The position numbers and the translations under genes were made by a program. Of a DNA stretch of 64,000 nt, positions 1 through 64,000 are shown in pieces (within the stretch, counting starts at the first letter, position 1; the number at the start of each line of letters is the position of its first letter). Below the pieces are notes generated by a model. It worked only from the letters and a program-made list of their open reading frames with translations. It did no database searches and was not told the origin of the DNA. The stretch is from Desulfosporosinus sp. FKB. Its GTDB lineage: Bacteria; Bacillota; Desulfitobacteriia; Desulfitobacteriales; Desulfitobacteriaceae. The stretch is from positions 270 to 64,269 of the forward strand of contig NZ_NADJ01000035.1 in the NCBI RefSeq assembly GCF_002196705.1. Direction: 5' to 3'.

Positions 1-92
1 GAGGATTTAAAAGGCGCTGTTCTCGAGCGCTTTGTTATAATACCACTTCTTCCTTAACTATGTCAACACTTTTTATTACTCTTTTTTCTTTT

Positions 93-250
93 ATCCAATC
101 GTAAGACTCCCATTTCTACAAGTCAGATTGGTTCCCATCCCTTGCTTCGGTGGGGGTAAAGTCCATCCTTCAGCGCGATAACATTTGTTATGGGCCAGCA
201 CTTTCGTCACCGAAGCCCCGATGTTCAGCTTTTGCCGAACGAGTTCACTT
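93..250 (-). repeat. Structured intergenic repeat, copy R1
   Basis: Minus-strand copy of the ten-copy element described in the findings. It runs from GTGAACTCGTTC (near 250) to TTACGATTGGATAAAA (near 92). The long-range stem GCTTCGGTG/CACCGAAGC is intact. About 28 bases in the middle, including most of the GAAAGTGTCC hairpin, are missing compared with full copies. It fills most of the gene-free first 318 bases; the rest shows only a short inverted repeat (AAAGGCGCT/AGCGCTTT, about 11-36) that could be a weak terminator. Confidence 0.85.
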
Positions 251-318
251 TGTTATTTTGTATAAAGGCGGCTGACGCATGCTTATCATAGCCGATACGT
301 ATTTCACATATGATGCTG

Positions 319-1017
319 CTAACTGTATTCCATTGCCTTAGTCAAGGTAGCCGTGGACAATAGTATTTGTTCATCAGTCGGCTCAACGGTTACGATATAT
401 TTTTGGATCATCCCAGCAACAAACTTTACTGGCCTTAGACGAAATTTACGAAAACCCCGGTTAAATATCTCGTAACTGATTGCTAATGCTATCATTATTA
501 ACGGCAATGCTAAATTTGTAAAGGACAGCAAGAGGACAATTGGAATTGCAAGGACAGCCAAATTGGTTCCGCAATGTTCACTAATTCGACTGGCTCCTCG
601 CACAGATTTTAATGAGAGTTCGCCACCGCTTACATAAATATTATAAGCTTTATGTTCTGCTCCATGGAACTGCCACAACCGTCTCAAGGAAACTACCAAA
701 ATAAGAAAAACAAAACAATAAGCAGCAATATTTTTCCATCCCGAATTAAAACCCCAAAAATCAGTTACCGGAAAGAGCCAATCCCATGGTATAACAAGAA
801 ATAAAATAACACACAGGAATAGCTTTATATCTAATTTTAGCAAAGAAGAAATACCGCGTACGAAAGAAATTTTGTCCATTAGCATAAAAATTCGAATTCC
901 AGGTAATCGACGTACACGTATGGAAATCATTCCTTTTGACAATCTTCCGCGAACAACATGCGTATTTGTGGCAAAAGTGACTCCATTTATATGTGCCCGA
1001 CCTCCTATAACCCCCAA
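319..1017 (-). CDS. DUF1385 (YqhQ-type) membrane protein
   Basis: A 232-residue protein of the DUF1385/YqhQ family, whose biochemical role is not established. The family hallmarks are visible: HGAEHKAYN at 118-126 and SEHCGTN at 146-152. Hydrophobic segments lie near residues 65-80, 97-113, 153-167 and 169-184, so it is an integral membrane protein. The N-terminus (GGRAHINGV) resembles the family's usual GG-x-A-x-x-EGV motif in altered form, and the protein is shorter than the usual ~300 residues. The start is TTG with a GAGGGTGAGA ribosome site just upstream; no better ATG lies before the conserved N-terminus. The family call is firm; function is unknown. Confidence 0.8.
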   Translation of the reverse strand: MGVIGGRAHINGVTFATNTHVVRGRLSKGMISIRVRRLPGIRIFMLMDKISFVRGISSLLKLDIKLFLCVILFLVIPWDWLFPVTDFWGFNSGWKNIAAYCFVFLILVVSLRRLWQFHGAEHKAYNIYVSGGELSLKSVRGASRISEHCGTNLAVLAIPIVLLLSFTNLALPLIMIALAISYEIFNRGFRKFRLRPVKFVAGMIQKYIVTVEPTDEQILLSTATLTKAMEYS

Positions 1018-1081
1018 AATCTCACCCTCATTTTACAACTCTCAGTGTGCTCAGAGAACTACTAAGATGATTTACATAGAA

Positions 1082-2206
1082 TTAGCCGGAGCTATACTTT
1101 TTTAAAACTTCCGTCCATAATGTTGGATCTTCAATGCCTAATCGCCAAATAGCGACACCGTGCAGTTGGCTTTTTTGAGCAAGTCCAAGTTTCGCTGTAA
1201 GACTGCGAACATCTTCTAAATAAACTTCATGGCGTACATTACCAATTGTATAAGCAAAATGCGGAACCTGTTGATACTTATCGTACAAAATATTTACGTT
1301 TTGATTTTTAGCCAGACTAATGGCCTTATCATATGTTAAATAACTAGGTATAGTTGGTCTGTTAGAAGCCCAATCACTGGCATATACCGGTAATCCCATA
1401 ATAATTTTTTCATTGGGGATTTTACCGGTTGCAAAGTCAACTACCCTATTAACCCATCCTTGAGAAGCTATCGGGCCTTGCGTTGTTCCTATACCATGTT
1501 CTTCATAGGTCATGAGTACAACTTGATCAGCTGCTTGACCAATTGAAGCGTAGTCAAATGCCCCTGACCATAAGTCGTTTGGAATATCTTGATATTTGGC
1601 AGGAATTGAGACATTAAGAATTTTATTTTTGGCTTTAAGGGAAGTATGTAACTCATCTAAAAATGCAGAGTAATTTTTCCGATCAGTAGCCAGAATCTTT
1701 TCGATATCAATGGCTACTCCGTCCCAATTATCATTAGTCGTGAGAAGGATAAGATTATTTATAAATTTTGAGCGAGTTGCTTTATTCGCCAAAACTTGAT
1801 GGGCCAATTGGGAATTGAAGCCGTTAGCATCCATATTATGCACTAAAGCAAAGACTTTCGCTCCACCTTTTTGTGCTCTTTCTTTGAGATTTAAATCGAC
1901 ATTGCCCGCAGGTTTAACTAAACCTGATCCAGCAAAAGTATACCAAAAAAAAGCTACTTCATCGAGATGATTAATCTCGTTAACCAACGATTCTTTTGCT
2001 CGCTGCGAATCTGTATAAAAGCCTAAAACCACATGGCTGCCCGAATCTGACGTCTCCTGACGTGAAGCTTCAGCCTTCGGAGGTTGGTCCTCTCTAACCT
2101 CTGAGGACGGCGATATTTGAGGCACATTCTTAGAGCCTGTGCAACCAATGAGTGTCTGACAGAGAATTAAAATACTTATCATTATTAAAGCCAGGTACCT
2201 TTTCAT
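1082..2206 (-). CDS. GH18-family glycoside hydrolase lipoprotein
   Basis: A 374-residue exported lipoprotein. The N-terminal signal peptide ends in a lipobox (LIGC, Cys22), followed by a polar linker to about residue 57. The rest is a glycoside hydrolase family 18 barrel. The catalytic strand DGVAIDIE sits at 162-169, with Glu169 as the predicted acid, although the DxxDxDxE motif is slightly relaxed. Relatives in spore-formers (YaaH/YdhD/SleL type) act on cell-wall or spore-cortex glycans; here a peptidoglycan-related substrate is inference, and no LysM domain is seen. AAAGGAG precedes the ATG. The gene is monocistronic, flanked by repeat R2 upstream. Confidence 0.82.
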   Translation of the reverse strand: MKRYLALIMISILILCQTLIGCTGSKNVPQISPSSEVREDQPPKAEASRQETSDSGSHVVLGFYTDSQRAKESLVNEINHLDEVAFFWYTFAGSGLVKPAGNVDLNLKERAQKGGAKVFALVHNMDANGFNSQLAHQVLANKATRSKFINNLILLTTNDNWDGVAIDIEKILATDRKNYSAFLDELHTSLKAKNKILNVSIPAKYQDIPNDLWSGAFDYASIGQAADQVVLMTYEEHGIGTTQGPIASQGWVNRVVDFATGKIPNEKIIMGLPVYASDWASNRPTIPSYLTYDKAISLAKNQNVNILYDKYQQVPHFAYTIGNVRHEVYLEDVRSLTAKLGLAQKSQLHGVAIWRLGIEDPTLWTEVLKKYSSG

Positions 2207-2314
2207 CTGTTTGCTCCTTTGTCATATTTCGATATCTGGCTTTATCTTTCCCTCTCTCATATTTCATATGTAATTATTCGAGAGATTAAGAAAACAGGCT
2301 AAATACAATTTCTG

Positions 2315-2474
2315 GCCAATCGTAAGACTCCCACTTGTAGAAGTGAGAGTAGTTCCCATACCTTGTTTCGGTGGAGGTAGAGTCCATCCTTCAGCGCGAT
2401 GGCATTTGTTATGGGCTAGGCGCTTTCGGCGAAAGTGTCCACGGCACTTTCGTCAGCGAATCCCCGAGTTCACT
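2315..2474 (-). repeat. Structured intergenic repeat, copy R2
   Basis: Minus-strand copy. The 3' hairpin (CTCACTTCTACAAGTGGGAG on the minus strand) and the GAAAGTG/CACTTTC hairpin are recognisable. The 5' GTTCAGCT/AGCTGAAC hairpin is lost: GTGAACTC runs straight into GGGGATTCG. The similarity to other copies stops at ACGATTGG instead of continuing into GGATAAA, which helps place the right-hand boundary. It lies directly after the stop of the DUF1848 gene. Confidence 0.85.
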
Positions 2475-2491
2475 GATGTCAAAAAGCTCTC

Positions 2492-3397
2492 TCATGGAGA
2501 AGTTTCATATCTGTCGATAAGAGAAGGGGAATCTATATCATGACGCTGCTTTTGTCCTGATTTTATAGTTCCGGCATAGCAGTATGCACAGTCATAGAGA
2601 CATGTATCGTAAATTCCTATGTCTTTACTTGGAATACAACCACATTCCGAGCGTTGAGATTTGTCCTTGATATTAGTTATCGCAAGGCCAAATACACGTC
2701 GAATATATTGATCATCAACACATTTTCCAGGTAAAATATTGTAGGGTTCCAAGTCAACAGTTTCGGCACAGCTGTATATTTCCATGCCGTTATCCCGGGC
2801 GAGCTCTGAGAATGCCTTCATTAATTCACCAATTTTAAAGTAATTTAATTCGTTACTTGGGATGACATTTATATTTTGGCCCTTAAGTTTCTTAAATTTG
2901 TATGTCGCCTTCCGATATTCATCAACAAGACTAATTACGACTCTCTTTGTTTTTCCTTTTAATAAGGCAGCGATTTGGGTAAATCGTTTTAAATGATAAT
3001 TATAATCGGTAATATTGCTGATGAGAACAGGGTCATACCTCCAAATTACTTTTTCAGCCCCGATCATTGAAGCCAACTCTGAAAATGTCTCAATGGAAGT
3101 TTTTAATTGAGGAATATTAGGTTCAAGCTGAGGAGGGTATCCGTTAACGGTATATTGAAAATAATACTTAAATCCTCTTGCGTCTAATTCCACTATATGC
3201 TTCATTAGGGGACGAGGATTTTTGGTCCAGAATACGATTACATCAACATCTTGAGGCAGCAAAGATACTCTGCTTACTTGGCGGCGATTAAAAGGATTAA
3301 ACACTGTGCAATATCCTTTTCGAATCCTATTCACAAACCATTGCGTATAAAATGCCGGGATATCTGTCCTTCGGCTAGCACTGATAATAATAGTCAT
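2492..3397 (-). CDS. DUF1848 protein, putative radical-SAM-like
   Basis: A 301-residue DUF1848-family protein. It begins MTIIISASRRTDIPAFY, the family's conserved start, and ends in a Cys cluster (C-G-C ... YDTC-x3-C-x2-CYA) near residues 245-270 that looks like an iron-sulphur binding site. FWTKNP and WRYDP motifs typical of the family are present. Function is not known. The ATG at 3397 was chosen because GGATAGGAGTG stands directly before it and the conserved start follows; the frame stays open upstream for 18 more codons without a better start. The 3' end abuts repeat R2. Confidence 0.75.
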   Translation of the reverse strand: MTIIISASRRTDIPAFYTQWFVNRIRKGYCTVFNPFNRRQVSRVSLLPQDVDVIVFWTKNPRPLMKHIVELDARGFKYYFQYTVNGYPPQLEPNIPQLKTSIETFSELASMIGAEKVIWRYDPVLISNITDYNYHLKRFTQIAALLKGKTKRVVISLVDEYRKATYKFKKLKGQNINVIPSNELNYFKIGELMKAFSELARDNGMEIYSCAETVDLEPYNILPGKCVDDQYIRRVFGLAITNIKDKSQRSECGCIPSKDIGIYDTCLYDCAYCYAGTIKSGQKQRHDIDSPSLIDRYETSP

Positions 3398-3634
3398 CAC
3401 TCCTATCCTGAAAAAACTGTAGATGTCAGAGGAAGAGAGCTTCACCCACAAAAGTAAACTTATCGCTTGTTTTTATATCTTCTCTTATGCTTATTATTCT
3501 TAAGGTAATAACCAATAATATGGTATTATTGATTGCAAAGATTCTCTATGATTGTGAATTAACGGTTTTCCCTAATCTATCAACAATTCATTCTTTTGAT
3601 TTTCAAATAATTATTACGGATTGGAACTGGTGAT

Positions 3635-4549
3635 ATGAAAACGTATCTTTCCTACACGGTAACCGATGTTCATCAAGGCCTTACAGTTGAAGCTTATTTA
3701 AAACAAGTTCTGAACTATTCGGGCAGAACAATTCAGAAATTAACCCGAAAAAAGGGCATTTTATTGAATAAAAAAAACGCCTTTCTACAAAAGAACGTTA
3801 ACTCAGGAGATGTCTTAAACATTCTCTCCCTCGAAGATACAACCTTCGGAGTAGAACCTGAGCAAGGTCCAATCGAAATATTGTATGAGGACAACTATTT
3901 AATTGTCTTGAATAAACCCTCCGGCCTATTGGTTCATCCAACTGGGCAAACTTCTCACGGTACCTTAAGCAACCACCTTGCTTATCATTATCAGCAGCAT
4001 GGAACAGTTTGCACTATTCGCCCAATACATCGCTTAGATCGAGAAACCTCAGGCTGTGTCCTTTTTGCCAAAGATAGACGTACCCAAGCATACTTAGAGA
4101 AGCTTCTAAAAGAAGGAAAAATCAAACGAACTTACCATGCTGTAGTAATCGGAATTATTGATCCTCCAAATGGTACAATCAACCTGCCGATCGGTACTCA
4201 TCCTGCCAAGCCAAACCGACGGGTTGTAACGGAAGCCGGAGATCCGGCGATTACCCATTATCATGAGATTTGCACCTCTTCAGGAGTCTCTCATTTAGAA
4301 CTAGCACTCGAAACCGGCAGGACTCATCAAATAAGGGTTCATCTGAGCTATTTAGGTCACCCAATTGTCGGGGACAGAATGTACGGAAAACGTTCAGACC
4401 TCATATCCGGACAAGCATTACATGCCGTTTCGTTATCCTTCCCCCATCCCTTTGAACAGCGGGTTATCTCCCTGGAGGCTCCTTACCCCTCAAGTTATTT
4501 GCGAGTCCTTAAAGCTTATTCTTTAGGCTCGGAACACAATGATCATTAA
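3635..4549 (+). CDS. RluA/RluD-family RNA pseudouridine synthase
   Basis: Converts uridine to pseudouridine in rRNA or tRNA. The protein has 304 residues: an S4-like RNA-binding region (about 15-65), then the catalytic domain with HRLDRETSG at 132-140, where the Asp of RLD (135) is the catalytic residue. GRTHQIRVHL and GHPIVGD near the C-terminus complete the family motifs. The length is normal for RluA/RluD. Which site it modifies cannot be told from sequence. The ribosome site is weak. Confidence 0.88.
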   Translation: MKTYLSYTVTDVHQGLTVEAYLKQVLNYSGRTIQKLTRKKGILLNKKNAFLQKNVNSGDVLNILSLEDTTFGVEPEQGPIEILYEDNYLIVLNKPSGLLVHPTGQTSHGTLSNHLAYHYQQHGTVCTIRPIHRLDRETSGCVLFAKDRRTQAYLEKLLKEGKIKRTYHAVVIGIIDPPNGTINLPIGTHPAKPNRRVVTEAGDPAITHYHEICTSSGVSHLELALETGRTHQIRVHLSYLGHPIVGDRMYGKRSDLISGQALHAVSLSFPHPFEQRVISLEAPYPSSYLRVLKAYSLGSEHNDH

Positions 4550-4561
4550 CCGATTTAGTAG

Positions 4562-4921
4562 TTAAATCCGCGCAAGAAATCTATTCTCCATTTTATAGAT
4601 ATGCCTGCTGAGTTTTCCGGTAATGTTGTTTATTCGCATTCCATATTTATAATTATTTTGATCTTTTATTATCCATAAAATCATAGCCGAAATTGATTTA
4701 TATACTTTGTCCTCCAGAGTGATATCAAATTCGAGAAAAGCACCTTCTTTAAATTCTACTTCGGTCGTAATACACAAGCCTTCTCTGGAAATATTCGCAA
4801 CCTTTATTTCTAAAGCTAATTCATAAACAGTTATTTTTCCTTCAGAGATATATTTTGAGCAATAAATTTCCGTACTGTACGGCAACCTTGAACTATTGCG
4901 CAACTCAGGTTTAGCAGACAT
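4562..4921 (-). CDS. PilZ-domain protein (cyclic-di-GMP receptor type)
   Basis: A 119-residue single-domain PilZ protein. The c-di-GMP binding motifs are both present: RxxxR as Arg8-x3-Arg12 and the N-x-S-x-x-G motif as Asn43/Ser45/Gly48. It has no signal peptide or membrane segment, so it is a cytosolic adaptor; its partner is unknown. It is convergent with the pseudouridine synthase gene and separated by 12 bases. Its own GGAG site precedes the ATG. Confidence 0.82.
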   Translation of the reverse strand: MSAKPELRNSSRLPYSTEIYCSKYISEGKITVYELALEIKVANISREGLCITTEVEFKEGAFLEFDITLEDKVYKSISAMILWIIKDQNNYKYGMRINNITGKLSRHIYKMENRFLARI

Positions 4922-5140
4922 TATCGGAAAACTCCCCTACACTTTATACCATTAAAAGGCAGACTTCTCTCTAATACACCATTTATTTATTCTTTGAACC
5001 TATACTTGACTAACTACCAATATTTGCCGAATGATCTCCGCCTTCCAGATAATCTTCTTCAATTATAATTATACCGAAAACGAGTAAACTGGGATACTCC
5101 GTTATTTAAGAGTATTCGTGGAATAGAAATCACTTAGAGC

Positions 5141-5178
5141 GAGACACCCGCCCAAAATCATATCTAGGCGGGTGTCTC
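5141..5178. terminator. Perfect 12-bp inverted repeat
   Basis: GAGACACCCGCC (5141-5152) and GGCGGGTGTCTC (5167-5178) form a perfect GC-rich hairpin with a 14-base loop. It lies just downstream of the small gene ending at 5197, so a terminator for that gene is likely. No clear T-run follows on either strand, so another role is possible. Confidence 0.5.
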
Positions 5179-5196
5179 TATATGACAGCAGTTTGT

Positions 5197-5325
5197 TTAA
5201 AGCTTTTCCTGAGGATTATTGGTAGCACTCGTGGGAACTTTCTTCTTATCGTTATCTGAATTGGGACGATTATCATTTAAATTAGCAGCATGAGTTCTCG
5301 ATTTATCTGTTTTCTTATTTCCCAT
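5197..5325 (-). CDS. 42-residue hydrophilic protein, MGNKK start
   Basis: A small unrecognised protein, very polar and rich in Asn, Lys, Asp and Thr with no hydrophobic segment, so probably disordered. The case for a gene: an AAGGGGAAA ribosome site stands before the ATG, the frame ends in TAA, and a strong GC-rich hairpin lies just downstream. Its start (MGNKKTDKS) resembles the other tiny protein at 8137-8223 (MGDKSPKNK), suggesting a shared class of small polar proteins. No function is proposed. Confidence 0.55.
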   Translation of the reverse strand: MGNKKTDKSRTHAANLNDNRPNSDNDKKKVPTSATNNPQEKL

Positions 5326-5414
5326 AAATATATTTCCCCTTTCCGCATCGAAATCCTGCGTGATTTAGGGTTCCCAATTTGAAAAACATGATGCACATCA
5401 GAGCAACAATTATT

Positions 5415-6212
5415 TTAGAACTGTTTATTAGCAGCTACTTTTTGCAAAAGCCTTTGCTCTATGTACCTGAAAACTTGCAGAGTATCCTGAGTAGTCGGAA
5501 TAAATTCCTTAAGTCTTTCAAAATATTGTTTGCGTCGAGCGGTTTTCAAAGCAATTGGGAATGTTAGATCCAAGAGCCAGGACAATCGAACCAGCTTAAT
5601 ATCTAGGGGGTATTTTACAATCGAATAGGAAATTTGTTCTCCACTTAAAATGCCTTTAATGATATCTAAAGAATATCGTTGATCTTCATGGTCCTTCTCT
5701 ATGGCTAGATATGGGGTTTTCCCCGGATTCTCGTAAAAATTAATGATCTGATCAAAAATGTCCAATTTGTCAGCATCTCGAATCATTTGGCAGAACTTCA
5801 AAGTAGTTCCGCAAATAGTTCCTCGAATTACTCTCTGATTATGGTTGACTATGGATTCATTAATAATTTTTATTTCCGATTCGTTTACTCTGCCAGTTAA
5901 TATCTGTTCCCGTTCTAAAATAGACACACCCAAAATCGCATGATCTTCACTTAAATGATCCTTAAACGTATGATATCTCGCGTATTGTTCAAAACGACCG
6001 ACATCATGAAAAAGTCCAATCACTTCAGCTAACTTCATTTGATCGGTATCATGCCGAAGATCTGCCCCTATCATTAACATATTTTCCCTAACTCTTTGGG
6101 AATGATCTTTTTTATATTGAAGATTAGCTTGGATTTCTAAGTCCCTTGAAGTATAACGATTTGTAAAGTTCTCAAACCAGGAAGTTAAATACAAGACCTC
6201 ACTTTGAGTCAT
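5415..6212 (-). CDS. HD-domain phosphohydrolase
   Basis: A 265-residue HD-superfamily metal-dependent phosphohydrolase. The metal-binding set is visible: His37, His69-Asp70 (LFHDVGRFEQ) and His86/His91, with a further conserved NH at 123-124. Substrates in the superfamily range from nucleotides to cyclic dinucleotides, and nothing here decides which. AAAGGAG stands before the ATG. The gene is monocistronic. Confidence 0.78.
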   Translation of the reverse strand: MTQSEVLYLTSWFENFTNRYTSRDLEIQANLQYKKDHSQRVRENMLMIGADLRHDTDQMKLAEVIGLFHDVGRFEQYARYHTFKDHLSEDHAILGVSILEREQILTGRVNESEIKIINESIVNHNQRVIRGTICGTTLKFCQMIRDADKLDIFDQIINFYENPGKTPYLAIEKDHEDQRYSLDIIKGILSGEQISYSIVKYPLDIKLVRLSWLLDLTFPIALKTARRKQYFERLKEFIPTTQDTLQVFRYIEQRLLQKVAANKQF

Positions 6213-6263
6213 CGCAAATACTCCTTTAATACTCTTTTGGATTTTTCTAAAGCCATTAATTCA

Positions 6264-6448
6264 GTGAACTCGTTCAGCTAAAGCTGAACACCGGAGCTTC
6301 GGTGACGAAAGTGTCCTGTGGATACTTTCGTCGAAAGCGCCTAGCCCATAACAAATGCTATCGCGCTGAAGGTTGGACTCTACCCCCACCGAAGCAAGGT
6401 ATGGGAACCACTCCCACTTGAAGAAGTGGGAGTCTTACGATTGGATAA
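6264..6448 (+). repeat. Structured intergenic repeat, full copy R3
   Basis: Full-length reference copy. In order: 5' hairpin GTTCAGCT-AA-AGCTGAAC; a long-range stem (6296-6304 GCTTCGGTG with 6387-6395 CACCGAAGC) enclosing the GAAAGTGTCC hairpin and an AGCGC/GCGCT hairpin; then the 3' hairpin CTCCCACTT/AAGTGGGAG and the conserved tail TCTTACGATTGGATAAA. It lies between the HD and HxlR genes. Confidence 0.9.
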
Positions 6449-6467
6449 ATTTATATCTTGATATGAC

Positions 6468-6821
6468 TTATTCTTTTCTTATTGGCTCCTGAATCTGCAA
6501 ATCTTTTTGCAGTCCGACCCATTTAATCGACCACTTTTGCAACTCGTTAAACACAGGGATAAGGTCTTCACCTTTAGAGCTTAAGCTATACTCAATACGA
6601 ACTGGCATTTCAGGATAAACCTCTCGACAAATGATTCCTTCACTCTCTAATTCCTTTAAACGTTCCGTTAACACTTTTCCGCTGACATTGGGTATTAGTT
6701 CAGTCAAATCTTTGAAGCGTTTCGGCCCTGTTTGTAAAACTCGAATAATTAATCCTGTCCACCGTTTTCCGATTAATTCAAAGGCAGATTCAAATTTTGG
6801 GCAAAGATGACAATCTTCCAT
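6468..6821 (-). CDS. HxlR-family transcriptional regulator
   Basis: A 117-residue winged-helix regulator of the HxlR family. It starts MEDCHLCPKFESAFELIGKRW, and the family's GKRWTGLIIRVL and FKDLTELIPNVSGKVLTERLKELE motifs follow. Cys4 and Cys7 near the N-terminus could sense redox or electrophiles, as in some relatives; that is inference. The ATG at 6821 was chosen because conservation begins there and GGAGGG lies upstream; the frame is open for 16 more codons. It is divergent from the DUF1858 gene, which it may regulate. Confidence 0.82.
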   Translation of the reverse strand: MEDCHLCPKFESAFELIGKRWTGLIIRVLQTGPKRFKDLTELIPNVSGKVLTERLKELESEGIICREVYPEMPVRIEYSLSSKGEDLIPVFNELQKWSIKWVGLQKDLQIQEPIRKE

Positions 6822-7091
6822 GGTAGGGTACCCTCCGTTTCTGCTTTGATTATAGTTTAGCACATTCACTTACTTGACGGTAGTCATTGACTTATAGTAT
6901 CATGCTTACATAAGGTAATTAATTGTTCTTTCGTTATAAAATTCCTTACCTTATCGGAACCTTAACAAATTATAATAAGCAGGTGAGGTGCAAATCTGGA
7001 TTAATCTACCGTTTAAATTAAGAAATGATTCAATTAAAATCCAGGCATATTAAAAAGGGAAATGAAAATTAGATGAGGAGTTGATCGTCTT

Positions 7092-7286
7092 ATGATTACT
7101 GGAGATATGTCAATCACTGAAATTGTTGAAAAGTACCCAAAAACTGCAGATATACTTCTAAGCTATGGCATGCATTGTTTTGGGTGCATGGCTGCACGTT
7201 TTGAAAATCTAGAGCAAGGTGCCTTGGCACACGGCATTGATGTTCCCCGTTTACTCAAAGACCTTAACGAAGCAGTTAAAAATTAA
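7092..7286 (+). CDS. DUF1858 redox-disulphide-type small protein
   Basis: A 64-residue DUF1858 protein (the small domain found with hybrid-cluster and ScdA-type proteins). The CFGC motif at Cys29/Cys32 is the predicted redox-active or metal-binding site. The start MITGDMSITEIVEKYP is typical of the family. GAGGAG precedes the ATG and a strong terminator follows. The HxlR gene on the other side points to redox control, but that is context only. Confidence 0.8.
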   Translation: MITGDMSITEIVEKYPKTADILLSYGMHCFGCMAARFENLEQGALAHGIDVPRLLKDLNEAVKN

Positions 7287-7327
7287 ATACTTTTGCTATT
7301 GTTTTTCTTAGGAATTTTAATTATTAG

Positions 7328-7363
7328 AGCCTTCCGCTGCATAGCTGGAAGGCTCTTTTGCAT
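7328..7363 (+). terminator. Rho-independent terminator
   Basis: The stem GAGCCTTCC/GGAAGGCTC is followed by TTTT, 42 bases after the DUF1858 stop. It can also serve the convergent hemerythrin gene. Confidence 0.8.
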
Positions 7364-7378
7364 AACTCTATCTTTGTT

Positions 7379-7768
7379 TTAAGCTCCAATAAGCATATCC
7401 TTTTTTAATATATGTTCGAGCACCCAGTCGAAGACGAAGGTTAGAATTCCTCTAATATGTTTGTCTTGGTCTCTATCGAGACTCTCGAGATCTATTTCTT
7501 CAATTTTTTTAATAAAGTCGTCATGCTCAACTTTTTGGCTAAAATATCTTGGATACTTTAGCTCAATCATGTAATCTTCTTCCGCTTGAAAATGATATTT
7601 TGTATAATCCTTTAATTCTCGGATAATGGCAACAATTCTATCATACTTGTCAACATATAGATAATTTTCGAGTAAATCATATATTTTATTTCCTATCTCA
7701 AATAGATGCCTATGTTGCTCATCAATCTGTTCAACTCCGATAGAATACTCCTCTTTCCATTCCAACAT
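7379..7768 (-). CDS. Bacteriohemerythrin
   Basis: A 129-residue four-helix hemerythrin that binds O2 or iron through a di-iron site. Visible ligands are His19, His59, Glu63, His82, His119 and Asp124. The position four residues before His82, normally the fifth His (H-x3-H), is Gln78, so one canonical ligand appears replaced. In anaerobes the family is linked to oxygen sensing or scavenging; the altered site may change affinity (inference). AAAGG precedes the ATG. Confidence 0.85.
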   Translation of the reverse strand: MLEWKEEYSIGVEQIDEQHRHLFEIGNKIYDLLENYLYVDKYDRIVAIIRELKDYTKYHFQAEEDYMIELKYPRYFSQKVEHDDFIKKIEEIDLESLDRDQDKHIRGILTFVFDWVLEHILKKDMLIGA

Positions 7769-7912
7769 TTGAAATCAAACCTTTCTTAAACTAATTCTTA
7801 AATTGAAGGATCTTTTTATACCTAATTATACCATAAAGTGCGATCAGTCATATTGTTATTACAAATTATTTTTAGTTTTAGTAAAAAATACACAAATAAG
7901 AAAACTAAGTGA

Positions 7913-8079
7913 GTGAACTAGTTCAGCTAAAGCTGAACATCGGGCTTCGGTAACGAAAGTGTCCAGTGGACACTTTCGCCGAAAGCGCCTAGCCCATAAC
8001 AAATACTATCGCGCTGAAGGATGGACTCTCCCCTTACCTGAAGCAAGGTATGGGAACCACTCCCACTTGTACAAGCGGA
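7913..8079 (+). repeat. Structured intergenic repeat, copy R4 (3' truncated)
   Basis: Similarity holds from GTGAACTAGTTC to CCCACTTGTACAAG and then stops; the tail TCTTACGATTGGATAAA is missing. The long-range stem keeps pairing through a G-to-A change on one arm matched by C-to-T on the other (GGTAA/TTACC instead of GGTGA/TCACC), with one extra T bulge. A small hairpin, CCGGC-TGCT-GCCGG, follows at about 8091-8104 and may be the terminator of the small gene at 8137-8223. Confidence 0.85.
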
Positions 8080-8136
8080 CAAAAAAATACCGGCTGCTGC
8101 CGGCTAAACAAATATCGAAATTCTGTCAACGATTTT

Positions 8137-8223
8137 TCAAGGTAATATAGAGGGGCTCGAAGTGTTCTTTTTCTCCGACCGCTTCTTCATTTTCTCCTTG
8201 TTTTTAGGACTTTTATCCCCCAT
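8137..8223 (-). CDS. 28-residue basic protein, MGDKSPKNK start
   Basis: A very small Lys-rich protein (MGDKSPKNKEKMKKRSEKKN, then a short tail), with a GGGAGG ribosome site 7 bases before the ATG. Tiny proteins starting MGDKSPKNKEK are, from memory, recurrent in anaerobic Firmicutes, without known function. No membrane segment is present. It lies beside the bla-type locus but on the other strand. Confidence 0.6.
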   Translation of the reverse strand: MGDKSPKNKEKMKKRSEKKNTSSPSILP

Positions 8224-8325
8224 TTTAAAACCTCCCATCCTATATTTACCATAGTATTACTATTACAACCATTTTCCATACATCATGCAGGTTATAGATA
8301 AAAAATTATAGGAACAATTATCCAT

Positions 8326-8354
8326 TTGACTTATCCTTCCTACAAGTGTAATCT
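8326..8354 (+). promoter_or_regulatory. Sigma-A type promoter of the blaI/blaR-like operon
   Basis: TTGACT (8326-8331) and TAATCT (8349-8354) are 17 bases apart. The -10 box overlaps the first BlaI-type operator. Confidence 0.65.
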
Positions 8355-8374
8355 TACTTTGGACTACATCTGTA
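8341..8374 (+). promoter_or_regulatory. Two BlaI/MecI-type operators
   Basis: Two dyads of the TACA-N2-TGTA class: TACAAGTGTA (8341-8350) and TACATCTGTA (8365-8374), 24 bases apart. They overlap the -10 region and transcription start. This is the arrangement expected for autorepression by the BlaI-like protein encoded immediately downstream. Confidence 0.75.
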
Positions 8375-8386
8375 GGAAGGAGCCTC

Positions 8387-8767
8387 ATGATGAAACATAC
8401 TGCATGTAAAATATCTGAAGCAGAATGGCAAGTAATGAAAGTACTCTGGGAAAAATCACCGTTAACCGCGACTCAAATTATCGGCTGCCTGAAACCGGAG
8501 ACCCAATGGAACCCGAAAACTATTCATACCCTGATTGCTCGATTAGTAAAAAAAGAAGCCCTGGCTGTAAATAAAGATAGGAATTTATTTCAATACTATC
8601 CCTTAGTATCGAAGGAAGAATGCATGCGCGAAGAAACGAAGTCCTTTCTTCACAAAGTCTACGACGGTTCAATCCATCTACTGGTTGCAAACTTCGTCAA
8701 AAATGAGAGCCTATCTCCTCAAGAAATTGATAGGCTTCGCAAACTGCTTGATGAAAAAATCAATTAA
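8387..8767 (+). CDS. BlaI/MecI/CopY-family repressor
   Basis: A 126-residue winged-helix repressor: ISEAEWQVMKVLWEKSPLTA at the N-terminus, the recognition-helix region TIHTLIARLVKKEAL, and a C-terminal dimerisation part. In BlaI/MecI systems the repressor is cleaved after the membrane metalloprotease BlaR1 senses a signal. It is the first gene of a two-gene operon, 17 bases before the protease gene, and two matching operators lie at its promoter. No beta-lactamase gene is nearby. Confidence 0.85.
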   Translation: MMKHTACKISEAEWQVMKVLWEKSPLTATQIIGCLKPETQWNPKTIHTLIARLVKKEALAVNKDRNLFQYYPLVSKEECMREETKSFLHKVYDGSIHLLVANFVKNESLSPQEIDRLRKLLDEKIN

Positions 8768-8784
8768 GAGATGGGAGTGAGAAC

Positions 8785-10461
8785 GTGCTTATAGCTGAAC
8801 TTTTTCGTTTACTTGTCACCTTGTCTCTAAGCGGCAGTATTATGGCTTTAGGTCTGTTGTTAATCAAGTTTTTATTCAGGCAAAAGCTAAATGCTAACGT
8901 CCATTATTTACTCTGGTTTGTTTTAGTTCTAAGGCTTATTGTACCTTTCTCACCTCAAAGCTCTCTAAGTATCTTAAATTATATTCCCCACTCCACATCA
9001 ACATCTGATTTAAGCCAAACATTTAGTCAAACGATTCACACACTCGCTCCGCCGCCGAAAGAGAACAGTTCCCCCCCTAAATCTTCATTAACAACTCCTT
9101 TGACAAGTAATAATAACCTCAATTCCACAGTTTCTTCGCCAGGCAAAACTGAAGTTGCCAATTCGCCCCTAGCTTATCTGTGGCTAACCGGTGCTGTCCT
9201 CATATTATTCTATATCTTTGTGATAAATCGATGGTTATTAGTCAAAATCAAAAAACTACCTGCCTGCGAGAATCAGGAGATCCTTAACATTCTTAAAGAA
9301 TGCAATACACGCCTCAATATAACATCGAAAATAACGGTTGTTTGCGATACTGGTTTTAAATCACCGGCACTTTTCGGCTGGAGAAACCCTAAAATTATTA
9401 TTTCTCAGCACATTATTGACAAATTATCTTCAGAAGAACTAAACTTTGTCTTTTTACATGAACTGAGTCATCTAAAAAGACGTGACCTTTTAGTCAATAC
9501 CTTTGTTACTCTGCTTCAAGTTGTTTACTGGTTTAACCCTCTGATTTGGTACGCACTGCATCAAATGAAACGGGATTGCGAAATTGCTTGTGATGCCACT
9601 GCTCTTGCCGCTATTAAACCAGAGGAACATAAAAAATATGCCCAAACAATTATCGAACTGATACAACTCATGTCTGAGCCCTTCTGGATTCCTGGTACGA
9701 TTGGATTTGTCAATAAATTCAACACAAGGAGGATTATCATGATTTCGTCATTTAGAAAAAGCAGTCTAAAATGGACCGCTGCCGCTCTGGCCATGACACT
9801 TATCGTAGGATGTTCAAGCCTGACCACTCCCTTAAAGCCAGCAGGAAACACTCAGAGTCAAGGCACTACCTCTGCAACGAACAATCAGCAAAATACCAGT
9901 ACTGAAACTCAAACTTCAACTCCGACTCCGAATACTTCAACACCACCTGCTTCTTCCCAAACCACTCCTTCTCTTAATGCCGATTTGTCAAGTAAGGCCC
10001 TATTGCTCAATATGATGCAGCTGGCTCGCCAAGGAAAAATCCTTAATAGTGATTTCCCTGTAAAAACCACGACCATTGAAGATATCGAGAAAGTATTGGG
10101 ACCCGCTGACTCAACTAATTATGTAGGTGCTGCTAAAGGACGCTACGCTACCTTCTCAAGTCATAAACTTGTTTTTGGCATTAACAAAGGTGAGCAAATT
10201 TTTGAGGCAAGATCCTTTGACAATCGATTATCAAGTCTATCTCTCAAAAGTGTCAAAGCAGTTTTAGGAACACCCGCCTATGATACAAACTACAATAGCC
10301 AAGAAATTATCGGCTATACAGCTAGTTCTGATTTCAAAATTGAAATGGTATTTCCGCAGCCGACGGCAAGCAACCCTAACCCCATAATGGATCACTATTC
10401 TGTTCTTTATCCACGAGGAACTGTAAACTATATGGCCGACGACCCCGGCAGGCAATGGTAA
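8785..10461 (+). CDS. M56 (BlaR1-like) metalloprotease fused to DUF4309
   Basis: A 558-residue membrane protein, partner of the BlaI-like repressor. Hydrophobic segments lie near 8-30, 41-55 and 130-150. The M56 zinc protease has HELSH at 225-229 and the third-ligand region RDCEIACD at 263-270. A further segment follows at about 329-343, then a Thr/Ser/Pro/Gln-rich linker (about 347-400) and a C-terminal DUF4309-type domain (about 405-550). In true BlaR1 the C-terminal sensor is a penicillin-binding domain; that is absent, so the inducer is probably not a beta-lactam (inference). The GTG start has GGGAGTGAG upstream. No frameshift is seen at the domain junction. Confidence 0.82.
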   Translation: MLIAELFRLLVTLSLSGSIMALGLLLIKFLFRQKLNANVHYLLWFVLVLRLIVPFSPQSSLSILNYIPHSTSTSDLSQTFSQTIHTLAPPPKENSSPPKSSLTTPLTSNNNLNSTVSSPGKTEVANSPLAYLWLTGAVLILFYIFVINRWLLVKIKKLPACENQEILNILKECNTRLNITSKITVVCDTGFKSPALFGWRNPKIIISQHIIDKLSSEELNFVFLHELSHLKRRDLLVNTFVTLLQVVYWFNPLIWYALHQMKRDCEIACDATALAAIKPEEHKKYAQTIIELIQLMSEPFWIPGTIGFVNKFNTRRIIMISSFRKSSLKWTAAALAMTLIVGCSSLTTPLKPAGNTQSQGTTSATNNQQNTSTETQTSTPTPNTSTPPASSQTTPSLNADLSSKALLLNMMQLARQGKILNSDFPVKTTTIEDIEKVLGPADSTNYVGAAKGRYATFSSHKLVFGINKGEQIFEARSFDNRLSSLSLKSVKAVLGTPAYDTNYNSQEIIGYTASSDFKIEMVFPQPTASNPNPIMDHYSVLYPRGTVNYMADDPGRQW

Positions 10462-10479
10462 TATAATATCGAAAATACT

Positions 10480-10537
10480 AAGAGGGGGCCAATGCAAAAC
10501 GAGCTGAATGGTTCGCAAGCATTGGCCTCTTATTTTT
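10480..10537. terminator. Bidirectional terminator
   Basis: The arms AAGAGG...GGCCAATGC and GCATTGGCCTCTT form a long stem followed by TATTTTTATT, between the convergent M56 protease and HxlR genes. Confidence 0.75.
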
Positions 10538-10892
10538 ATTCAATCTCTTTGCTTTCTTCCACCTGCTCAGATTCACTGGCGTAATTTAATCCCCATTTAC
10601 AGAGGGTATCAAGAATGGGCAGAAGACTTTTTCCTGCATCCGTAAGGGAATATTCAACTTTTGGAGGTATTTGAGTATAAATAAATCTCTTGACTAATCC
10701 ACAGTCTTCTAATTCTCTAAGCTGCTGCGTCAGCATCTTGGGTGTAATATTAGGTAATATTTTTCTCATTTCATTATATCTTAAGGTTTTATCGCCTAAA
10801 TGCCAAAGTATTAATGCTTTCCATTTTCCTCCAATAAGCGCTAGTGTCAATTCCATAGAACATTGATACTCATTATTCTTGAACTTAATCAT
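10536..10892 (-). CDS. HxlR-family transcriptional regulator
   Basis: A 118-residue HxlR winged-helix protein: Cys11, GGKWKALILWHLGDKTLRY, and PKMLTQQLRELEDCGLV. Single N-terminal Cys residues in this family can sense quinones or aldehydes (as in YodB/HypR); this is inference. It is divergent from a flavin reductase gene, the classic arrangement for such pairs. GGGGAG precedes the ATG. Confidence 0.85.
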   Translation of the reverse strand: MIKFKNNEYQCSMELTLALIGGKWKALILWHLGDKTLRYNEMRKILPNITPKMLTQQLRELEDCGLVKRFIYTQIPPKVEYSLTDAGKSLLPILDTLCKWGLNYASESEQVEESKEIE

Positions 10893-11010
10893 ATTTCAAA
10901 CTCCCCTTAGAAATTACTTCTGACCTAAGTTTGACTTCATTGAGCCTGTTTTTACATTAACAAAACCTATATACCAATTTAAGTATATAATCAGATACTA
11001 TAACACATAA

Positions 11011-11022
11011 AAGTACGTACTT
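11011..11022. promoter_or_regulatory. Candidate HxlR operator (perfect 12-bp palindrome)
   Basis: AAGTACGTACTT is a perfect palindrome in the divergent promoter region between the HxlR and flavin reductase genes. Short TAC/GTA dyads are typical targets of the family; direct evidence is lacking. Confidence 0.5.
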
Positions 11023-11094
11023 GTTAACCGAGTACATATTGTTTATTATTATACCAGTTTAGATTTTAAAAATATAGAATGGGAGCGTTAGATT

Positions 11095-11670
11095 ATGAAA
11101 GTTGTTGCATTTAATGGCAGCCCTCGAGTTAATGGCAATACTGCACAAAGCCTTAAAATGGTCTTGGCTGAATTAGAGAAAGAGGGAATCGAGACTGAAA
11201 TCGTTCAATTAGGGGGACGTAAGGTCTTTGGTTGTCTGGCCTGTGGCCAATGTGGAAATAATCAAGATAACCGCTGTGCCCGTAAGGACGATGAGATGAA
11301 TACATTTATCGAAAAAATAGAACAAGCAGATGGGGTAATTATTGGTTCACCCACCTACTTTAGTAATGTGAGTACAGAAGTAAAAGCTCTTATCGACCGC
11401 TGCGGATATGTCGCGAAAGCCAATGGAGGGGCATTGTTAAGAGGAAAAGTCGGAACTGCAGTGGTTTCCGTCCGCAGAGCAGGATCGACCTTTACATACT
11501 CTGCCATTAACTTCTTTTTCGGTATAGCTGAAATGATTATCTGTTCTTCCAGCTACTGGAATATGACGTTATCTCGTGATCCGGGGGATGTCCAAAAGGA
11601 CGAGGAAGGGATTCAGACTTTCCAAGTTCTTGGTCAGAATATGGCGAAGCTTTTAAAACAAGTTCGTTAA
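11095..11670 (+). CDS. NADPH-dependent FMN reductase / flavodoxin-fold protein
   Basis: A 191-residue flavodoxin-fold oxidoreductase. The FMN phosphate loop GSPRVNGNT is at 9-17, GSPTYFSNVS gives the second FMN-contacting loop, and a Cys-rich stretch (CLACGQCGNNQDNRC) is typical of the iron-sulphur-flavoprotein/NADPH-FMN reductase group. It may reduce quinones, nitro compounds or metals; the substrate is unknown. It lies divergent from an HxlR regulator, suggesting stress-induced expression. GGGAG precedes the ATG. Confidence 0.82.
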   Translation: MKVVAFNGSPRVNGNTAQSLKMVLAELEKEGIETEIVQLGGRKVFGCLACGQCGNNQDNRCARKDDEMNTFIEKIEQADGVIIGSPTYFSNVSTEVKALIDRCGYVAKANGGALLRGKVGTAVVSVRRAGSTFTYSAINFFFGIAEMIICSSSYWNMTLSRDPGDVQKDEEGIQTFQVLGQNMAKLLKQVR

Positions 11671-11689
11671 GAAACCTAGTACTCCCTAA

Positions 11690-11872
11690 GTGAACTCGTT
11701 CGGCTAAAGCGGAACACCGGGACTTCGCTGACGAAAGTGTCCTGTGGACGCTTTCGCCGAAAGCGCCTAGCCCATAACGAGCGCTAATCGCGCTGAAGGA
11801 TGGAATCTACCCCGAAGCATGATATGGGAATTATTCCCATTTTTAGAAGTGGAAGTCCTACGATTGGATAAG
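11690..11872 (+). repeat. Structured intergenic repeat, copy R5
   Basis: Near full-length copy. The 5' hairpin has diverged (GTTCGGCT/AGCGGAAC, one mismatch). The GAAAGTGTCC stem keeps pairing through a G-U wobble (GGACGCTTTC), and the tail CCTACGATTGGATAA is present. The stretch before CGAAGCA is shortened, which removes part of the long-range stem. It starts 19 bases after the flavin reductase stop. Confidence 0.87.
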
Positions 11873-11923
11873 GAGCTGTGTGAAAACTCAAGTCTAAAAA
11901 TCCGAAGTGAGTAGCAGATAGCT

Positions 11924-11975
11924 AAAGGCGTTCTCGCTTAACTAGTATGACAGTGGAGCGAGAACGCCTTTATTG
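11924..11975. terminator. Bidirectional terminator
   Basis: AAAGGCGTTCTCGCT (11924-11938) pairs perfectly with AGCGAGAACGCCTTT (11957-11971). It sits between the flavin reductase/R5 unit and the convergent PanE-like gene. Confidence 0.75.
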
Positions 11976-12030
11976 ATTGATTAGGCAAGCGAAAGTGGGA
12001 CTCAATGAGGTTGTCTTATATTGCAGATAT

Positions 12031-12978
12031 TTATCGATGATAATTAAAATGTTCTTTAGCCATTACCATAGAAACAATAACTTCATTAACTGGAACAGGT
12101 ATACCTGACTCTCGAGCGAGTTTTACCACGGCACCACTCAGGTATTCAATTTCTGTCCGGCGGCCACTTTGAATGTCTTGTAGCATTGAGGCATGATGAG
12201 CGGATGTCGGTGGTATCAAATTAGCATAGAAGTTTTCTAAGTAGCTTTGGGCATCAGGCCAAAAGGTTTCAATATGTCTAGCAGCCAAGACGTCAAAAAT
12301 TTCTCGAATAATCTTATTTATAAGATCCCGAGTAAAGGGTTCATCAGCCAATTGACCATAACTCACTTCAAAAATGGCACCAAGAGAGTTAAGGGCTGAG
12401 TTATAAATAATTTTCCCCCAAATATATTTCATAATTTCATGAGAGGCCTTAGTGGGGATACCCGCTTTGTTAAAAATTACTGCATACTCTTCTAATAGCT
12501 CGTAAGATATAAGATTTTTCGGTGACCCCAAAACTACATCATCAGCTATTACTGTAACCATAGATTCTCCCGCGGCAACCAGCTCTGCCCCAAAAATTAC
12601 TCGGCCCAAGAGAATTTTATCTTCAGAAATATAATTTGCTGCGGATTCAAAATTTCCATAACCGTTTTGGAGGAGAAACACATGAGTCTTTTCACCTACA
12701 AAACGAGAAATATCTTGAGCAATTTCTTCTGTAGAAAAAGATTTTACAGTAACAATAATCATGTCAAATTGATCACTAACGAGTTCTGAGATCTCGGAGA
12801 CAACACAATTAAGTTCTGCCCTATGTTCTCCCCAAATGCCTGTAACCATAACACCGTCACGTCTAATCCTATTTATAGCTGCAGGTCTTCCTACTCCTGT
12901 CACTTCGTGTCCTGCCAGACTTAAAAAACAAGAATAAACAGTTCCTAACGCACCCAAACCAATCACTAATACCTTCAC
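12031..12978 (-). CDS. Ketopantoate reductase (PanE/ApbA family)
   Basis: A 315-residue NADPH-dependent 2-dehydropantoate 2-reductase family member. The N-terminal Rossmann motif GLGALG is at 7-12; the C-terminal domain carries the conserved Lys-x3-N region (KYIWGKIIYNSALNSLGAI). The family includes true pantothenate-pathway enzymes and other 2-oxoacid reductases; no pan genes are adjacent, so the substrate is uncertain. The start is GTG with GGGGGGAAC upstream. Confidence 0.82.
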   Translation of the reverse strand: MKVLVIGLGALGTVYSCFLSLAGHEVTGVGRPAAINRIRRDGVMVTGIWGEHRAELNCVVSEISELVSDQFDMIIVTVKSFSTEEIAQDISRFVGEKTHVFLLQNGYGNFESAANYISEDKILLGRVIFGAELVAAGESMVTVIADDVVLGSPKNLISYELLEEYAVIFNKAGIPTKASHEIMKYIWGKIIYNSALNSLGAIFEVSYGQLADEPFTRDLINKIIREIFDVLAARHIETFWPDAQSYLENFYANLIPPTSAHHASMLQDIQSGRRTEIEYLSGAVVKLARESGIPVPVNEVIVSMVMAKEHFNYHR

Positions 12979-13107
12979 ACTTGTTCCCCCCTGAAAAACA
13001 ATTGTCCATATCGTTTCTCCTATAACGTATCATACTCTGTCTTATATGGAAAGCAATCGAGCAAAAAGCATGTAGAGGGGCGTAGTATGAGGGGGAGTGG
13101 AATAATT

Positions 13108-13143
13108 AAAAGGCTTGACCATATTGAAGGTCAAGCCTTTATT
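13108..13143 (-). terminator. Terminator of the hexahaem cytochrome gene
   Basis: AAAGGCTTGACC and GGTCAAGCCTTT form a 12-bp stem; on the minus strand it is followed by TTAATT, directly after the cytochrome stop. Confidence 0.75.
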
Positions 13144-13158
13144 ATCAGGGAAGGATTT

Positions 13159-14238
13159 TTACTTCGCCAGATCAGGTAATGCTTTCTTAATCATGTTAAG
13201 CACGGTAGGATCTGTGATTTCTACGTTCTTAGTCGTTGGATTGACTTTTGTAGCAGACTCGGGAACAGCAGTAAAGCTGTGGTCAGCAGTTATATGGCCG
13301 TGAGGGTCAGATTTGTTTTGCCACATAATCGTGTTAACGTCATAATTTTTACCCGCATGGCAAGTGGCGCAAATTTCATTTGGATTTGGATTCTTTAATA
13401 ATCCGCCCTTGGCGTCTGGAGCGTGTGGTATGTGACAAGTCAGACATCCGTTAATCATGCCGGTCGTGTTATGCTTACTGAAAGTATAGTCACGTGTACC
13501 ATAGTGGTTTGTTGTAATGATAGCCCCTGGGGTAGCTCCGGCTGTGGTATCCTTAGTCGGATCGCTCTGATGACACTTCAGGCAAGTTTGAGATGTTGGC
13601 AGCGGCATCGTTGCTTTCCTCTGATCATCTGATGTAGCAGCAATATGCGCACTACCGGGACCATGACATGATTCGCAGGTAATTGTTAAATCTGGTGAAC
13701 CGGCTTTCCCCATGCCGGGACTATGGCATTCGAGGCAACTGTAATCTTCAGCAGACCAGTTCTGAGTTCCTTTTACTAAACCTGCACTTTGGATCTTATA
13801 CGTTCCGTCCGGGTTTTTCGAAACACGTCCAACTCGATAGAACTGTTTAGCAAAACCAGCTGTTTTAGGAATTTCAGCAATTACGTAAGTATCCATTTGT
13901 ACTCCGATGGCTTTGCTTAAATCAATTGAGGTAGATTTTGCATCATTGGCTGCACCATCATAAACAGTAACTGTCCCATACGTTTTGTCGAATTTGTAGG
14001 CCGACAGTGGTTTAAAGGATTGATGATGGGGCGTCTTATCATAATTTGCCTTCTTATGACATGATTGACAAGTTTGTTCGCCCACATAGGTTAGATTGGT
14101 ACTCGCCGTTTGTGTTACATTGGGTGTCGAAGTTTGTGGTGTTGGCGCGGGTGCAGGTGTCTGGGTATTGCAGGCTGCTACGAGAGTGATAATGACTAAT
14201 GTCAAAATTGATAAAACAAAAATTCTAAGCCGACGCAC
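13159..14238 (-). CDS. Hexahaem c-type cytochrome lipoprotein
   Basis: A 359-residue exported lipoprotein with a signal peptide ending in the lipobox LVAAC (Cys23) and six CxxCH haem sites: CQSCH, CLECH, CESCH, CLKCH, CLTCH and CATCH. A Thr/Pro-rich linker follows the lipidated Cys. It should sit on the outer face of the membrane and carry electrons. No NrfA-type catalytic Lys motif (CxxCK) is seen, so a plain electron carrier or an undescribed reductase is more likely. The GTG start follows GGAGGT. It is divergent from a NapC/NrfH-like quinol dehydrogenase, its probable electron donor. Confidence 0.85.
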   Translation of the reverse strand: MRRLRIFVLSILTLVIITLVAACNTQTPAPAPTPQTSTPNVTQTASTNLTYVGEQTCQSCHKKANYDKTPHHQSFKPLSAYKFDKTYGTVTVYDGAANDAKSTSIDLSKAIGVQMDTYVIAEIPKTAGFAKQFYRVGRVSKNPDGTYKIQSAGLVKGTQNWSAEDYSCLECHSPGMGKAGSPDLTITCESCHGPGSAHIAATSDDQRKATMPLPTSQTCLKCHQSDPTKDTTAGATPGAIITTNHYGTRDYTFSKHNTTGMINGCLTCHIPHAPDAKGGLLKNPNPNEICATCHAGKNYDVNTIMWQNKSDPHGHITADHSFTAVPESATKVNPTTKNVEITDPTVLNMIKKALPDLAK

Positions 14239-14427
14239 TAAAAATTACCTCCTTCACTGGTTCCTTAAACATCCATAGTTTACCGAAAAAAGATTCTTTT
14301 ATACTCCACCGAAACGAATGTTTCCTTCAATTGCATTACATATTTTTCGAGAGTTTCTGCAACAATAAGACCGAATAATGAAGTAACAAAGGCAAACAAA
14401 AAGGTTTTCAAAAAGGGGATGATGACG

Positions 14428-14958
14428 ATGGCACCGAACGAAGGGCAACCAGCCAAAGCCAGCAAGGCCCAAAGAACTGTGCTTATTGGATTACTTGTAC
14501 TTGTAGTATTACTCGTTGGAGCATATGCAGGGATGCATTATACATCCCGTCCACAATTTTGTACTTCTTGCCATGAAATCGCCCCTCAAGTTGCTTCTTG
14601 GGAAAAGGGGCCTCACAAAACTGTAGAGTGCCTGAATTGTCATGCTGCACCAGGAAATATAGGCTACATAGTTCGTAAGGTGAGTAGTTACAAAGAACTG
14701 TATCTCCATTTTACTCATCAGGTTCCGTCTCAAATTCAATGGACCCCCCATATCGACGCTTGCTTATATTGTCATAGCGGAAAAGATAGCGCCTACCCAA
14801 ATGCAAAAAACATAACTCTAGCCCCTGGTTCTGCACCGAATGCCCCGCCAATCAGCCACCAGCCCATGATTTCGGGTAATGTTAACTGTATATCGTGTCA
14901 CGGAAATGTTGGTCATGGACCATCATCAGCCTCAACATCTTCTACTCCATCTCAGTAA
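14428..14958 (+). CDS. NapC/NrfH-type tetrahaem cytochrome c
   Basis: A 176-residue membrane-anchored cytochrome: one N-terminal transmembrane helix (about 18-38) and four CxxCH motifs (CTSCH, CLNCH, CLYCH, CISCH). NapC/NirT/NrfH proteins oxidise menaquinol and pass electrons to extracytoplasmic reductases. Here the divergent hexahaem lipoprotein is the obvious acceptor. The ATG at 14428 was preferred because AAAAGGGG lies 9 bases before it; two earlier in-frame ATGs at 14419 and 14422 are too close to that site. The C-terminal tail is Ser/Thr-rich. Confidence 0.85.
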   Translation: MAPNEGQPAKASKAQRTVLIGLLVLVVLLVGAYAGMHYTSRPQFCTSCHEIAPQVASWEKGPHKTVECLNCHAAPGNIGYIVRKVSSYKELYLHFTHQVPSQIQWTPHIDACLYCHSGKDSAYPNAKNITLAPGSAPNAPPISHQPMISGNVNCISCHGNVGHGPSSASTSSTPSQ

Positions 14959-14970
14959 CTGAAACTATTG

Positions 14971-15012
14971 AATCCCTCTGGTTCACTTTACCCAGGCCAG
15001 AGGGATTCTTAT
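14971..15012 (+). terminator. Terminator of the NapC/NrfH-like gene
   Basis: AATCCCTCTGG pairs with CCAGAGGGATT and is followed by CTTATTT. A second hairpin (AAAGCCTTCTT/AAGAAGGCTTT, 15054-15083) follows and may terminate either this gene or the convergent LysR gene. Confidence 0.75.
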
Positions 15013-15174
15013 TTAGAGAAACCATACTTAAATACCTAAAAAATTTCAAATATAAAAGCCTTCTTGTTTATTTAAGAAGGCTTTGTCCGTATCTCGTTAT
15101 TCTTTTATAAAAGAATCATTAGTGAAAGAGATCATTAGTGCTATGCAACTTATCTTTCTATTATTCAATCACTT

Positions 15175-16137
15175 TTACTTGGCATTAAGTCCTAATTTAT
15201 TATTGTCCTCTAACTCATTATAATCTTTACTTAATATTTCTGATAGTAATTCGCGATCATGAAGCAAATCAGTTAAGCGGCGTTCATCTTTTGTTTGGGT
15301 TGAATGAGCATTGGTCAAAATGCTTAGAGGACGATAAACTGGGGCATCCTGGATTTTCAAGGTCTTAAAAATTCTTTGATCATAATCTTTTCGAACGGTC
15401 AAGGACGAAATGATTGTAATACCTAATCCTGCGGCAACGACTTGTTTGATAGCCATAGTACTTCCTAACTCCATGGTGATATTTAACTGAGCAGGATCAA
15501 GCCCTCTCTCTTTAATTGCATTTTCCATGACTTTCCGTGTCCCAGAACCAACCTCTCTGGCAACCAACCGCTCATAGGGCAGTTCTGAGAGAGCAATACT
15601 TTTTCTTGTTGCCCAGGGGTGAAAATATGGTAAAACGACAACCAGTTCATCTTCCCAAAAGCTCTCCACGTTAAGATCCTTATGATGCGGAGCAGGCCCT
15701 TCAATTAAGCCAATATGAATTTTCTTTTCCAAAACATCTTGAGTTATAGAGCCGGTATTTGCAATTTTTACTTTAAAATCAACTCCAGGGTGAGTTCTAA
15801 ACAAAAAGGCTAAGATATTGGGAAGAATATATTCCCCAATAGTTAAAGTTGCACCGAGAGTAATGAGTCTTCTTTGGTCTTTAGCCAAAGCACAAATCTG
15901 TTCCCTGGCATTTGCTAAAATCCCTAAGACACTCCGTACATGTTTATAAAATATTTCACCTTCTTTGGTTAAGGTAACGCCTTTATTAGTTCGATCAAAA
16001 AAACGAGCCCCATAATGGTTTTCTAGATTTTGAATCTGCAAACTAATACTAGGCTGACTCATATGAAGGTTTTTAGAGGACAAAGTTATATTTTTTGTTT
16101 CGGCCACTTCTTTAAATACAAGAAAGTGTTGTTCCAT
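15175..16137 (-). CDS. LysR-family transcriptional regulator
   Basis: A 320-residue LysR regulator: N-terminal winged helix (about 1-60, with LHMSQPSISLQIQNLE) and a C-terminal substrate-binding domain beginning near residue 90. The subgroup resembles CysL/CbbR-like regulators (TLTIGEYILPNILAFL, EVGSGTRKVMENA). Target and effector are unknown. A hairpin AAAAGAGACA/TGTCTCTTTT at 16253-16292 lies upstream. The region from 16138 to 16392 holds no gene. Confidence 0.85.
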   Translation of the reverse strand: MEQHFLVFKEVAETKNITLSSKNLHMSQPSISLQIQNLENHYGARFFDRTNKGVTLTKEGEIFYKHVRSVLGILANAREQICALAKDQRRLITLGATLTIGEYILPNILAFLFRTHPGVDFKVKIANTGSITQDVLEKKIHIGLIEGPAPHHKDLNVESFWEDELVVVLPYFHPWATRKSIALSELPYERLVAREVGSGTRKVMENAIKERGLDPAQLNITMELGSTMAIKQVVAAGLGITIISSLTVRKDYDQRIFKTLKIQDAPVYRPLSILTNAHSTQTKDERRLTDLLHDRELLSEILSKDYNELEDNNKLGLNAK

Positions 16138-16252
16138 GGTGCAGTATCTCCCTTCATGATCCCTGAGTTCATTATATCAATTCATTTCGCTGAACTTCTT
16201 ATTTTTCCTTCCCTCAATCCCGAAATATTAGGAGGAATTATCTTTAAACGTA

Positions 16253-16294
16253 AAAAGAGACAATCAAAACCTTGGTTTAGACTGTCTCTTTTGA
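16253..16294. terminator. Terminator-like hairpin
   Basis: AAAAGAGACA (16253-16262) and TGTCTCTTTT (16283-16292) pair perfectly, with A- and T-runs making it bidirectional. No gene ends just before it on the plus strand, so its client is unclear. Confidence 0.45.
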
Positions 16295-16392
16295 GATTCT
16301 TCAGCAAATAAATGGCGAAGACTTTCATTTTATTTGTAAAACTTGACGTTATGAATTATATCTGATCTTTCTAAAGTACCTTAGCTCCTATA

Positions 16393-16574
16393 GTGAACTC
16401 GTTCAGATAAAGCTGAATATCGGGGCTTCAGATACAATAATGTCCAGTGGACATTATTGCCGAGCCGCCTTTCCCAATAGGAATACTTAGCGGCGAAGGA
16501 GGACTCTACCCCACCTGAAGTTAACGAAGGACTCACCCCCACTTATAGAAGTGGGGGTCTTAAAAACTGGATAA
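16393..16574 (+). repeat. Structured intergenic repeat, divergent copy R6
   Basis: The most diverged full copy, and the best evidence for a conserved fold. The central hairpin is CAATAATGTCC (16435-16445) with GGACATTATTG (16449-16459), 11 perfect pairs despite several changes from the common GAAAGTGTCC form. The long-range stem is CTTCAG (16426-16431) with CTGAAG (16515-16520). The third hairpin is GCCGC (16464-16468) with GCGGC (16490-16494) in place of AGCGC/GCGCT. The tail reads AACTGGATAAA. Confidence 0.88.
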
Positions 16575-16605
16575 AGCTTCAATCACAAATAATTTTCAAA
16601 TTATA

Positions 16606-18129
16606 CTATATAGCAATAGAAGACGCTGCTGCAGGAGTTCTTTTAACTAAAGCATTAATATAGGCTTTGGCACTAGCTTCTATTACGTCTGTGGAAAATC
16701 CTTTGCCGACGACTGAATGCCCATCCTCGTAACGCAATTTGATAGTAGCCTCACCAAGCGCTTCGCTGCTTCGCGTAACTGATTTAACGTCATAGTATTC
16801 GAGTGTTGCTTTATTGCCTGTTATCCTGTCTATGGTATTAAAAAGAGCGTTAACAGGGCCATTGCCGCAGGCAGCATCAGTGGTTACTTTTCCTGCAAAC
16901 TCCAAAGTTACTGTAGCCGTTGCCATTCCGACACCTGAGGTCGCAATAGACATACTATGAAAAACAATGCTGTTCTCCTTGTCATCTGAATCACCCATTA
17001 AAACATAGAGATCTTGATCAAAAATTTCTTTTTTCTGATCCGCTAAAAGTAAGAACCTCTGATAAACATCATCTAATTGTGCCCCTTCCACTTTATAGCC
17101 TAGTTCCTCAAGCCGAAATTGCAAAGCATGTCTTCCAGACCGGGCTGTCAGATTAATATTATTCTTAGGAACCCCAATAGTTTCAGGTTGGATAATTTCA
17201 TAGGTTTCCCTGTCTTTCAAGACTCCATCTTGGTGAATACCTGAAGCATGATTAAAAGCATTTGCCCCAACTATTGCTTTATGGTCTGGAATCGTCACTC
17301 CGGTTATCCGAGAAACCAATCTGCTCGTCGCGGAAATTTCGCGGTGATTAATGCTGCTTTCTACACCGTATCCATCGCGCTGAGTAAAAATAGCCATTAT
17401 AACTTCTTCTAATGAGGTATTCCCGGCTCGTTCTCCAATTCCATTTATGGTTCCTTCAACTTGACGTGCACCTGCTTTGATTCCTGCCAGAGAATTAGCT
17501 GTAGCCATTCCTAAATCATTATGACAATGGACACTAACGATTGCTTGATCAATATTTTTAACATTTTGGATGACAAAACTTATGAGGTCGCCATATTCCC
17601 AAGGACTTGCATACCCCACAGTATCTGGCAGGTTGACCACAGTTGCTCCTGCAGAAATTACAGCTTCAATAACTTTGGCCAAAAATGCCGGTTCACCGCG
17701 AAAAGCATCTTCAGCATAAAATTCGACATCACTGACATATTTTTTGGCGTATTTAACCGCGGAAACCGCCTGCTCAATGACTCGATCAGGGGTTAGGTTT
17801 AACTTTTTGGCCATATGAACAGGAGAAACTCCGATTCCGGTATGAATTCTCGGATATTCCGCTTTGCGCAAGGCATCGGCGCAGATGTCAATATCCTGGG
17901 CTACCGCTCGAGTTAAACCACAGATTGTAACTCCTTTTATCTCTTGAGCCATTGTTTGAACAGATTCAAAGTCTCCCGGAGAAGAGGCCGGAAAACCGGC
18001 TTCAATAATATCAACACCAAGTTTTACTAACTGGTGCCCAATTTCAAGTTTTTCCTTTACATTAAGGGTTATTCCTAGAGATTGCTCTCCATCACGAAGC
18101 GTCGTATCAAAAACATATAATTTTTTCAT
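16606..18129 (-). CDS. leuA: 2-isopropylmalate synthase
   Basis: Condenses acetyl-CoA with 2-oxoisovalerate, the first committed step of leucine synthesis. The 507-residue protein has the LeuA1-type architecture: a HMGL-like TIM barrel starting MKKLYVFDTTLRDGEQ, the metal-site and GNTSLEE regions, and a C-terminal allosteric LeuA dimer domain (about 370-500) that gives leucine feedback. The ATG at 18129 is fixed by AAGGAGG upstream; the frame is open further upstream only because it reads through the T-box terminator. Expression is controlled by that Leu T-box. It stands alone, without leuBCD nearby. Confidence 0.93.
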   Translation of the reverse strand: MKKLYVFDTTLRDGEQSLGITLNVKEKLEIGHQLVKLGVDIIEAGFPASSPGDFESVQTMAQEIKGVTICGLTRAVAQDIDICADALRKAEYPRIHTGIGVSPVHMAKKLNLTPDRVIEQAVSAVKYAKKYVSDVEFYAEDAFRGEPAFLAKVIEAVISAGATVVNLPDTVGYASPWEYGDLISFVIQNVKNIDQAIVSVHCHNDLGMATANSLAGIKAGARQVEGTINGIGERAGNTSLEEVIMAIFTQRDGYGVESSINHREISATSRLVSRITGVTIPDHKAIVGANAFNHASGIHQDGVLKDRETYEIIQPETIGVPKNNINLTARSGRHALQFRLEELGYKVEGAQLDDVYQRFLLLADQKKEIFDQDLYVLMGDSDDKENSIVFHSMSIATSGVGMATATVTLEFAGKVTTDAACGNGPVNALFNTIDRITGNKATLEYYDVKSVTRSSEALGEATIKLRYEDGHSVVGKGFSTDVIEASAKAYINALVKRTPAAASSIAI

Positions 18130-18154
18130 TAACAAAGACCTCCTTAAAATAATC

Positions 18155-18445
18155 AAACCCTTCGTCTCTAATTGAGACGAAGGGTTAATTCGCGGTACCA
18201 CTCAAGTTGACAACATAAGTTGCCTTCTCTGCCAGATACGGGACCTTTTCGAGGTTTTTAACATGACTTCGATGATCCGATATCCTCTTCCTTGTAACGG
18301 TGGAAGATCCGTCCGAGCCTACTTTAACAATCAATTTCGGTCGGCTACTCGAGGAAGAGTTCTAATTCTATCCCAAAACTGCCTTGCACCATCCGGCAGC
18401 TCGCTGACATGGAAATCTGAATTGTAATAGTTCCTCTCATCGTCG
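18155..18445 (-). promoter_or_regulatory. T-box leader (Leu) upstream of leuA
   Basis: On the minus strand: Stem I base GAGGAACT...CTTCCTC, the conserved GTTACAAGGAAGAGG segment, the T-box core AGTGGTACCGCG (18191-18202) and a terminator AACCCTTCGTCTC/GAGACGAAGGGTT (18156-18186). The specifier aligns with CTC (plus-strand GAG at 18357-18359), a leucine codon, matching the downstream gene. A TTGACA/TATAAT pair lies upstream (18460-18491) with a wide 20-base spacing. Confidence 0.88.
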
Positions 18446-18603
18446 TTTTAGCATTTTTTATTATATTGACACTACTTCATATAAATGTCAAGACTTTTTT
18501 AGAATTCTACTCAAAAAAATCGTCTGATCTATAACAATTCTCTTTGCTTTAAGGCCAAGATTCCTTAATTTAAGCTTTTAAAATGTTTCCAATTCAAAGA
18601 GAA

Positions 18604-18640
18604 GTGAACTCATTCAGCAAGGTATGGGAACCACTAACCC
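18604..18640 (+). repeat. Internally deleted remnant of the repeat, copy R7
   Basis: GTGAACTCATTCAGC is fused directly to AAGGTATGGGAACCACT, so about 130 bases of the element are deleted; the 3' hairpin and tail are also gone. It is the smallest recognisable copy. Confidence 0.65.
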
Positions 18641-18653
18641 TTCTGCCAAAATA

Positions 18654-19340
18654 TCAGCCATTAAAGCGATATCCCGCACCCCATAAAGTTTCTATATATT
18701 CAGGATTAGACGGGTCTCTTTCTATCTTTTTTCTGATCTTCTGTATGTGAACAGAAACGGTGGCAGTATCTCCAAAGTATGTATCCCCCCAAATCGTAGC
18801 GAGGATATGTTCTTTACTGAAAACAATGTTGGGATTCGCGGCAAAAAAAACCAAAAGCTCATATTCTGTGGTCGTTAGCAAAACCTCTTTGCCATTAACA
18901 AAAACTTTATGGGAAGCCGTATTTATTTCCAATCCTCGATGGTTTATCACTTCAGGAGCAACTATTTTACCCTTGAGCCGTTCATATCTTGCTATATGCG
19001 ATTTAACCCTTGCCGCCAGTTCGGCAGGACTAAAAGGTTTCGTTAAATAATCATCGGCTCCAAACCCCAGCCCTCTGATTTTATCGATATCTTCATTTTT
19101 CGCAGATACAATAATTACCGGGATCTCATACTTTTCGCGTATTTCCTTGGTAATCTGGTAGCCATCTTTACTGGGCAGCATTAGATCAACGATAATTACA
19201 TCGTATCGCCCGGTTAGAGCATTTTTTAAGCCCTGAATGCCATCTTGAACGATTTCAGCGTCATAACCATTTAAGAGAAGATAATCTCGTTCAAGTTCCG
19301 CAATATTCAAATCATCTTCAATAATTAATATCCGTTTCAT
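18654..19340 (-). CDS. OmpR-family response regulator
   Basis: A 228-residue two-component response regulator: receiver domain (1-120, phosphoacceptor Asp52 in VIIVDLMLPSKDG) and an OmpR/PhoB winged-helix DNA-binding domain (about 130-226, ending YIETLWGAGYRF). It overlaps the downstream sensor-kinase gene by 4 bases (ATGA), so the two are translationally coupled with the regulator placed after the kinase in the operon. Confidence 0.9.
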   Translation of the reverse strand: MKRILIIEDDLNIAELERDYLLLNGYDAEIVQDGIQGLKNALTGRYDVIIVDLMLPSKDGYQITKEIREKYEIPVIIVSAKNEDIDKIRGLGFGADDYLTKPFSPAELAARVKSHIARYERLKGKIVAPEVINHRGLEINTASHKVFVNGKEVLLTTTEYELLVFFAANPNIVFSKEHILATIWGDTYFGDTATVSVHIQKIRKKIERDPSNPEYIETLWGAGYRFNG

Positions 19341-20545
19341 TCTTTGCCTCCTTCTTTCGTTTTCTTCATTATCGGAAATTCTAGCGAAAAACAGGTGCCT
19401 TTCTGTTCAATGCTGGAAACGGTAATCGAACCTCCATGAGCCTGGATAAGCTCCTTGGCAATGGCGAGGCCAAGCCCAGTACTCATTAAGTCTTTCGTAC
19501 GCTCGTTATCTATTCTGTAAAATCGATTAAAGATATAGGGAAGTTTATCTCCAGGAATTCCCGGTCCATTATCTTCAATGTCGATTGCAATAACGTTATC
19601 ATTTCTTTTCATAGTAATACCAATGGCTAAATCTTTTTTCGAACCATATTTAACGGCATTTCCGATGATGTTTTTAAAGGCCTGATTTATTCGTTTCCTA
19701 TCGAGATTAAGATCACAGTCATCTTCCATCTTGTTCTGATAGTAAAAATCGATGTTTCTTTCTTCTATCTCGAATTTAAATTCTTCCATTAGATCTTCCA
19801 TAAATGCCCGAATTGGAATAACTTCAAAGTTAAACTCTAATTTTTGCATATCCAATTTGGAAAACAAAAAGAGATCATCGATCAGCTTATCGATATAAAC
19901 GGTGTTTTGATATATCGTCCTAAGATATTTATCGACTTTCTCCGGTGAATTGCCAAAGCCATCCAATATTGCTTCGAGATATCCTTGGACAGAGGTAATA
20001 GGAGTCTTAAGGTCATGGGATATATTGGCGATTAAAGTCTTACGGTTCTCTTCATACTCCTGCTTCATTTTCTCACCGGCTTGCAGTTTGAGAGCCATGT
20101 CATTAAATGAATCCACTAATAACCCGATAAAACCTAGATCACAAGTCTTATCGCTCTCAACTTGAACATTATAATTTCCTTGAGCAATTTCTTCTACTCC
20201 GTTTTGCAGTTTACGAATAGGTCTAAAAATTCTCTGTTCTAATCTCCTAAGGAAAGAGAACTGTAAAATTTCCTTCACGACGATAAATACTGCAAAAAAA
20301 AGACTAATTGAACGTATTCCCAGCCATTTAAAAAGCAAATAGAGGATGATCAAGTTAAAGATGATACTCATAGGCCGAAAAAAGCGCAGAGACCTATGAT
20401 CTTGAATGAATTGCCGGTGTTTTTTCTGGAATTCCTGCTGCTGCAGCAGCCCTCCATGCTGCTTATAAAAATCCATATGACGTTGCTGAAATTCCTGATG
20501 CTTTTTTAGATGTACTATCTTATGCTTCTTAATAATTAACGACAT
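19337..20545 (-). CDS. Sensor histidine kinase with His/Gln-rich N-terminus
   Basis: Partner kinase of the OmpR regulator, 402 residues. The N-terminal ~55 residues are polar and rich in His, Gln and Lys, with a repeated pattern (QEFQQRHMDFYKQH, then QEFQKKHRQFIQDH). Two transmembrane segments follow (about 60-75 and 78-97), then HAMP, HisKA (phosphoacceptor in NISHDLKTP, about His177) and HATPase (NAVKYGSKK, DNGPGIP, GLGLAIAKEL). There is almost no extracellular loop between the helices, so sensing is probably intramembrane or by the His-rich tail (inference). The ATG at 20545 follows AGGAG; a GTG at 20569 is an alternative. Confidence 0.85.
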   Translation of the reverse strand: MSLIIKKHKIVHLKKHQEFQQRHMDFYKQHGGLLQQQEFQKKHRQFIQDHRSLRFFRPMSIIFNLIILYLLFKWLGIRSISLFFAVFIVVKEILQFSFLRRLEQRIFRPIRKLQNGVEEIAQGNYNVQVESDKTCDLGFIGLLVDSFNDMALKLQAGEKMKQEYEENRKTLIANISHDLKTPITSVQGYLEAILDGFGNSPEKVDKYLRTIYQNTVYIDKLIDDLFLFSKLDMQKLEFNFEVIPIRAFMEDLMEEFKFEIEERNIDFYYQNKMEDDCDLNLDRKRINQAFKNIIGNAVKYGSKKDLAIGITMKRNDNVIAIDIEDNGPGIPGDKLPYIFNRFYRIDNERTKDLMSTGLGLAIAKELIQAHGGSITVSSIEQKGTCFSLEFPIMKKTKEGGKE

Positions 20546-20635
20546 ACGTTTCAGTAGGCTCCTAAGCACTTAAATCACCGTTTTCTTCCGTTTTGTAACA
20601 GGATACCTCAGATTCGTGTCCATGATACTGAGAAT

Positions 20636-20672
20636 CAGGGCCCAAAACAATTCAATTGTTCTGTGCCCTGAA
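20636..20672 (-). terminator. Hairpin between the His-rich protein gene and the kinase gene
   Basis: CAGGGC/GCCCTG with an inner AACAATT/AATTGTT stem, 23 bases after the His-rich protein stop. No clear T-run follows, so partial read-through into the two-component genes is possible. Confidence 0.5.
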
Positions 20673-20694
20673 TGTTCGCAGCTTGATTGGAGTA

Positions 20695-21387
20695 TTAAGA
20701 CAGCAGCAATTCTGCTGTAAGCTGAAGATTATGCAGCTCATCCGTTTCTTGAATTTGCTTACCCTTGACGGTTAACAAAGTTCGTTCTATTTCTTTTGCA
20801 TTATTGATCCAGAGGTTAAATTGAAAGTCAGAGTCTTGAAGAGCAAAAAACTCGTTCATTAAAGCATGATGCTGATGATGCTCAGAGTGCCTGTGTTGAC
20901 TTATTCTTTCTTGAAAAACCTTTTTCATTTCTTCAGGAAGCTCTTTTAAGCTTAGAGAAAGCTTAAAAGATTGATCCTCGTTCTCTTCCACCTTAATCTG
21001 ATTAATAACATTAAGGATATAGGCTAACCTAGTTAACTTTCCACGAATTCCTATGCTTCTGAGGCCCTCCTGATCTTCAATACCACATCCGCCTTGATGA
21101 TAAAAATGGTGATGATGATGTTTCATAAAACCATGACGCATATGTCCATGACACTCCGGAATCGTGAACTCCGTTTGGCTTTCATGTTTGAACTTCTTGC
21201 CATTATAGTCCAGTTCCGAATTAATTTTTACTTTTGTCTCTCCGCTGGATAAGTTTTTTTCAAACTCATTCTTAAAATCGACTATTTTTGTTTGATCTTT
21301 TGTCCCTACCACTTTTAACGTCCCGTTTATAACCTCCTTATCTTTCATGGTATTAATTACATCGTACAAAAGTTTAAATCCGCTCAT
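20695..21387 (-). CDS. His-rich protein of unknown function
   Basis: A 230-residue protein I do not recognise. It has no signal peptide or membrane helix. Two histidine clusters stand out: HGHMRHGFMKHHHHHFYHQ with nearby Cys (about 100-125), and HRHSEHHQHH (about 185-195). These look like metal-binding segments (Ni, Zn, Cu or Co). The N- and C-terminal parts are charged beta/alpha-like sequence (INGTLKVVG, ELLLS). AGGAGG lies 8 bases before the ATG at 21387. It is directly upstream of the two-component genes on the same strand, so a link to metal or envelope homeostasis is inferred. Confidence 0.6.
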   Translation of the reverse strand: MSGFKLLYDVINTMKDKEVINGTLKVVGTKDQTKIVDFKNEFEKNLSSGETKVKINSELDYNGKKFKHESQTEFTIPECHGHMRHGFMKHHHHHFYHQGGCGIEDQEGLRSIGIRGKLTRLAYILNVINQIKVEENEDQSFKLSLSLKELPEEMKKVFQERISQHRHSEHHQHHALMNEFFALQDSDFQFNLWINNAKEIERTLLTVKGKQIQETDELHNLQLTAELLLS

Positions 21388-21699
21388 CAAAATGACCTCC
21401 TTGTTTCTTAACTACAGTGGTCATTATAATTGAAGGCTTTAAACTCCCCTTTAAGCAATTATAAAAATTCTATAAAAACCCCAGAAATTTTCTAAGAAGA
21501 AAATACACATCTAAAGCAATAAGAAACTATAATCGGTGATTTTCAACAAAACCAACTATATTCATCAAACAATCTGTCCATGCTATTGGGTTCCAATTCA
21601 AAAGAATGCAAAAAGAGGCTTTTGGGAACAACTATTTGGGAACTACTAGTAAGATAACTATTTTTAAGATTAATTAAAGGGATCGAGGCGTTTTTAACA

Positions 21700-22239
21700 G
21701 TGACAATCATGAACATGTTATTAAACACCGAAGCGTTAATCATCGTTTCCCAATTAGGGTCTAATAATTTATTCATTACAAAAGTCTATGAACAGGATCA
21801 CTTCTTTCATAATCCCAATCCTGCCCTGAATCAAAATCAAATTGCAGAGTATTTATCCTGCTCTAAGTGTTTTCCGCAACGAGTTAAAGAAATACGCGAG
21901 ATGTTTATAGGCTGGGCAAGAATTAACAGAGAAGAAACTATTAAACTTATAGGGATCCATAATCAAGATCCTAAAATTTTGTTCATACAGTTTTCCCACG
22001 GCCAGCGATATTTTGTTTATCGGCGCGATCTTGAAGTGTTTCGGGAGACGGTGCTTGAGGAATTATTCAGCAAAAAAGATCGATTCAGATTGCGCCCATT
22101 AAATCAGAAGGATCAAGAGTACCTAATTACTAACCTTAAATTTAATGACAAAGCTAAGAAAGCGATTAGCTTCTACCCCCAGAAACGACTGGGTTATTCT
22201 TTAGTAAGAAAATCAAGGAAACCCTTGTTTTGCTCTTAG
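21700..22239 (+). CDS. Hypothetical 179-residue protein
   Basis: I do not recognise this protein. It is soluble, rich in Phe/Lys/Arg in its second half (KKDRFRLRPL, RKSRKPLFCS), with two Cys at CSKC near residue 55. It begins GTG, with ATG codons at 21709 and 21715 as alternatives; a weak GAGG lies upstream. The 312 bases before it (21388-21699) carry only AT-rich sequence. Codon use looks like that of its neighbours. Confidence 0.5.
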   Translation: MTIMNMLLNTEALIIVSQLGSNNLFITKVYEQDHFFHNPNPALNQNQIAEYLSCSKCFPQRVKEIREMFIGWARINREETIKLIGIHNQDPKILFIQFSHGQRYFVYRRDLEVFRETVLEELFSKKDRFRLRPLNQKDQEYLITNLKFNDKAKKAISFYPQKRLGYSLVRKSRKPLFCS

Positions 22240-22309
22240 ATCTTACTGGCATGGCATAGTTTGCTTTTTGAATCTAGTGGATCTACTAGATTGACTGTAA
22301 GTTTATTAC

Positions 22310-22651
22310 TTACTGAATACGTTTAAGAACATCATTATCCCCCAGATAGCGAGGAATAACGTGAAGATGCATGTGAAAAACAGACTGACCGGCTACAGCT
22401 TCAATATTCACCATTATGTTATAACCATCAGGATGATACTCCCCATCCAGTTTCCCCTTCACCTGTTTTAACAGTTCCCCCATTGCTGCCATTTCCTCAG
22501 CACTGGCTTCAAAAATATTCCTCATATGACGCTTGGAAATAATTAAAGTATGTCCTTTGCTAACCGGATTTCTGTCGTAAATAACTCTAAAGTAATTGTT
22601 TTCCATAATTGTGGCTTCCGAAGGCAATCCACAGAATACACAATCCATCAT
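22310..22651 (-). CDS. HIT-family nucleotide hydrolase/transferase
   Basis: A 113-residue histidine-triad protein. The active site HMHLHVIPR near residues 92-100 is the HxHxHxx motif; Cys3 and Cys6 (MDCVFC) are a partial zinc site of the Hint branch. The usual activity is hydrolysis of AMP-linked substrates, but the physiological role is rarely known. GGGGGAGAG precedes the paired ATGs at 22648/22651. Confidence 0.85.
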   Translation of the reverse strand: MMDCVFCGLPSEATIMENNYFRVIYDRNPVSKGHTLIISKRHMRNIFEASAEEMAAMGELLKQVKGKLDGEYHPDGYNIMVNIEAVAGQSVFHMHLHVIPRYLGDNDVLKRIQ

Positions 22652-22762
22652 AACTCTCCCCCTTACCATCTATCTCTATTTTACATCTTCATTCTTTCAT
22701 AGAATTGCTGTCTGAATCCATTTAGCAATATTTTAGTATAAAATGCAGGCTTCGATAAGCTT

Positions 22763-23290
22763 CTATAAATGAACTCCATAAGTATTTGAATATACATTTT
22801 CATAATTAATATCTTCCTCTTTATAGGGAGATTTTGACTCTGCAGGGTATCCAAGAGCCATAATGATGGGCACCTTTAACTTTTCGGGAATTGCCAATAT
22901 CCCACGCACATAGTCTTCTGCCGCTTCAGTGTCCGTACGTTGTCGTTTCCTAAGTTGAATCCAACATGATCCTAAGCCTAAAGATTCCGCCGTTAAATGG
23001 AGAATAGTGGCAGCAATAGCAGCGTCTTCGACCCAGACATCGCTTCGTTCAGGATCAGCCAGTATCACCACGGCTAAAGCCGCGCCCTTTAAATGCCCGG
23101 CCCCTTTCTTAGCTGATGCTAATTGGGACAATAACTTCGGATCGTCGACCACCAAGAATTGACAAGGTTTAAAGCCCCGGGAGGAGGGGCTAAGTAAAGC
23201 CGCTTGTAACAGGATTTTAACAGTTTCCGAATCTATCTTTGTTTCTGTATATTTTCTAATACTGCGCCGCTTATATAATAGATCTAACAT
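22763..23290 (-). CDS. Nitroreductase-family flavoprotein
   Basis: A 175-residue FMN-dependent nitroreductase-like protein. RRSIRKYTETKID at the N-terminus, SPSSRGFKPCQF (FMN contact) and the C-terminal IIMALGYPAES are family signatures. The start at 23290 (MLDLLYKRRS) matches the family's conserved start and has AAGGGG upstream; the frame is open for 15 more codons. The native substrate is unknown. Confidence 0.82.
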   Translation of the reverse strand: MLDLLYKRRSIRKYTETKIDSETVKILLQAALLSPSSRGFKPCQFLVVDDPKLLSQLASAKKGAGHLKGAALAVVILADPERSDVWVEDAAIAATILHLTAESLGLGSCWIQLRKRQRTDTEAAEDYVRGILAIPEKLKVPIIMALGYPAESKSPYKEEDINYENVYSNTYGVHL

Positions 23291-23434
23291 CTTAATTACC
23301 CCTTTCTTATTTTCAAGCATTTGTAAAAATTTCATGACCCAATAATTAAGAATACCCTTATTAAGGGGAAAAAATCAATATTTAAAGGAAAAGAGACCTT
23401 CTCACCTTAACGGCGAAGAAGATCTCCATAACCT

Positions 23435-24571
23435 TTACTTGCCTCCTATCGGACAGAGGGATTCCAGTTGATCATCCCCAGTAAGTTTAGTCTTGATTTG
23501 GGATTGTACCGAAAACTCAAACACATAGGAATATATCCTTTTTACAAATTCGGGAGAAAGCTGCAATTCTTCTGCCAGAGGAACTAAGCGTTGGAGGATA
23601 TCTCTTTCACGGCCAACATCCTTAACTTTATCCAGTCGTTTTTGGTCACCAATCTTTCTGACGATCTGCATTCGTTTAGAAAGACGTTCCACAATCGTAT
23701 GATCGATGAGATCAATTTCAGAGCGCAAGGTTTCTAAAGTTTCCCTCGTTTCTCTACCAACAAAATTTCTTCCTACAGATTGAGCAACGAGCTCCAAGTC
23801 TTGAGCTAAGGTCATAAATTGCTCTGGGGTAAGAGACTGAGGTCCATCACTCATGGCCTCCTCCGGATTAGGATGCATTTCGATAAGCAAACCATCGGCA
23901 CCGCTTGCCACTGCCGCTTTGGACAAGGAGGCGATTAAATCACGTCTTCCTGCTGCATGGCTGGGATCGACGATTACGGGGAGATGGGACAGTTCTTTGG
24001 CAGCTCCAACAGCGCTTAAATCCAGAGTATTTCTTGTACTAGGTTCAAACGTTCGGATTCCGCGCTCACATAGGATGACTTGAGAATTACCCGCCGCCAT
24101 GATATATTCGGCAGCCAACAGCCATTCTTCTATAGTCGCAGACAATCCGCGTTTAAGAATAATCGGCTTATTTACTTTGCCTGCTAATTTTAAGAGTTCG
24201 AAATTTTGCATGTTACGAGCGCCAATTTGCAACAAATCAACTTTATCGGCGACCATTTCCAAACTTCTGAGATCAATAACTTCGGTAACACATAAAAGGC
24301 CTTCTTCTCTTGCGGCCTGTACCAGATAGTTGACTCCTTCAAGCCCCAGCCCCTGAAAACTATAGGGAGATGTGCGCGGTTTGAATACGCCGCCACGCAA
24401 AATTTTTCCTCCCGAACGTCGGACTGAGGCAGCGGCTTTCCCCATTTGGATACTCGATTCTACAGCACAAGGACCGCCTATGAGAACAATTTCTTTGCCG
24501 CCTAGACAAACGTCACCAACCTTAATAACACTTTTCTTGGACTTATCACCAGCTAATTTTAAGTCTTTCAT
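23435..24571 (-). CDS. aroF: DAHP synthase fused to chorismate mutase
   Basis: Entry enzyme of aromatic amino acid synthesis. It has 378 residues: a type I-beta-like DAHP synthase domain (about 20-265; GGPCAVES, KPRTSPYSFQG, PSHAAGRRD) followed by a C-terminal AroQ-type chorismate mutase domain (about 285-365; TLRSEIDLIDHTIVERLSKRM). The mutase can act as both enzyme and allosteric sensor. In Bacillus the mutase is N-terminal; this order is the reverse. The ATG at 24571 is set by AAGGAGG upstream; the frame reads on through the T-box terminator. A Phe-type T-box controls it. Confidence 0.9.
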   Translation of the reverse strand: MKDLKLAGDKSKKSVIKVGDVCLGGKEIVLIGGPCAVESSIQMGKAAASVRRSGGKILRGGVFKPRTSPYSFQGLGLEGVNYLVQAAREEGLLCVTEVIDLRSLEMVADKVDLLQIGARNMQNFELLKLAGKVNKPIILKRGLSATIEEWLLAAEYIMAAGNSQVILCERGIRTFEPSTRNTLDLSAVGAAKELSHLPVIVDPSHAAGRRDLIASLSKAAVASGADGLLIEMHPNPEEAMSDGPQSLTPEQFMTLAQDLELVAQSVGRNFVGRETRETLETLRSEIDLIDHTIVERLSKRMQIVRKIGDQKRLDKVKDVGRERDILQRLVPLAEELQLSPEFVKRIYSYVFEFSVQSQIKTKLTGDDQLESLCPIGGK

Positions 24572-24594
24572 ATTAATTCCTCCTTGCAGTTTAA

Positions 24595-24738
24595 ATAAAA
24601 AAAGTCCACGGTTCATCCCACTAGGGACGAAAGCCGTGGACTTCCGCGTTACCACCCAATTTGACCAAAATGGTCCTCTCAAAAAGGTACTGTCTTCAAA
24701 CGCGACTTTGTTGAGTTCTGGGGGTTCAGCAAAATAAA
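24595..24738 (-). promoter_or_regulatory. Second, incomplete T-box module before aroF
   Basis: On the minus strand: Stem III-like GACC-ATTTT-GGTC, T-box core TTGGGTGGTAACGCG (24644-24658) and terminator AAGTCCACGG/CCGTGGACTT with a T-run (24595-24643). Only about 80 bases separate it from the first terminator, and I see no Stem I, AGTA-type or specifier element. It therefore looks like a duplicated antiterminator/terminator half. Confidence 0.75.
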
Positions 24739-25000
24739 AAGTTTCTCATCCCTGACGGGACGAGAAACATTATCTCGTGTTACCACCCAACTTTTGGCTA
24801 TAAAGCCACTCGACAAGGTACGGGAATGATATCCGATACCCTCTTCCAGTTAACGGGGAAGAACCGTCCTAGCCTACTTTTTTTGTTCAGCCGGAAGCTC
24901 AGGAGGGAACTTCAGCTATTATCACACATAGAAGAGCTTGCAGTCATGACCCTTCCTCCCTGAACGATAATATATAGCCTACTTTTCTCCGTCTTTGCTT
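24739..25000 (-). promoter_or_regulatory. T-box leader (Phe) upstream of aroF
   Basis: Complete T-box on the minus strand: Stem I base TCAGGGAGG...CCCTCCTGA, the conserved GTTAACTGGAAGAGG segment, Stem III GGCTTTATAGCC, T-box core TTGGGTGGTAACACG (24779-24790) and terminator GTTTCTC-TCCC/GGGA-GAGAAAC (24741-24768). The specifier aligns with TTC (plus-strand GAA at 24907-24909), a phenylalanine codon. The remaining bases to 25220 hold no gene. Confidence 0.82.
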
Positions 25001-25220
25001 TTAAGGATTTAATTAATAGTATTATAACAGAAGCGTGATGTTTGTCAACTGTGTATATTAGAAAATTATTCGTTATTGACCTTTGTATAGCATGATCCCT
25101 TAAAGGAAAAAATAAAGAAATCTTAAGTCTATTTTAAGGTTAATGTTGTAAATTTACAGTGTACCACCGCAAATCTCTTTATAAATACCATACTGCCGTT
25201 AGTGGAAAGGAGTTTTGAAT

Positions 25221-25412
25221 ATGCGTTTTTCAATAGGGTTATTGGATTCACTTTTTGGAGAGAAGATTATTCTCCAAGGACCTGATGAAAAAGGAAATAT
25301 CGTTAAATGCAAGGTTTCTAAAAAATGGCTTGAAAGAGCACAATTAGGGGACAGCTCGCTTTCGACGCAGGATTCACCGAACGATGACAATTGTTCAGCG
25401 TCAATGATTTAA
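25221..25412 (+). CDS. Hypothetical 63-residue protein
   Basis: A small protein, MRFSIGLLDSLFGEKIILQG at the N-terminus, then a basic middle (KCKVSKKWLERAQ) and an acidic Ser-rich tail. I do not recognise a family. AAAGGAG stands 9 bases before the ATG, which favours a real gene. It is convergent with mutY, its stop 4 bases from the mutY stop. Confidence 0.55.
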   Translation: MRFSIGLLDSLFGEKIILQGPDEKGNIVKCKVSKKWLERAQLGDSSLSTQDSPNDDNCSASMI

Positions 25413-25416
25413 TTCC

Positions 25417-26643
25417 TTAAACACTGGTATGATTATTATCTTTTAAGAGTTCACGAAAGATTCCTCGAAATGCCACGGGAAGAGGAATAGCACTTATCTT
25501 ATTAAGTGAAACCCAACACCTGTTTTCTCCAAGCAGGTGTTGTTTGTGTTCAGTTTCGTGTTGTTCACGTACCAACATCGGCAAAGATGGGTGCTGAGTC
25601 CCGGGAGTTTCGTTTATATCAAAAACAATCCAGAAAATTTTCCAACGCCGATGACTGAAATTATACCATAAGGGGCCCTGAAGAGAGACAGCTTGGGCCA
25701 ACCTTTTGGCAACATCTTTATCAAAGGAGCGATCGTTGACCGCTTCATAATAAAGATGAAACAATTCATTTTGAGAAAAGGACAGCAAAAAATCCTTTTG
25801 GCGGTTTTCCTGCAAAATTTCCACACCAGGAAGTTCCCAGAGACTCGCCAGTAAACCATCAGACGGACGCTTTTGCAGGTATACCTCATCCCCTCTCCTC
25901 ATTACAAACGTTAAACGTGTCACCTCTTGACGCTGAGCTTTAGGCCTTTTTACAGGGTAAAGAAGAACATTTTCCCCTTTTCTTCCAAGGCATAGTTTAA
26001 ATAAGGGGCATTCACCGCAGCTTGGCCTTTTGGAAGTACATACCATAGCCCCAAGTTCCATCAAAGCTTGATTAAAATCCCCCGGATCAGATGTTGCTTG
26101 CCAAAGAGTAATAGACCGATCAAATCGGCGATAACTTTTGACGGATTCTATGGACTCTGGCCAAGCCAATAAACGGGACATTACTCTCAACACATTACCA
26201 TCAATAGCTGAAACCTTCTCACCAAAGGCAATACTGGCTACAGCTCCGGCAGTATACTTTCCAATGCCAGGCACTTTCAAAAGTTGTTCATAATTGTCGG
26301 GCATTTCACCCTCTCTTTGAGTGAGGAGATATTGAGCTCCCTCCCACATCCGTTTAGCTCTTGAATAATAGCCTAATCCTCTCCATTCCGTCAGGACCTC
26401 TTCAAAGCTGGCCTCACCCAGTTTTTTCAAATTAGGAAAGCGTTGGAGAAATCGTTCGAAATAAGGAATTACTGTTTTTACCTGCGTTTGCTGCAGCATC
26501 ACTTCAGACACCCAGATCACATAAGGATCTTTTGTCTTACGCCAAGGCAAATCTCTTTTTGTTGTATAAAACCAAGGCAATAAATACTCGGCTATACTAA
26601 AATCTGTTAAATTATCTTGCATCATAGTTCTTTCTGCTTCCAT
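25417..26643 (-). CDS. mutY: A/G-specific adenine DNA glycosylase
   Basis: Removes adenine mispaired with 8-oxoguanine. The 408-residue protein has SEVMLQQTQV with the catalytic Glu, helix-hairpin-helix VPGIGKYTAGAVA, the catalytic Asp region AIDGNVLRV, and the [4Fe-4S] loop C-x6-C-x2-C-x5-C (CTSKRPSCGECPLFKLC). A C-terminal NUDIX-like domain (about 240-390) recognises 8-oxoG. Starts at 26643 or at MM (26622/26625) are both possible. It follows an EamA gene by 11 bases and is probably cotranscribed. Confidence 0.9.
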   Translation of the reverse strand: MEAERTMMQDNLTDFSIAEYLLPWFYTTKRDLPWRKTKDPYVIWVSEVMLQQTQVKTVIPYFERFLQRFPNLKKLGEASFEEVLTEWRGLGYYSRAKRMWEGAQYLLTQREGEMPDNYEQLLKVPGIGKYTAGAVASIAFGEKVSAIDGNVLRVMSRLLAWPESIESVKSYRRFDRSITLWQATSDPGDFNQALMELGAMVCTSKRPSCGECPLFKLCLGRKGENVLLYPVKRPKAQRQEVTRLTFVMRRGDEVYLQKRPSDGLLASLWELPGVEILQENRQKDFLLSFSQNELFHLYYEAVNDRSFDKDVAKRLAQAVSLQGPLWYNFSHRRWKIFWIVFDINETPGTQHPSLPMLVREQHETEHKQHLLGENRCWVSLNKISAIPLPVAFRGIFRELLKDNNHTSV

Positions 26644-26654
26644 TTCTAATGTTC

Positions 26655-27080
26655 CTAGATGTTAATCAGGATTAATCCGGCGATGCACAAAAAAGCTCCC
26701 AAAAGTTTATACAACGAAAACCCTTCCTGAAAGAACAGTATACCAATAGGGATAAGGATAACGGCCAGAATAATGTTGGCAACTAATGAGCCAAGCCCAA
26801 TATCCCAACCGACACGATAAGCAATCAAATACCCTACCTCTAGCCCAACAATCGCAATTCCTAATGCAAAGCTCGTCCAATTCAATTTTGAAAACGACTC
26901 CAGAAATCCCTTATCGGATTTATAGATGAAGCCTGCTGCGACCGTTAATAAAACAGCAGTTGTATAGGTGATCAGCAGCGCTGAAAAAGGGTTGACATTC
27001 TGAGGGGTAGTTTTTTGAGCTAAATTATAAACGACATTTGATAGGACAATAAGAACTATAGGAAATATATATTCCAACAT
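26655..27080 (-). CDS. EamA-like membrane protein (single domain)
   Basis: A 141-residue hydrophobic protein with four or five predicted helices and the EamA/DMT fold signature at its end (LFFQEGFSLYKLLGAFLCIAGLILI). A single EamA repeat, as in small multidrug-type transporters, suggests it works as a dimer. The substrate is unknown. Upstream partner of mutY. Confidence 0.7.
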   Translation of the reverse strand: MLEYIFPIVLIVLSNVVYNLAQKTTPQNVNPFSALLITYTTAVLLTVAAGFIYKSDKGFLESFSKLNWTSFALGIAIVGLEVGYLIAYRVGWDIGLGSLVANIILAVILIPIGILFFQEGFSLYKLLGAFLCIAGLILINI

Positions 27081-27148
27081 AACTAAGCCTCATTTCCATA
27101 CTAAAATGTTAATTTACGGTACATCCCTTAATTAGCGTTCTTTAAGGA

Positions 27149-27223
27149 GTGAACTCGTTCAGCTACAGCTGAACATCGGGGCCACTCCCACTTGTAGAAG
27201 TGGGAGTCTCACGATTAGATAAA
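27149..27223 (+). repeat. Internally deleted copy of the repeat, R8
   Basis: The 5' part GTGAACTCGTTC...GAACATCGGGG is joined directly to CCACTCCCACTT-GTAG-AAGTGGGAGTC and the tail ACGATTAGATAAA. Both terminal hairpins survive while the ~110-base structured core is gone. Confidence 0.85.
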
Positions 27224-27268
27224 CCTTTAATCCTACAACTTATCTCAAATCCTAACAATTGATTTCAA

Positions 27269-29668
27269 TTATAACGTTTCATTGTCCTTTTCAGGAACCA
27301 TTGGAGGCCAAAAGTTCTCGATTGATTGTTGAATAGCCTGAATATCGGTCATGTATCGAATATTCTTCCATTCGGATGGGAGCAATCTTTTGTACTTCAG
27401 CTGAGCAAAACGTTCATCAATCAATACGACGACGCCTCTATCCTCTTCCGTACGGATAACTCGGCCGACTGCCTGCAGCACTTTGTTGATTCCGGGATAT
27501 ATATAAGAAAATTCAAAGCCTTCATGACTTACTTTTTCATAATAGTCGCGTATTATCTCTCGTTCAAATCCAACCTGGGGCAGGCCAACTCCCACTACTA
27601 TGGCGCCAGAGAGACGGTCACCCATTAAATCTATACCTTCGCCGAAGATTCCGCCCATCAAGGCAAAGCCTATCAGTGTTTCTTGGGGATGTTCACTAAA
27701 ATTTGCCAAAAATTCCTCCCGTTCCTCCTCCGGCATTCCTAACCTTTGCTGAATTACCTTAACTAAAGGATTTTGCGCTTGAAATCTCAGATAGACCTCT
27801 TGCAAATAGTCATAAGAAGGAAAGAAAACAAGATAGTTCCCCTCTTTAGGCAAGGTGACAGCGGCGATGGTTTCAGCAATTTGTTCATAACTAAAAGCTC
27901 GCTGCCGATACTTGGTAGAGATGCTTTTATGAATCATTACGTGCAAATTCTCAGCAGGAAAGGGTGACGATAATCTCAATTTGAACGAGGTCTCCTCTCC
28001 GCCCAAAACATTCATAAAATAATCCATCGGGCTCAGAGTGGCTGAAAATAAAATTGAGGTCCTTCCTCTTTCTAAGGCTTCTCTCAAACGAACAGATGGG
28101 TCGAGGCAAAACAGCTTAATTCTTAAATCTCCCTGAGATTGCAGACAGGTGACGTAATGTGAGTCAAAACTTTCTGCAGTTCTAAGGAAGGTCAGGGCCT
28201 GAAAATAAAGATCCAAAAGCTGTTCCTGCCATCCATGCGTTTGATCTTTATATTTCAGAAATAGTTCAACCGCTTTGACAAAATGCCGTAAAACCTTAAT
28301 TAAATCACTAGGCAGCTCCTTTTCAACGCTCTCACCTTTCGAATTATCAGCCAAGCAAGCTTTTTTTTCTTTAATTAAAGCCATGTTAACTCGTGCTAAA
28401 CTTTTGGACAGTTTCGGATCATCCACTTTGGTAAGTCGTTTAAGCTCGAGCCAATTTTCCTTCCTTATCTCTGCCGAGAACATCTCCCGAGCACGCTCCA
28501 CTAAATTATGGGCCTCATCGACTAAAAAGGTATAATCCCCTCCGTCAAGAAAAAATCGTTTCAAATAAACCCGAGGATCGAACACATAGTTATAGTCTCC
28601 TATAACCACATCAGCCCAAGTTGCCATTTCTAAAGAAAATTCGAAAGGACAGATGGAATGCTTACGGGCATAATCCTCAAGCACTTGGCGAGACCAGGAT
28701 TCTTCAGCAAAAATATCTTCCGCCGCCCCACGAAGGCGGTCGTAGTAGCCTTTGGCAAAAGGGCATTCCTCCGGCAGACACGAAGATTCCGGCAGAAAAC
28801 ACACCTTCTTTTTAGCAGTGAGCGTAAGCCGTTTAATTTTTAATCCTCGGGCCTGTAAATCCGTCAAAGCCTTTTCCGCCACAGTTCGTGTAATTGTTTT
28901 GGCAGTCAGATAAAAAATCCGAACCGTTAAACCTTCCCCCATCGCTTTGATGGCAGGGAATAAAGTACCCATAGTTTTGCCGATGCCGGTGGGAGCTTGG
29001 GCAAAAAGTATCTTGCCGGATTTAATCGTCTGATAAACGCCCACGGCCAACTCCCTCTGTCCCTTCCGATAGGCACTAAAAGGAAATTGCAGTTCCTGAA
29101 TACTTAAATTCCGAAGACTATACCAATCTTGGAGCCGGCAAGCCCAAACAAGATATTTCTCTCCCAAATTAATAAAGAACTCCGATAGTTGTTCAAAAGC
29201 AAAGGATCTGTTAAATTTTCTTATTTCAGCAGTGTCAAGCTGATAATAAGTAAGCTGGACTTCCATCGTTTCTAAGCCTTCCTTGGCAGCGTACATAAAG
29301 GCATAACACTGCGCTTGAGCCCAATGCATGTCGCTTATTGATTCATCAATTAAGGTTAAATCCATAGCCGTTGTTTTTATTTCGTCGACGCAAACTCCAG
29401 ATTCCTTTTTCAGGATCCCATCCGCTCTCCCCTTTACTTCCAGGCAGATATCTTCTTCGACACCTCTGATGATCTGCTTCACCTTAGGAACATAAAGATA
29501 GGACAGCGTTACTTCTGGCTGGTAGTCCGTGCCGCTTTGCCTTTGAACGAACTGATGTGCTTTTATGCCATCTTGAGTCCGAGCAGCCCCAATCGCAGCC
29601 GGCTTCAAGTCTCCCTTCTTAAGTACGAATTCAACTAATTCTCGTACAGATACTTTTACAATCTTCAA
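27269..29668 (-). CDS. DinG/XPD-type ATP-dependent helicase with N-terminal nuclease-like domain
   Basis: A 799-residue superfamily 2 helicase. The N-terminal 170 residues show a PD-(D/E)xK-like pattern (GRADGI, then VDEIKTT, then QAQCYAFMY), as in Cas4/RecB-type nucleases. The helicase part has Walker A PTGIGKT (about 225), four Cys (CFLPESSCLPEEC ... C) suitable for an XPD-type [4Fe-4S] cluster, the DEAH box DEAHNL and a C-terminal Helicase_C_2 region (GSGIFGEGIDL-like, QAVGRVIRTEED). It probably unwinds 5'-3' in repair. The start is TTG with GGAAGG 9 bases upstream. Confidence 0.83.
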   Translation of the reverse strand: MKIVKVSVRELVEFVLKKGDLKPAAIGAARTQDGIKAHQFVQRQSGTDYQPEVTLSYLYVPKVKQIIRGVEEDICLEVKGRADGILKKESGVCVDEIKTTAMDLTLIDESISDMHWAQAQCYAFMYAAKEGLETMEVQLTYYQLDTAEIRKFNRSFAFEQLSEFFINLGEKYLVWACRLQDWYSLRNLSIQELQFPFSAYRKGQRELAVGVYQTIKSGKILFAQAPTGIGKTMGTLFPAIKAMGEGLTVRIFYLTAKTITRTVAEKALTDLQARGLKIKRLTLTAKKKVCFLPESSCLPEECPFAKGYYDRLRGAAEDIFAEESWSRQVLEDYARKHSICPFEFSLEMATWADVVIGDYNYVFDPRVYLKRFFLDGGDYTFLVDEAHNLVERAREMFSAEIRKENWLELKRLTKVDDPKLSKSLARVNMALIKEKKACLADNSKGESVEKELPSDLIKVLRHFVKAVELFLKYKDQTHGWQEQLLDLYFQALTFLRTAESFDSHYVTCLQSQGDLRIKLFCLDPSVRLREALERGRTSILFSATLSPMDYFMNVLGGEETSFKLRLSSPFPAENLHVMIHKSISTKYRQRAFSYEQIAETIAAVTLPKEGNYLVFFPSYDYLQEVYLRFQAQNPLVKVIQQRLGMPEEEREEFLANFSEHPQETLIGFALMGGIFGEGIDLMGDRLSGAIVVGVGLPQVGFEREIIRDYYEKVSHEGFEFSYIYPGINKVLQAVGRVIRTEEDRGVVVLIDERFAQLKYKRLLPSEWKNIRYMTDIQAIQQSIENFWPPMVPEKDNETL

Positions 29669-29921
29669 TCTAATAATCCTTCCAAATAAATAAAACTACT
29701 GCCACACCCTAAGGTTATTATAATCCTCAGCCCTAAATATAACCTTCTCCTCTGAAATTCGACGAAGGCTTTTTGAATCCTTTAAAGAGCAAAAGTTCCC
29801 AGTTCTCAAAAGCATTTTATCTTCACCAATTCTTGATAACTTGTTCATTGTTTACGTAAATTTTCAATTTTATTGGGTAGTATAATTGATAGCCGGAGGC
29901 CTTGAGGAAAAACGAAATGAG

Positions 29922-31130
29922 ATGATAATTATGAGGCTACGGTTTTTAGATCGCACACGCGGCTTAATTATGCTTTTTATGGCCCTAGATCATGCTTTAT
30001 ATTTTTGGAGCAGTGGACGAGTAAATAATGAAGGATTGCCACTCCTCATGAACGGGATTGTAACATTTAATCCCATAGGAAGTGCAAGTCTTCTTGGATT
30101 ACTCGTAATGTTCTTATCCAGCCTATGTGCTCCCGGGTTTCTTTTTATAGCCGGATATGTTTTAGCCCTTTCTGTAAAAAAGCGACAAACCTTGGGCGCT
30201 TCAAATTGGAGTATTGACAAATATCTGCTGAAACGGGGACTTGTTCTTATAGGACTACAGCTTTTTATTGCTTCCCCGGCTTTCAATCTTCCTCTATTTG
30301 TTCAAGCACAATCGTTATTCTCCGTCCTTACGCCGGGAACCTTTTTCTCCTTTAGTGTCTTATCCGCCATCGGTCTGGGGTTTATTGTTCTTGTGGCGGG
30401 TCGCAGAATTTCACCTTGGAAACTCTTTAGCTTAACCGGCTTGCTCTATATATTGAGTCAGCTATTTTTGCCAGCAGTTGTAAGAAACTTTCCTTTCCAT
30501 CAAACGCTCTATAAAGCCCTTCAGACTATTTTGCTTCTTCCCGTACCATTCTCTTCAACCTTATTAGTGAATAATAATTTCCCCTTGATTCCTTGGCTTC
30601 TGCCAATGATCCTGGGATGGTTGTACGGACAGACTTATCAAGAAGAACGAGGCCTGACTTATGAGGCAAAAAGGTTTGCGTTGTCGGGTTTATGCAGTTT
30701 AACTCTTTTCTTTGTTTTACGCTTTCTGGGAGTGGGTGATTATCTTCGTCCCGACGGGACTTTGCAGGGCTTCTTCGGACTTTCCAAATACCCGCCAAGT
30801 ATCACCTTTTTCCTTCTCTACCTTGGGCTTGTCTTCTTGTTGGGTTATTTCTTTTTCAGATTGTCTCAGACTTCTAAGTTAGGTCAGGTATTGGAAAAGT
30901 TCGGACAATCACCACTTTTCTTTTATAACGCTCACCTCTGGCTTTATGCCGCAATACCGACAGCTCTGGCCCGTTTTAATTGCCTTTCTCTCTTAGCGGG
31001 AGTTGTGATCTGGATTCTGGGTATTGTAATCCTTTACCCGCTCAATCTTAAATACCAAGCATGGAGAGTAGCGCATAAATCTCATTATTTAACCAAAACT
31101 TATTCAGTCGGAACCCGACTGCACTGGTAA
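29922..31130 (+). CDS. DUF1624/HGSNAT-like membrane acyltransferase-type protein
   Basis: About 402 residues with ten or so hydrophobic segments. The N-terminus RLRFLDRTRGLIMLFMALDHALYFW matches the DUF1624/heparan-alpha-glucosaminide N-acetyltransferase family (R-x-x-x-D-x-x-RG ... DH). Such proteins move acyl groups across the membrane; the acceptor here is unknown. Possible starts are TTG 29886, ATG 29922 and ATG 29931; 29922 is chosen because GAGG lies upstream. The next gene (PAP2) follows by 46 bases. Confidence 0.72.
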   Translation: MIIMRLRFLDRTRGLIMLFMALDHALYFWSSGRVNNEGLPLLMNGIVTFNPIGSASLLGLLVMFLSSLCAPGFLFIAGYVLALSVKKRQTLGASNWSIDKYLLKRGLVLIGLQLFIASPAFNLPLFVQAQSLFSVLTPGTFFSFSVLSAIGLGFIVLVAGRRISPWKLFSLTGLLYILSQLFLPAVVRNFPFHQTLYKALQTILLLPVPFSSTLLVNNNFPLIPWLLPMILGWLYGQTYQEERGLTYEAKRFALSGLCSLTLFFVLRFLGVGDYLRPDGTLQGFFGLSKYPPSITFFLLYLGLVFLLGYFFFRLSQTSKLGQVLEKFGQSPLFFYNAHLWLYAAIPTALARFNCLSLLAGVVIWILGIVILYPLNLKYQAWRVAHKSHYLTKTYSVGTRLHW

Positions 31131-31176
31131 ACTTGGCAATTTCACCATAAGTTTGGGAAAGGACTGATTCATACCC

Positions 31177-32055
31177 ATGATTTCTTCAATGGATCTAAGA
31201 ACAACGCGTTGGGTTAACTGGTCAAAAAAAAACCTTTTGCGTTTCTGTTTAGTGGCTGTCATACTGTTCGTTTTCATTGCCCCCAATCGTCCTGCCCATT
31301 ATTCCTATCTTTTGTTAGTCGGAGCTTTCTGGAATATTGAACCTGATCGTTTGTCTGTTTCTTGGCAGCGGTTTTTGGTTATCGGTATACCTTTAGTGTT
31401 GTTCCCGATTCTGATGTGGCAATATTTCCCTCCTGTTTGGAATGACATTGTCTATTGGCAACTGGGAACTCGCGTACATCTGTTGGACTTAGATGCTTTC
31501 TTTAAGTCGATTCCCGGAAATAACGGCTGGATTTTTCGAGTTCTTAAAACCCCATGGCTGACAAGCTATTTCCGCTGGATTTACGCTAATGGTTTCACGC
31601 TTCCTGTACTCATTCCAATTTATCGCTCCTTTTGGGCTAAAGACTCTTTAAAAATGATTCGCTACAGCTTGTCGGCCCATGTTTTACAGTTTCTCTTAAT
31701 TTTTCCTTTCTATTTAACAATTCACGTTAATGAAGTTTGGTATGTCTTAGGACAGCCTGACGGCATGGCCCGTAACCTTTCAGCAGCAGACGCCGCCGTC
31801 GTGGTAGTAAATTGTTTTCCTTCAATGCACACCTCAATAGCGTTTGCCATGCTGCTCTTAGCTTGGAGAGAAAAGGATAAACTCTTTCGTTGGATTTGGA
31901 CGTTGTTTTGCCTTTCGATCATCTACTCAACACTCTATCTGGAAATTCATTGGATTACTGATGTCATTGCAGGCATTCTTTTAGCTCTAAGTACGGTTAA
32001 ATTAGGAGATTGGCTTATCCTAAAAGTCGGCCTGCGGTGGAAGAAGAATGCATGA
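31177..32055 (+). CDS. PAP2-superfamily membrane phosphatase/phosphotransferase
   Basis: 292 residues with about six transmembrane segments. The PAP2 motifs PSMHTS (about 214-219) and EIHWITDVIAG (about 249-259) hold the catalytic His pair. The long N-terminal half resembles the inositol-phosphotransferase (Aur1/Ipt-like) branch. It may act on lipid phosphates, possibly with the acyltransferase-like protein upstream (inference). Confidence 0.78.
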   Translation: MISSMDLRTTRWVNWSKKNLLRFCLVAVILFVFIAPNRPAHYSYLLLVGAFWNIEPDRLSVSWQRFLVIGIPLVLFPILMWQYFPPVWNDIVYWQLGTRVHLLDLDAFFKSIPGNNGWIFRVLKTPWLTSYFRWIYANGFTLPVLIPIYRSFWAKDSLKMIRYSLSAHVLQFLLIFPFYLTIHVNEVWYVLGQPDGMARNLSAADAAVVVVNCFPSMHTSIAFAMLLLAWREKDKLFRWIWTLFCLSIIYSTLYLEIHWITDVIAGILLALSTVKLGDWLILKVGLRWKKNA

Positions 32056-32114
32056 AAACCTCTCAATCGTCACAACCTTAAAGAGATAAGGTTTAAGGCG
32101 AAAGGAGAGATACG

Positions 32115-33335
32115 ATGAGCGAACTCATAGGAAATCATCAACAACGGCGAGAAACCCTCAAGCAAATCATCCGTGACATTCACCAGAATAAAAATCCCCA
32201 GGAACTGAAAGAGAGGTTTCGTGAGCTCCTATCTGACGTTGGCGCAACAGAGATCGCTGCTTTAGAACAGGAGCTTATCCAGGAAGGCTTACCGGAAAAG
32301 GAAATTCAAAGCCTCTGTGATGTTCATGTATCTGTCTTTGAGGACAGTCTTGACCAACAACCGAAATCTCAAGAACAAGGCGGCCATCCCATTCAAACCT
32401 TTCGCCAAGAAAACCATGCTATTGCAGGCGTAATTCAAGAGCTGCGGCCCCTTCTGGAACAACTTCTTGATTCAACCCAAGGAACTATTCCCGAAGAAGG
32501 TCTGAATAAATGGCAAGTCCTTCACCGCCAATTGCTTGAACTTGAAAAGCATTACAGTCGTAAAGAGAATATTCTTTTTGCTTATCTCGAAAAGCATGGG
32601 GTAAGCGGGCCCCCTAAAGTAATGTGGGGAATCCATGACGAAATCAGGGCTCAACTTAAACAGATTTCCCAAAATCTTTTAGACCGTTTGCCCGATAAAC
32701 AGTCTTTGCTGGAATTAATTCAGACTACCGCTTTGCCTGTTTTAAAAGCTATCGAAGATATGATCTACAAGGAAGAGAATATTTTATTTCCGATGAGTAT
32801 GGAAACCTTAACTGAGTCGGAATGGGCTGCAGTAGCAGAACAGAGCGGGGAGATCGGCTATACGCTGATTCAGCCGGACAAAGGTTGGGTTTCATCCGCT
32901 CCTCCTGAACCAACCGTTGCGTCCCATCAGCTTCTTTCGTTTCCAACTGGCGGGTTGTCTTTAGAACAAATAAGTCTTATTTTTAACCACCTGCCGGTAG
33001 ATATCACCTTTGTGGATGAATTTGATATCGTTCGCTATTTCTCCTTGGGGAAAGAACGTATTTTTCAACGCAGTAAAGCGATTATTGGCCGAAATGTTAA
33101 AGATTGTCATCCGCCGGATAGTGTGCACATTGTTAACAAAATTGTTCAAGATTTTAAAAGCGGCCAGCGCGATACCGCTGAATTCTGGATACATATGAAT
33201 AACAAGTATGTTTACATACAATATTTCGCTTTACGGGATGAAAAAGGCGCCTACCGTGGTACTATTGAAGTCACCCAAGATATCCAGAAGTTACAACATA
33301 TCCAGGGAGAAAAACGGATTTATTCCGAGGAATAA
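32115..33335 (+). CDS. DUF438-hemerythrin-PAS protein
   Basis: 406 residues in three parts: DUF438 (about 1-80), a hemerythrin HHE domain (about 95-240, with ENHAIAG, EKHYSRKENILF, WGIHDEIR and YKEENILFP supplying His/Glu ligands) and a C-terminal PAS domain (about 285-395). Members are thought to sense O2, NO or redox state, with the PAS domain as signal output. AAGGAGAG precedes the ATG. A bidirectional terminator follows. Confidence 0.85.
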   Translation: MSELIGNHQQRRETLKQIIRDIHQNKNPQELKERFRELLSDVGATEIAALEQELIQEGLPEKEIQSLCDVHVSVFEDSLDQQPKSQEQGGHPIQTFRQENHAIAGVIQELRPLLEQLLDSTQGTIPEEGLNKWQVLHRQLLELEKHYSRKENILFAYLEKHGVSGPPKVMWGIHDEIRAQLKQISQNLLDRLPDKQSLLELIQTTALPVLKAIEDMIYKEENILFPMSMETLTESEWAAVAEQSGEIGYTLIQPDKGWVSSAPPEPTVASHQLLSFPTGGLSLEQISLIFNHLPVDITFVDEFDIVRYFSLGKERIFQRSKAIIGRNVKDCHPPDSVHIVNKIVQDFKSGQRDTAEFWIHMNNKYVYIQYFALRDEKGAYRGTIEVTQDIQKLQHIQGEKRIYSEE

Positions 33336-33340
33336 CGCCC

Positions 33341-33388
33341 AAACAACGGACGAGGAATGCTCTTTACGTGCTTTCCTGTCCGTTGTTT
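33341..33388. terminator. Bidirectional terminator
   Basis: AAACAACGGAC (33341-33351) and GTCCGTTGTTT (33378-33388) pair perfectly, between the convergent DUF438 and acyl-CoA ligase genes. Confidence 0.75.
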
Positions 33389-33393
33389 AAAGC

Positions 33394-35034
33394 TTAACTC
33401 GTCACCGCCGTTTGCAGTTTAGCTGTTTCTTCCTCGACAAGCTGACGCCGTAATACTTTTCCTACGATACTTCTGGGCAATTCCGTTCTAAACTCGATAA
33501 GGCGCGGTACCTTGTAGGACGCCATCTTGTTTCTGCAAAACGAGATAAATTCCTCTTCAGTTCCTTCAATGTCTTCGTGCAGCACTATATAGGCTTTGGT
33601 AGTTTCCCCTCGGTAGGAGTCCGGAATTCCTGCAACAACGACTTCTTTCACCTTGGGATGCTCATAAAGCACTTCTTCAATGTCACGGGGGTAAATATTA
33701 AACCCTCCCGCAATAATCATATCCTTCTTCCGATCAATTATATAGAAATAACCATCTTCGTCCATTTTAGCAATATCACCGGTATACAACCAGCCTTCCC
33801 GCAGGGTCTCTTTTGTTTCCTCAGGTTTATTCCAGTATCCGCTCATAACCTGAGGGCCTCTAACACATAGTTCACCGATCTCCCCCACCGGAAGTGGTCT
33901 TGTTCCAGTTTCCAGATCCATAATAACGCAATCTGTGTCAGGAAAGGGGATTCCTATAGAGCCTTTGCGTGTAGGACGGTCCAATGGATTGCTATGGGTT
34001 ACCGGTGAGGCTTCGGAGAGTCCATACCCTTCAATAAGATTTCCAGCTCCCTGGGTTACTTTGCTGAATTTTTGAGCAACTTCTAAAGGCAGAGGAGCTG
34101 AACCGCTGTTACAGACTTTGATTGCCGCTAAGTTTTCCCGATAATCAGCAATTCGAGGATGATTGTTTATAGCCATAAAAATCGTTGGTGCCCCAGGGAA
34201 AAGGGTCGGTTTATGATTTTTAATAACTTCCAGAACTTTATCTATTTCAAAGCGAGGCAATAGTATTTGTGTCGATGCACTCGCCACAGCATAATTTACA
34301 CAGTTAGTCATTCCATAAACATGAAACACAGGTAAAATGGTTAATATTCGTTCCTCCCCGTATTTTAAATCGAAAGACCAAGCTATGTTTTGAATAGTAT
34401 TGCAGATTAAATTGCGATGGGTAAGCATGACGCCTTTAGATATGCCTGTTGTTCCGCCTGTATATTGTAAAACTGCCAGATCCTTAACCGGATTTATTTC
34501 GATAACGTCCGAAATCAAGTCATTCCTAATCAGTACATCATAAGAATATATGTCTTGTGTCTGTTTAACAGAAGCGAGAAAATTAAAGGCTATGACTCGT
34601 TGTAATGTTGTTTCGTGGTAAATGTTTTGGACTCTTGGATACAGAGGTTCAAACACGATAATTGTTGTGGCTCCAGAATCATTAATTTGATAGGCCAGTT
34701 CACGTTCCACGTACATCGGATTTGTTTGTACGACTATCGCACCTAGTTTAAGCAACGCATAAAAACTAACAACCCATTGCGGACAATTAGGGCCCATCAG
34801 AGCAACTCGTTCACCTTTTCTTACCCCCAGATCGAATAATCCTTTAGCTAAACGGTTTACTTGATCTCCAAACTCTCTATAAGTTATCTTTTGATCCTCA
34901 AAAATCATAGCTAAAGTATCAGGGCTTTTGCTCACTGCATCATCAAGTAATTGGCCAAGTGTTATTTCAGGGTACTCAAGGCTTCGCTTTGTATAAGAAG
35001 GATAGCTTTTAAACCAAGGCTTTTCATGTAGCAT
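33394..35034 (-). CDS. Long-chain-type acyl-CoA ligase (AMP-forming)
   Basis: Activates a carboxylic acid to its CoA thioester using ATP. The 546-residue protein has the P-loop YTGGTTGISKG, GYGLSEASPV, the YTGDIA motif and the C-terminal KDMIIAGGFNIYPRDIEEVL with the catalytic Lys near the end (RSIVGKVLRR). Sequence alone does not give the acid's chain length. AAAGGAGG precedes the ATG. A sigma-54 promoter and activator site lie upstream, placing it in the same regulon as the dehydratase and MaoC operons. Confidence 0.88.
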   Translation of the reverse strand: MLHEKPWFKSYPSYTKRSLEYPEITLGQLLDDAVSKSPDTLAMIFEDQKITYREFGDQVNRLAKGLFDLGVRKGERVALMGPNCPQWVVSFYALLKLGAIVVQTNPMYVERELAYQINDSGATTIIVFEPLYPRVQNIYHETTLQRVIAFNFLASVKQTQDIYSYDVLIRNDLISDVIEINPVKDLAVLQYTGGTTGISKGVMLTHRNLICNTIQNIAWSFDLKYGEERILTILPVFHVYGMTNCVNYAVASASTQILLPRFEIDKVLEVIKNHKPTLFPGAPTIFMAINNHPRIADYRENLAAIKVCNSGSAPLPLEVAQKFSKVTQGAGNLIEGYGLSEASPVTHSNPLDRPTRKGSIGIPFPDTDCVIMDLETGTRPLPVGEIGELCVRGPQVMSGYWNKPEETKETLREGWLYTGDIAKMDEDGYFYIIDRKKDMIIAGGFNIYPRDIEEVLYEHPKVKEVVVAGIPDSYRGETTKAYIVLHEDIEGTEEEFISFCRNKMASYKVPRLIEFRTELPRSIVGKVLRRQLVEEETAKLQTAVTS

Positions 35035-35159
35035 GATTACTTAACCTCCTTTATAACCAATCCGAGGCTATTTACAATCTCAAAGGATCTCCCCTCAACA
35101 ACTAAAAACAGTCCTGTTCTTTTCAGAACATTCACAATTATTCGTCTATTGTTTTGCTT

Positions 35160-35175
35160 TGCAATAACCGTGCCA
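35160..35175 (-). promoter_or_regulatory. Sigma-54 promoter of the acyl-CoA ligase gene
   Basis: Minus strand TGGCACGGTTATTGCA, an essentially perfect -24/-12 element (GG and GC ten bases apart), about 125 bases upstream of the ATG. The rest of the 461-base gap to 35495 holds the activator site, a terminator and no gene. Confidence 0.85.
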
Positions 35176-35320
35176 GTTATTAAACAATTATTCTATCCTT
35201 CTTCTCATCTTTTCTCAGCCGAATAATCAGAAGATCTACTTCTAAAGAATCCAACCTTTACGGAGTAGTTAAAAATTCACAAGTAATTGTTACAATATCG
35301 CAACATATCGACCAACTAAT

Positions 35321-35337
35321 TGTATACATAATATACA
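35321..35337. promoter_or_regulatory. Activator site (UAS) 1
   Basis: TGTATACATAATATACA, 6-base arms in perfect dyad with a 5-base centre. It lies about 155 bases upstream of the -24 box of the ligase promoter. It shares its pattern with the sites at 37940, 44275 and 47385. Confidence 0.75.
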
Positions 35338-35386
35338 GATCTTAATTCTGAACCGAGTTACAAAAATCCCAAACCTGAATTGCTAA

Positions 35387-35433
35387 AAAAAGAGCCCGAA
35401 AGGCATTGATAACGTCCTTTCGGGCTCTTTTGC
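35387..35433 (-). terminator. Terminator of the MBL-DUF362 operon
   Basis: AAAAGAGCCCGAAAGG and CCTTTCGGGCTCTTTT form a 16-bp perfect stem with T-runs on both strands. Confidence 0.88.
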
Positions 35434-35495
35434 ACTAACAGCTCCTCTATCGTTAGGTAACACTATTAGATGTTCACTAATTATTTCACAAAGTA

Positions 35496-36806
35496 TTACT
35501 CAATAGACCAATCAGAAAGCTGATAATTCGCGTCGTTTTTGTAACGATCCATTAAATAATGGCGAAAGCGAACATATTCCTTATACTCACATTCAATTCC
35601 TTCTCGGGCAAGAGTATCAACAAATTTATTAAGATCAGGCGGGCATCCCCAAAGCGGAATTACCTTATTAATATTCGGATTATCTTTATTCAGGTGACAA
35701 GCACATTTGCCGAAAAGGATAGACTTTTCAAATCCCGGTGATGCCAATTGCTTCTTTCCGGAAACCACTTCAACATTAGGAAACGGCCGACCTTTATAGG
35801 CTGAAGAAAAGAGAATCAACATCGGATTGTATTGCACGGAACATCCTGTACACAACGTGCTGTCGTATTTGCGAATTGCTAAACCTGTAATACCTCGTTT
35901 TTTAAATCCTGCCGGTCCGGTATCTTCTTGTGACCACTCCCAATCATACTCTACATATTCCCGATGATTTTCAAGGGCTTCTCCTTTTATATCGTAATCA
36001 GCTAGATCCATGCTGTACCCATGGCGGTTCGCATAAATACTTAAATGTTCAACTTCATTTACGGGATAACCGAGAATAGCCGCACCCACCAGATCACAGG
36101 CAAAGGGATCACGCGAAGATATGAGCAAATTTTTGCGGAAGGCTCTTCCTGTAGGGCCTGGTCCTTTCTCAAGAGTGTATAGACCGTCAATAACCGTCAG
36201 AGCTACAGGAAGTTTTTCTATGATACGGGGAAACATGAGGCTGAGTTCCTGATTATCAATACCATGGCATAGCTGTTTTGACTTTCTATGAAGACATCCT
36301 TTTAAATTTTTAATCCCCAGAGAAACTTTAGCTTGATTGTGCGTTTTTAATACAGGTACGTTAATAATTTTATCTGCTTCTAAAGCTTGTTTAGCTATAT
36401 CCAGCTTTAAGCCTTCTCCATAGTCAATCGTTTCAAAAGCTTCTAGATTAAAATCTGCAAGCTTTACCCCATATCTTTGCACCAACTTTTGATAGCCCAA
36501 GGCTTCGAAAACAGCTTCACTCTTAGGATTAAATACGGGCAGAGCACCTTCGCCAATTGTCAGTTTACTGAACCCGTGCTCAACAAGAACACGAACTAAA
36601 GCTTCGATCACAATACTTGTCGTTACGACACCGAAAGGAGGAAATGGCAAGTCAAAATCCCAGCTGACAATATTAGGCTTAATTAAAATCACATCATTGG
36701 TATCCAAGTCCGCTAGGCCATCACACAAATTTATACTTTCAAGAAGTGACTCATAAACATCCTTTACTTTGACAATCGATACGGTGGGTTTATCTTGTTT
36801 ATCCAT
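35496..36806 (-). CDS. DUF362-family protein
   Basis: A 436-residue DUF362 protein: VILIKPNIVSWD near residue 40, LKTHNQAKVSLGIKNLKGCL mid-protein, and a Cys-rich C-terminal third (CTGC, GKCACHL, WGCPPD) suggesting iron-sulphur or metal binding. Its function is unknown. It is the second gene of a sigma-54-driven pair with the MBL-fold gene, 33 bases downstream of it, with GAGGGAG before the ATG. Confidence 0.78.
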   Translation of the reverse strand: MDKQDKPTVSIVKVKDVYESLLESINLCDGLADLDTNDVILIKPNIVSWDFDLPFPPFGVVTTSIVIEALVRVLVEHGFSKLTIGEGALPVFNPKSEAVFEALGYQKLVQRYGVKLADFNLEAFETIDYGEGLKLDIAKQALEADKIINVPVLKTHNQAKVSLGIKNLKGCLHRKSKQLCHGIDNQELSLMFPRIIEKLPVALTVIDGLYTLEKGPGPTGRAFRKNLLISSRDPFACDLVGAAILGYPVNEVEHLSIYANRHGYSMDLADYDIKGEALENHREYVEYDWEWSQEDTGPAGFKKRGITGLAIRKYDSTLCTGCSVQYNPMLILFSSAYKGRPFPNVEVVSGKKQLASPGFEKSILFGKCACHLNKDNPNINKVIPLWGCPPDLNKFVDTLAREGIECEYKEYVRFRHYLMDRYKNDANYQLSDWSIE

Positions 36807-36839
36807 TTAACTCCCTCAATTCATAATAGAGTAAAATCC

Positions 36840-37733
36840 TCAGGCATAGGCCTTATATTTACCATTAGGATTCATAATAACCCTTCCTTGCTTGGCTAAA
36901 CGCTGCAGATGCTTTTCTAACATTGTCTGCTCAAAAAATCGATATACTTTTTGGGGTTCAGGGTAGCGTTTAAAAATAATCTTCTTGTCCAGAAGATCTG
37001 TCATTCCTCTTGGAACTTGTAGATGTTTAAGAATAGTTTCGTCTCGTTGATTAATCATTTCAGCATAACTCTTTAGTCTCTCAGTAATATTGTCGGAAAT
37101 AATTCCTTCATGACTGGTTACTATCACTTTAGGTTTTAAGTCGATTAGTCGATTAATGGAATCAACAAATTCCTCGAGATCAGAGAGCACATTGCCATAC
37201 CAAGGGCCAAAAGGTGAAAGATCTATGTCCCCTGAAAATAAAAGGCTTGAGTGAGGCTCAAGGAGTGCAATATGCCCCTGGGTGTGGCCCGGCGTATGAA
37301 TAACCTTTAAGGAAATCTCTCCAAACCTCAAGACCTCACCGTCTTTAAGTTCTCTATGCACAATTTGATTTGCCGGCCCGCCTGGAAAGTAATCAGGATT
37401 GGGAAAAGCGGAAAGTTCGCCATAACCCGAATAAGCCATAAATTTATTGAGAGAACGAATTGGTGGAGCATCGTAAGCATGTGCCCAAATCTCGGCCTCT
37501 GGAAAATACTTATTTCCATAAGCATGATCCAAATGAAAATGAGTGTTTATGATGATATCGATCCTGCCTTTTTCCAAAATCTTTTTACGCCGGCTTGGTC
37601 CAAAGCCAGTATCAACCAGAACCCTTTTGTCCCCATCAATCAAGAGACCATTACTGTATGGAAACCGTCCCCCTTGCTCACCTGAAACAAAATATAACTG
37701 GGGCAGTAAATTAACAAACATCACTTCATTCAT
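36840..37733 (-). CDS. MBL-fold metallo-hydrolase
   Basis: A 297-residue metallo-beta-lactamase-fold hydrolase. Metal ligands: THFHLDHAYG (HxHxDH), HTPGHTQGH and SGDID, with a later conserved His (TSHEG). The C-terminal ~70 residues form a winged-helix-like extension (LQRLAKQGRVIMNPNGKYKAY). Thioester or ester hydrolysis would suit the CoA-centred island, but this is inference. The ATG at 37733 was chosen; the open frame runs up to 37895, but its first part overlaps the sigma-54 promoter and cannot be translated from that transcript. ATG 37766 remains possible. Confidence 0.78.
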   Translation of the reverse strand: MNEVMFVNLLPQLYFVSGEQGGRFPYSNGLLIDGDKRVLVDTGFGPSRRKKILEKGRIDIIINTHFHLDHAYGNKYFPEAEIWAHAYDAPPIRSLNKFMAYSGYGELSAFPNPDYFPGGPANQIVHRELKDGEVLRFGEISLKVIHTPGHTQGHIALLEPHSSLLFSGDIDLSPFGPWYGNVLSDLEEFVDSINRLIDLKPKVIVTSHEGIISDNITERLKSYAEMINQRDETILKHLQVPRGMTDLLDKKIIFKRYPEPQKVYRFFEQTMLEKHLQRLAKQGRVIMNPNGKYKAYA

Positions 37734-37863
37734 ACTAATCGCAGTTCTCGCCTTTAGCAGCAGCATTAATACTCTCTGCCGAAGAAAAAGTGCCTGCTTA
37801 TCCTCCTTAAAAATAGTATCGTTTTTCGTTGCCTCACAAGGGGATACTTTATTTACTAAATAT

Positions 37864-37879
37864 TGCAAGATACGTGCCA
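37864..37879 (-). promoter_or_regulatory. Sigma-54 promoter of the MBL-DUF362 operon
   Basis: Minus strand TGGCACGTATCTTGCA, matching the -24/-12 consensus at every conserved position. It lies about 130 bases upstream of the chosen start. Confidence 0.88.
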
Positions 37880-37939
37880 ATTGCGACTCAAGCAAAAATC
37901 TATAAAGAAACCAAACTCTTTAATATCGAGTTTGGATTG

Positions 37940-37956
37940 TGTATGAATTTTATACA
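37940..37956. promoter_or_regulatory. Activator site (UAS) 2
   Basis: TGTATGAATTTTATACA (one mismatch between arms), about 70 bases upstream of the -24 box of the MBL-DUF362 promoter. Confidence 0.75.
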
Positions 37957-38030
37957 GTTTTCGAAGTACAAAGGTATTGAAAGCGCACATTCTAAAGCTA
38001 AAGCGTAAAACTTTGAGGCCACTCCTATAG

Positions 38031-39431
38031 CTATTCCTCAATACCATACCTGCGTAATTTGTCATAAAAGGCCCGTCTCGAAATTCCTAAGACTTCCATA
38101 GTCTTCGTTCGATTATTGTTATTGTTAGCCAGAGCAGAGGCTATAAGTTCCTTTTCCACTCTCGCTACAATTTCTTTTAAGTTATAAGTCTTATCTTTTA
38201 AATCAGCGGGTTGATTATTCATAGGGATAATATTGGCAGGTAAGTGGTGAATTTCAATGGTAGACCCATTGCACACAATGCTTGCATGTTCCAGAACATT
38301 TTGAAGTTCGCGAATATTGCCAGGCCAGTTATAATTTTGAAAGATTCTTAATACCTGAGGAGCCAAGCTTAACTCATGCCCAGCCTCCCGCGAAAACTGA
38401 TCAAGGAATGTTTGGGTCAACGCTATTAAATCATCTTTTCGTTCACGCAGTGGGTTAAGATTCAGAGGAACAATATTTAAGCGGTAATAAAGATCTTTCC
38501 GAAAAGTTTTTTCGGCAATCATCGTTTCTAAGTCACGATTAGTTGCTGCTATTACTCGTATGTCAACCTTAATCGTCGCTGATCCGCCGACTCTTTCGAA
38601 TTCCTTTTCTTGTAGAACTCTAAGCAATTTGGCTTGCATTGTTAAGCTCATATCTCCAATTTCATCCAAAAAAATTGTCCCGCTGTGAGCTAGTTCAAAT
38701 TTCCCGAGTTTGCCCCCCTTTTTGGCACCCGTATATGCTCCTTCTTCATATCCAAACAATTCGCTTTCTATTAAGCTCTCCGGTATTGCTGCGCAATTTA
38801 CTTTTATTAGAGGTTTGTTTTTACGACGGCTAGCGTTATGAACTGCTTTGGCCAGTACTTCCTTTCCCACACCGCTCTCCCCGCGAATCAAGACCGTACT
38901 GTCCGTTCGAGCTACCTTCGCTGCCAATATTAAGGTTTCTTTCACATTACGGTTTTGCCCAACATATTCCTTAAACGACAACGGCAGTTGTTCCCATTGG
39001 TCCAACTGCTCTTTTAAATAATCTGCAACGCCCTTTGTTTGCTGCAATTCACGGTTAAGCTCAAGTTCTTCGGTAACATTTTTGAACGTTGAAATGCATC
39101 CGATAATTTGTTTCCCCTTATACAAGGGAAACGCGCTGCCTATAACATCGATGCCTAGAGATTTCAAATGCTCTGAGCCTTTTATAGATTTTCCACTGTG
39201 AAGAGCTTTAATAGCTGCAGAATCGGGTTCAATTTTGTCCAGTCTGCGGCCCAGGACTTTTTCCACAGGAACCCCTAGGATTCTGGCATAGGCTTCATTG
39301 ACATAGACAATTGTTGTGTGGGAATCAATAACCAATACCACGTCATGAATATTATCGAGGATTTTGAACAACAGTTCTTGATCCCAACGTGGAAAATCGA
39401 TTGTAGTGACAGCATGAATTCCTGCACTCAT
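38031..39431 (-). CDS. Sigma-54-dependent activator with PAS sensor
   Basis: A 466-residue bacterial enhancer-binding protein. N-terminal PAS domain (about 20-125, DVVLVIDSHTTIVYVNEAYARILG), AAA+ domain (about 150-385) with Walker A GESGVGKE, the sigma-54 contact loop as GAYTGA, and Walker B GTIFLDEIGDM, then a C-terminal Fis-type helix-turn-helix (KTMEVLGISRRAFYDKLRRYG). It should activate the four -24/-12 promoters nearby through the 17-bp palindromes. PAS rather than a receiver domain implies a small-molecule or redox signal. The ATG at 39431 follows GGGGGAA; the longer frame adds 8 residues. Confidence 0.9.
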   Translation of the reverse strand: MSAGIHAVTTIDFPRWDQELLFKILDNIHDVVLVIDSHTTIVYVNEAYARILGVPVEKVLGRRLDKIEPDSAAIKALHSGKSIKGSEHLKSLGIDVIGSAFPLYKGKQIIGCISTFKNVTEELELNRELQQTKGVADYLKEQLDQWEQLPLSFKEYVGQNRNVKETLILAAKVARTDSTVLIRGESGVGKEVLAKAVHNASRRKNKPLIKVNCAAIPESLIESELFGYEEGAYTGAKKGGKLGKFELAHSGTIFLDEIGDMSLTMQAKLLRVLQEKEFERVGGSATIKVDIRVIAATNRDLETMIAEKTFRKDLYYRLNIVPLNLNPLRERKDDLIALTQTFLDQFSREAGHELSLAPQVLRIFQNYNWPGNIRELQNVLEHASIVCNGSTIEIHHLPANIIPMNNQPADLKDKTYNLKEIVARVEKELIASALANNNNNRTKTMEVLGISRRAFYDKLRRYGIEE

Positions 39432-39448
39432 GAAATTCCCCCATTTTT

Positions 39449-39465
39449 GTATCATTTGTAAACAT
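39449..39465. promoter_or_regulatory. Imperfect activator site before the regulator gene
   Basis: TGTATCATTTGTAAACA matches the TGTWTR-N5-YAWACA pattern except at position 6. It lies 18 bases upstream of the activator ATG, a position suited to autorepression rather than activation. The remaining bases to 39789 show no gene. Confidence 0.45.
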
Positions 39466-39789
39466 TATACTAAAGGTAAGCAAGCGAAGTAAAGACTAAT
39501 ACCAAAATATTTTAAACATTCTAACTATTGTGGGCTAGCTGCCCGTGCCTCTCCAAATAGGATATATGTATTCTATTCCTGATAACAGGATAGAGCGAAG
39601 ACTGAGATTATCAGTATTACTATCTCAGACTAAAATTCGAAAGTTAAGAGTTTTGATTTAGAAATGGCTTTGGATTTCTTGGATTTATTTGACAAATTAG
39701 AATAGATATTGTTTACTCCAAAAACTGATCCATTAATCTGGAAATGCCGATATTAGAATTGACACCTATTTCTTTAGGAGGAAAAGTAT

Positions 39790-40653
39790 ATGTCTATCGA
39801 TAGTTTGCAATCTTATCCACCACTTTCTTATGACCAAACAAGTACTTTGTTACAGCGCAACAAACTTGATACTACTTCAACGATTGATCAAAGTGATATC
39901 TCTCACGAAAAATTCTTAGAAGGTTTTCATATTAACCCAGACAAGGTCGACTTATCCTTGTCAGCCAAAAGCTCAAATGGGATAACCTTAAATTTGCTGG
40001 ATGACAGCCCTAACATCATTGATAGTAGTAATTTCGAATCTTTTTTAAACAATATGCAGAGTTTAAGTAAGGATCAAATTTCTCAACTTCAAAGCGCATT
40101 AAGTGCTGCATCTGAAACGATGGACAACAGCCAAACGGTTGGCGGTACTTATGGTATGCGCATCAGTCAAACGAATTTGGAATTCAAATACATATCAGAA
40201 AACCTAATACCGGAACAATATCAACAACAATTTAATTCATTCGTAGATAATTACACGAATCAATTGTCAACGAATTACGTAAACCTTTTAAAAGGTTTCG
40301 CAGATCAACTTGCCAATACAACCGACCCCGTACTTATTAATACTGGTTGGAAGGATAAAGGAACAAAGATGCAAGATGATTTGGAGAATGGTTCCTATTC
40401 TTTCCAAACGTCGGAAAATCAGTATCAAAGTCTATTTAATAGCGTTAATGTCACAGATTCCGACACCTTAAAAGATCAATTAGATTCTGTGTATAAAACC
40501 ATATTATCAAATTACATACCTGATTCTGACGGTGCTTCTCGATCAGATCTTGTAAATGAGATAAAATATCTTTCTAATAGTTGGAATACATTTATGAATG
40601 CTGTCGGTGACCAAAAAAATAAACTTACTACATCTGTCGATCTTCACGCTTAG
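39790..40653 (+). CDS. Hypothetical 287-residue protein
   Basis: I do not recognise this protein. It is polar, rich in Ser, Asn, Gln and Asp, almost Cys-free, with no signal peptide or membrane helix; long stretches look helical (QFNSFVDNYTNQLSTNYVNLLKGFADQL). The motif DKVDLSLSAKSSNG resembles segments of flagellar or surface-associated proteins only vaguely. A very strong AGGAGG ribosome site suggests high expression. The stop codon lies inside the first unit of a pentanucleotide array; a terminator follows the array. It sits alone on the plus strand within the sigma-54 island. Confidence 0.6.
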   Translation: MSIDSLQSYPPLSYDQTSTLLQRNKLDTTSTIDQSDISHEKFLEGFHINPDKVDLSLSAKSSNGITLNLLDDSPNIIDSSNFESFLNNMQSLSKDQISQLQSALSAASETMDNSQTVGGTYGMRISQTNLEFKYISENLIPEQYQQQFNSFVDNYTNQLSTNYVNLLKGFADQLANTTDPVLINTGWKDKGTKMQDDLENGSYSFQTSENQYQSLFNSVNVTDSDTLKDQLDSVYKTILSNYIPDSDGASRSDLVNEIKYLSNSWNTFMNAVGDQKNKLTTSVDLHA

Positions 40654-40757
40654 CTTAGCCTAGCCTAGCTTAGCTTAGCTTTACTTTACTTTACTTCGCT
40701 TTGCTCGGTTTGGCTATCTCAGCTCAACTCAACTCAACTTAAACTTAACCTAACCAA
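40648..40757 (+). repeat. Degenerate pentanucleotide array
   Basis: About 22 units of a 5-base period drifting through CTTAG, CCTAG, CTTTA, CTTCG, CTCAA to CTTAA. It starts at the stop codon of the 287-residue gene and ends just before its terminator. Blocks of identical neighbours (for example CTTTA three times, TCAAC three times) point to growth by slippage followed by point changes. Confidence 0.85.
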
Positions 40758-40780
40758 TCTGAATTAACATAACATATCTA

Positions 40781-40824
40781 AAAAGAATCTTGGATCGATG
40801 AATCGCCCAAAGATTCTTTTTATT
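40781..40824 (+). terminator. Terminator
   Basis: AAAAGAATCTT and AAGATTCTTTT with the T-rich tail TTATTTT, downstream of the pentanucleotide array. Confidence 0.8.
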
Positions 40825-40930
40825 TTGCCGCAATTTGTAATCATAGTCTTCTTCTTTTAAAAAACTTAACTTAGACAACTAATGCACTGTTGTGACGAAT
40901 AATGTACATCGACCAGTGAAATGATAAAGA

Positions 40931-41719
40931 TCAGTTACCTGTGAAACTGGGTTTTCTTTTATCGAAAAATGCAGAGATTGCCTCTTTAATATCCTTTGTC
41001 CCGCAGCAATAGGTTGATTGGGCTTGTTCAAATAAGAGACCTGCAGCCACACTGCTTTCTTCAGCAAGATTAATGCCTTTTTTGGCAAAAGCAATACTGG
41101 AAGGAGGAAATCCAGACATTTTCTCAGCAAGGCGGATGGTAACCTCACGCAGTTTTTCAACAGGAACAACTTTCTCCACAAGCCCAATTTGCAGCGCCTC
41201 ATGAGCCCCTATCTCCTCACAAGCCATTATAAGTCTCTTAGCCTGCCCTGTTCCAACAAGTTTTGTTAAGCGCGTTGTCCCTCCCATATCGGGGGATAAC
41301 CCCAGTTTGACCTCTGGTAAACTTAATTTAAGGTTTTCTGCTGCAATTCTAATGTCACATCCTAACATTAATTCTACTGCCGAACCAAAACAAAATCCTT
41401 GCACCCCAATCACTACCGGTATTGAAAGGGTTTGCCAGAAACCATATAGTCCTTGTAACCATGTTAAAGCTGCTTTCACTTTTTCCGAACTAACTTCCTG
41501 AAGAAAATTCAGATCGATCCCCGCGGAAAAGTTGTCACCATTGGCAACAATGGCTAAAGCCCGCAAGTCCTCCATAGTTAGAATTTCCTGTTGCAGGGCT
41601 CCCAGTTCCTTAAGAAAATCATCTCCTACGACATTTAGTTTTTCCGCATTATCTAAAATAATAGCTCCACAATAATCTTGTCTTTCAAATTTAATTATCT
41701 CTCCATATTTTCTCCCCAT
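40931..41719 (-). CDS. Enoyl-CoA hydratase/isomerase (crotonase family)
   Basis: 262 residues of the crotonase fold: the oxyanion-hole segments NFSAGIDLNFL and GFCFGSAVELMLGCDIRIAAE, then PEVKLGLSPDMGGTTRL. The catalytic Glu of true hydratases (GxxxE at the second segment) is represented by the Ala-Val-Glu stretch, and the PDMGG segment carries Asp rather than the second Glu, so hydratase versus isomerase or hydrolase activity is open. It is last in a probable operon with the alpha/beta hydrolase and the dehydratase-like gene. The ribosome site is weak. Confidence 0.82.
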   Translation of the reverse strand: MGRKYGEIIKFERQDYCGAIILDNAEKLNVVGDDFLKELGALQQEILTMEDLRALAIVANGDNFSAGIDLNFLQEVSSEKVKAALTWLQGLYGFWQTLSIPVVIGVQGFCFGSAVELMLGCDIRIAAENLKLSLPEVKLGLSPDMGGTTRLTKLVGTGQAKRLIMACEEIGAHEALQIGLVEKVVPVEKLREVTIRLAEKMSGFPPSSIAFAKKGINLAEESSVAAGLLFEQAQSTYCCGTKDIKEAISAFFDKRKPSFTGN

Positions 41720-41786
41720 TATGCGTCCGGTATTATAACCAGACTTTCACCTCTTATTCTTTTATAGTTGAAAGAATTAACAACTT

Positions 41787-42545
41787 TTATACTCTTAAAT
41801 TCTCAAGAAAATTCCGGATTGCCGCGTTGACTTCAGTTGCTTTTTCTTGCATACACATATGTCCTGCTTCCTTGATAATTCTTAAGTTCGTATTGGTCAG
41901 CTTATCGGCCAAAAATTGAGAGTATTTCACCGGGGTCATCACGTCTTCCTCTCCGACGAGAATTAAAGTGGGAACTTGAATTTTTTCTACGTCATCTATT
42001 CGATTAAAGGTATTGCAAGCCTGAAAATCAGCCCAAAATACGTTTGCCGGAATCTTCTGCAGTTCTTTCATCTCCTTAGCTTTTTCCTCATCTGACGTTG
42101 CGGAACCATATAAATGATCGACATTCTTAAACGGAAACATTCCCGAAGCAGCAGCATCTAAGATCCCTTGGCCTACTCTCAGCCTTGCTCCGGTTCCAAG
42201 GAGAATAAGCCCAGTCACTTTTCCCGGATAGCGTAAAGTAAACTCCTGAGCAATTGCTCCCCCCATGGAATGCCCCGCTAAGGAAAATTTTTCAATACCT
42301 AAAGTTTGGACAAAATCATTTAGAAAATCAGCCATTGATGAAATATCTGCCAGCAAACTGCCGCCGGACTTCCCATGCCCGGGCAGATCCAGGGCAATCA
42401 GGTTTCCTTGCTTTTGTAATCCAGAGATTTGCTTTGACCAGCTTTGGCTTGAGCCTCCAGCACCGTGAATTACAATGAGAGGCAAAAAATCTCCGCCGGT
42501 AGACTCATAGAAGATATTTATTCCTTTAACTGATGCATAAGGCAT
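41787..42545 (-). CDS. Alpha/beta-fold hydrolase
   Basis: A 252-residue alpha/beta hydrolase: oxyanion region HGAGGSSQSW, nucleophile elbow GHSMGG (Ser, about residue 94), acid in GEEDVMTPV and the catalytic His in EAGHMC. It could cleave an ester, thioester or C-C bond (as MhpC/BphD-type enzymes do). AGGAG precedes the ATG. It lies between the dehydratase-like and crotonase genes on the same strand. Confidence 0.82.
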   Translation of the reverse strand: MPYASVKGINIFYESTGGDFLPLIVIHGAGGSSQSWSKQISGLQKQGNLIALDLPGHGKSGGSLLADISSMADFLNDFVQTLGIEKFSLAGHSMGGAIAQEFTLRYPGKVTGLILLGTGARLRVGQGILDAAASGMFPFKNVDHLYGSATSDEEKAKEMKELQKIPANVFWADFQACNTFNRIDDVEKIQVPTLILVGEEDVMTPVKYSQFLADKLTNTNLRIIKEAGHMCMQEKATEVNAAIRNFLENLRV

Positions 42546-42620
42546 TTAATCAACTCCTCTCAATTGGATATTGTCTATTTTTAACAATTGTAACAAATAT
42601 TTTAGCTAAAACAAGAGATT

Positions 42621-42645
42621 CTCCCCTAACTTTTCGCCAGGGGAG
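42621..42645 (-). terminator. Weak hairpin after the dehydratase-like gene
   Basis: CTCCCCT and AGGGGAG, 14 bases after the stop on the minus strand, without a long T-run. It may reduce rather than stop transcription into the hydrolase gene. Confidence 0.4.
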
Positions 42646-42658
42646 CTCTTCTTTGCCT

Positions 42659-44131
42659 TTATTTCTTCCTCGGTGACATTCCGGCGATCTCACGAACAAT
42701 GTCCTTCTTAGACTCCAAATCGTATTGAGTGGTAATGGCGATCTGCTCCATGATAGGAGACCCTCCTCCGTGATAAGCACCATATTGCGAAGTGCCTGCA
42801 TAACCCGAAAGCCCAAAATCGATGAAATTAAGCCAGAATTTAATTTGATCCTCAATAGGAATTTTCGGGTTGCGATTTAAGTATTTCTCCAGTAGAGCCT
42901 TTGTTTCCGGATTCATCAAATCTTTTTCAAACGGGAAGGTTGCCGGCATTCCACCTGCTATATTACATAAGATTTCCTGTTCATGAAACACCGCCTCACC
43001 AGTTAGACAGCGGCCAACATTGGCATAGATTGAATTTGGGATGTAACTCCCTGGTCCATAAGGAACCATTCCCATACCGGGCATGTAAACCTCTGGTTTA
43101 GCCAAAGCCGAAGCCGTGTACCCGGCTGCATAGCCAAGTTCACCTGTCATGATTAATCTGGAAAGCATTTCGCGTACGTGATGCGTCTTGCCAATACCAT
43201 TAATGTCTGCTGCCAGGCCTGCCATGCCAATAACGTAATCTAATGCTGCCGGTTTACAGCCTGAATAAGAATGACGATGAAATAGGGCAAAAAGCAAGGC
43301 CGCAATACCCCCGTGTTGAATCTCTCCGCACAGAAAAACCCGCTCCCAAGGAATAAAACAATCATCAAAAATAATGTAGGAGTCTGTATACCCTGTTTCA
43401 ATTCCTTTTTGAAAAAAATCTCGTTTACGATTCAGATGATAATGAACAACTTGCTTAATCCCCTCATAATCTGAAGGCACCGCAAAACACACGGCATAAG
43501 ATTCTTCACCTTTTTGCAGAGCTCTGTTCGGAACAACTAAGATTTCATCCGAAATTGAGGCTTCTGAAATATGAACCTTTGAGCCGCGAACTATGATCCC
43601 ATCACTGCGTTCTTCCACAACATGAACATACATGTCGGGATCGATTTGTTCCGCTGGGCGCTTGAGCCGTTCTCCTTTGACATCAGTCTGCGCGCAGCTT
43701 GCCACAAGGTCTTCACTCTGGAACATTTCCAGCCACTTGAGGAAATTATCATGATAGGCTGTTTTCGCTTTAGGTGATTTTTGAGCCTCATAAGAAACAG
43801 CGTTGATGGCGTTGGCTGCATCAATTCCCATACAACGTTGAATACATCCTCCAACCTTATTGCATAACAAACGAGTCATATCTTGTTTTTTATGCAGATC
43901 TTCGGTATTTTGATGAATATGGTTAAAACGGTTAATAGTTTCCCCAGTAATATGGGAGGTTGCCGTACAAAGGTCTTTGCTGACAGGATCCCAAGCAGCA
44001 TCAAAGGTCAACCCCATTACATTCAGAGCGCCTTCTTGGCGCGGATCAAGCCTGTCAATTTTTTCTCCGTTCGAATAGAGATTTCTGTCCATTTTGCTTA
44101 GCCTTTCTAAATACTGAGCTCTTGTTCTCAT
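42659..44131 (-). CDS. 4-hydroxybutyryl-CoA dehydratase-like (AbfD/HpaB family) flavoprotein
   Basis: 490 residues of the HpaB/AbfD family. AbfD-type dehydratases use FAD and a [4Fe-4S] cluster held by three Cys and one His. Matching residues are visible: Cys96 and Cys100 in GGCIQRCMGID, His285 and Cys292 in HRHSYSGC, and an additional Cys90. This favours the oxygen-sensitive dehydratase/vinylacetyl-CoA isomerase branch over the flavin monooxygenase branch. The product would be a crotonyl-type CoA ester (inference). The ATG at 44131 has AAGGAGG upstream. First gene behind its own sigma-54 promoter. Confidence 0.82.
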   Translation of the reverse strand: MRTRAQYLERLSKMDRNLYSNGEKIDRLDPRQEGALNVMGLTFDAAWDPVSKDLCTATSHITGETINRFNHIHQNTEDLHKKQDMTRLLCNKVGGCIQRCMGIDAANAINAVSYEAQKSPKAKTAYHDNFLKWLEMFQSEDLVASCAQTDVKGERLKRPAEQIDPDMYVHVVEERSDGIIVRGSKVHISEASISDEILVVPNRALQKGEESYAVCFAVPSDYEGIKQVVHYHLNRKRDFFQKGIETGYTDSYIIFDDCFIPWERVFLCGEIQHGGIAALLFALFHRHSYSGCKPAALDYVIGMAGLAADINGIGKTHHVREMLSRLIMTGELGYAAGYTASALAKPEVYMPGMGMVPYGPGSYIPNSIYANVGRCLTGEAVFHEQEILCNIAGGMPATFPFEKDLMNPETKALLEKYLNRNPKIPIEDQIKFWLNFIDFGLSGYAGTSQYGAYHGGGSPIMEQIAITTQYDLESKKDIVREIAGMSPRKK

Positions 44132-44196
44132 CTGGTTTTCCTCCTTCAAATCAAAATCAGGAATTTTAACGAAAATCTCTTATATCAATATCTATT

Positions 44197-44212
44197 TGCA
44201 AAATACATGCCA
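44197..44212 (-). promoter_or_regulatory. Sigma-54 promoter of the dehydratase-like operon
   Basis: Minus strand TGGCATGTATTTTGCA, with consensus GG/GC spacing, about 66 bases upstream of the ATG. Confidence 0.82.
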
Positions 44213-44230
44213 GCATATATTTTTATAAAA

Positions 44231-44266
44231 ACGCCCCCTTAAGGGTGGTTAACACTCTTAGGGGGG
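44231..44266 (-). terminator. Terminator of the ferredoxin-MaoC operon
   Basis: On the minus strand CCCCCTAAG...CTTAAGGGGG followed by CGTTTTTATA. It separates the upstream operon from the next sigma-54 promoter. An additional inverted repeat (CAGTAACTG/CAGTTACTG) lies at about 44311-44341. Confidence 0.75.
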
Positions 44267-44274
44267 ATATAAAA

Positions 44275-44291
44275 TGTATGGAATTCATACA
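44275..44291. promoter_or_regulatory. Activator site (UAS) 3
   Basis: TGTATGGAATTCATACA, perfect 6-base arms, about 73 bases upstream of the -24 box of the dehydratase-like promoter. Confidence 0.75.
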
Positions 44292-44375
44292 CCAGACAAT
44301 TATCAACCAGTAACTGTAAAAATAACTTTCTCCAGTTACTGCTTCCTTTTAGAATTACTCTAGACTCTGTTTTAA

Positions 44376-44777
44376 TTAATTTACTGTTATATGTGCTAAG
44401 CCCGACAATACTCTTTCGTCACGCTCATTAAAGGCCGCTAAATCACAGACTAAAACCTTTTCCGAACGTGCCCTTATAAAACCGGAGCACAAGATAGTAT
44501 CTCTTGGACGCACCATTTGTTCAAAACGAACATCGATTTTCGAAATTATTCCTTCATCTCCAATCCAATCCGTCAGCATTGCCGCCATTTGGGCCATTAA
44601 TAGCATGCCATGGGCGATGACCCCTCCAAGACCGGCTTGACGAGCATAATTGTCATCTAAGTGGATAGGATTAAAATCCCCGGAAGCTTCGGCATACTGA
44701 CGGATTTGCATGGGAGTGGGTATCCACTTACGCACAGGCAGCCTTTCTGATACCTGACGATCAGACAAACGTTTCAT
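44376..44777 (-). CDS. MaoC-type (R)-hydratase
   Basis: A 133-residue hot-dog fold MaoC dehydratase. The hydratase motif is intact: ASGDFNPIHLDDNYARQAGLGGVIAHGML, with the catalytic Asp and His at about 34 and 39. It would add or remove water on an enoyl-CoA. It overlaps the upstream MaoC-N gene by 4 bases (ATGA); such pairs form heterodimers in which this subunit is catalytic. Confidence 0.83.
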   Translation of the reverse strand: MKRLSDRQVSERLPVRKWIPTPMQIRQYAEASGDFNPIHLDDNYARQAGLGGVIAHGMLLMAQMAAMLTDWIGDEGIISKIDVRFEQMVRPRDTILCSGFIRARSEKVLVCDLAAFNERDERVLSGLAHITVN

Positions 44778-45172
44778 TGAGCTTCCTCCTTTACCGGTGC
44801 AATAATTATAGAACTACTGGAAAAGACTAATTCTCCGGTTAAGTCATACCCAATCGTCTCAAGCACAATAAACGTCATTTTCCCGAGTTTACCGCTTCGA
44901 TCATAAATATCTTTAACTCGTTTTTTATAGGAAATAGCTTCGCCAATTCGAAGTTGACGATAATAGGTTATTTTTTGTTCACCGTGAATCATCCCGACAA
45001 TGGGCAATTCAACTCCAGCGATGGAAGCGTGCAACAGTGTACCTACGAATGTTGGCGGAACTCGATCATTATAAGGAACTCCCGTAGCCTCGGCAAAACG
45101 GCGCACTTCTTCGGGCTTAATCTTTACTACAACCGACTCACTCTCTCTGCCAATTAATTCTTTTCTTAGCAA
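44774..45172 (-). CDS. MaoC N-terminal-type (FAS1-like) subunit
   Basis: A 132-residue hot-dog protein of the FAS1-like/MaoC_dehydrat_N type (VPPTFVGTLL, HGEQKITYYRQLRIGEAI). It lacks the catalytic Asp-His motif and probably pairs with the MaoC protein encoded next. The TTG start has AGAAGG upstream. Confidence 0.75.
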   Translation of the reverse strand: MLRKELIGRESESVVVKIKPEEVRRFAEATGVPYNDRVPPTFVGTLLHASIAGVELPIVGMIHGEQKITYYRQLRIGEAISYKKRVKDIYDRSGKLGKMTFIVLETIGYDLTGELVFSSSSIIIAPVKEEAQ

Positions 45173-45214
45173 AAGCCTTCTACCTTCCTTCTTACGATCG
45201 ATACTCCCGGCAAT

Positions 45215-45412
45215 TTAAAGACTTAATTTTTGTCTCAAGTCAATCAGTTTGTTCTGAACCGCCATTAACTTGGGATCTAATACATTTGCCATCAGATACT
45301 CATTTAAGGCCTCTGAGAAATTCCCCAATGACTCTTGATAAATCCCCTCTCCGTAATGCCTCAAAGCTAAACTTTCCGGATCAATGTCATCGTGGTTATG
45401 CCCAATATGCAA
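45215..45412 (-). CDS. Small TPR-like protein
   Basis: 65 residues. The segment YGEGIYQESLGNFSEALNEYLMANVLDPKLMAVQNKL fits one to one-and-a-half tetratricopeptide repeats. The N-terminus MHIGHNHDD is His/Asp-rich. The start is TTG with AAAGGGGGG upstream. It may be an assembly or docking factor for the ferredoxin-MaoC operon; function is not known. Confidence 0.6.
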   Translation of the reverse strand: MHIGHNHDDIDPESLALRHYGEGIYQESLGNFSEALNEYLMANVLDPKLMAVQNKLIDLRQKLSL

Positions 45413-45431
45413 CTTGAATACCCCCCTTTAT

Positions 45432-46019
45432 TCACTGCGGCAGATAGGTAAACTCACAAATCCCCATATTGTCATTAGTGCAAGTTATATCTAATGTTAT
45501 TCCGGTTTTTTCGGCTGCAGTTTTACTTGCAGCCAAACAAAACAGGCCACAATTTTTAACTCCTTTCTCAGCAAGAAGTTTGCTTAAACTGCAGTCGTAA
45601 CTGCGCACTTTCAATGTCCTGGTGGTTGCCTCCGTGACCGTCCAGGCATCTCGGGGACGCAGCGTAAGTATTCCCAATTCAATGTACCTCTCAAATACAT
45701 GGGGAAAACGTATACCGGTTTGTTGGGCAACTTTTTCAATCATCGCAGCAGTCCGATCCTGAAATCTTTCAGAATCGGCTTCTCTGATTAAAATAGTCAT
45801 AAATTTTGTTCCTTGAATAGACAAGGACTCTTCTCCGGCGTTAGTTATTTGATTAAGCATATTTTCCATCGAAAAATCTTTATTAACTTTATAAATCAAT
45901 TCCTTAGGCATATCATAAACATAGTCTTGTCCCGGGTTTATCTTCAAACGTCGATTAGGTGCCACCTCGAAACTGGGGTTACCCTTGATTTTTTGCAAGG
46001 CCTTAAAATCCAAAGCCAT
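45432..46019 (-). CDS. Cys-containing conserved protein, possibly V4R-like
   Basis: 195 residues. I do not firmly recognise it. The C-terminal part (RSYDCSLSKLLAEKGVKNCG, CLAASKTAAEKTGI, CTNDNMGICEFTY) has five Cys and is reminiscent of V4R/hydrocarbon-binding or small ligand-binding domains. The N-terminal part is mixed alpha/beta. It lies between the ferredoxin and TPR genes in one operon, so a redox or substrate-binding partner role is possible. Confidence 0.5.
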   Translation of the reverse strand: MALDFKALQKIKGNPSFEVAPNRRLKINPGQDYVYDMPKELIYKVNKDFSMENMLNQITNAGEESLSIQGTKFMTILIREADSERFQDRTAAMIEKVAQQTGIRFPHVFERYIELGILTLRPRDAWTVTEATTRTLKVRSYDCSLSKLLAEKGVKNCGLFCLAASKTAAEKTGITLDITCTNDNMGICEFTYLPQ

Positions 46020-46057
46020 ACCATACTCCCTCCATCCTGAAATAGCTTAATGTACAA

Positions 46058-46354
46058 CTAACGTTCTTTTAATTGAGCTGCTCGTTCTTCCCGAAACTTA
46101 CGGGCTAATTGTTCACGAGGGACAAAGTTAAGCTGAACAGCATTTGCAGGGCATACCTTTACACAATCACCGCAACCAGAACACTTGTCATAATAGCGGC
46201 CAAAAATTTTATACTCCCGAGAATCGCTTTCCTGACCTTTCCATACTTTTGTAGGCCCACAGACAAAAACAACAGAAGGGCAGACACTTAAACACTTGCG
46301 ACAATTTAAGGGATCTCGACATAAGGCATAGTCAATATTTATTTGAGCAATCAT
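46058..46354 (-). CDS. Ferredoxin-like 4Fe-4S protein
   Basis: 98 residues. The first cluster site (C-x5-C-x2-C-x3-CP) is irregular; the second (CSGCGDCVKVCP) is canonical. The C-terminus is highly charged (REQLARKFREERAAQLKER). An electron carrier for the pathway encoded in this operon; 13 bases separate it from the preceding ferredoxin-domain gene. Confidence 0.83.
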   Translation of the reverse strand: MIAQINIDYALCRDPLNCRKCLSVCPSVVFVCGPTKVWKGQESDSREYKIFGRYYDKCSGCGDCVKVCPANAVQLNFVPREQLARKFREERAAQLKER

Positions 46355-46367
46355 TTAACTCCCTCCA

Positions 46368-47201
46368 TTACCAATTTTCTGCTAATCCGGGCATACTTTG
46401 CCGATCAAGCAATTGTATAGCACCGCTTGGGCAGGCAGTCACACAAAGCCCGCATCCAAAACATTGGTCCAAATCGATATAAGCTTTACTTGTATAAACT
46501 TCCAGGTTTAGAGCTTTAAATTGGCAACGCCCTAAACAGCTTTTACATCCCGTGCATTTTTCCCGATCAACCTTGGCTACAAAATGCCCCTTTAATAAAA
46601 ACTTAAAGTCGTAGTCTATTCTATTCCGAACTGCTACACAACCCGGATATTCACATTGGCATAATCCGCCAATGTAGGGCGTACCAAAAACGTCAACAGT
46701 TTGAACACGTCCTTCTTTGTGATTCATCATTGCCCATTCTTTTGCTTCAGCGGGAGTAACAAATTCTACACCACCTCGATAGGTTTCAGGCCAGCGCTCC
46801 CATTTATACATACCGGGGCCTATCCCCATACAGGTAAAGTTTTCTTCATCAGGCATACCTCGTTGTACACGGCGACACCCACAAGTCATTTTAGCCAAAG
46901 GGTAGGCCGTATCTAAAATCTGCAAATATTCGTCCAAGGTAACTACCTGTCCAAAATGTGTTTGATAAGCCTGCTCCAAAGCTTCCCGCTTAATTTCATT
47001 TTCCCATTCTCTGTCTCCACTGATCCTCGCTTTCACTAATTCAGCCACCACACCTGCTCCCATTCCCGCAGCTTGGGGGTCTGCATCTGCCCCTGCAGCC
47101 TCTTTACCTTCTTTGCGAATTTTATAAAGGCGGCGAGCGAAATTTTCTGGATTAAGATACCACTTCCCGCCCTTACCATATTTTTCACATACCCAACACA
47201 T
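46368..47201 (-). CDS. Multi-domain ferredoxin protein
   Basis: 277 residues. It starts MCWVCEKYGKGG, has mid-protein Cys groups (MTCGCRRVQ, CMG, CQCEYPGC) and a C-terminal classical 2[4Fe-4S] ferredoxin domain (CTGCKSCLGRCQ, CFGCGLCVTACPSGA). Extra Cys sites suggest three or more metal centres. I know the domain but not the family. First gene of a six-gene operon behind a sigma-54 promoter; AAAAGGAGG precedes the ATG. Confidence 0.75.
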   Translation of the reverse strand: MCWVCEKYGKGGKWYLNPENFARRLYKIRKEGKEAAGADADPQAAGMGAGVVAELVKARISGDREWENEIKREALEQAYQTHFGQVVTLDEYLQILDTAYPLAKMTCGCRRVQRGMPDEENFTCMGIGPGMYKWERWPETYRGGVEFVTPAEAKEWAMMNHKEGRVQTVDVFGTPYIGGLCQCEYPGCVAVRNRIDYDFKFLLKGHFVAKVDREKCTGCKSCLGRCQFKALNLEVYTSKAYIDLDQCFGCGLCVTACPSGAIQLLDRQSMPGLAENW

Positions 47202-47278
47202 TTAGAAATCCTCCTTTTCGCTTAAACTACACATTTCCTCCCCAGTCAATCGAATTAACCATCTACAATGGGATTGTT

Positions 47279-47294
47279 TGCAATTTATATGCCA
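47279..47294 (-). promoter_or_regulatory. Sigma-54 promoter of the ferredoxin-MaoC operon
   Basis: Minus strand TGGCATATAAATTGCA; GG and GC are at the required spacing, about 78 bases upstream of the first gene. Confidence 0.78.
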
Positions 47295-47384
47295 ACAGTT
47301 TAGCTTCACCAAATGACTTAAACTCTTTATTGGCAAGGCCATAAACATCTGTTCGAGAATTATTTGTTTTATTCAGGTACACTA

Positions 47385-47401
47385 TGTTTACTTGCTAAAC
47401 A
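47385..47401. promoter_or_regulatory. Activator site (UAS) 4
   Basis: TGTTTACTTGCTAAACA, perfect 6-base arms, about 100 bases upstream of the -24 box. Otherwise the gap 47202-47530 holds no gene. Confidence 0.72.
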
Positions 47402-47530
47402 CATTTCGTTTAAATCATACCCCTATCACTTCTGGTCACGGGCTGTCCGTTCTTTTAAAATTTTTTTCTGATTGTTGACGTATATCTGAGCTTTAGAACG
47501 TCTAATCAGTAGTAAGGCGGTGATAAATAT

Positions 47531-48103
47531 TTGCAGGATAACGAATTAATTACCGGCATTCTGAACGGAAATGCAGGGCTATTTGCAGATCTCGTTGAAC
47601 GTTATCAAACAGGAGTATACCGGACCGCTTATTACTACACTCAAAGCGTTGAGGAGGCCCAGGACATCACTCAGGAAATTTTCCTCAAAGCCTTTAACAG
47701 CCTTCCCAGATTCAAACAAAGCTCGGCTTTTTCTACATGGCTTTACCGAATCGCCGTTAACCATTGCCTTGATTGGTCTCGAAAAAAAAAGCCGCTCTTT
47801 ATAGAGCCAGCTTCTTTAGAAAGTCGCTTTGATAAAAGTGTAGGTCCGGAAGAAATACTTCTTCGCCAGGAATCTTCCGTAGAGATTCAGGCAGCGGTTA
47901 GAAGTTTACAGGAGATCTACAGAACTGTACTTATTCTATACTACTTCCAAGACTTTAGTCCCCAGCAGATCGCAGATATATTGGATACCTCAAAAAGAAC
48001 TATTGAAACCCGCTTGTTCCGAGCCCGCAAAATGCTGAAAGAAAAATTAAGGCTCTCAGTATTAGGAGGTGATGGTCATGACTTGTTATCTGAACAAGGA
48101 TGA
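47531..48103 (+). CDS. ECF-type RNA polymerase sigma factor
   Basis: 190 residues with sigma region 2 (about 20-90; AQDITQEIFLKAFNSLPRF, STWLYRIAVNHCLDW) and region 4 (about 120-175; DFSPQQIADILDTSKRTIETRLFRARKML). It is a group 4 sigma factor, cotranscribed with its anti-sigma factor, whose gene overlaps by about 26 bases. The start is TTG after AAGGCGG. Confidence 0.87.
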   Translation: MQDNELITGILNGNAGLFADLVERYQTGVYRTAYYYTQSVEEAQDITQEIFLKAFNSLPRFKQSSAFSTWLYRIAVNHCLDWSRKKKPLFIEPASLESRFDKSVGPEEILLRQESSVEIQAAVRSLQEIYRTVLILYYFQDFSPQQIADILDTSKRTIETRLFRARKMLKEKLRLSVLGGDGHDLLSEQG

Positions 48104-48587
48104 TTGGCACAGTTATTATCAGAAAAGTTTAGATAGGCAAACGCTTGATGAGATGAACAGCCACCTGGCCCAGTGCTCTGAATGTCAAAATACTCTTTGG
48201 CAAATTCAAGAAACTGCCAAACTTTTAGCAAAGGGAAGAATCAATCTCAACCCTCCACCGGACCTCAAGCTCAACATCATGGAGGCCATTAATAGAAGCA
48301 GATATCAAGCAGACTCTAACAAAGAACCTCCTCAAAAAGAAACGGCCTCATCCCATCATTTTGAACTAAGAAATTGGGGCTTCAGTATGATGGCAGCTGG
48401 ATTTCTTCTTTTCGCCTTGAACCTATCGTCCTTATCTCCCAATTTGATGACCACTCAAGTTACTCAATTAGATAGTGGATTTAGTAAGCAAATAATACTT
48501 CCTTTTACCAGAATGAATCAGCTGGCCCACACTCTTCTTATAAAAATAGATGTTTTAACAGACTCTCAAATTAAAAGAAACCAATAA
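48078..48587 (+). CDS. Anti-sigma factor with zinc-finger (zf-HC2) domain
   Basis: 169 residues. The N-terminal zinc motif H-x3-C-x2-C (MNSHLAQCSECQ) is the anti-sigma domain that binds the ECF factor in the cytoplasm. One transmembrane helix (about 105-122) and a short external C-terminal part follow. The ATG at 48078 is set by AGGAGG 8 bases before it. Confidence 0.83.
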   Translation: MTCYLNKDDWHSYYQKSLDRQTLDEMNSHLAQCSECQNTLWQIQETAKLLAKGRINLNPPPDLKLNIMEAINRSRYQADSNKEPPQKETASSHHFELRNWGFSMMAAGFLLFALNLSSLSPNLMTTQVTQLDSGFSKQIILPFTRMNQLAHTLLIKIDVLTDSQIKRNQ

Positions 48588-48608
48588 CCCGAAGGAGGCC
48601 TAATCTTA

Positions 48609-49289
48609 ATGAAATGTAAATATCACCCTACTGCAGAAGCCCAAGCTCTTTGTGAAAAATGCAGAAACCCCATATGTTCAGAGTGTACTCTTCAAATAGA
48701 TGGCAAAAACCTCTGCTATCACTGTATTCAAACAAATCTCTTCTCCGAATTGCCGCAAGAACACAAGTCATCCTTTACCGAGAAATTTTTATTTTTCTGT
48801 ACAAGTCTGATTCCTGGTGCGGCGCATATGCAAATGGGGCTCATGCGGCGCGGTTTGCAGCTAATGATCCTCGCCTTGGGAGTAATCGTCATAGCAACTT
48901 ATATTGATTTAGAGCTTTTTATCCCCTTGATTCTCATACCTACTTGGTTCTTTAGTTTCTTTGAAAGTCATAGTCTAAAACGAAGAAGAGCGGAAGGTCA
49001 ATTACTGCTTGATCAAGATCTCTTTGAGCAGCAGATGTTTGATTACTCGCTGCTGTTTAAGAACCGCCGCATCTTAGGAATCATTATCACAGTCCTTGGG
49101 TTTCTTAGTCTCTTGCAAATTATAGAAAGATCTGATTTTGTACGTTTATTATTTAGGAATTGGAGTTATTACTATATGTTTAAAAGCAGCCTAATCCCCA
49201 TTTTGCTTATCCTCTCCGGTATCTATCTCATTGTTAAAGCAAGGCAAAGCCATAAGACAAGTACTAATAACATCTCTAACGATCAATGA
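48609..49289 (+). CDS. B-box zinc-finger membrane protein
   Basis: 226 residues. The N-terminus carries a B-box type zinc finger (C-x2-H ... CEKCRNPICSECTLQIDGKNLCYHC), followed by four hydrophobic segments (about 58-75, 80-98, 155-172, 193-210). It is the third gene of the sigma/anti-sigma operon and may help sense envelope state; the exact role is unknown. Confidence 0.72.
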   Translation: MKCKYHPTAEAQALCEKCRNPICSECTLQIDGKNLCYHCIQTNLFSELPQEHKSSFTEKFLFFCTSLIPGAAHMQMGLMRRGLQLMILALGVIVIATYIDLELFIPLILIPTWFFSFFESHSLKRRRAEGQLLLDQDLFEQQMFDYSLLFKNRRILGIIITVLGFLSLLQIIERSDFVRLLFRNWSYYYMFKSSLIPILLILSGIYLIVKARQSHKTSTNNISNDQ

Positions 49290-49358
49290 CCATAGAGCCA
49301 CATTCATGTCTTCACACTCTTACCCTATTTTTTGGCAATTCAGGATGGCCTAAAAATT

Positions 49359-49405
49359 GGACCTGGTTAACTATCTATCCCAAGAAAGTTAGCCAGGTCC
49401 CTCAT
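49359..49405. terminator. Bidirectional terminator
   Basis: GGACCTGGTTAAC and GTTAGCCAGGTCC with flanking A and T runs, between the sigma operon and the convergent PAS gene. Confidence 0.8.
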
Positions 49406-49423
49406 TTTATTTACTAATATATT

Positions 49424-50011
49424 TCACCCTAATTTTGAGCTTAATTTAGGGTACAATCGTTTAGTACACTCTGGACAAATATCATGGGTAAACTCTGCTT
49501 CAGAGTGAGCTTCGATGTAAGTTTCAACGCGGTTCCAATAACCTTTATCATCCCGAATCTTTTTACAAGAGGCACAAATCGGGATTAAACCTTGCAATTC
49601 GCTGATCAAAGAGATGTCTTCGATAATAATCACAACGAAAGACTGATGCTTGTATTTGAATGGTGAAGCGCTTACAAATACTGAAGTTATTTCCCCCGAA
49701 AGAAACTCTAATTTACCCTTTGAACGCAGGGTTTTTCCCACCTTAACGGCTTCTAAGGCGATATTTCGGGTAAGGCACGATTGACAGAAGGGACCAAATC
49801 CACATCCTTTTTGATCATCTAGATGATGAATACATCCCAAAACCTCACCACAGCGTTGGCCCTGATAATCTCTTTGCTCTAACGTACAATTGGACAATGC
49901 CGCTTGGTTCATCGCATGTACTTCTAAATTTGAATCTAATACTAAGGCCAACTGAGGAATTGCATCAAAGAAGACTCGAGAAAACCCTTTATTCGCCAAC
50001 AAATTTACCAC
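49424..50011 (-). CDS. Cys-rich PAS-domain protein
   Basis: 195 residues: a PAS domain (about 8-135) with an inserted Cys cluster (RCGEVLGCIHH, KGCGFGPFCQSC) and a C-terminal CASCKKIRDDKGYWNRVE ... CPEC module also found after PAS domains in histidine kinases of anaerobes. No kinase or output domain follows. The Cys sets could hold metal or react with redox signals. A stand-alone sensor or adaptor is likely. Confidence 0.7.
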   Translation of the reverse strand: MVNLLANKGFSRVFFDAIPQLALVLDSNLEVHAMNQAALSNCTLEQRDYQGQRCGEVLGCIHHLDDQKGCGFGPFCQSCLTRNIALEAVKVGKTLRSKGKLEFLSGEITSVFVSASPFKYKHQSFVVIIIEDISLISELQGLIPICASCKKIRDDKGYWNRVETYIEAHSEAEFTHDICPECTKRLYPKLSSKLG

Positions 50012-50190
50012 AATGCATCTCTCCTTTCACAGCCCTTAAACTACTTCCAACCAACATTGAGAGATAATTTTAAAATATTCGACTAATTATCATATTTTCC
50101 TATTGATATTTCACGATAACAGAAAAAATTATCCACTTATTCTCTTCAAGCCTCATTTGCTTTAAGCCATTAGGATGAGCGCTGTCAGAA

Positions 50191-50265
50191 GTGAACCCGT
50201 TCAGCTAAAGCTGAACATCGGGGCTTCCCACTTGTAGAAGCGAAAACCTTACGATTGAATAAAAA
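50191..50265 (+). repeat. Internally deleted copy of the repeat, R9
   Basis: GTGAACCCGTTCAGCT...GAACATCGGGGCTTC is joined to CCACTTGTAGAAG and the tail CTTACGATTGAATAAA. Deletion removes the core and half of the 3' hairpin but keeps both ends. The remaining bases 50012-50333 hold no gene. Confidence 0.8.
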
Positions 50266-50333
50266 AAACTCCGTTTCAGGAGTTATAGGCTAAAGTTCGC
50301 CGGAACTCTGCAACAGAGAGATTTAGAGCTGTC

Positions 50334-50489
50334 TTATTTAATTCTGCGCAATTTTGTTTGTCTTTTCAAAGGATATATTTTTGCGGCTTTCTTGACCTTT
50401 TTTCTTTCTGCTCGACGACGCGAATATCTCGACCAACAAGCAAAAAGCAAAACAATTCCTATCGCGATTGCCAACTCTATATACTTCAT
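50334..50489 (-). CDS. Small single-pass basic membrane protein
   Basis: 51 residues: an N-terminal helix (YIELAIAIGIVLLFACW) and a strongly basic tail (RYSRRRAERKKVKKAAK...). The ATG at 50489 is preferred because AAAGGTG lies upstream; the open frame extends to 50564, overlapping the DegV gene. Function is unknown. Confidence 0.55.
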   Translation of the reverse strand: MKYIELAIAIGIVLLFACWSRYSRRRAERKKVKKAAKIYPLKRQTKLRRIK

Positions 50490-50541
50490 AGTCATCACCT
50501 TTAAGATGAAATCTTCATCAGTATTAATGCCTAATTCTTGA

Positions 50542-51384
50542 CTAATCAAACTGAACAGCCGCACCTATTGTTCCCGGTCCGGTATGGACACCGACAACAG
50601 ATCCAACCTGTGTGAAAACCGTTGTTTGAAGTTGACATACATTTTCTAAGGCTTCTTTTAGGTAATGGCCAGCTTGTTCAGCCGCTCCATGCGCAACAGC
50701 CAGTCGGATTTGTTTTCTCCCCTTCGCTAAATCCTGAAAAGCTTGGACAACACACTCAAGAGATTTTTTCTGGCTGTGGGCCTTAGCATAAGTATGATAG
50801 ACTCCATCGTCTCCCACTCGAATAATCGGCTTTAGGTTTAAAAGAGATCCCATAAAGCCTTGGACTCTGCCAATTCTACCACCTTTTTGCAGATATTCTA
50901 AGGTATTTAACGTAAAAAGTGTTTCGATATTTTTCCTGACTTTCTCCAGATTATTAACAATCCACCCAGTATCATATCCATCTTTGATGTTTCGTGCAGC
51001 CTCGATTAACATTAAACCCATACCGAGACTAATGGTTTTGGAGTCTACGAGATGTATCTTTTCTCTGAACTTTTCTTTAGCCAGGTTCGCCACGTTAAAT
51101 GTCCCGCTTAAAGCAGAAGAGATGTGTATGGAAATAATCTCTTGATATTCTTCCAGTAACCTACTATACATTCGTCGAAATACTTCGGGTGACGGTTGAG
51201 AGGTTTGGGGAAGCTTTTCTTCTATAGTTAAGCGCCGATAAAACTCATCGCTGGAAAGTTCATCATCTAAAAACTCCTGATCACCAAAGTTAACCTTCAA
51301 GGGGATGACGTGAATGTCATACTCTTTAGTTAGTTCCTCGGTCAGGTCGGCCGTACTGTCAGTGACCAGTGCGATCCTCTTCAT
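50542..51384 (-). CDS. DegV-family fatty-acid-binding protein
   Basis: 280 residues of the DegV family (FakB type), which bind a fatty acid for phosphorylation by FakA. Signatures: VTDSTADL near the N-terminus, SQPSPEVF, HISSALSGT and the C-terminal VVGVHTGPGTIG. No fakA gene is nearby. GGAGG precedes the ATG. Confidence 0.86.
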   Translation of the reverse strand: MKRIALVTDSTADLTEELTKEYDIHVIPLKVNFGDQEFLDDELSSDEFYRRLTIEEKLPQTSQPSPEVFRRMYSRLLEEYQEIISIHISSALSGTFNVANLAKEKFREKIHLVDSKTISLGMGLMLIEAARNIKDGYDTGWIVNNLEKVRKNIETLFTLNTLEYLQKGGRIGRVQGFMGSLLNLKPIIRVGDDGVYHTYAKAHSQKKSLECVVQAFQDLAKGRKQIRLAVAHGAAEQAGHYLKEALENVCQLQTTVFTQVGSVVGVHTGPGTIGAAVQFD

Positions 51385-51674
51385 TTAAAATCCTCCGTCT
51401 ATTTTATTATTATTCTTTTCAAGATATCACTTAATTCGCCTTATCGTCACTATTCTCCTTCAACGGGATATGCATTTTATTTAATTATTTAATACTGTTT
51501 TCCGCAAACAAGAACGTTTTTGGCCTTCTTAGCTTAGGAGTGAGAGGCAAACACTATGGTTATAACTAACTTGGTTAATTTAACGAACTAATAATGTTTA
51601 GAGAGAGCTTAATTTTGAGAGGTTTTTGGCCCGATGTCCCTTTTTGAGCTTACCTAATTGCCTAAATAAAGTCC

Positions 51675-51704
51675 TTGACTACTCAGAATAGAGAACACTA
51701 TAAT
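51675..51704 (+). promoter_or_regulatory. Sigma-A promoter of mglBAC
   Basis: TTGACT (51675-51680) and TATAAT (51699-51704), spaced 18 bases, 64 bases upstream of the mglB-like start. Otherwise 51385-51768 holds no gene. Confidence 0.65.
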
Positions 51705-51768
51705 AGACTTAAGAAATTAAATTTACTAAGTCAATTTTGTGAAAAAACTAATTAAAGGGAGGATTCTA

Positions 51769-52809
51769 ATGAAAAAACTTCTTCCAGCGATGCTCGCCGG
51801 AGCCATGCTCTTTTTAGCCGGCTGCGGTGCAGGCTCAACCCCAACGACAAGTTCAAGTTCATCAGGCACCTCAGACAAACAGCCCACGATCGGTGTCGCT
51901 ATCTACAAGTTTGATGACACGTTCATGACTGGTGTCCGGAATGCCATTTCCAATGCTGCTCAAGGGAAAGCCACTGTTGACATCGTAGATAGTCAAAACT
52001 CCCAGCCAACGCAAAATGATAAAGTAGACCTCTTTATAAATAAGAAAGTCAATGCTCTAGCAATAAATCCTGTGGACCTCACCGCTGCCGGGGTTATTAT
52101 CGATAAGGCTAAAGCCGCAAACACACCTGTTGTCTTTTTTAATCGCGAACCTCAGACTAATGATATGAACAAATGGGACAAAGTATATTATGTTGGTGCC
52201 AAAGCCGAAGAATCCGGCATCATGCAAGGACAAATTCTCGTAGATTATTGGAAGGCCCATCCGGAAATGGACAAAAACAAGGACGGAGTGATGGATATTG
52301 TTATGCTCCAGGGTGAACCTGGACACCAAGATGCCATTGCCCGTAGCAAATATTCGGTAAAAGCGATCGAAGATGCCGGAATCAAAGTGAACATACTTGC
52401 TCAGGACACCGCAATGTGGGATCGTTCTAAAGCTCAGGACAAAATGGCTGCTTTCTTAGGTTCTCAAGGAGATAAAATCGAAGCCGTTCTTGCTAATAAC
52501 GATGACATGGCTTTAGGTGCTATTGAAGCATTGAAAGCCAAAGGTTACTTCACAAATAATAAATATATGCCGGTCGTCGGTGTCGATGCAACAGCTCCCG
52601 GCCTGCAGGCACTGAAAGATGGAACTCTTTTAGGAACTGTTTTAAATGATGCCAAGAATCAAGGCGCGGCGACCCTTAACCTGGCAGCTGCCCTCGCTAA
52701 AGGATTGACTCCCAGCAAAGAAAATACAGGATACGATATTACTGACGGCAAATATGTGTGGGTTCCTTACAAAAAAATTACCAAGGCTAATATGGCAGAC
52801 GCCCAATAA
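51769..52809 (+). CDS. mglB: Galactose/glucose-type ABC transporter binding lipoprotein
   Basis: 346 residues. Signal peptide with lipobox FLAGC, Ser/Thr linker, then a periplasmic-binding-protein type 1 fold. The MglB-like calcium loop DKNKDGVMD (about 160-168) and sugar-contact residues NREP, MWDRSKAQDKM, LANNDDMALGA are present. It is extracellular and membrane-tethered. GGGAGG precedes the ATG at 51769; a possible upstream start adds ten residues before the signal peptide and is less likely. First gene of mglBAC. Confidence 0.88.
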   Translation: MKKLLPAMLAGAMLFLAGCGAGSTPTTSSSSSGTSDKQPTIGVAIYKFDDTFMTGVRNAISNAAQGKATVDIVDSQNSQPTQNDKVDLFINKKVNALAINPVDLTAAGVIIDKAKAANTPVVFFNREPQTNDMNKWDKVYYVGAKAEESGIMQGQILVDYWKAHPEMDKNKDGVMDIVMLQGEPGHQDAIARSKYSVKAIEDAGIKVNILAQDTAMWDRSKAQDKMAAFLGSQGDKIEAVLANNDDMALGAIEALKAKGYFTNNKYMPVVGVDATAPGLQALKDGTLLGTVLNDAKNQGAATLNLAAALAKGLTPSKENTGYDITDGKYVWVPYKKITKANMADAQ

Positions 52810-52966
52810 TGCTCTTCTCCGAAAACCATTGGGCTCAATTATTCCATTGTATAAAGCAAGGGGGCAATGTTTCACGATTCCCCCTTGCTTCTTTAGATTT
52901 TCCATCTACAAAACTACGTTATATATCCATATATCTTTGGGAAGGACGGATCACAGGAGGGTAAAA

Positions 52967-54484
52967 ATGCCTGAAAATGAATTCTTACTGCAAATGAAAA
53001 ATATTTCCAAAGAGTTTCCCGGCGTTAAGGCGCTCGACAATGTCACCCTGCAAGTTCGCCCCGGAACGGTACACTCCCTAATGGGTGAAAACGGTGCCGG
53101 AAAATCAACTCTGATGAAATGTTTGTTTGGGATCTATAAGCCGGACGCAGGAGAAATCCTCTTAAACGGAAAAACCATTGAAATTGAAAATTCCAGAGTT
53201 GCTCTCGATCATGGAATCTCGATGATTCATCAAGAACTTCATCCTGTACCCCGCAGAAGTGTGATGGAGAATCTCTGGCTCGGCCGTTTTCCCCTCACCA
53301 AGATAGGACCCCTGAAGTTAATAGATGATAAGCGAATGTACGAAGACTCAATGGCCATATTTAAAGACCTGGAAATGGATTTGGACCCCCACGTGCTTGT
53401 GGGCTCTTTATCCGTCTCCAAAATTCAATCAATTGAGATCGCTAAAGCAGTATCCAATCAAGCAAAAGTGATTGTCATGGATGAACCCACTTCCTCATTA
53501 ACCGGAAATGAGGTAGAACAACTCTTTAAGATTATCCGTTCTTTGAAGAAAAGAGGAGTTTCTATCATCTACATTTCTCATAAAATCGAAGAAATCCTGG
53601 AGATTTCTGATGAAGTAACGATTATGCGTGATGGTCAGCGTATTGGCTCTTGGCCTGCCTCCGAGTTAACGACTAATCTTATTATTTCCAAAATGGTGGG
53701 ACGGGATTTAGCTCAGCGATATCCTGAACGTCATCATGCCCCGGGAGAAACAGTACTGCGTGTTGAAGGCCTAACATCACCCTTTCCCAAAGGATTCAAA
53801 GATGTGTCCTTCGATTTACGTCAAGGAGAAATCTTAGGCATTGGAGGGCTTGTCGGAGCTCAACGCACAGAATTGATCGAAGCCCTATTTGGCTTAAGAA
53901 CGGTCTCTTCCGGAAAGATCTTTGTCAAAGGAAAACACATAAAAATAAAATCACCTATCGATGCCAAAAAACACAAAATTGCCTTACTTACGGAAGAGCG
54001 GCGGTCAACTGGAATTTTCCCCGTTCTTCCAATTGTAGAAAATACAGTGATGGCCAACATGAATCGGTATATCAGTCCCTATTTTTTGCTAAAGCAACAA
54101 GCGATGAGCCAGGACGTCCAGCATAGTATTGACCAGATGCGCATAAAAACTCCCTCTGCGAAGACGCAAATCAAGAACCTCTCAGGAGGAAATCAGCAAA
54201 AAGTATTGATCGCAAGATGGCTCCTAACTGAACCGGAAATTCTCATGCTTGACGAACCGACACGGGGAATTGACGTTGGTGCTAAGTTCGAAATCTATTC
54301 TATTATTACTGAATTAGTCCAACAAGGGAAAAGCATCATCATGATTTCTTCAGAGATGCCTGAACTTATCGGCATGTCAGACAGAATTATGGTCATGTGC
54401 GAAGGCCGAATGTCCGGTATTTTGGAAGGAGAAAACAAAACTGAAGAAGACATCATGCACCTCGCAACAAAGTTTATGGTTTGA
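52967..54484 (+). CDS. mglA: Sugar ABC transporter ATPase with two NBDs
   Basis: 505 residues with two nucleotide-binding domains, as in MglA/RbsA. NBD1: Walker A GENGAGKST, signature LSVSKIQ region (atypical) and Walker B VIVMDEPTSSLTG. NBD2: a degenerate Walker A (GGLVGAQRTE), signature LSGGNQQKV and LMLDEPTRGID. The ATG at 52967 has CAGGAGGG upstream; the frame stays open before it only by chance. It powers uptake with the MglB and MglC proteins. Confidence 0.9.
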   Translation: MPENEFLLQMKNISKEFPGVKALDNVTLQVRPGTVHSLMGENGAGKSTLMKCLFGIYKPDAGEILLNGKTIEIENSRVALDHGISMIHQELHPVPRRSVMENLWLGRFPLTKIGPLKLIDDKRMYEDSMAIFKDLEMDLDPHVLVGSLSVSKIQSIEIAKAVSNQAKVIVMDEPTSSLTGNEVEQLFKIIRSLKKRGVSIIYISHKIEEILEISDEVTIMRDGQRIGSWPASELTTNLIISKMVGRDLAQRYPERHHAPGETVLRVEGLTSPFPKGFKDVSFDLRQGEILGIGGLVGAQRTELIEALFGLRTVSSGKIFVKGKHIKIKSPIDAKKHKIALLTEERRSTGIFPVLPIVENTVMANMNRYISPYFLLKQQAMSQDVQHSIDQMRIKTPSAKTQIKNLSGGNQQKVLIARWLLTEPEILMLDEPTRGIDVGAKFEIYSIITELVQQGKSIIMISSEMPELIGMSDRIMVMCEGRMSGILEGENKTEEDIMHLATKFMV

Positions 54485-54498
54485 CTGGAGGTCTGTAA

Positions 54499-55524
54499 AT
54501 GACGACAAAGGATGTCAGTTCAAAGAAAATTGGTAGTTTCTTTTTTCAGTATGCAATTTATTTTGTCCTTGTGATTCTTATTCTAGGTATTACGGTCATT
54601 GATCCAAGCTTCCTGTCCCTCAGCAGCTTTAGAGATATTTTATTACAGTCCTCCACCCGTGCAATTATTGCTTTAGGTGCGGCTTTTGTTCTAATCACAG
54701 GGGGAGTTGATCTTTCAGCCGGGCGCATGGTGGGATTTGCTGCTGTTTTGTCCGCTTCGATGCTGCAAATCCAAGAATATTCTCACCGCTTTTACCCCGG
54801 GATGCCTAATCTGCCTTTATTAGTACCTGTTTTAATTGCTATCTTTGCCGGACTTCTTGTTGGTATAATTAACGGCGCTATTATTGCATGGTTTAGCGTC
54901 CCTCCCTTCATTGCCACCTTAGGTTCAATGGTTGCTGTGTATGGACTAAACTCCCTTTACTTTGATATGAAACCCAACCAATCCCAGCCCATCGGTGGTT
55001 TAAGACAGGATTTTACCACCAACTTGGGAAGCGGTTATATTGGAACCGGCGTTTACTCGATCCCCTACATTGTTATCATAGCCCTCATCGTTGCCTTAAT
55101 TGTGTGGATCATCTTCAACAAAACTCGTCTTGGCAAAAGCATGTATGCCATAGGCGGAAATATTCAAGCTGCTATTGTTTCCGGCATTAACGTCAAACGA
55201 GTCTTGCTCTATGTTTATGCCATCGCCGGAGCCCTTTATGGCTTGGCTGGAGTCATGGAAGCCGCCAGAACAGGCGGCGCCACGAATAATTACGGAAATA
55301 TGTATGAGTTAGATGCCATTGCTGCCTGTGTTGTGGGCGGAGTATCTACTGCCGGCGGGATAGGTACTGTACCTGGAGTCCTCGTAGGAGTTCTTATTTT
55401 TGGAGTCATCAACTACGGGCTTACCTATATCGGAGTTAGCCCCTACTGGCAGCTCATTATTAAAGGCTTGATCATCATAGCTGCTGTTGCCTTTGACATA
55501 CGAAAGTATCTAACAAAAAAATAA
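54499..55524 (+). CDS. mglC: Sugar ABC transporter permease
   Basis: 341 residues, about nine transmembrane helices, BPD_transp_2 type. The MglC/RbsC signatures ALGAAFVLITGGVDLSAGRMVG and the cytoplasmic loop ATNNYGNMYELDAIAACVVGGVS are present. It is the membrane channel of the galactose-type importer and lies 14 bases after mglA. Confidence 0.9.
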   Translation: MTTKDVSSKKIGSFFFQYAIYFVLVILILGITVIDPSFLSLSSFRDILLQSSTRAIIALGAAFVLITGGVDLSAGRMVGFAAVLSASMLQIQEYSHRFYPGMPNLPLLVPVLIAIFAGLLVGIINGAIIAWFSVPPFIATLGSMVAVYGLNSLYFDMKPNQSQPIGGLRQDFTTNLGSGYIGTGVYSIPYIVIIALIVALIVWIIFNKTRLGKSMYAIGGNIQAAIVSGINVKRVLLYVYAIAGALYGLAGVMEAARTGGATNNYGNMYELDAIAACVVGGVSTAGGIGTVPGVLVGVLIFGVINYGLTYIGVSPYWQLIIKGLIIIAAVAFDIRKYLTKK

Positions 55525-55562
55525 TACTTAAGGTTCTTAGTGACAAGCTGGTTAATTAAGTT

Positions 55563-55747
55563 GGTAAACTCGTTCAGCTAAAGCCGCACATCGGGACTTC
55601 GGTGACGGAAGTGTCCTGTGGACACTTCCGCCGAAAGCGCCTAGCCCATAACAAATGCTACCGCGCTGAAGGATGGACTCTTACCCACCAAAACAAGGTA
55701 TAGAACCACTCCTACTTGTAGAAGTGAGAGTCTTACGATTGGATAAA
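55563..55747 (+). repeat. Structured intergenic repeat, copy R10
   Basis: Near full-length copy. The central hairpin is GGAAGTGTCC/GGACACTTCC, an A-to-G change matched by T-to-C on the other arm. The 5' hairpin is broken (AGCCGCAC). The left boundary reads GTAAACTCG instead of GTGAACTCG. The tail CTTACGATTGGATAAA is intact. It lies between mglC and the ROK-gene terminator. Confidence 0.88.
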
Positions 55748-55762
55748 GAGAGTAAAATTGAT

Positions 55763-55812
55763 AAGAGGCCGTTGCACACGAATTATTAGTCCGTGAAGCA
55801 ATGGCCTCTTGT
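55763..55812. terminator. Bidirectional terminator
   Basis: AAGAGGCCGTTGC and GCAATGGCCTCTT, between mglC/R10 and the convergent gal operon. Confidence 0.75.
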
Positions 55813-55855
55813 GATAATTCCATATTTATTTCCCATCAACATATTAGCTATTAAC

Positions 55856-57094
55856 CTAGTAATTCACAGCATCTCCCAGACCTGTAGGCGTAAACAGTTT
55901 GTATAAGACCAGAGTGAAAGCCCCTATTGGAATCGAGTTGCTCCCTAACTCTGAGATAGCAATCTTCACGGTATTGGCTGGTTTGGTCAAAGCTCTTTTT
56001 TCAAGAGTATCAATCAAAGGATTAAGCAGATAATGTTCCGCTCTGGATACCCCTCCGCTCAGTATGATCAATGCAGGATTTAATAAATTAATAAGATTGG
56101 CAAGCCCAATACCCAAATAACGTCCAGTATCCCCTAACACTTCGGCAGCTACAAGATCACCATATCGGGCCGCCTTGCAGAGCATTTCACCACTAATCTC
56201 ATCTAAATCCCCCTGAACCCACTCTTCCAGAATTGACTCTTTTCCTAAGCGAATGGCTTGCTGAGCTCTTCGAGCCAAGGCAGCACCGCCAACCAAAGTT
56301 TCCAAACAACCATAATTTCCACAGCTGCATTTCGGCCCGTTACTGTCAATAGTGGTATGCCCAATTTCTCCAGCCGTAAAGGAGGAACCCCGATAAAGCT
56401 TATTATCAATAATAATACCCGCTCCAACTCCAGTTCCAATATGCACACAAATAAAATTCTGAATACCCAGGCCCTTGCCGAACCAGCTTTCTCCTAAAGC
56501 TTGAGCCCGCACATCGTTTTCCACTTCTACCGGCAGCTGAAATCGATTTTCCAAGAATGATTTAATCGGGAGATTGCGTAAATTCAGATGAGGGGCAAAC
56601 AAAGAAAGACCCTGCTCAGGATCTACCAATCCGTGCATACCAACCCCGATACCCAAGAATGATTCTTTCTGCCGATGAGTATTGTCCATAACATTCTGCA
56701 CCGCTTTTTCCAGGGTCTGAAGAAACTGTTCGCGAGTTTGATTTGCCGCATACCTGGTTTCAAACTCTTCGATAATATGACCATCAAGGTTTGCTGTCAC
56801 TGCCTTTAAACGTTTTGCTCCAGCGTAAACTCCGATAACATAAAAGGCAGAGGAATTTATCCTAAGCAAAATAGGTTTCCGCCCTCCCGTAGATTCACCT
56901 AGAGTCCCCTCAATAACGAGCTTAGACTCAATTAACTCACTCACGAGATTGGTCACTGTCGGGGGAGTTAACTTTGTCAGCTTGGCAATTCTGGCTCGAG
57001 AGATAGGACCATACTGCCTGACAACATTGAGAATCGTTGATTTATTCAGGGACTTCATTCCTTGAAAACTTCCAACAGGAATTGATTTACTCAC
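55856..57094 (-). CDS. ROK-family transcriptional repressor
   Basis: 412 residues: a winged helix (about 15-75; NKSTILNVVRQYGPISRARIAKLTKLTPPTVTNLVSELI) and a ROK sugar-binding domain with the zinc motif CSCGNYGCLETLVG. It probably senses galactose or a derivative and controls the gal operon, of which it is the last gene, and mglBAC; that is inferred from context. The GTG at 57094 is chosen because GGAGGGGAGG lies directly before it. Confidence 0.88.
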   Translation of the reverse strand: MSKSIPVGSFQGMKSLNKSTILNVVRQYGPISRARIAKLTKLTPPTVTNLVSELIESKLVIEGTLGESTGGRKPILLRINSSAFYVIGVYAGAKRLKAVTANLDGHIIEEFETRYAANQTREQFLQTLEKAVQNVMDNTHRQKESFLGIGVGMHGLVDPEQGLSLFAPHLNLRNLPIKSFLENRFQLPVEVENDVRAQALGESWFGKGLGIQNFICVHIGTGVGAGIIIDNKLYRGSSFTAGEIGHTTIDSNGPKCSCGNYGCLETLVGGAALARRAQQAIRLGKESILEEWVQGDLDEISGEMLCKAARYGDLVAAEVLGDTGRYLGIGLANLINLLNPALIILSGGVSRAEHYLLNPLIDTLEKRALTKPANTVKIAISELGSNSIPIGAFTLVLYKLFTPTGLGDAVNY

Positions 57095-57126
57095 TTTATC
57101 CTCCCCTCCTTTTCTCAATCTGTTTT

Positions 57127-58230
57127 CTAGCGAATGAGGATATCCGGCCGTTCATAGAGTTTTCCGTTTTTTTCAATCTGGAGATAATTCCATGTTCCTG
57201 TATGAGTTAAAAACTCGTTCCCATGGTCAGTAACCAGGAGAGTATCTTCGGACTTCAAACCCTTTAGCGATGGATTCCAGGCAAACGCTTGATCACAATG
57301 TACTACCCCCGGGGACTCTAAGTTTGCTAAAAACTCCCGAGAAGCATATCCCGTCGGCCCGCCTTGATGAAGATAACGCCAATCACCCGCATAACCCCAT
57401 TGTTCATAGGCTTCAATGCCCTGTCGAAATACTTCTCTGATCGGCACTCCCGGCCTCGTAGCCAGATTAAAGGCCAGATCAATTTCCGCTAAGACCTTTC
57501 TTGTCTTCTGCAAGTCCTGCCCAAGAGCTCCAAAATGAACAAAGCGAGTTGCATTAGCGACTAAGCCCCATTTTTCTCCGCAAAGGACGAGCATGGCATA
57601 TCGTTCCAGCTTTTTCTCTGTTGGAAGGGGATGGCGATAGGAAAAAATACGCTGATCGGCAGCCACTAGTAGAACGGGAGTCTGGATACCAAAGCCGGCA
57701 ACTTTGGCAATAAGCGCTGAATAAATTTCAAATTCAGTCATACCCGGCATAATCTCTCGGCAAGTTTCTTCCAGCGCTTTAGCAACTCTCAAGGATAACC
57801 AACGGTAACGATCGATCTCATCCGACTCTAAAACAAAGCTTAGTTCAGCTAGTTCCCTGGCGATATTCCGGCCCTGGATATTAGCCAAAGATTCAGCGGG
57901 AACATCCATACCTATTGCCTTTCCCTGGCACAACTTGCCGATCGTCTCTTCCGTTCCCTCATACCACTCCGAAGTGATCCACTCCCAAGGGAACTCGGCT
58001 AATTCTTCTTCCAGCAAACGAGCGTGCTCCATCTTAGTAGTTATACAATAAACCGTATCTTTAAATATCAGGACATCGGCTGCACCAAGTTCCGTAGAGG
58101 TAACAATGAAGTTTCTTTTCCCATTCGTCAGCCAGGAAAAGCTTCGGCGCTGACGAAGAAGAACTCCATCTAAGTTCATTGCCGACATAAGAGTGCGGAT
58201 TTTTGCCAACTTCCGGGCAACCCTTTTCAT
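57127..58230 (-). CDS. M24-family (Xaa-Pro peptidase-like) protein, degenerate
   Basis: 367 residues with the pita-bread fold of M24 peptidases (creatinase-like N-domain, then a C-domain from about 150). The metal-ligand positions do not look intact: where peptidases have D-x10-D, this has VLCGEKWGLVANATRF, and the later His and Glu ligands are not evident. It is therefore probably not an active peptidase. Its gene overlaps galE by 4 bases and lies before the ROK gene, so it is part of the galactose operon; its role there is unknown. Confidence 0.72.
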   Translation of the reverse strand: MKRVARKLAKIRTLMSAMNLDGVLLRQRRSFSWLTNGKRNFIVTSTELGAADVLIFKDTVYCITTKMEHARLLEEELAEFPWEWITSEWYEGTEETIGKLCQGKAIGMDVPAESLANIQGRNIARELAELSFVLESDEIDRYRWLSLRVAKALEETCREIMPGMTEFEIYSALIAKVAGFGIQTPVLLVAADQRIFSYRHPLPTEKKLERYAMLVLCGEKWGLVANATRFVHFGALGQDLQKTRKVLAEIDLAFNLATRPGVPIREVFRQGIEAYEQWGYAGDWRYLHQGGPTGYASREFLANLESPGVVHCDQAFAWNPSLKGLKSEDTLLVTDHGNEFLTHTGTWNYLQIEKNGKLYERPDILIR

Positions 58231-59213
58231 TTTCCATACCCCTTCGGATGATTTTTATGCCAATTCCAAGCGGTTTGTAAAATATGCTCCAAACTATTGA
58301 ATTGCGGTTTCCACTCCAGCTCTTGTTGAGCCTTTTTTGATGAAGCAATGAGTACGGCAGGGTCTCCTGCCCGCCGCGGTGCGATTTTTAGGGGAATCGG
58401 ATGTCCCGTTACCTCTCGGGCTTTTTCTACGACCTGCTTGACGGAAAAGCCCTCCCCATTGCCTAAATTATAAATAGCGCTTTCGTCAGTTCGTCTGAGC
58501 TTTTGCAGCGCTAACCAGTGAGCATTGGCCAGGTCAGAAACGTGGATATAATCGCGAATACAGGTTCCATCAGCTGTAGGATAATCATCGCCAAAAACAG
58601 CCAGTTGTTCTCGCTGCCCTAGAGCCACCTGTAAAATAATCGGGATCAAATGGCTTTCCGGTTGATGATCTTCCCCAATATGCCCGTTGGGATGAGCGCC
58701 TGCCGCATTAAAATATCTTAAGGCGACAAACTCAACCCCATAGGCTTGGTCACACCATTTCAACATCTTTTCAATAGCTAATTTGGTCTCACCATAGGGA
58801 TTGGTGGGTTCTTTGCGGTCTGTTTCGCGAATAGGGATCGATTCCGGCTCTCCATAGGTGGCTGCAGTAGAAGAAAAGACAATCCTTTTAACTCCATGTT
58901 TAACCATTCCTGCCAAAAGATTTTGAGCAGTAATCACATTATTATCATAATATTTCAGGGGATCTTGAACGCTTTCCCCAACTAAGGAATCAGCCGCAAA
59001 GTGAATTACAGCCTCAACCTTATTCTCGGAAAATACCCGATCAAGGAGTTGCTGATCACGAATGTCCCCTTCATAAAACTTACCGGTCATGACAGCCTCA
59101 CGGTGCCCCTTCTGAAGATTATCAAGGACAATGACCTCTTCACCTTTTGCCAAAAATTCCACAACGGTATGGCTTCCAATATAGCCAGCCCCGCCGGTTA
59201 CTAATATTGACAT
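58227..59213 (-). CDS. galE: UDP-glucose 4-epimerase
   Basis: Interconverts UDP-galactose and UDP-glucose in the Leloir pathway. 328 residues, with NAD-binding GGAGYIGSH at 7-15, catalytic Ser-Thr in SSTAATYG, and YxxxK as YGETK. C-terminal substrate segments (GDDYPTADGTCIRDYIHV) are standard GalE. AAAGGAGG precedes the ATG. Confidence 0.95.
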   Translation of the reverse strand: MSILVTGGAGYIGSHTVVEFLAKGEEVIVLDNLQKGHREAVMTGKFYEGDIRDQQLLDRVFSENKVEAVIHFAADSLVGESVQDPLKYYDNNVITAQNLLAGMVKHGVKRIVFSSTAATYGEPESIPIRETDRKEPTNPYGETKLAIEKMLKWCDQAYGVEFVALRYFNAAGAHPNGHIGEDHQPESHLIPIILQVALGQREQLAVFGDDYPTADGTCIRDYIHVSDLANAHWLALQKLRRTDESAIYNLGNGEGFSVKQVVEKAREVTGHPIPLKIAPRRAGDPAVLIASSKKAQQELEWKPQFNSLEHILQTAWNWHKNHPKGYGK

Positions 59214-59226
59214 CTTTCAACCTCCT

Positions 59227-60387
59227 TTAAAGTTCCCGTGCGCCATCACCGCAATCACAGACATAAAACTCCGGTATCAAACCTGTTCTGGCGCTATAGT
59301 TCTTGGTAACCTGAAATTTGAAATCCTTAACAGCACCCTGATGAACCAAGCTTACAGTGCACCCGCCAAAGCCGGCCCCAGTCATTCTCGTCCCGATACA
59401 CCCCGGAACTTTTCTTGCCTCTTCAAACAGAGCGTCCAATTCCGCTCCCGTCACTTCAAAAAAATCTCGCAGTGATACGTGAGACTGAATCATAAGCTTG
59501 CCGAATTCTGTGAGGTCCCCCATTTGCAGAGCTTGGGCGGAAGCTATCGTTCTAGCATTTTCTCGGACAATATGTTCCAGACGTTTTTTAACTTTGAAAG
59601 ATTCTATTGCTTCCCGAACAGCTTTCCATTGTTCCGTTGTCAGATTTCCTAAGGAACTAAATTCAGGAAGAAGCATTTGAAGTTTCTTAATTCCTTCCTC
59701 ACATTCCAGCCTTCTTTGATTATAGTTCGATTCGGTCAGGCTGCGTTGTTTCTTGGAATTCGTGATCACCAGCTGATAATCTCCTAAGGACAAAGGAACA
59801 TATCGATACTCTAAGGTATCGCATTTTAAGAGAATAGCCTGTCCGGCTTTCCCCATGCCCGAAGCAAACTGATCCATAATGCCGCAATTTACTCCCACGA
59901 ATTGATTCTCGGCACGTTGTGCCAGCTGAGTCAAATCAATTAAAGCACATTCCAAGCCTTCAACAGCTTTTACCGCTATGGCCGTTGCCATTTCAAGGGA
60001 TGCCGAGGAGGATAATCCGGCTCCTTTAGGTATATTCCCTGCAAATAAAATATCGCAGCCGGATAATTTGATCCCCAATTTCTTGAATTCTGCCAAAACA
60101 CCTTTAGGATAGTTTGCCCAGCTATCTTGCCGATTAATAATCTCGTCGGCATTGAATTCGACCTTTTCCGGAAAGCTCGTCGAGGCCAGACGAAACATTC
60201 CATCTTGTCTGTGCCGTACTACCGCCCAAGTACCATAGGCCAAAGCAGCAGGCAAGACATAACCGCCCGTAAAATCCGTGTGTTCTCCGATCAAGTTCAC
60301 TCGGCCCGGTGCAAAGAATATCCGGCAATCATTACCGGCACTGCCAAACTGGTGACTAAAGTTTTGGAGTAAGGTACTTAAGGACAT
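59227..60387 (-). CDS. galK: Galactokinase
   Basis: Phosphorylates alpha-D-galactose at C1. 386 residues of the GHMP family: signature GRVNLIGEHTDFTGGYVLP, ATP-loop PKGAGLSSSASLEMA, and the C-terminal GAGFGGCTVSLV. The start is taken as ATG 60387; an in-frame GTG at 60399 is possible. Either start overlaps the end of galT, so the genes are coupled. Confidence 0.95.
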   Translation of the reverse strand: MSLSTLLQNFSHQFGSAGNDCRIFFAPGRVNLIGEHTDFTGGYVLPAALAYGTWAVVRHRQDGMFRLASTSFPEKVEFNADEIINRQDSWANYPKGVLAEFKKLGIKLSGCDILFAGNIPKGAGLSSSASLEMATAIAVKAVEGLECALIDLTQLAQRAENQFVGVNCGIMDQFASGMGKAGQAILLKCDTLEYRYVPLSLGDYQLVITNSKKQRSLTESNYNQRRLECEEGIKKLQMLLPEFSSLGNLTTEQWKAVREAIESFKVKKRLEHIVRENARTIASAQALQMGDLTEFGKLMIQSHVSLRDFFEVTGAELDALFEEARKVPGCIGTRMTGAGFGGCTVSLVHQGAVKDFKFQVTKNYSARTGLIPEFYVCDCGDGAREL

Positions 60388-61370
60388 TTGCCGGCACACC
60401 CTTCTTTTTGCAGATACGCTTGAAAGACCCTACGCAAATGTTCTGACGTTTCCTCAACAGATTGAGGATTCGCCGGGGCCCAAGCCCCCATTTCTGAAGA
60501 GGCATAATATTTTATTTTTCCTGCATCTCTCAAGGGTGTATAAAACTCAATATGAAAGTGATAAAATTCCCGAGCGGCGGAATCATGTACAGGGCGCTGA
60601 TGAATTACCATCATATAGGGGAATAGGCGATTGAACAATGTATCCATAGCCCCGGTCATATATTTTAGCATCTCGGCCAGACTTCGCTTTTCCCCTCGGG
60701 AAAAATCGCTCAAAGCAGTTTTATGGCTTTTGCTGACAATAAATAAACCGTAGGGATAATCGGTAAAGAAGGGAATATAGGCGAGGAAATGTTCATTTTC
60801 ATAGATAATACGCTTTTTAAAAGCTAATTCAGCGTTATTCAGATCGCAAATCAAACATGATCCCTTCGCAGTATGATACCTGCGGCAGTTTTCCAATTCC
60901 GTTCGAATCTTAAGTGGAATCCATGAATAAGCATAGATCTGTCCATGCGGGTGAGGCATCGTCACACCACATTCTTCACCCCGGTTTTCAAAGATCATAA
61001 TATATTGATGGTTTGCTTCTTGGCTTAAAGCTACGAATCGCTCTGTCCATAAATCAATCAGCTTTTCGATATGTTCCAATGAAAGCTCCGGCAATGTTGT
61101 TGTATGATTAGGCGAATAGAGAATTACCTCACATTTTCCTAAGGCTTTTTCTGTCCGAAACAGGGAAGTCGCCACCGGATCCGGCTCCGGCGGGTCTGCC
61201 ATTAAAGCAGGAAAATCGTTATCATATTTCAAAACATCATAGTGTTCCGGAACTCTACCTGACCCCGGACAAAAGGGACATTCCCCCCTCGGCATGTTCG
61301 GCCTGTTTTGTCTGTTTGACGCTACCATTGTCCAGTCCCCTAACAAGGGATTATAACGCAATTCAGTCAT
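60378..61370 (-). CDS. galT: Galactose-1-phosphate uridylyltransferase
   Basis: Exchanges UDP between glucose-1-P and galactose-1-P. 330 residues; the active-site HPHGQIY carries the nucleophilic His. Zinc ligands CPFC (Cys32/Cys35 region) and a second CLIC (about 178-181) are visible. GGGAG precedes the ATG at 61370. First gene of the gal operon; the upstream bases to 61569 contain AT-rich promoter-like sequence only. Confidence 0.94.
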   Translation of the reverse strand: MTELRYNPLLGDWTMVASNRQNRPNMPRGECPFCPGSGRVPEHYDVLKYDNDFPALMADPPEPDPVATSLFRTEKALGKCEVILYSPNHTTTLPELSLEHIEKLIDLWTERFVALSQEANHQYIMIFENRGEECGVTMPHPHGQIYAYSWIPLKIRTELENCRRYHTAKGSCLICDLNNAELAFKKRIIYENEHFLAYIPFFTDYPYGLFIVSKSHKTALSDFSRGEKRSLAEMLKYMTGAMDTLFNRLFPYMMVIHQRPVHDSAAREFYHFHIEFYTPLRDAGKIKYYASSEMGAWAPANPQSVEETSEHLRRVFQAYLQKEGCAGKCP

Positions 61371-61569
61371 TACCAAACTCCCTTATTCACAAAAACTAAA
61401 ACTATCTTCTGCCAGCCATTTCTTTTATTATAATATATTAAATTAAATTAATTAAGTAATTTGTCCAAAATATAACGCCAAAAGTCAATAAATTAAAAGG
61501 ATACCAGATTAATCCCGTTAATCCGCGAAAACTTTCTTTTACTTCCAGTTATTGCTACGCGATCAAAAA

Positions 61570-61614
61570 ATAAGCGAGAGAGCCTGAGGAAGATACTCCC
61601 CGAAGCTTCTCGCT
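61570..61614 (-). terminator. Terminator of the MazG-like gene
   Basis: On the minus strand AGCGAGA...TCTCGCT with inner pairing and a following TTATTTTTTGA run. Confidence 0.75.
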
Positions 61615-61948
61615 AATCACAATAGCCCTTATGCCGCAGCTTCATGATATGCTCTTGCAAAATAGTCTCCAAATTGATTCCATATTGTTCCTCAAGAACA
61701 AACATCATGGTAACAGCAGTTTGAGCCACATCAACCAACTCACGAGCTACTCGTTGCATGGCTTCCTCTTCTTCGAGACGTTGTCGTTCACCGCTTAGTC
61801 CTCTGAATTTACCAATTGCTTGGGCAAGTTCTCCAGATTCCTCCATAATCTTTAACGCCGTACTCTCCAAAGAGGGGCTCAAGCGATTCAAGCGCGGCAG
61901 GGTCACAGTTTTGGTGGCACATTGTTCTTTCCCCGATTTATGATCCAT
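61613..61948 (-). CDS. MazG-like nucleotide pyrophosphohydrolase
   Basis: 111 residues with the all-alpha NTP pyrophosphatase pattern: KIMEESGELAQAIGKF and, 30 residues on, RELVDVAQTAVTMMFVL, giving the E-x-x-E ... E-x-x-D metal site. It is the small single-domain form of MazG and would remove non-canonical nucleotides. The ATG at 61948 follows GGGGAGGTG; an earlier ATG at 61972 has its site too close. Confidence 0.78.
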   Translation of the reverse strand: MDHKSGKEQCATKTVTLPRLNRLSPSLESTALKIMEESGELAQAIGKFRGLSGERQRLEEEEAMQRVARELVDVAQTAVTMMFVLEEQYGINLETILQEHIMKLRHKGYCD

Positions 61949-62101
61949 TTCACTCTCGCACCTCCCCGCCATCAATCCCTTTGTTAATTATTATACCATT
62001 CTTCTGGAATGAACGCATTAGCTCTACCTAAGGTTCTTTGTCGACAGCAAATTATCATGTCATTTGCTGTCGAAGCAAAGCAATTTCAGACATAATTACT
62101 C

Positions 62102-64000
62102 TTACTGCTGTTTCAGCATTTCTAAAAAGACCTTCTCCGGAGTAACAGGCAAATGATGAACTTGAACTCCGACTGCATTATATACTGCATTGACGATCGC
62201 TGGAGACGGTGTATTAGCCACAACCTCTCCAATAGACTTCGCTCCGAAGGGACCTGACGGTTCATAACTTTCTTCAAAAGCAATGCGAACGTTTCCGACG
62301 TCTTGGCGGCAGGGAATCTTATATTGCATAAAGGTATTCGTCTCCATTTTGCCCAAGTTACTGTATCGAACTTCTTCGAAAAGAGCCATACCTATTCCTT
62401 GGACAATTCCTCCCTCAGCTTGAATTCGAGCCAAGTTAGGATTAATCATCGTCCCGCAATCCACAACGGCAACATAGTCGATTAAATCAACTTTGCCTGT
62501 TTCCACATCTACTTCCACTTCTGCAAATCCTGCCACATAAGGAGGCGGAGAAATTTGACTGCCATGGGTTGCCATTGCTGCCAACTGAAGATTTCCCATC
62601 CCTAAAATCGTTTGTTCGGCAATTTTAGCGAGACTGATCTCTCCCTCTCCGCCAATCCTGCGCACAGAAAGTTCTTCAAAAATAACGTCCTCTTTAGAAA
62701 CTCCCAAAAACTTAGCGCCTTGAGCTAAAATTTTACCTTTTAACTCTTCCGCAGCTTTAATAACCGCAGTGCCGGCTAAATAGGTTGTGCTTGAGGCATA
62801 GGAACCGGGATCAAAAGGAGAAGTGTCCGTATCCCCCGCACTGACGTAAATCTTGTCCAGAGGGACTTCTAAAACTTCAGCTGCCATTTGACTCAAGATC
62901 GTATCGCAGCCAGTTCCCATATCCGTTGCCCCAATAAGCAGGGCGAAGTTTCCATCATCAGTTAGGCGTATCTCAGCGGAAGCCGTGCCGATATTGGCTA
63001 TTCCTGAGCCCTGCATAGTGATAGCCATACCAACTCCCCTGATCTTTGCTCCGCTCATCGTTTGGCGCGGAAATTTTTCCTTCCAGCCGACCATCTCTCG
63101 ACCTTTTTTAATACAGCGGTCTAAGGCCGTGCTGCCAAGCTGAACCCCATGACCAGTCAGAAAGGTCTCGCCCTTTTGGCTGATATTCTTCAGGCGAATC
63201 TCCGTCGGATCTATGGCTAGACGTTCCGCGAGCTTATTAACCGCTGATTCTAAAGCGAAGGTTCCCTGTGTAGCACCATATCCCCGGAAAGCTCCGGCCG
63301 GCATTTTATTGGTGTAGACAGCGTTTCCCCGAATCCGAACAGCTTTCGTTTTATTGTACAGCGGCAGCGTATATTCCCCCACACAGCTTAAAACAGTAGA
63401 AGCATGCTCTCCATAAGCTCCAGTATCCGATAAAACTTCAAGATCAATTGCTCGAATAAATCCATCAGCATCAGCTCCCAGTCTTACTTTAATTCTCATG
63501 GCATGACGGCTGGTCGTACAACTAAAGGTTTCCTGGCGATCATAGATAATCATGGCCGGTTTGCCCGTTCTTAAAGTAACTAAAGCAGCAAAAACATCTC
63601 CGGCTCCCGTCTGCTTGCCCCCGAACCCGCCTCCGATTCTCGGCTTAATAACCCGAATCTTAGCTGCCGGAATCTGCAGGGCTCGTGCCAATTGTCTCTT
63701 TATATGAAAAGGTACCTGGGTGGAGCTGACCACCACTAACCTCCCCATATGATCCTGATAGGTAAAGGATCGATAGGTTTCCATCATGGCGTGGGCCTGG
63801 GCCTGAGGATAATAGACATCTTCTACAATGAACTCACAGTCTTTTAGGACTTTTTCGACATCTCCCACGGCTTGTTCATGGGAAGAAACGATATTCTGTT
63901 CTTTATGCAAACCGATATCAAAATTACAGGTTAAATCCTCTTCGAAGTGAACCACTGAAGGATGGCCTATGGCCTTCTCAAAATCCAAAACCGGCTCCAG
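62102..64000 (-). CDS. Molybdenum hydroxylase large subunit (xanthine dehydrogenase-like), partial
   Basis: The last 632 codons of a molybdopterin-binding hydroxylase subunit; the frame is open to the window edge, so the N-terminal part lies outside. Visible are the Moco-contact loops RIGGGFGGKQ, GAFRGYGATQ and the active-site Glu in GAKSIGEVVANTP. The first part of the first conserved domain is cut. Xanthine, purine, nicotinate or aldehyde dehydrogenases all fit; neighbours beyond the edge would decide. Confidence 0.85.
   Translation of the reverse strand: MEPVLDFEKAIGHPSVVHFEEDLTCNFDIGLHKEQNIVSSHEQAVGDVEKVLKDCEFIVEDVYYPQAQAHAMMETYRSFTYQDHMGRLVVVSSTQVPFHIKRQLARALQIPAAKIRVIKPRIGGGFGGKQTGAGDVFAALVTLRTGKPAMIIYDRQETFSCTTSRHAMRIKVRLGADADGFIRAIDLEVLSDTGAYGEHASTVLSCVGEYTLPLYNKTKAVRIRGNAVYTNKMPAGAFRGYGATQGTFALESAVNKLAERLAIDPTEIRLKNISQKGETFLTGHGVQLGSTALDRCIKKGREMVGWKEKFPRQTMSGAKIRGVGMAITMQGSGIANIGTASAEIRLTDDGNFALLIGATDMGTGCDTILSQMAAEVLEVPLDKIYVSAGDTDTSPFDPGSYASSTTYLAGTAVIKAAEELKGKILAQGAKFLGVSKEDVIFEELSVRRIGGEGEISLAKIAEQTILGMGNLQLAAMATHGSQISPPPYVAGFAEVEVDVETGKVDLIDYVAVVDCGTMINPNLARIQAEGGIVQGIGMALFEEVRYSNLGKMETNTFMQYKIPCRQDVGNVRIAFEESYEPSGPFGAKSIGEVVANTPSPAIVNAVYNAVGVQVHHLPVTPEKVFLEMLKQQ

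Follow-up and report, generated by a model that had tools for sequence, protein, structure and literature searches.

A probable PATE-like, gene-less IS200/IS605-type element of Desulfosporosinus with an internal guide that covaries with its landing site

The closest kind of element to the one analyzed here is the palindrome-associated transposable element (PATE) of Haloquadratum walsbyi (PMC3119063), and one PATE-like sequence has been described in Halanaerobium (PMC7290912). As far as the consulted sections of these accounts go, PATEs and the present element are alike in lacking inverted terminal repeats, target duplications and genes, in having near-terminal palindromes, and in occurring as many copies with ends-only forms and insertion polymorphism. 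Small elements (SMR-A) insert into the PATE palindromes of Haloquadratum, according to the same part of the literature (PMC3119063). In those sections a parent IS is reported for some PATEs only, which were traced to IS605 elements, whereas for the present element no parent IS was found at the loci examined. It also differs from PATEs in its modular, covarying 71-nt two-hairpin units, which can be inverted and nested, in its spread over a family including Desulfosporosinus, and in having two guide alleles with matching target sets. Among complete insertion sequences, ISDra2 inserts 3' of a pentamer (PMC2806898) and IS608 3' of a tetramer, as stated in the excerpts available; on the same footing, both share with the element a guide 5' of the left hairpin, a preference at +1 and subterminal hairpins (PMC5934647). 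Unlike them, the element has no tnpA or tnpB, its left-end (LE) and right-end (RE) hairpins are dissimilar, and it targets TTNAT, in which N varies with the guide. BOX elements of Streptococcus pneumoniae are modular repeats with hairpins and variable middle parts; in the present element, by contrast, hairpins enclose middle units in nested and inverted form, and ends and target follow the logic of IS200/IS605. In a literature search that left most subscription journals outside its coverage, we recognized no published account of such Desulfosporosinus repeats or of nested IS605-type miniature elements.

We put at about 85% the probability that each copy is a PATE-like element of IS200/IS605 type that carries no transposase, has its target chosen by an internal RAGA guide and depends on a helper in trans.

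Copies, ends and target site

The window, that is the whole 64,000-nt stretch analyzed (G000:C29:270-64269), had been given ten copies of a structured element by a first-pass annotation. All ten places are real: covariance model R1 matches nine (E 8.7e-76 to 1.8e-16), its training alignment having included the window copies at 6264, 11690, 16393 and 55564 and excluded those at 90, 2311, 7913, 27149 and 50191, and the tenth is a 37-nt remnant that is also present in relative G001. The R1 search found no additional full copy in the 64-kb window. The features, in window positions, are as follows.

6264-6444, minus strand: type copy, element body (R1 228.8 bits), LE at 6444 and RE at 6264, limits taken from the empty sites
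6445-6449, minus strand: target pentamer TTTAT (top strand ATAAA), host DNA; the corresponding pentamer is present in both empty sites
6433-6436, minus strand: left guide G_L, AAGA, adjoining the LE hairpin; strongest flank-element covariation; the final base may take part in the hairpin as well
6410-6433, minus strand: LE hairpin (helix 5, 91.9% of cells paired)
6272-6289, minus strand: RE hairpin with CTTTAG apex (helix 1, 91.6% of cells paired)
6264-6269, minus strand: RE terminal GTTCAC, where GTGA had first been read; junction end in the filled/empty pairs
6305-6376, plus strand: 71-nt-type two-hairpin unit (P3+P4) within the P2 stem (R2 86.7 bits; an R2 training sequence)
95-248, plus strand: copy whose unit has a deletion, target TTTAT (R1 140.7 bits); G001 has a longer copy at the same site
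2316-2473, plus strand: copy with RE hairpin deleted and degenerate target (R1 150.5 bits)
7913-8079, minus strand: copy with truncated LE end (R1 167.6 bits)
11690-11867, minus strand: copy, target CTTAT (R1 178.7 bits)
16393-16570, minus strand: copy of a second subfamily, target TTTAT (R1 174 bits)
18604-18640, minus strand: fused-end remnant of 37 nt (no R1 match; 20-nt exact BLAST piece; right-end profile E 0.0038)
27149-27218, minus strand: ends-only copy without interior, target TTTAT (R1 73 bits)
50191-50258, minus strand: ends-only copy without interior, target TTTAT (R1 54.5 bits)
55564-55742, minus strand: copy, target TTTAT (R1 189.6 bits)
61983-61984, no strand: empty site TTTGT/T, filled by an element in G001

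The proposed covariance-model search of this genome and its relatives was carried out. In the own genome (G000, 5.12 Mb) R1 gave 150 matches, two pairs of which overlap, and thus at least 148 places; this is a lower bound, as 150 of 1254 candidates were scored and all 150 matched. Across the family, 43 of the 45 genomes had matches, and 8 of the 9 genera were represented. In G038, copies that are 99-100% alike have different flanks.

Read in IS200/IS605 orientation, the layout is TTNAT/CCAATCGT-RAGA-LE hairpin-interior-RE hairpin (CTTTAG apex)-GAGTTCAC/T (slashes mark junctions), and in these terms the copies lie on the strand opposite to that first assigned. The comparison of empty sites that had been suggested gave two clean filled/empty pairs: G038 is filled (gtctcTTGAT/CCAATCGTGAG...GAGTTTAC/tctctaat) where G039 is empty (gtctcTTGATtctctaat), and G001 is filled (cccTTTAT/CCGG...GAGTTCAC/taattatt) where the window is empty (cccTTTGTtaattatt). 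It follows from the two pairs that the element starts after TTNAT (TTGAT in the first pair, TTTRT in the second), ends with TTCAC or TTTAC and duplicates nothing. The predicted absence of a target duplication was thereby borne out at these two sites, and mobility is seen as insertion polymorphism between relatives. Several other polymorphic sites (2316, 7913, 16393, 27149, 55564 and the G001 site near window position 40883) were left uncounted as unclean, the genomes differing there by more than the element; the site at 11690 was not alignable to G001. In G002, the site homologous to the 11690 copy holds ggaccgtcccc with its inverse, a sequence similar to the second repeat, gaccgtccccctgacac, described below.

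The same junctions revise the limits proposed earlier. The GTGA taken for the left end corresponds, in reverse complement, to the TTCAC with which the element itself ends on the right, and is absent from both empty sites. In the "fixed tail" the last five bases, ATAAA, are the target site. Since the orientation had been inverted, the flank proposed as a guide past the right end turns out to be the target motif TTNAT. GTGA at that left end resembles the context of HEARO RNAs, and the copies had been compared with these; the junctions take this resemblance away, and in Rfam searches we observed no match to the element at gathering score over the window and none to HEARO at E values up to 10 in the segment 6200-6520. 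We therefore give a HEARO or IscB omega RNA almost no weight. At gathering score the 64-kb window contained no group I intron, as an IStron would have, and no other Rfam RNA family matching the element. Two T-box leaders reach that score, at 18170-18449 and 24753-25004 (minus strand).

TTNAT flanks 74 of 102 distinct copies (TTTAT 38, TTCAT 19, TTGAT 17) and T occupies +1 in 100 of the 102, a set made up of distinct copies above the cut-off of the script, with damaged copies dropped. One of the latter, L113, has GAGA at TTGAT and would agree with the guide-target pattern described below. Eight window copies have a readable left end, with TTTAT at six, CTTAT at one and TCTGG at one. The window site at 6264-6449 is filled in G001 (C8) as well, by a different subfamily in the opposite orientation. 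An inversion in G001 was considered and is disfavored; two insertions on opposite strands are simpler because the target, ATAAATTTAT, is palindromic.

Covariation of guide and target

A scan run blind over 15 flank positions and 19 element positions, with 63 of 71 copies kept, ranked the mutual information of flank position -3 and element position 9 first (z 13.7; next 4.7). RAGA, the tetranucleotide directly 5' of the left hairpin, begins at position 9. When four guide positions were compared with five target positions in 93 copies, eight B-type G038 copies being read one base out of register, the first guide base and target position -3 again stood out (z 15.5; next 3.8). In the 102-copy count, for which a third spacer length was allowed after the register shift had been noticed, guide A stood with target T in 42 copies and with C or G in 6, guide G with T in 13 and with C or G in 33, and 8 copies had another base (p 4.8e-9, a value that, like those below, overstates independence since copies share descent). 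The 27 copies of G038 follow the pattern with no exception, AAGA being at TTTAT in 9 and GAGA-type guides with C or G at -3 in 18 (Fisher p 2e-7; the two guide alleles of this genome are largely two lineages). The association is weaker outside G038 (33, 6, 13 and 15 in the same order of classes; p 0.0013). Nevertheless, the target bases are host sequence, and copy L108, which has an A-type linker but an AAGA guide, is located at TTTAT.

In IS608, as described in the part of the structural work consulted, the guide lies 5' of the hairpin base and forms the pairs A+16:T-3 and A+17:T-4 (PMC5934647). By analogy, a first guide base facing -3 would be in the same register as the IS608 pair. The tetranucleotide matches the flank by covariation, and it departs from strict pairing where GAGA-type guides are at TTGAT (11 of the 18 such G038 copies), which gives a G-G mismatch at -3. 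The landing site thus seems to be picked by a short internal DNA guide, with pairing as the probable means. Together, insertion 3' of a short motif without duplication, the subterminal hairpins and this covariation support the annotation's view of the copies as non-autonomous IS200/IS605-type units.

Hairpins and the modular interior

The claim of a structured element was confirmed by an alignment of 29 sequences in which five helices covary. Of the alignment cells, 91.9% were paired, compared with 87.5% after shuffling and 37-43% with the partner slid; two-sided changes numbered 48 against 13.4 in shuffles, and pairs with such changes 14 against 8.4 (4 of 500 shuffles reached 14), mostly in the interior, where one hairpin has 6 of 11 and the other 3 of 5 pairs of this kind. 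The number of further pair types was not separated from shuffles (39 vs 36.7; 92 of 500 reached it). Folded as DNA, one copy gave z -7.0. Hairpin covariation of this kind cannot distinguish RNA from DNA. The hairpins are subterminal, and terminal inverted repeats are absent, the two ends differing in sequence.

The interior consists of zero or more 71-nt two-hairpin units, defined by model R2, which occur in either orientation, are sometimes nested, are common to different frames and are rarely found alone. We observed single units, inverted pairs on both arms of one stem (L106, L115), inverted units alone (L258, L155:3387-3456) and two units in line (L171); by reading of the sequences, units are nested in the hairpin loop of another unit in L113, L103 and L266, and more deeply in L060. 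Multiply nested units were noted in L057/L273 (G005), L060 (G015) and L266 (G016), the L060 copy being about 317 nt long with three nesting levels by eye. In the examples viewed a unit is usually preceded by GTG, exceptions being the first unit of L171, the inner units of L060 and one unit of L273. Two frameless units lie outside longer ORFs (L068:1499-1568 and L155:17981-18050) and may be left over from former frames that decayed. The 27 copies of G038 fall into two frames, A and B, told apart by the linker, and two interior arrangements (nested, and u1+ with u2-) are each present in both; this indicates that exchange of the interior does not depend on the ends. Units and frames have separable ranges, G044 having 33 frame matches and zero unit matches, and unit matches occur in 41 of the 45 family genomes and weakly in 3 of 28 other genomes of the order. 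We tentatively suggest, at somewhat less than even odds, that the 71-nt unit is a second-order gene-less mobile element whose insertion sites, often after GTG, are the hairpin arms and loops both of IS605-type frames and of units already present, and that it so builds nested, growing hairpins while the outer guide base switches target within one genome.

This modularity bears on the proposal that each copy is a stand-alone omega RNA of the TnpB reRNA type, with its 3' end at GAGTTCAC followed by a flank-derived guide, TnpB encoded elsewhere and TTNAT as the TAM. The ISDra2 reRNA comprises the right end of the transposon and about 16 nt of flank, in the extract consulted (PMC8612924). TTNAT includes the ISDra2 TAM, TTGAT, and the hairpins covary as such an RNA would require. 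The conserved guide-RNA scaffold that had been proposed is, however, not what we observed: whole elements measure 70 to 311 nt (93 copies), with zero to several units in either orientation, some copies are ends only and 11 copies measure 114 nt. Interior length and content thus vary, and no conserved scaffold lies upstream of the guide as in the reRNA (about 150 nt for ISDra2). All nine TnpB matches of the own genome are without element ends within up to 1.5 kb on each side, and nothing found points to a nuclease that uses TTNAT as TAM with the flank beyond GAGTTCAC. Guide-target covariation at the DNA level accounts for the end region without an RNA. On balance an omega RNA is very unlikely, and a gene-less DNA element remains our reading. 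Two copies (G000:C3:117479-117591 and C33:467862-468020) lie about 1.5 and 2.5 kb from own TnpB matches; both match the model end to end and so look like separate elements.

Candidate helper and implications

In the mechanism that we propose, the transposase would be of the Y1 HUH type, perhaps from the ISDra2 group, and would act in trans: it would bind both subterminal hairpins of the element in single-stranded form and cut on the left after the flanking TTNAT and on the right after TTCAC. The element would then be inserted 3' of another TTNAT, nearly always before T, leaving the target unduplicated, and the choice of target would be made through pairing with RAGA beside the left hairpin. 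The frame holds zero or more 71-nt two-hairpin units in its hairpin arms or loops, in either orientation and common to different frames.

The search for tnpA or tnpB genes with a matching right end, which the annotation had suggested, returned none at the TnpA loci examined or at the nine own TnpB matches. No transposase gene with the element's ends, and no related full-length IS with the same ends, was found at these TnpA loci (overlapping sets of 30 loci, 28 stretches, 30 loci and 35 loci). Left- and right-end profiles run over TnpA and TnpB loci matched ordinary separate copies only (L122 = L237 = L315; L232), along with a few weak matches, the best of which (E 0.04; L236/L346, G039:C86) shows no element end by eye and fits no IS. 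One transposase was considered as a partner and rejected. At L237:1150-3130 (G009) lies an IS608-type IS605 with readable TTAC, AAAG and hairpin, the transposase of which was also matched in the PDB, and an element copy is situated some 90 bp upstream of the tnpA gene; the same own ends and hairpin were read for L122, which is the same gene, and the element is a neighbor.

The TnpA of G038 (C31; L230:2604-3017, minus strand) has its best PDB match in 2xm3 (E 5.5e-50), which we take to be ISDra2 TnpA. At more than 60% identity this type occurs in 3 of 73 genomes (G038 99%, G039 94%, G027 66%), far fewer than carry the element, with a 38-residue fragment of 61% identity in G029 and zero matches in the own genome. 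A rule-based search found TTNAT, a matching guide and a hairpin upstream at 5 of 34 loci of G038-TnpA relatives (38-99% identity); as controls, ten base-shuffles gave 0-1 and five random-window sets gave 0. At the other 29 loci the rule yielded no left end, and among the five positives four encode TnpAs that are only 38-48% identical to that of G038. From target code and partial co-occurrence, the helper is perhaps an ISDra2-group TnpA; the loci that supply the target-code argument mostly encode distant TnpAs, which slightly lowered our confidence. Upstream of tnpA at L230 (G038), the left-end hairpin of an ISDra2-like IS seems, by eye against L345, to be split by a short insertion.

Only two PF01797 matches occur in the own genome, both RAYT-like by reading of the sequences, which makes it conceivable that the repeats are REP- or BIME-like sequences moved by these Y1 transposases. 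REPs likewise use a tetranucleotide guide 5' of the hairpin, as the consulted passages state (PMC8266576, PMC6006769). Neither RAYT-like locus has an element within 1.5 kb on either side, however, and the repeat on the flanks of L031, gaccgtccccctgacac, is another one. In addition, the guide is RAGA and not GTAG, and with its two dissimilar hairpins, its TTNAT target and its long interior the element does not resemble single REPs. We consider this origin unlikely, if somewhat less so than an omega RNA, and favor the PATE-like IS200/IS605-type element. The second repeat, gaccgtccccctgacac with its inverse, flanks the own-genome RAYT-like gene at L031 (G000:C22:34633-37965) and L226.

These results also caution that an omega-RNA-like repeat may prove to be a DNA hairpin transposon that was read on the wrong strand. 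With many copies and two guide alleles that have matching landing sites, the element is a large natural experiment on how a DNA guide chooses targets in the IS200/IS605 family. Retargeting of IS608 is known from engineered guides, in the portion of the work cited (PMC5934647); here it seems to occur in the wild, in gene-less elements. The nested, invertible and exchangeable hairpin units represent an unexplained way for repeats to grow.
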